NCBI GenBank assembly: GCA_021789095.1
Contig: JAJYJX010000081.1
Span: 1 to 10,808 of the forward strand
DNA: 10,808 nucleotides
From: a bacterium
GTDB lineage: Bacteria > JAMCPX01
Reading direction: 5' to 3'
Part shown: in pieces, positions 1-10,808 of the stretch
Numbering within the stretch: the stretch's first letter is position 1
Layout of the letters: each line of letters starts with the position of its first letter
Translations under genes and position numbers: made by a program
Notes under the pieces: generated by a model
Seen by the model: only the letters and a program-made list of their open reading frames with translations
Told to the model about the DNA's origin: nothing
Databases searched by the model: none

Positions 1-16
1 AATACAATAACGGGGC

Positions 17-1252
17 CTATTCGTACACTTTCTCTTCTTCCTTGTCCGCCTCTGTTGCATCCGCTTCGATATTTCTTATGGATGCCTTTTCCCCAAGCAC
101 CTCTTTGTAATATTCGTGCTGTATTATGAGGTTCATGATCTCGCTCGTGCCTGTCCATATCATGGCAAGCCTTACATCCCGCAGTGCACGCTCAACCGGG
201 TAGATATTCGTGTAGCCTATCCCGCCGAGGATCTGCATCGCATTGTTTACAACTCTCCACGCCATCTCTGTTGCATATCGTTTTGCCTCTGAAACAAGCC
301 TCCTTGTCATGCCCGTGCTGCCGTACTCGTCCACAGACCTTGCAGCGGCATGCACAAGGGCTGATGCAGCATCGAGGTCCATGATACTGTCAGCGACCTT
401 GAAGCTCACGCCCTCGAATGTCCTTATCTTTTGTCCGAATGCCTTTCGCCTGTCAGAATACCGTGCAGCTATCTTCAGGAGTTCCCTTGCGCCTCCAAGT
501 GCTCCGGCACCCGATGTCATTCTCTCCGGGATCATCATCTGGTTGAAGATGAGTCCGCCGGCACCCTCTGTGCCGATAAGATTTTCAGCAGGTACTTTTA
601 CATTTTTAAAGACGATCCTTCCGGCTCCACCTCCGCGTGTCCCCAGGAGTCCGTATACATGTTTCACTTCAACCCCCATGTCACGTTCGACAACAAACAC
701 GCTCAGGGATGTCTGGGGTTTTGTCTTCTCGTCGGTTTTCGCGTAGACAAGGAACAGGTCAGCCCCCTCAGCACCGACAACAAACCTCTTCTGTCCGTTG
801 AGGATGTAGTTGTTACCCTGTTTTTTTGCAGTAGTAGTCGCGCCGAAGAAATCAGAACCGCCGCGCGGCTCTGTGAGTGCCTCGGCACAAAATAACTTGC
901 CTTCAAGGAGAGGTTTGAGGTATTTTTTACGCTGCGCATCGCTCCCGAACACCTGGAGCGCTTCACCGACAATACTGACAAGTGAGTACAGGCAGGCAAG
1001 CGAGGTCCCCAGTACGCCTACCTCTTCAAGGGCTATTATCTCATCTTCCCACATAAGCCCCCTGCCGCCGAATTCCGGTGAAAACCTCAGGCCGAGCAAT
1101 TTCCTTTTTGCAGCCTCACGGACATACTCAGCAGGGTAGGTTATCCTGTTCTCATCCATATCAACGAGAAGTTTTTTGGGGACTGATTTTACAAAGTCCC
1201 TCATTTCGTTCATAATCCCGGTTTTTTGGGAATTCATGTAGATGTCAAGCAT
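17..1252 (-). CDS. Acyl-CoA dehydrogenase family protein
   Basis: Predicted FAD-dependent acyl-CoA dehydrogenase of 411 residues, a normal family length, which would introduce an alpha,beta double bond into an acyl-CoA thioester and pass electrons to ETF in the cytoplasm. Family signatures are visible: [10 protein letters not shown] near residues 125-134, [10 protein letters not shown] at 267-276, and [20 protein letters not shown] at 340-359. The segment matching the usual IYEGTSEI reads IWTGTSEI (365-372), so the MCAD/SCAD-type catalytic Glu is Thr367. Glu243 in IPERM lies where isovaleryl-CoA and long-chain dehydrogenases carry their catalytic Glu, so I infer that it is the base. The tail from about 394 is highly acidic. 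The start is fixed by AAGGAGG five bases upstream. The gene appears alone and divergent from the dehydrogenase to its right. The substrate cannot be told from sequence. Confidence 0.93.
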
Positions 1253-1256
1253 AGTG

Positions 1257-1263
1257 CCTCCTT
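1257..1263 (-). promoter_or_regulatory. Ribosome binding site of the acyl-CoA dehydrogenase gene
   Basis: The minus strand reads AAGGAGG, a near-perfect Shine-Dalgarno sequence, with four bases between it and the ATG whose A is at 1252. It decides the start codon over the internal ATGs at residues 6 and 14. Confidence 0.85.
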
Positions 1264-1346
1264 AAAAAGGATTTTATATCCGTCTTACTATCTTTGCAAG
1301 CATATGTATCCTCCCTGTTCGCTCTTGAAAGGCTAACAGGTTCTGG

Positions 1347-1367
1347 ATTCCCGATCAGGTCGGGAAT
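1347..1367. repeat. REP-like palindrome in the intergenic region
   Basis: ATTCCCGA (1347-1354) and TCGGGAAT (1360-1367) are perfect 8-bp inverted arms around a 5-nt loop TCAGG. The block reads CTGGATTCCCGATCAGGTCG, then GGAATGACA. This closely resembles the GGATTCCCG-loop-CGGGAATGAC palindromes dispersed in many environmental bacterial genomes, which I recall from general knowledge and have not searched. It could be a REP/MITE-like unit. A transcription terminator is unlikely because no T-run follows on either strand and both neighbouring genes are transcribed away from it. Confidence 0.55.
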
Positions 1368-1505
1368 GACAGACTACTCGCTCACTCCACAAATCAACCA
1401 CGGGACTTGAGCCTATGGCTGATGTCCTTATTTTCACATGCATTTTTTGGGGGGTAATGGAAACATGATTATATTATTTATCTGTATTATACATTCGGGA
1501 GATCG

Positions 1506-1510
1506 GGAGG
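1506..1510 (+). promoter_or_regulatory. Ribosome binding site of the short-chain dehydrogenase gene
   Basis: GGAGG sits six bases before the ATG at 1517, in the context GGGAGGTGTTGTATGG. It supports that start codon. Confidence 0.8.
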
Positions 1511-1516
1511 TGTTGT

Positions 1517-2311
1517 ATGGAGAAACATGAGATTGCTGTTGTGACAGGTGCCAACAAGGGCCTTGGTTTCGAGACGTGCCGCCAGCTAAAAGAGGCGGGC
1601 ATGCATGTTATTCTCACGGGCCGTGACGAAGAAAGAGTCAGAAACGCTGCACAGCGGCTCCATACCGGCAGTTCCGATGTGTCATGGGCTGTTCTTGACG
1701 TGCAGGATACGGCAAGTATTTCGATGTTTGCTGAAGAGCTGCGCGGCAAATGGGGCAAGATCGATGTGCTTGTCAACAATGCGGGTGTATCCGTCATCGG
1801 CCGGTTCGACGAACCGAGTGCAGAGCTCACCATTGATACAAACTTCTTTGGTCCGCTGCGCGTGACAGACGCGCTTTTGCCTTTTATGTCAAAAGGTTCC
1901 CGCATTGTTATGGTTTCCAGCGGAATGGGACAGCTGTCATGCCTGTCCAATGAACTGAGGCGCCGCTTTGAATCACCCGACCTTACGAGAGACGAGCTCA
2001 CCGGGCTGATGCGGGAGTTCGTACGTTCGGTGGGCGACGGCACATATTCACGCAAAGGCTGGCCTTCATCGGCATACTCCGTATCAAAGGCAGGGCTGAA
2101 TATGCTGACACGCCTTCTTTCAAAGGAGCTTGCACCGGGTGGTATCATGGTGAACTCCGTACATCCCGGCTGGGTGCGCACTGATATGGGAGGTCCGTCT
2201 GCACCACGTGATATCGTTGCAGGCGCAAAGAGTATTGTATGGGCAGCCCTGCTTCAGTCCAAAGGTCCCAGCGGAGGTTTTTTCCACGATGGAAAACCCA
2301 TGCAGTGGTAG
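1517..2311 (+). CDS. Short-chain dehydrogenase/reductase, carbonyl-reductase-like
   Basis: Classical SDR oxidoreductase of 264 residues, cytosolic, with a Rossmann fold. The nucleotide-binding glycine motif TGANKGLG is at 10-17, NNAG at 87-90, Asn109 in the alpha-4 position, the active-site Ser at 134/135, and YxxxK as Tyr187/Lys191. The TGANKGLGFE start and the HPGWVRTDMGG segment (216-226) resemble the carbonyl reductase branch. In that branch, NADPH-dependent reduction of carbonyl substrates is common. A basic residue following the first beta strands (TGRDEER, 34-40) also favours NADPH. An insert at about 145-180 before the YxxxK is longer than in minimal SDRs, another feature of that branch. 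A good Shine-Dalgarno fixes the start. The true substrate is unknown, and the neighbours do not define a pathway. Confidence 0.9.
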   Translation: MEKHEIAVVTGANKGLGFETCRQLKEAGMHVILTGRDEERVRNAAQRLHTGSSDVSWAVLDVQDTASISMFAEELRGKWGKIDVLVNNAGVSVIGRFDEPSAELTIDTNFFGPLRVTDALLPFMSKGSRIVMVSSGMGQLSCLSNELRRRFESPDLTRDELTGLMREFVRSVGDGTYSRKGWPSSAYSVSKAGLNMLTRLLSKELAPGGIMVNSVHPGWVRTDMGGPSAPRDIVAGAKSIVWAALLQSKGPSGGFFHDGKPMQW

Positions 2312-2569
2312 AAGCGGGGTAAGAATTGGAGAGATGAGCGAAGTAGAGGCGTATTCGGGGTATTCTTCGAATAATTGCAAATAGATATGACAGGTTAGCC
2401 GCATATAAACTTACAGAGGACTTAAAAGCACGCATGAAAGTGAAAATACGTTGAAGCGTGGATCGACTCTACGAGCGAATAAAACAATTCTTCCCCCGAG
2501 CAATAGGGAACAGAAACGAGCATCAGTATATTGAACTTGCATTTATGATGTGTTAAATCTGGACAAACA
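2312..2569 (+). other. Intergenic region with a possible degraded reading frame
   Basis: This 258-bp gap has no intact gene. In one plus-strand frame, 35 codons are open from 2347 to 2451. They are followed by TGA (2452-2454) and another 33 open codons (2455-2553) ending in TAA. The predicted peptides are rich in charged and aromatic residues, for example DRLAAYKLTEDLKARMK and VDRLYERIKQFFPRAIGNRN. They look protein-like rather than random, but I do not recognise the family. It could be a remnant of a lost gene or chance. No start codon with a good ribosome binding site and no terminator is seen. The promoter of the amidohydrolase gene is presumably here, but no clear -35/-10 is visible. Confidence 0.25.
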
Positions 2570-3748
2570 ATGGACAAAAGATACAATACTATCATTCTCT
2601 CGGCAAAGTATGTGCTCCCTGTAACCTCTCCTGTTATAAAGTACGGCGCTGTGTACGTTAAAGATGGTATCATTTATGATATCGGAGAAACCGGCAGGCT
2701 TGCAAAGCTATACAAGACTGATGTTTTAGAGCTTGGCAAGGGCATACTCATGCCCGGATTTATCAACGCACACACGCACCTTGAGCTTGGATCAATGCAG
2801 GCAAGGCTTGACCCTGCGGATGATTTTCCGTCATGGATACTGGAGATCATAAAGCGCAGATTTTTCATCACTAAAAAACGGGCAGGGGAAGCGGTCAAAA
2901 ATGGTATTGAAGCATTGATAAAATCAGGTGTTGTCGGGGTGGGCGAGATATCCACAATAGGTGCCGACAGGCAATACATGATAAATGCGCCTTTTTACAC
3001 AGTGCTTTTCCGTGAGGTCAGGTTTCTAAATTCCCTTATTAAAAAACCCTATGCAAACAATCCTAACCTTGAGGAAAGGCCTTTTCCGCATGCACCTTAT
3101 TCAACTTCTCCGGAAGCCTATATAGAAGCATCAAAAAGATTTCCTGCATACGGCACGCACGTATCTGAGAGCATCGATGAGAACAGGCTTGTCACCGGGC
3201 AGGACAACAACTTTTCCAGGAGACTTGGCCCGATAATAAGGAGAAACCCTTTGATGATGGGCACCAGGTCCCCTGTTGATTACATATACAGGCTGGGGTT
3301 CCTGGAACGCAGGACAACACTTGTCCATTTTGTACATGTTGACAAGCAGGACCTCGAACTTGCTGCGTCTCACGACGCGGGTATTGTTCTGTGCCCGAGG
3401 AGCAATGCATACCTTGGAGTCGGGATGCCTGACATAGGACTGCTTCACAACTACCCGAGGCTGGGCTTAGGCACAGATGGTTTGAGCAGCAATTATTCGC
3501 TCGACATGATGGACGAGATCAGGTTTTTATACCTAGTTTCAAGGCCGGTCATTAAATCCCTGGCAGAGGCATTTGTTATAAATGCGGCAACAATCGGGGG
3601 AGCCAGGGCATTGTTTATAGAAGACAGGCTCGGAAGCATAGAAAAAGGCAAGCGTGCGGGGCTTATATACCTTGATACTGATGTGGCAAATAATATCTGT
3701 CTTTCGATAATCAACACACCTTCATCGCGGATAAAGAATTTAGATTGA
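2570..3748 (+). CDS. Amidohydrolase, aminodeoxyfutalosine deaminase-like
   Basis: Metal-dependent hydrolase of the amidohydrolase superfamily (TRZ/ATZ, MtaD-like branch), 392 residues, predicted cytosolic. Metal ligands expected for the family are present: HTH at 68-70 (His68, His70), His197 with Glu200 in THVSES, His253 or His256, and Asp303 in LGTDGLSSN. HAPYSTS (174-180) is the substrate-loop motif of the S-adenosylhomocysteine/methylthioadenosine deaminase type. NAHTHLEL together with LGTDGLSSN resembles deaminases that act on 6-amino-6-deoxyfutalosine in the futalosine route to menaquinone. That function is an inference from motifs. Other nucleoside or guanine-type deaminases are possible, and no menaquinone genes neighbour it. 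The Shine-Dalgarno before the ATG is weak. rlmB follows 53 bp downstream and may be co-transcribed. Confidence 0.85.
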   Translation: MDKRYNTIILSAKYVLPVTSPVIKYGAVYVKDGIIYDIGETGRLAKLYKTDVLELGKGILMPGFINAHTHLELGSMQARLDPADDFPSWILEIIKRRFFITKKRAGEAVKNGIEALIKSGVVGVGEISTIGADRQYMINAPFYTVLFREVRFLNSLIKKPYANNPNLEERPFPHAPYSTSPEAYIEASKRFPAYGTHVSESIDENRLVTGQDNNFSRRLGPIIRRNPLMMGTRSPVDYIYRLGFLERRTTLVHFVHVDKQDLELAASHDAGIVLCPRSNAYLGVGMPDIGLLHNYPRLGLGTDGLSSNYSLDMMDEIRFLYLVSRPVIKSLAEAFVINAATIGGARALFIEDRLGSIEKGKRAGLIYLDTDVANNICLSIINTPSSRIKNLD

Positions 3749-3801
3749 AGCGAATAAGCCAATCCTTAAGGGGGCACAAGTTATAGTTAATTGGTACCAT
3801 A

Positions 3802-4554
3802 ATGAATGATAAACCTTCGGACATACTGTACGGGATAAATCCCGTTCTTGAGGCTTTAAGATCCGGGAAGAGAAATGCAATCAAGCTTTACATTTCTGAT
3901 TCAAGGCATGACAAGTACTCCGACATGCTCAGGCTGATTGCAAAACAATCCTCCATACCCCTGGATATTGTAACAAAGCATGAGCTTTCAAAAATCACGT
4001 CAACAGACAGCCACCAGGGCATTGCAGGCAAATTCGGGCTTTATCCATACTCTGACATCCAGACAATGCTCGATGAAGCAGGTAAGCACCATGTGAAGCC
4101 GTTCATCGCTGCGCTCGATGAAATGCAGGACCCTCACAATACGGGTGCGATCATAAGAACAGCATCATGTTTCGGCATGCACGGTTTGATCTTAACAAAG
4201 AGGCGTTCATCGGGTATAACACCTGCCGTTGTAAAGGCATCAAGCGGCGCAACGGAATTCATGCATATCGCAATGGCCGCAAACCTCAGGACAGAGATAG
4301 AATCACTGAAACAGGGGGGGCTGACAGCGGTAGGTCTTGATATGCAGGGGCAGAACAAATTCAATGATGTAAGAGCAGAAAACGGGATTGTGCTTATTGT
4401 CGGCAGCGAAGGCAGCGGTATAAGGAAACCTGTGCTCGATGTGTGTGATTATGTCGTATCGATCCCCATGAAAGGCCGTCTGGATTCATTAAACGCATCG
4501 GTATCAGCAGGCATTGCACTCTACGCACTCGGGAATCTGCTGTTCAATTATTGA
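3802..4554 (+). CDS. rlmB: 23S rRNA (guanosine-2'-O-)-methyltransferase, RlmB/TrmH family
   Basis: SpoU/TrmH (SPOUT) methyltransferase of 250 residues, expected to methylate the ribose 2'-OH of a G in 23S rRNA using S-adenosylmethionine. An N-terminal substrate-binding domain (about 8-75, beginning LYGINPVLEAL) is followed by the knotted catalytic domain. Motif 1 is at 105-121 (DEMQDPHNTGAIIRTA, with Asn113 and catalytic Arg119). Motif 2 is VLIVGSEGSGI at 197-207. Motif 3 is IPMKGRLDSLNASVSAGIAL at 221-240. The length and the N-terminal domain favour RlmB over TrmL/TrmH. An in-frame stop at 3784-3786 prevents a longer ATG start. The nearest purine run, AGGGGG at about 3768-3773, is too far upstream to be a normal Shine-Dalgarno, so initiation looks weak. 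The 3' end overlaps the convergent gspK by 11 bp. Confidence 0.92.
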   Translation: MNDKPSDILYGINPVLEALRSGKRNAIKLYISDSRHDKYSDMLRLIAKQSSIPLDIVTKHELSKITSTDSHQGIAGKFGLYPYSDIQTMLDEAGKHHVKPFIAALDEMQDPHNTGAIIRTASCFGMHGLILTKRRSSGITPAVVKASSGATEFMHIAMAANLRTEIESLKQGGLTAVGLDMQGQNKFNDVRAENGIVLIVGSEGSGIRKPVLDVCDYVVSIPMKGRLDSLNASVSAGIALYALGNLLFNY

Positions 4555-4556
4555 AC
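4542..4556. repeat. Palindrome spanning the convergent stop codons of rlmB and gspK
   Basis: GTTCAAT (4542-4548) and ATTGAAC (4550-4556) are perfect 7-bp arms around one T. The palindrome contains the TGA stops of both convergent genes, so RlmB ends Phe-Asn-Tyr and GspK ends Phe-Asn-Asn. No T-run follows on either strand, so it is not a standard intrinsic terminator. Any hairpin would be short and AT-rich. Confidence 0.6.
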
Positions 4557-5617
4557 GGCTCTTCGCGCCAGTACAGGAGCGAAAACGTATGGCTTGCCCT
4601 GTTCCTGTAATACACAGCCCTTATGATATACACTACCCCGTTCTCAATGATGCCTATGCCGTCAACCGAAAAATAATCGCTCTTTACATCTATGTATCCG
4701 TTAACAGACTGGACATCCGTGTTGTTGAGATCTATGCCTATCTTTGTCAGTTCATTCGTAAAATCCCCGATAGACATGAAAGGCTTCTCCTGCCTTGCTG
4801 TTATGATATCCTGTACCTGCGAATCATCCAGATTGTACATAGCCTTTAACAGTATCGGCGGGGCTGTGTTTACATTGATTTTGAACGGTGAAGCGGGGTT
4901 GTAGTACTTCGGGAATACGGTGAGGACGGGGCTGTCCATCGCATCGGGCGGCGGCGCCAGCGCCTGGCCATTCGCGTCTGTCCTGCCCATCAGTATGTTG
5001 AATGTCTTATTGTCAATGCCTTTTATCATCTTTAATTCCGTTATCGAATCCAGGGGAGCATCCTTTGCCCTGTACGGCGGGTTCAGTCCTGAATAAAAAT
5101 CACTCTCAGCGCCGTTAGGCCTCGGCAATTCATCAGAGTCTATCCAGTCCTCCAGTGCGTCTACGACAGACGGATCGAGTTTCAGATCTTCAAACAACCT
5201 TCTGCATATGCCGTCAAGCGTGCGGTTTGCCGTTATCGTATCCGAGCCTATCAGGGCGTTCACGTCAAGCTTGCCAGCCTCATCGCTTATCAGGCCGCGC
5301 ATAATGCCTATATTCTGGTCTTTGACCGTTACAGGCAGGGGGAAGTTGGAGATCTGCGACCAGAGCTGCGCGTCTTGGTTAAGCTCGCCGGAAACCTGGT
5401 AATCGGCGTTCGGGCTGATAACGAGGTCGGACAGCAGTATTGCCTTTTGTGTCTCTATGGCTGCAACTGCAATGCGGCTTGCCTGCATGCTGTCCCTCAT
5501 GCGCATTGTTATGTCTATATTCACCCTTGTTGTATAAGCAAACTCGACAATAACGGCTGCAAGTATGGCTATGATCATCAGTACTATGATCAGCGCCTGT
5601 CCGCGTTCCTGCCTCAT
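4544..5617 (-). CDS. gspK: Type II secretion system minor pseudopilin GspK
   Basis: Large minor pseudopilin, 357 residues from this start, expected to cap the GspH-I-J-K tip of the periplasmic pseudopilus. The leader is short (MRQERG) and is cut after Gly7, ahead of the hydrophobic helix QALIIVLMIIAILAAVIVEF. Position +5 of the mature protein is Ile instead of Glu, as is usual for GspK. SDEAGKLDVNALIGSD, DWIDSDELPRPNGAESDFY and INVNTAPPILL are typical of the GspK periplasmic domain and its helix-hairpin-helix-like insert. The ATG at 5617 overlaps the gspJ TGA as ATGA, and GAGGA lies seven bases upstream. A GTG two codons earlier (5623) is a less likely start. It is the last gene of the operon, and no gspL or gspM follows. 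Confidence 0.93.
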   Translation of the reverse strand: MRQERGQALIIVLMIIAILAAVIVEFAYTTRVNIDITMRMRDSMQASRIAVAAIETQKAILLSDLVISPNADYQVSGELNQDAQLWSQISNFPLPVTVKDQNIGIMRGLISDEAGKLDVNALIGSDTITANRTLDGICRRLFEDLKLDPSVVDALEDWIDSDELPRPNGAESDFYSGLNPPYRAKDAPLDSITELKMIKGIDNKTFNILMGRTDANGQALAPPPDAMDSPVLTVFPKYYNPASPFKINVNTAPPILLKAMYNLDDSQVQDIITARQEKPFMSIGDFTNELTKIGIDLNNTDVQSVNGYIDVKSDYFSVDGIGIIENGVVYIIRAVYYRNRASHTFSLLYWREEPFNN

Positions 5618-6390
5618 TCCCACATCCTCAGCCTTACAATTTCCCTGAACGGTACATTTACCCCGTTTTCATCGGTCAATACAAGCTGTATCAATACAGC
5701 ATACGGCAGGTGGTTCTGCCCCTGAATCCTTGTGTCCCATTGATCAAACCACTGCTTTGTCCCTGCATCAAAATAATATATCTCAAAGCTCTGGACAGAC
5801 TTTGTTATGATAAATCCGGGGCCCTGTGTCAGGGGGTCTGCTGTAAAAAACGGCTGCTCCCTGTGAATCAGGTAAACGGCATCCTTGTTTTCATTTAACT
5901 GGGTATCATAACCTATTGCGGCATAGTCCGAGCCCTGTACCTCATTACCGACGGGTATGTTGACATGCGCCATGGTCGTAAAAAACAGCTTGTCCATGGG
6001 GTTGTCGTTCCACACATCCTTCACGCCTACGAAGTATGTGTACGGACTTATTGTACCTGCCGGCGTTACATCGAGATATGCGGAAGCCAGTTCTCTCTTT
6101 AAATGGGACATGATCTGGTTGCCAATCTGGTAGATCTCGTTTCGGTGCTCTACATAGGATTTTGTTCGGAACGCCGTGAAGAACGACATGTACACAAAAG
6201 TCATTATCACGGCAAGAATGGATATAGAGATCAGTATTTCGAGCAGGGTAAACCCCGTTAGAAAGGTTGGGGCCTTCCTCTGTACTGTTTCTTCTGGGAA
6301 TTCAGAATTTTCGATAATATCCCTCTTATACCTGTCTGTACTTTCTAACGGGGTGAATCCTCTGTTCTTTACCAACCGGTGCAACTTCAT
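5614..6390 (-). CDS. gspJ: Type II secretion system minor pseudopilin GspJ with extended leader
   Basis: Minor pseudopilin, 258 residues, longer than the roughly 190-230 usual for the family, mostly because of the leader. The real prepilin peptidase site is FLTGFTLLEIL, with cleavage after Gly46 and Glu51 at +5, followed by a hydrophobic helix (about 47-70). The periplasmic domain contains WDTRIQGQNHLPYAVLIQLV, typical of GspJ. Residues 11-16 (GFTPLE) mimic the cleavage motif but are followed by a polar stretch, so they cannot form a pilin helix. The codons for this mimic and for the real site form the inverted repeat listed separately. The ATG at 6390 lies six bases after the gspI stop. The Shine-Dalgarno is weak (ATAAG), which suggests translational coupling. 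No ATG, GTG or TTG between the two motifs offers a shorter start. Confidence 0.9.
   Translation of the reverse strand: MKLHRLVKNRGFTPLESTDRYKRDIIENSEFPEETVQRKAPTFLTGFTLLEILISISILAVIMTFVYMSFFTAFRTKSYVEHRNEIYQIGNQIMSHLKRELASAYLDVTPAGTISPYTYFVGVKDVWNDNPMDKLFFTTMAHVNIPVGNEVQGSDYAAIGYDTQLNENKDAVYLIHREQPFFTADPLTQGPGFIITKSVQSFEIYYFDAGTKQWFDQWDTRIQGQNHLPYAVLIQLVLTDENGVNVPFREIVRLRMWE
6246..6360 (-). repeat. In-frame palindromic leader element of gspJ
   Basis: Plus-strand CCCCGTTAGAAAG (6253-6265) and CTTTCTAACGGGG (6341-6353) are perfect 13-bp inverted arms separated by 75 nt. Flanking bases 6246-6252 and 6354-6360 pair only partly. In the gene, the upstream arm encodes GFTPLES and the downstream arm encodes FLTGFT, the real pilin cleavage site. 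The 99-nt core is three bases longer than its gspG and gspH counterparts, so the frame is kept. The interior shares ACAGAC, AGxTATAA and GGAAGG with the gspH element. The inner CCxxGA/TCxxGG stem of the other two is not present here. A small TTCTG/CAGAA hairpin (6-nt loop) occurs instead. Confidence 0.8.
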
Positions 6391-6396
6391 TGCATC

Positions 6397-6846
6397 TTAT
6401 TTCGTTGACGGCGACGCTGTTGTACCCTGTACAGCGCTGACCGATACCGGCAGGTAATCTATAATCGTGAGCTTTTCCGGATTGTTATGAAACTTCCAGG
6501 TAACTTCGATCTCGAGTACGCCTGGCAGCTTAAACGGAAGCTCTATAGGAAGGGAGAGCTCGTTGGCTGTTGTTGTCTCTACCTTGAATGAAGGGAACTT
6601 GTCTTCAAAGGATTTGATGGGCGGGTTGAAATCCCCGAAGAACCCCTTAATCTCCTCTTCCCCGAGCCTGTAATCGGCAAGCATCATGGCAACACTCGTG
6701 TCGTTTATATAGTTCGAAGCATCGATATTCCTGTTCTCAAGCGTCTGTATCGAGATCAGCCCTACTGCAAGTATCGCCACAGCGACAAGCAGTTCAAGCA
6801 GGGAAAAACCCTGCTCATGATTTTGGCGGCTCAAAGTATCTGTCAT
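6397..6846 (-). CDS. gspI: Type II secretion system minor pseudopilin GspI
   Basis: Minor pseudopilin of 149 residues. GspI is expected to start the tip complex with GspJ and GspK. It has a conventional short leader: EQGFSLLELL places cleavage after Gly13 and Glu18 at +5, followed by the hydrophobic helix LLVAVAILAVGLISIQTLE. The Asn-rich segment after the helix (ENRNIDASNYINDTSVAMMLAD) is typical of GspI, where a conserved region reads like xxxNxxxLxxxxxAxxLA. It is the only one of the four GFTL-type pseudopilins in this operon without the extended palindromic leader. The ATG at 6846 overlaps the end of gspH by 32 nt. AGGTCG nearby gives only a weak ribosome binding site. Confidence 0.92.
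   Translation of the reverse strand: MTDTLSRQNHEQGFSLLELLVAVAILAVGLISIQTLENRNIDASNYINDTSVAMMLADYRLGEEEIKGFFGDFNPPIKSFEDKFPSFKVETTTANELSLPIELPFKLPGVLEIEVTWKFHNNPEKLTIIDYLPVSVSAVQGTTASPSTK
6797..6815. repeat. Palindrome centred on the GFSL codons of gspI
   Basis: Plus-strand AGCAGGG (6797-6803) and CCCTGCT (6809-6815) are perfect 7-bp arms around AAAAA. In gspI this covers the codons for QGFSLL, the prepilin peptidase site, and it ends on the last base of the gspH stop codon. It resembles the shorter self-complementary GGGTTTACCC in the matching codons of gspG, gspH and gspJ. Confidence 0.6.
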
Positions 6847-7456
6847 ATATGGCGACCTGGCCTGTAAACGGGTTTACTTCAAGTGAGTAAACATCTTTTT
6901 TGTCATCCGTTATGTGGATGATGGTATAAGGCAGATATCCCTGCGGATAAAACTGAATGGCCACATCTGTTGCATCCCTGCTTACCACGGTTGTGTCCAC
7001 AATAATATCCTCGAAACTAACTCCTTCCGGCAGCCTTTCTGGTTTTCCGAGGACATCGCTGTCGTACTGCCATTCGCATGTGTTCGTCTCAAGTGTAGGC
7101 GTACACGTCTCGACCCAGTATTCATTTTTCTTCAGATCAAACTTTATGCGGTAGTACGTTGTCCTGGAAAAAACCGCCTTGGAGTAAACATACCGGATGG
7201 TCGAGGAGAGCCGCTGTACAGAGGTCTTTAGCTCCACACCTGTAAGGTCCATTAATCTCGGAGTTATAAGCCCAAGGATAACAACGATGATGAACAGGAC
7301 TACCGTCAGCTCTATAAGGGTAAACCCCGTAAGAAGCTTGTTTGCATTAGCCCTTCCGTGATTGTTTACACAATATGACCGCGTTATACTGTCACGGTCT
7401 GTTGCCGGAGCTTCTATCGGGATAAACCCCTCTCTCTTACTGGCATTCATTCGCAT
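6815..7456 (-). CDS. gspH: Type II secretion system minor pseudopilin GspH with extended leader
   Basis: Minor pseudopilin, about 213 residues from the ATG at 7456. Another ATG two codons later, at 7450, is equally possible. An in-frame ATG at 7510 lies deep inside gspG and is unlikely. The real cleavage site is LLTGFTLIEL, after Gly44 with Glu49 at +5, then a hydrophobic helix (about 45-68). The C-terminal domain (VSRDATDVAIQFYPQGYLPY and SLEVNPFTGQVAIYD) is a GspH/FimT-type beta fold. Two Cys lie at about 115-130 (CTPTLETNTC), a possible disulfide. Residues 10-15 (GFIPIE) mimic the cleavage motif. With the real site they are encoded by the arms of the inverted repeat listed separately. The start overlaps the gspG end by about 20 nt, so translation is probably coupled. 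Confidence 0.9.
   Translation of the reverse strand: MRMNASKREGFIPIEAPATDRDSITRSYCVNNHGRANANKLLTGFTLIELTVVLFIIVVILGLITPRLMDLTGVELKTSVQRLSSTIRYVYSKAVFSRTTYYRIKFDLKKNEYWVETCTPTLETNTCEWQYDSDVLGKPERLPEGVSFEDIIVDTTVVSRDATDVAIQFYPQGYLPYTIIHITDDKKDVYSLEVNPFTGQVAIYDRYFEPPKS
7318..7430 (-). repeat. In-frame palindromic leader element of gspH
   Basis: Plus-strand CCCGTAAGAAGCT (7326-7338) and AGCTTCTATCGGG (7409-7421) are complementary at 11 of 13 positions and are separated by 70 nt. An inner stem, CCGTGA (7356-7361) with TCACGG (7392-7397), encloses a 30-nt loop. In the gene, the upstream arm encodes GFIPIEA and the downstream arm KLLTGFT. The 96-nt core aligns without gaps to the gspG element at roughly 60% identity by eye. 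Both mismatched bases of the outer arm fall on a codon that would be TAA if pairing were perfect. Confidence 0.8.
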
Positions 7457-7982
7457 CAAGGCTCGATATGTCTTTGTCCCTGCCCTCACCGCCTGGTTTG
7501 CCGTCGGCACCGTAAGACATAATCACATAATCGCTGCCGTTTGGAGCCGGGCTCATGTAAGCATAATCATTTCCCCATGGGTCTTTTGGTATGTGCCCGC
7601 CTTCTATGTACCCACCCTGCTTCCAGCAGCAAGGTATCTGGCCTGTTGTAGGCTGCTCAATCAGTGATTTCAGCCCCTGCTCTGTTGTAGGATACGCATG
7701 ATTGTCAAGATAATAAAGTTTAAGCGCTGATTCAAGCGAGTTTATGTCGGCACATGCCTTGACCCTGTTTGCCTGCTCTTTCCTCGGTATTACATTAACT
7801 GCAACGAGCGTGGCAAGCAGGCCTATTATAAGGACCACCACCATTATCTCTATCAGGGTAAACCCCGTTTGAAGCCTGCTTGTAATACCCTTTCCACGAC
7901 TTTCTACGCGATATGGTTGTTCTCTGTCTTCGTGGTCTATTGATATAACTTCCAACGGGATAAATCCATTCTCTCTTGGCAT
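7437..7982 (-). CDS. gspG: Type II secretion system major pseudopilin GspG with extended leader
   Basis: Major pseudopilin subunit, 181 residues as translated and about 141 mature. The real cleavage site is LQTGFTLIEIMVVV, after Gly40 with Glu45 at +5. The conserved GspG body follows: RKEQANRVKACADINSLESA, LDNHAYPTTEQGL, PKDPWGNDYAY, and the C-terminal calcium-loop region SYGADGKPGGEGRDKDI. Adjacent cysteines occur in IPCCWKQ. The leader is about 40 residues, far longer than usual. It opens with NGFIPLE (residues 5-11), a mimic of the cleavage motif. AGGAGG placed seven bases before the ATG at 7982 leaves little doubt that the long leader is translated, and there is no other start codon before the real site. 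This is the strongest ribosome binding site in the operon, which fits the major subunit. Confidence 0.95.
   Translation of the reverse strand: MPRENGFIPLEVISIDHEDREQPYRVESRGKGITSRLQTGFTLIEIMVVVLIIGLLATLVAVNVIPRKEQANRVKACADINSLESALKLYYLDNHAYPTTEQGLKSLIEQPTTGQIPCCWKQGGYIEGGHIPKDPWGNDYAYMSPAPNGSDYVIMSYGADGKPGGEGRDKDISSLDANECQ
7856..7967 (-). repeat. In-frame palindromic leader element of gspG
   Basis: Plus-strand CCCGTTTGAAG (7864-7874) and CTTCCAACGGG (7949-7959) are complementary at 10 of 11 positions and are separated by 74 nt. An inner stem, CCACGA (7894-7899) with TCGTGG (7930-7935), encloses a 30-nt loop. In the gene, the upstream arm encodes GFIPLEV and the downstream arm LQTGFT. The 96-nt core has the same length and stem spacing as that of gspH. 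Confidence 0.8.
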
Positions 7983-7989
7983 AATGCTA

Positions 7990-7995
7990 CCTCCT
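7990..7995 (-). promoter_or_regulatory. Ribosome binding site of gspG overlapping the gspF stop
   Basis: The minus strand reads TAGGAGGTAGCATTATG. The TAG stop of gspF shares two bases with the AGGAGG that precedes the gspG ATG. Ribosomes ending gspF would therefore stop on the gspG start region, and the site also fixes the gspG start ahead of its long leader. Confidence 0.85.
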
Positions 7996-9217
7996 AGTGC
8001 ACTAATTGGTTCATTTGAAAGATCGGCAGAAGTACGGACAGGATTATAAAGAGTACGATACCTGCCATCATAAGGATAATCACAGGCTCGAGCAGTGCCG
8101 TCAGGGCACTTATGACTGTTGTTACATTGTCCTCGTAGGTGCTTGCGATCTTTTCAAGCATGTTCTCAAGTTCACCGCTCTGTTCACCGACCGCTATCAT
8201 TCTTGTTACCATTGGCGGGAACACCCCGCTTGCCCTCAACGGGGCGGAAATCGAGGAACCTTCGATGATCGCTGTTTTCGACTTTTCGATTGCCTCTCCG
8301 ATGATACTGTTGTTAACTATTGTCTTTACTATGTCCATTGCCTTTACAACCGGCACGCCGCTGCGGAGAAGCGTCGCAAGCGTACGCGCAAACCTTGCTA
8401 TTATCACAAACTTTATAAGCCTGCCGAAAACCGGCATCCTTAACAGGAAGCTCTCGTATCTTTTCCGTCCCTTCTCAGTTTTTATATACCACTTGAAAAG
8501 ATAGTATGCCCCTATCATAGCAGCTATAAATATATACCAGTATGAACTCATAAGGCCGCTTGTAAATATAAGCACCTTGGTAAAAATCGGCAGGGTCTGG
8601 TTAACGTCCTTGAACAGCTGGGTCACCTTCGGAATAACAAACGTCATAAGAGCTATGACAACCAATGTTGCCAGTACAACCATGATAGCAGGATAAATAA
8701 GAGTGGCTATGACCCTGTATTTCAGCCTGACCTGATTTTCAATATAATCGGCAAGCCTCTGCAGGACTATATCAAGCGCACCGCTTGATTCGCCTGCGGC
8801 GATCATGTTCACATAAAACTCCGGGAAAACCTTCGGTGCTGTTTTCAACGCATCGGCAAAAGAGCTGCCTTCATTGATCTTTGTCTTAACATTGCTGATG
8901 ATCCTCTTTAATTTTATCTTGTCTATCTGCTCCACAATGGCATCCAGTGCATCAACGAGCGTAAGCCCCGCTCCTATGAGGCTGGAAAGCTGCCTCGTGA
9001 CAATAGCAACATCCTGCTGTCTTATACTCGAGAATATGTCCGATATGTTTTTCTTCGCTATATCGGAGGACTCCGTTTCAATCTCCTGCCTGAAATCCGT
9101 CGCATAAATGCCCATGCCCTTGAGCTTTATGCGCGCAGCGTGCTGGTTGTCAGCTTCTATGACGCCGCGTGTTGAGCTTCCCTGGACCGTGAAACCTTTG
9201 TATTCAAAGATAGGCAT
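7994..9217 (-). CDS. gspF: Type II secretion system inner-membrane platform protein GspF
   Basis: Polytopic inner-membrane platform protein of 407 residues, the normal length. It links the GspE ATPase to pseudopilus assembly. Two GspF domains are visible (about 68-191 and 270-393), each with its signature: MIAAGESSGALD at 138-149 and MIAVGEQSGELE at 339-350. Three membrane segments are predicted at about 170-195, 225-243 and 376-400. The N-terminal MPIFEYKGFTVQGSSTRGVI is the usual GspF opening. It starts six bases after the gspE stop with no clear Shine-Dalgarno, so coupling to gspE is likely. gspG follows after 11 bp. PilC of type IV pili has the same fold, but the gene order E-F-G-H-I-J-K favours type II secretion. 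Confidence 0.95.
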   Translation of the reverse strand: MPIFEYKGFTVQGSSTRGVIEADNQHAARIKLKGMGIYATDFRQEIETESSDIAKKNISDIFSSIRQQDVAIVTRQLSSLIGAGLTLVDALDAIVEQIDKIKLKRIISNVKTKINEGSSFADALKTAPKVFPEFYVNMIAAGESSGALDIVLQRLADYIENQVRLKYRVIATLIYPAIMVVLATLVVIALMTFVIPKVTQLFKDVNQTLPIFTKVLIFTSGLMSSYWYIFIAAMIGAYYLFKWYIKTEKGRKRYESFLLRMPVFGRLIKFVIIARFARTLATLLRSGVPVVKAMDIVKTIVNNSIIGEAIEKSKTAIIEGSSISAPLRASGVFPPMVTRMIAVGEQSGELENMLEKIASTYEDNVTTVISALTALLEPVIILMMAGIVLFIILSVLLPIFQMNQLVH

Positions 9218-9223
9218 AATTTA

Positions 9224-10808
9224 TCAGACTATTTCGGTTACCTCTTCCTGGGTAACCCTGAGTACCTCGCGGATTGTCGTGACACCGTCTATAACCTTTT
9301 TAATCCCGTCTTCCTTGAGCGTAGTCATGCCCTTTTTAATTGCAGCATGCTTTATCATGGATGAATCAACGCCCCTGGTAATCATTGACCTGATTTCATC
9401 ATCAATGACCATGATCTCATATATGCCTGTCCTGCCCCTATAGCCGGTGTTAACACAGTTAACACACCCCTTGCCCCTGTATATGACATCGCCTTTCAAA
9501 GCACTCCTGACAACTCCTACTTCCATTAATTCTTCATCTGTCGGCCTGTACGCAGTCTTGCATACAGGGCATATAGTCCTTATAAGACGCTGCGCTATAA
9601 GTGAGACGACAGACGATGAAACCAGGAACGGCTCAATCCCCATATCTATCAGCCTTGTTATGCCGCCCGCCGCATCATTCGTGTGCAGTGTCGAGAAAAC
9701 AAGATGGCCTGTTAATGACGCCTGCACAGCTATCTCTGCTGTTTCCTTGTCCCTTATTTCGCCTACGAGCACGATGTCCGGGTCCTGCCTGAGTATTGAC
9801 CTGAGCCCGTTTGCGAATGTCAGATCGATCTTTGAATTCACCTGTATCTGTCCGATGCCCTTGATTTGATACTCAACAGGGTCTTCTATTGTTAATATGT
9901 TTACCTCGGGCGAATTAAGAATTGAAAGTACAGAGTACAGCGTTGTTGTCTTGCCGCTGCCTGTAGGCCCCGTGACGAGTAGAATGCCGTTGCTCCTCTT
10001 TATAAGCTGGTTGACCAGCTTCAATTTCTCATGACTGAGACCTATACTGTCGAGTCCGATCAGCACACTCGACCTGTCGAGCAGTCTCATAACGACCCTT
10101 TCCCCGAAAGAGGTCGGTATCACGGATGTCCTTATGTCAACGTCTTTGCCCGCTATCTTTATCCTTATCCTTCCGTCCTGCGGCAGCCTCTTTTCAGCGA
10201 TATTCATACCTGCCATAACCTTGACCCTCGATATGATGCTTGACTGGAACCTCTTCGGAGGCTTGATAATCTCGTAAAGTATCCCATCTATGCGGTACCT
10301 GACCGACAATTCTTTTTCGAACGGCTCGATGTGGATATCGCTTGCACGCTTCTTTACACCTTCGAATAACAGTGAATTTATAAGCCTTATGATCGGTGCC
10401 TCGTCGGTCGCGTCAAGCAGGTCCTCGGGCTCGCTGAGTTCCTGTGCAACATGATCCAGGTCTGCGTCTTCAAGCTCATCAACCATGTCCTCCGTGCTTA
10501 CCTCGATCCTGTCGTAGTATAGGTTCACGGCGTTGATCACATCCCTCTGCGCAACAAGCACCGGTGTAACAGGCATATCAAGAAACTGCTGGGCGTCATT
10601 GACGACTTCGATATTTGTCGGATCGACAACACCGAGCTTTACAAAACCGTCTTCCCTGAAAAGGGGCAGTATCCCGAACCGCCTTGAAAAGGTCTTGGGG
10701 AATCTCTGGATCAGGTCGGTGTCGAGCTTCTGGCCTGTCAGGTTTGGTATATACTCAATGCCAAACTGTTCTGACAGCGCTTTCAGAAAATCCGTCTCTG
10801 TGATGAAT
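9224..10808 (-). CDS. gspE: Type II secretion system ATPase GspE (5' end outside the window)
   Basis: Cytoplasmic assembly ATPase of the VirB11/PilT superfamily that powers pseudopilus growth. The reading frame stays open to the window edge, giving 527 visible residues, so the N-terminus is missing. Upstream of the internal Met at 10576 the frame reads ETDFLKALSEQFGIEYIP and continues as part of the GspE N1/N2 region. In visible-fragment numbering the Walker A GPTGSGKT is at about 280-287, the Asp box near 308 (EDPVEYQ), and Walker B DIVLVGEIRD at about 344-353. The tetracysteine zinc site has CPVC at about 413-416 and CVNC at 448-451, a feature of GspE/PilB. Zinc-site spacing and neighbours support GspE. 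PilB is excluded mainly by context. Confidence 0.95.
   Translation of the reverse strand, partial: FITETDFLKALSEQFGIEYIPNLTGQKLDTDLIQRFPKTFSRRFGILPLFREDGFVKLGVVDPTNIEVVNDAQQFLDMPVTPVLVAQRDVINAVNLYYDRIEVSTEDMVDELEDADLDHVAQELSEPEDLLDATDEAPIIRLINSLLFEGVKKRASDIHIEPFEKELSVRYRIDGILYEIIKPPKRFQSSIISRVKVMAGMNIAEKRLPQDGRIRIKIAGKDVDIRTSVIPTSFGERVVMRLLDRSSVLIGLDSIGLSHEKLKLVNQLIKRSNGILLVTGPTGSGKTTTLYSVLSILNSPEVNILTIEDPVEYQIKGIGQIQVNSKIDLTFANGLRSILRQDPDIVLVGEIRDKETAEIAVQASLTGHLVFSTLHTNDAAGGITRLIDMGIEPFLVSSSVVSLIAQRLIRTICPVCKTAYRPTDEELMEVGVVRSALKGDVIYRGKGCVNCVNTGYRGRTGIYEIMVIDDEIRSMITRGVDSSMIKHAAIKKGMTTLKEDGIKKVIDGVTTIREVLRVTQEEVTEIV

What the first reader, a model, noticed from the sequence alone, without database searches (positions are those of the whole stretch)
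6246..7967. Three pseudopilin genes carry a related palindromic element in frame inside their leader peptides
gspG, gspH and gspJ each encode a 40-46 residue leader that starts with GF(I/T)P(L/I)E and ends with the real GFTL(I/L)E site. The two motifs are encoded by inverted-repeat arms (11, 13 and 13 positions long, with 1, 2 and 0 mismatches) about 70-75 nt apart. The cores are 96, 96 and 99 nt, all multiples of three. The interiors are alignable, and that of gspG aligns to gspH without gaps. gspI in the same operon lacks the element. This suggests a small family of in-frame palindromic elements that spread between pseudopilin genes. The idea is parallel to Rickettsia palindromic elements, which insert in frame in coding genes. 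I have an unverified memory of GFTPLE...LTGFT leaders in other environmental genomes, so its novelty needs a search.
Basis: partly seen in the sequence, partly recalled or inferred. Interest (0 to 1): 0.82.

Follow-up and report, generated by a model that had tools for sequence, protein, structure and literature searches.

The report
In-frame mobile palindromes in pilin leaders
Three secretion-pilin genes carry a ~100-base mobile hairpin element inserted exactly at their leader-cleavage site. The element belongs to a family, apparently undescribed, that is scattered through many bacterial phyla, often sits in or near gene starts, and has no identified enzyme that moves it.

Summary
The gspG, gspH and gspJ leaders each hold one 98-101 nt element, CCCCGTTAGAA...TTCTAACGGGG, inserted in the Gly-Phe-Thr codons and flanked by a 4-bp TTYA/TTTA duplication. 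Relatives have the empty site with a canonical short leader: gspG in four genomes, gspH in three, gspJ in one. The arm occurs 86 times in this genome (reversed control 2), giving about 78 distinct short elements, mostly intergenic. The same ends occur in at least nine other phyla or candidate phyla, including Patescibacteria, Deltaproteobacteria, Nitrospirae, Omnitrophota and Planctomycetota. Among 112 external copies, 77 have identical 4-bp flanks TNNA (14.6 expected), which is target duplication and therefore transposition. Many copies interrupt an ATG-NA start codon; removing element plus duplication restores canonical starts of bL36, uL3, ValRS and others. One sub-family is homologous across phyla with covarying hairpins. 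I found no autonomous copy, and no DDE or Y1 transposase found carries these ends, so the mobilising enzyme is unknown. It works like a MITE. It is not shown to be a member of any named family, and it is not specific to pilins.

The parts
6253..6353 (-). palindromic insertion element in gspJ leader (sub-family A), 101 nt, CCCCGTTAGAAAGT...CCTTTCTAACGGGG
   Evidence: empty site in G003
6354..6357 (-). 5' target-site duplication copy (TTCA on the gene strand), Phe-Thr codons of the original GFT
   Evidence: sequence
6249..6252 (-). 3' target-site duplication copy (TTTA on the gene strand), Phe-Thr codons of the working GFTL site
   Evidence: sequence
7325..7422 (-). palindromic insertion element in gspH leader, 98 nt (TCCCGATAGAAGCT...AGCTTCTTACGGGG)
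   Evidence: empty sites in G002, G003, G005
7423..7426 (-). 5' target-site duplication copy TTTA (gspH)
   Evidence: sequence
7321..7324 (-). 3' target-site duplication copy TTTA (gspH)
   Evidence: sequence
7863..7960 (-). palindromic insertion element in gspG leader, 98 nt (TCCCGTTGGAAGTT...GGCTTCAAACGGGG)
   Evidence: clean 102-nt gap against G002, G003, G005, G006
7961..7964 (-). 5' target-site duplication copy TTTA (gspG)
   Evidence: sequence
7859..7862 (-). 3' target-site duplication copy TTTA (gspG)
   Evidence: sequence
5614..6390 (-). gspJ-like pseudopilin with extended leader
   Evidence: PF07963 match
6397..6846 (-). gspI-like pseudopilin without the element (GFSLLE; no TTTA at the site)
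6815..7510 (-). gspH-like pseudopilin with extended leader
7437..7982 (-). gspG-like major pseudopilin with extended leader

Best explanation
Each leader contains one copy of a non-autonomous, MITE-like transposable element. Its ends are inverted repeats CCCCGTTA(GAA)...(TTC)TAACGGGG, and it inserts at a 4-bp target TNNA (preference GTNNAC), duplicating those 4 bp. The pilin codons GGG TTT ACC (Gly-Phe-Thr) contain G-TTTA-C, a preferred target, at the point where a prepilin leader is cut off. Insertion duplicates TTTA. The element's terminal GGGG supplies a new glycine codon directly before the duplicated Phe-Thr, so the cleavage motif G|FTLxE is rebuilt downstream. The old one is left upstream as GF(T/I)PLE, giving a leader 34-35 residues longer. 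Because prepilin peptidase removes the leader, in-frame insertions there should be nearly neutral and so persist; the same kind of tolerance would explain the many copies at gene starts. Shown: the duplication, empty sites, copy number, cross-phylum spread and hairpin covariation. Inferred: that a transposase acting in trans moves the elements by a staggered cut, that peptidase cuts at the downstream site, and that near-neutrality explains retention.
For: Genome-wide copies with control. 4-bp duplication: 77 of 112 external copies identical against 14.6 by re-pairing; 40 of 78 own copies against 18.9. Empty sites in same-family relatives: gspG (G002, G003, G005, G006), gspH (G002, G003, G005), gspJ (G003). 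Five of 8 pilin-type genes in this genome carry an insertion exactly at GF-T. The same pilin insertion is seen in Omnitrophota and Deltaproteobacteria loci L185, L186, L198. Removing element plus duplication restores canonical gene starts such as bL36 (L131) and uL3 (L160). 24 of 26 copies inside ORFs keep the frame. Presence is patchy between congeneric genomes. Hairpin covariation.
Against: No autonomous element was found, and no transposase tested carries these ends. The gspJ duplication has one mismatch (TTCA/TTTA). gspG and gspH interiors show no detectable tie to the main sub-family, so only ends, position and duplication link them to it. The gspG insertion is present in G000, G001, G004 and G008 but absent in G006; independent insertion and precise loss were not told apart. 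The in-ORF frame count is partly conditioned on ORFs being open.
Confidence: 0.92

Rival explanations
1. The long leader is a vertically inherited functional part of these pseudopilins, for example a targeting or regulatory leader peptide, and the inverted arms are a by-product of two copies of the peptidase motif.
For: The frame is open in all copies; the gspG extension is shared by G000, G001, G004 and G008 with decayed arms but a kept peptide.
Against: Four related genomes have the short leader with a clean 102-nt gap. The same arms occur dozens of times outside pilins in the same genome, with 4-bp duplications.
Confidence: 0.04
2. The elements are REP/REPIN-type repeats mobilised by RAYT (Y1_Tnp, HUH) transposases on single-stranded DNA.
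For: Size, palindromic ends, covarying hairpins; Y1_Tnp genes in 19 of 22 genomes searched, 3 in the window's genome.
Against: Variable 4-bp duplications that match left and right, which HUH transposition does not make by established knowledge. No Y1_Tnp gene inspected has the arms within about 1.5 kb. Three element-bearing genomes, two of CPR type, show no Y1_Tnp. G067 has 8 Y1_Tnp genes but only 4 exact arms.
Confidence: 0.08
3. The elements derive from an IS1380/piggyBac-like DDE transposon (TTAA-type duplication, ends starting CCC) whose autonomous copies are lost or rare.
For: An IS1380-like (PF13701) copy in relative G002 has a TTAA duplication and CCCGAAAAATGCAT ends (L261), the same style; the resemblance to piggyBac ends is from memory only.
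Against: PF13701 is absent from most element-rich genomes, including G000, G004, G064 and G065; PF01609 is absent from G065 and G060; no copy carries CCCCGTTAGAA ends.
Confidence: 0.2
4. The pseudopilin copies spread by gene conversion or duplication among pilin genes, not by transposition.
For: gspG and gspH copies are 57% identical in the interior without gaps (z 5.5).
Against: The gspJ copy belongs to the intergenic sub-family; the pilin bodies are different genes and relatives are empty one gene at a time.
Confidence: 0.06

Closest known systems
[quoted passage not shown]
   Same: Short, terminal inverted repeats, target-site duplication, many copies, no transposase gene; in-frame fusions are known for the class (PMC10969869)
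   Different: No parent insertion sequence identified; ends conserved across many phyla while most interiors are unrelated; covarying internal hairpins in one sub-family; recurrent insertion at pilin cleavage sites and ATG starts
Rickettsia palindromic elements (RPEs)
   Same: Palindromic, about 100-150 nt, inserted in frame in protein genes
   Different: Not confined to one genus; mostly intergenic; clear 4-bp target duplication; concentrated in cleavable leaders and first codons. Sequence homology to RPEs was not tested
REP/REPIN elements with RAYT
   Same: Short inverted-repeat hairpin elements in high copy, probably mobilised in trans
   Different: 4-bp duplication at TNNA; no RAYT gene seen next to copies
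IS1380 / piggyBac-like transposons
   Same: Ends start with CCC and the duplication is 4 bp of the T..A type (example L261)
   Different: Different inner ends; enzyme absent from most element-rich genomes tested

Membership tests
MITE | short element with terminal inverted repeats | tested here: met
   31-124 nt between CCCC and GGGG, arms of 10 nt or more
MITE | target-site duplication | tested here: met
   77/112 identical TNNA, 14.6 expected; 40/78 against 18.9
MITE | multiple copies, no coding capacity for transposase | tested here: met
MITE | ends shared with an autonomous insertion sequence | tested here: not met
   none found in loci fetched or beside PF13701, PF01797, PF01609 or PF00665 genes inspected; not exhaustive
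RPE (Rickettsia palindromic element) | palindromic, inserted in frame in ORFs | tested here: met
   window copies; 24/26 in-ORF copies in frame, though 59 of 113 are intergenic
RPE (Rickettsia palindromic element) | sequence homology to known RPE families, Rickettsiales host | not tested
   no RPE sequence was compared; hosts found are not Rickettsiales
REP/REPIN | association with a flanking RAYT gene | tested here: not met
   no arms within about 1.5 kb of the Y1_Tnp genes inspected
REP/REPIN | tetranucleotide-linked insertion without target duplication | tested here: not met
   4-bp duplication
IS1380-derived MITE | ends matching an IS1380-like element of the same genome | tested here: not met
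   L261 has the same style but different ends

The most novel reading that the evidence does not exclude
A bacterial mobile element class that exists only as short non-autonomous palindromes, moved by a stand-alone enzyme of a family not yet linked to transposition, shared across many phyla, with internal hairpins kept by selection and ends that rebuild the disrupted site: G|FT in prepilins, GTG-AA at ATG-AA starts.
Probability: 0.2. Interest if true: 0.9.

Novelty: new variant of a known kind. Interest (0 to 1): 0.74.

Why it matters
It shows a transposable element repeatedly altering proteins at places where change is cheap, namely cleavable leaders and first codons, including ribosomal proteins and tRNA synthetases in small Patescibacteria genomes. 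It probably explains odd N-termini such as GFTPLE...LTGFTLIE and NPVRN...SNGV in environmental protein sets, which can mislead start-site and signal-peptide annotation. It also poses a sharp question: which enzyme moves elements with these ends across so many phyla when no autonomous copy is visible?

Tried and rejected
An autonomous copy (inverted arms 0.18-5 kb apart with the same duplication) gave only unrelated genes. In element-rich genomes G064 and G065, apparently unpaired arms nearly all have a degenerate partner within about 180 nt. Arms beside Y1_Tnp, PF13701, PF01609 and rve genes: none credible. Rfam: no family hits the elements. Viral contigs: 0 matches. Plasmids and phages: no match to a sub-family A copy. 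Literature: arm sequences and the peptide motifs (MNPVRN, ISNGVK, LTGFTLIE, GFTPLE) gave no relevant paper in the held library. I considered attC sites and set them aside because copies are dispersed, not in cassette arrays.

Full report
Observation. The window carries a type II secretion operon on the minus strand. gspG, gspH and gspJ have long leaders that begin with GF(I/T)P(L/I)E and end with the usual GFTL(I/L)E; gspI does not. The two motifs lie in inverted-repeat arms about 70-75 nt apart. Measured from CCCC to GGGG the elements are 101, 98 and 98 nt (gspJ, gspH, gspG), and each is flanked by TTYA/TTTA. Element plus 4 bp is 105, 102 and 102 nt, so the frame is kept.

Not a pilin feature. 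The gspJ core matches dozens of places in the genome, often as two arms 70-110 nt apart. The arm CTAACGGGGTTTACC with up to 2 mismatches occurs 86 times against 2 for the reversed pattern. About 78 distinct short elements could be delimited. Twenty-one share an interior (sub-family A, including the gspJ copy), and most others share only the ends. Lengths run from 31 to 124 nt with a peak at 101.

It transposes. In the same family of bacteria, G001, G003, G004, G008 and G000 hold 8 to 28 exact pairs, while G002, G006 and G007 hold none. The record titles name Patescibacteria, Deltaproteobacteria, Nitrospirae, Nitrospinota, Omnitrophota, Planctomycetota, Elusimicrobia, KSB1, Cloacimonadota and Stahlbacteria. 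In a sample of about 377 unrelated genomes, 7 hold an exact pair, control 0, so the family is patchy. Among 112 non-redundant external copies, 77 have identical 4-bp flanks against 14.6 when flanks are re-paired; T at -4 (103/112) and A at +4 (105/112) were not imposed by the search pattern. A 2-bp duplication inside a fixed T..A target would give the same sequence and is not excluded. Some genomes reach very high density: one Deltaproteobacteria genome (G065) has 187 exact arms, control 0.

Empty sites. gspF of the relatives is 73-86% identical. Their gspG reads MQRDKGFTLIE (G006), MNKQKGFTLIE (G002), MMQRQKGFTLIE (G005) and MKKETGFTLIE (G003), with a clean 102-nt gap against the window. gspH is empty in G002, G003 and G005, gspJ in G003. 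G001, G004 and G008 carry a gspG insertion of the same length with decayed arms. Of 8 pilin-type genes in this genome 5 are hit at exactly GF-T; two of them, on contig C139, have variant arms CCCCGTTACATCT. Pilin insertions also occur in Omnitrophota (L185, L198) and Deltaproteobacteria (L186); L198 appears to hold two successive insertions at the rebuilt site.

Where copies sit. Of 113 external copies 59 are intergenic, 24 contain the neighbouring gene's start codon, 17 lie within 50 codons of a start, 6 are mid-gene and the rest near stops. Of 26 copies inside an ORF, 24 keep the frame, against about 15 of 59 intergenic ones by my count; the in-ORF class is partly conditioned on an open frame. 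Twenty copies overlap an ATG-NA start, about 12 being expected from the background of such sites. Deleting element and duplication restores recognisable starts: MKVRASAKKMCKKCK (bL36, L131), MKFILGKKIEMSQIFDEKG (uL3, L160), valyl-tRNA synthetase (L203), thymidylate synthase (L205) (protein names are my reading). In those genes the element brings a new start codon: often an internal ATG giving an N-terminus ending in SNGV, or GTG from GGGG+TGAA.

Structure. A covariance model from 10 sub-family A copies finds relatives in other phyla at 40-72 bits and the gspJ copy at 38 bits; copies that share only the ends score about 18-33. On 23 aligned copies the outer arms and two inner hairpins are 89.7% paired, with 31 two-sided changes against 3-9 in slid controls. 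So the hairpins are maintained, by selection on folded DNA or RNA, or by correction between arms; these were not separated.

Mechanism. The simplest account is transposition in trans of a non-autonomous element with a staggered cut at TNNA. GGG TTT ACC in prepilins supplies the preferred target G-TTTA-C, and the element's terminal GGGG rebuilds Gly before the duplicated Phe-Thr, so the peptidase site is regenerated. That the peptidase uses the downstream site is inferred. The moving enzyme is unknown: no autonomous copy, no arms beside PF13701, PF01797, PF01609 or PF00665 genes inspected, and the DDE families tested are absent from several element-rich genomes.

Known or new. It works like a MITE and, in pilins, like a Rickettsia palindromic element. 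Membership in a named family is not shown: there is no parent element, RPE sequence homology was not tested, and the RAYT features tested were not met. Rfam, plasmids, phages, viral contigs and the held literature gave nothing. I therefore rate it a new variant of a known kind.

Noticed in passing
L302/L305/L307 (G000 contig C139, 15971-17508): Two further pilin-type genes carry an insertion at GF-T with different inner arms (CCCCGTTACATCT...AGATGTAACGGGG), a second sub-family sharing only CCCCGTTA.
   Followed up: partly
L198 (Omnitrophota UBA12090), 4-88 and 539-623: Leader with apparent serial insertions: GFTPLE...LTGFTPSEI...LTGFTLIE; the duplicated target seems to have been hit again.
   Followed up: no
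L103, L104, L113, L183 (G001 and relatives): A sub-family (CTCAGCAGATGATAATTTG...) sits within longer conserved flanks repeated in both orientations and often at contig ends, so it may be riding inside a larger repeat.
   Followed up: no
L125, L119, L132, L158, L188, L200, L203, L205, L215: Patescibacteria copies at gene starts often contain a third, internal CTAACGGGG-like arm before the new start codon; could be nested insertion or an alternative-pairing leader.
   Followed up: no
L261 (G002:C29), 1089-2708: IS1380-like gene flanked by perfect CCCGAAAAATGCAT ends and TTAA duplication: an apparently intact insertion sequence of related style.
   Followed up: partly
L014, L016, L019, L027 (G000): Minimal copies of about 31-40 nt that are little more than the two ends back to back, some with an intact TTTA/TTTA duplication.
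   Followed up: no
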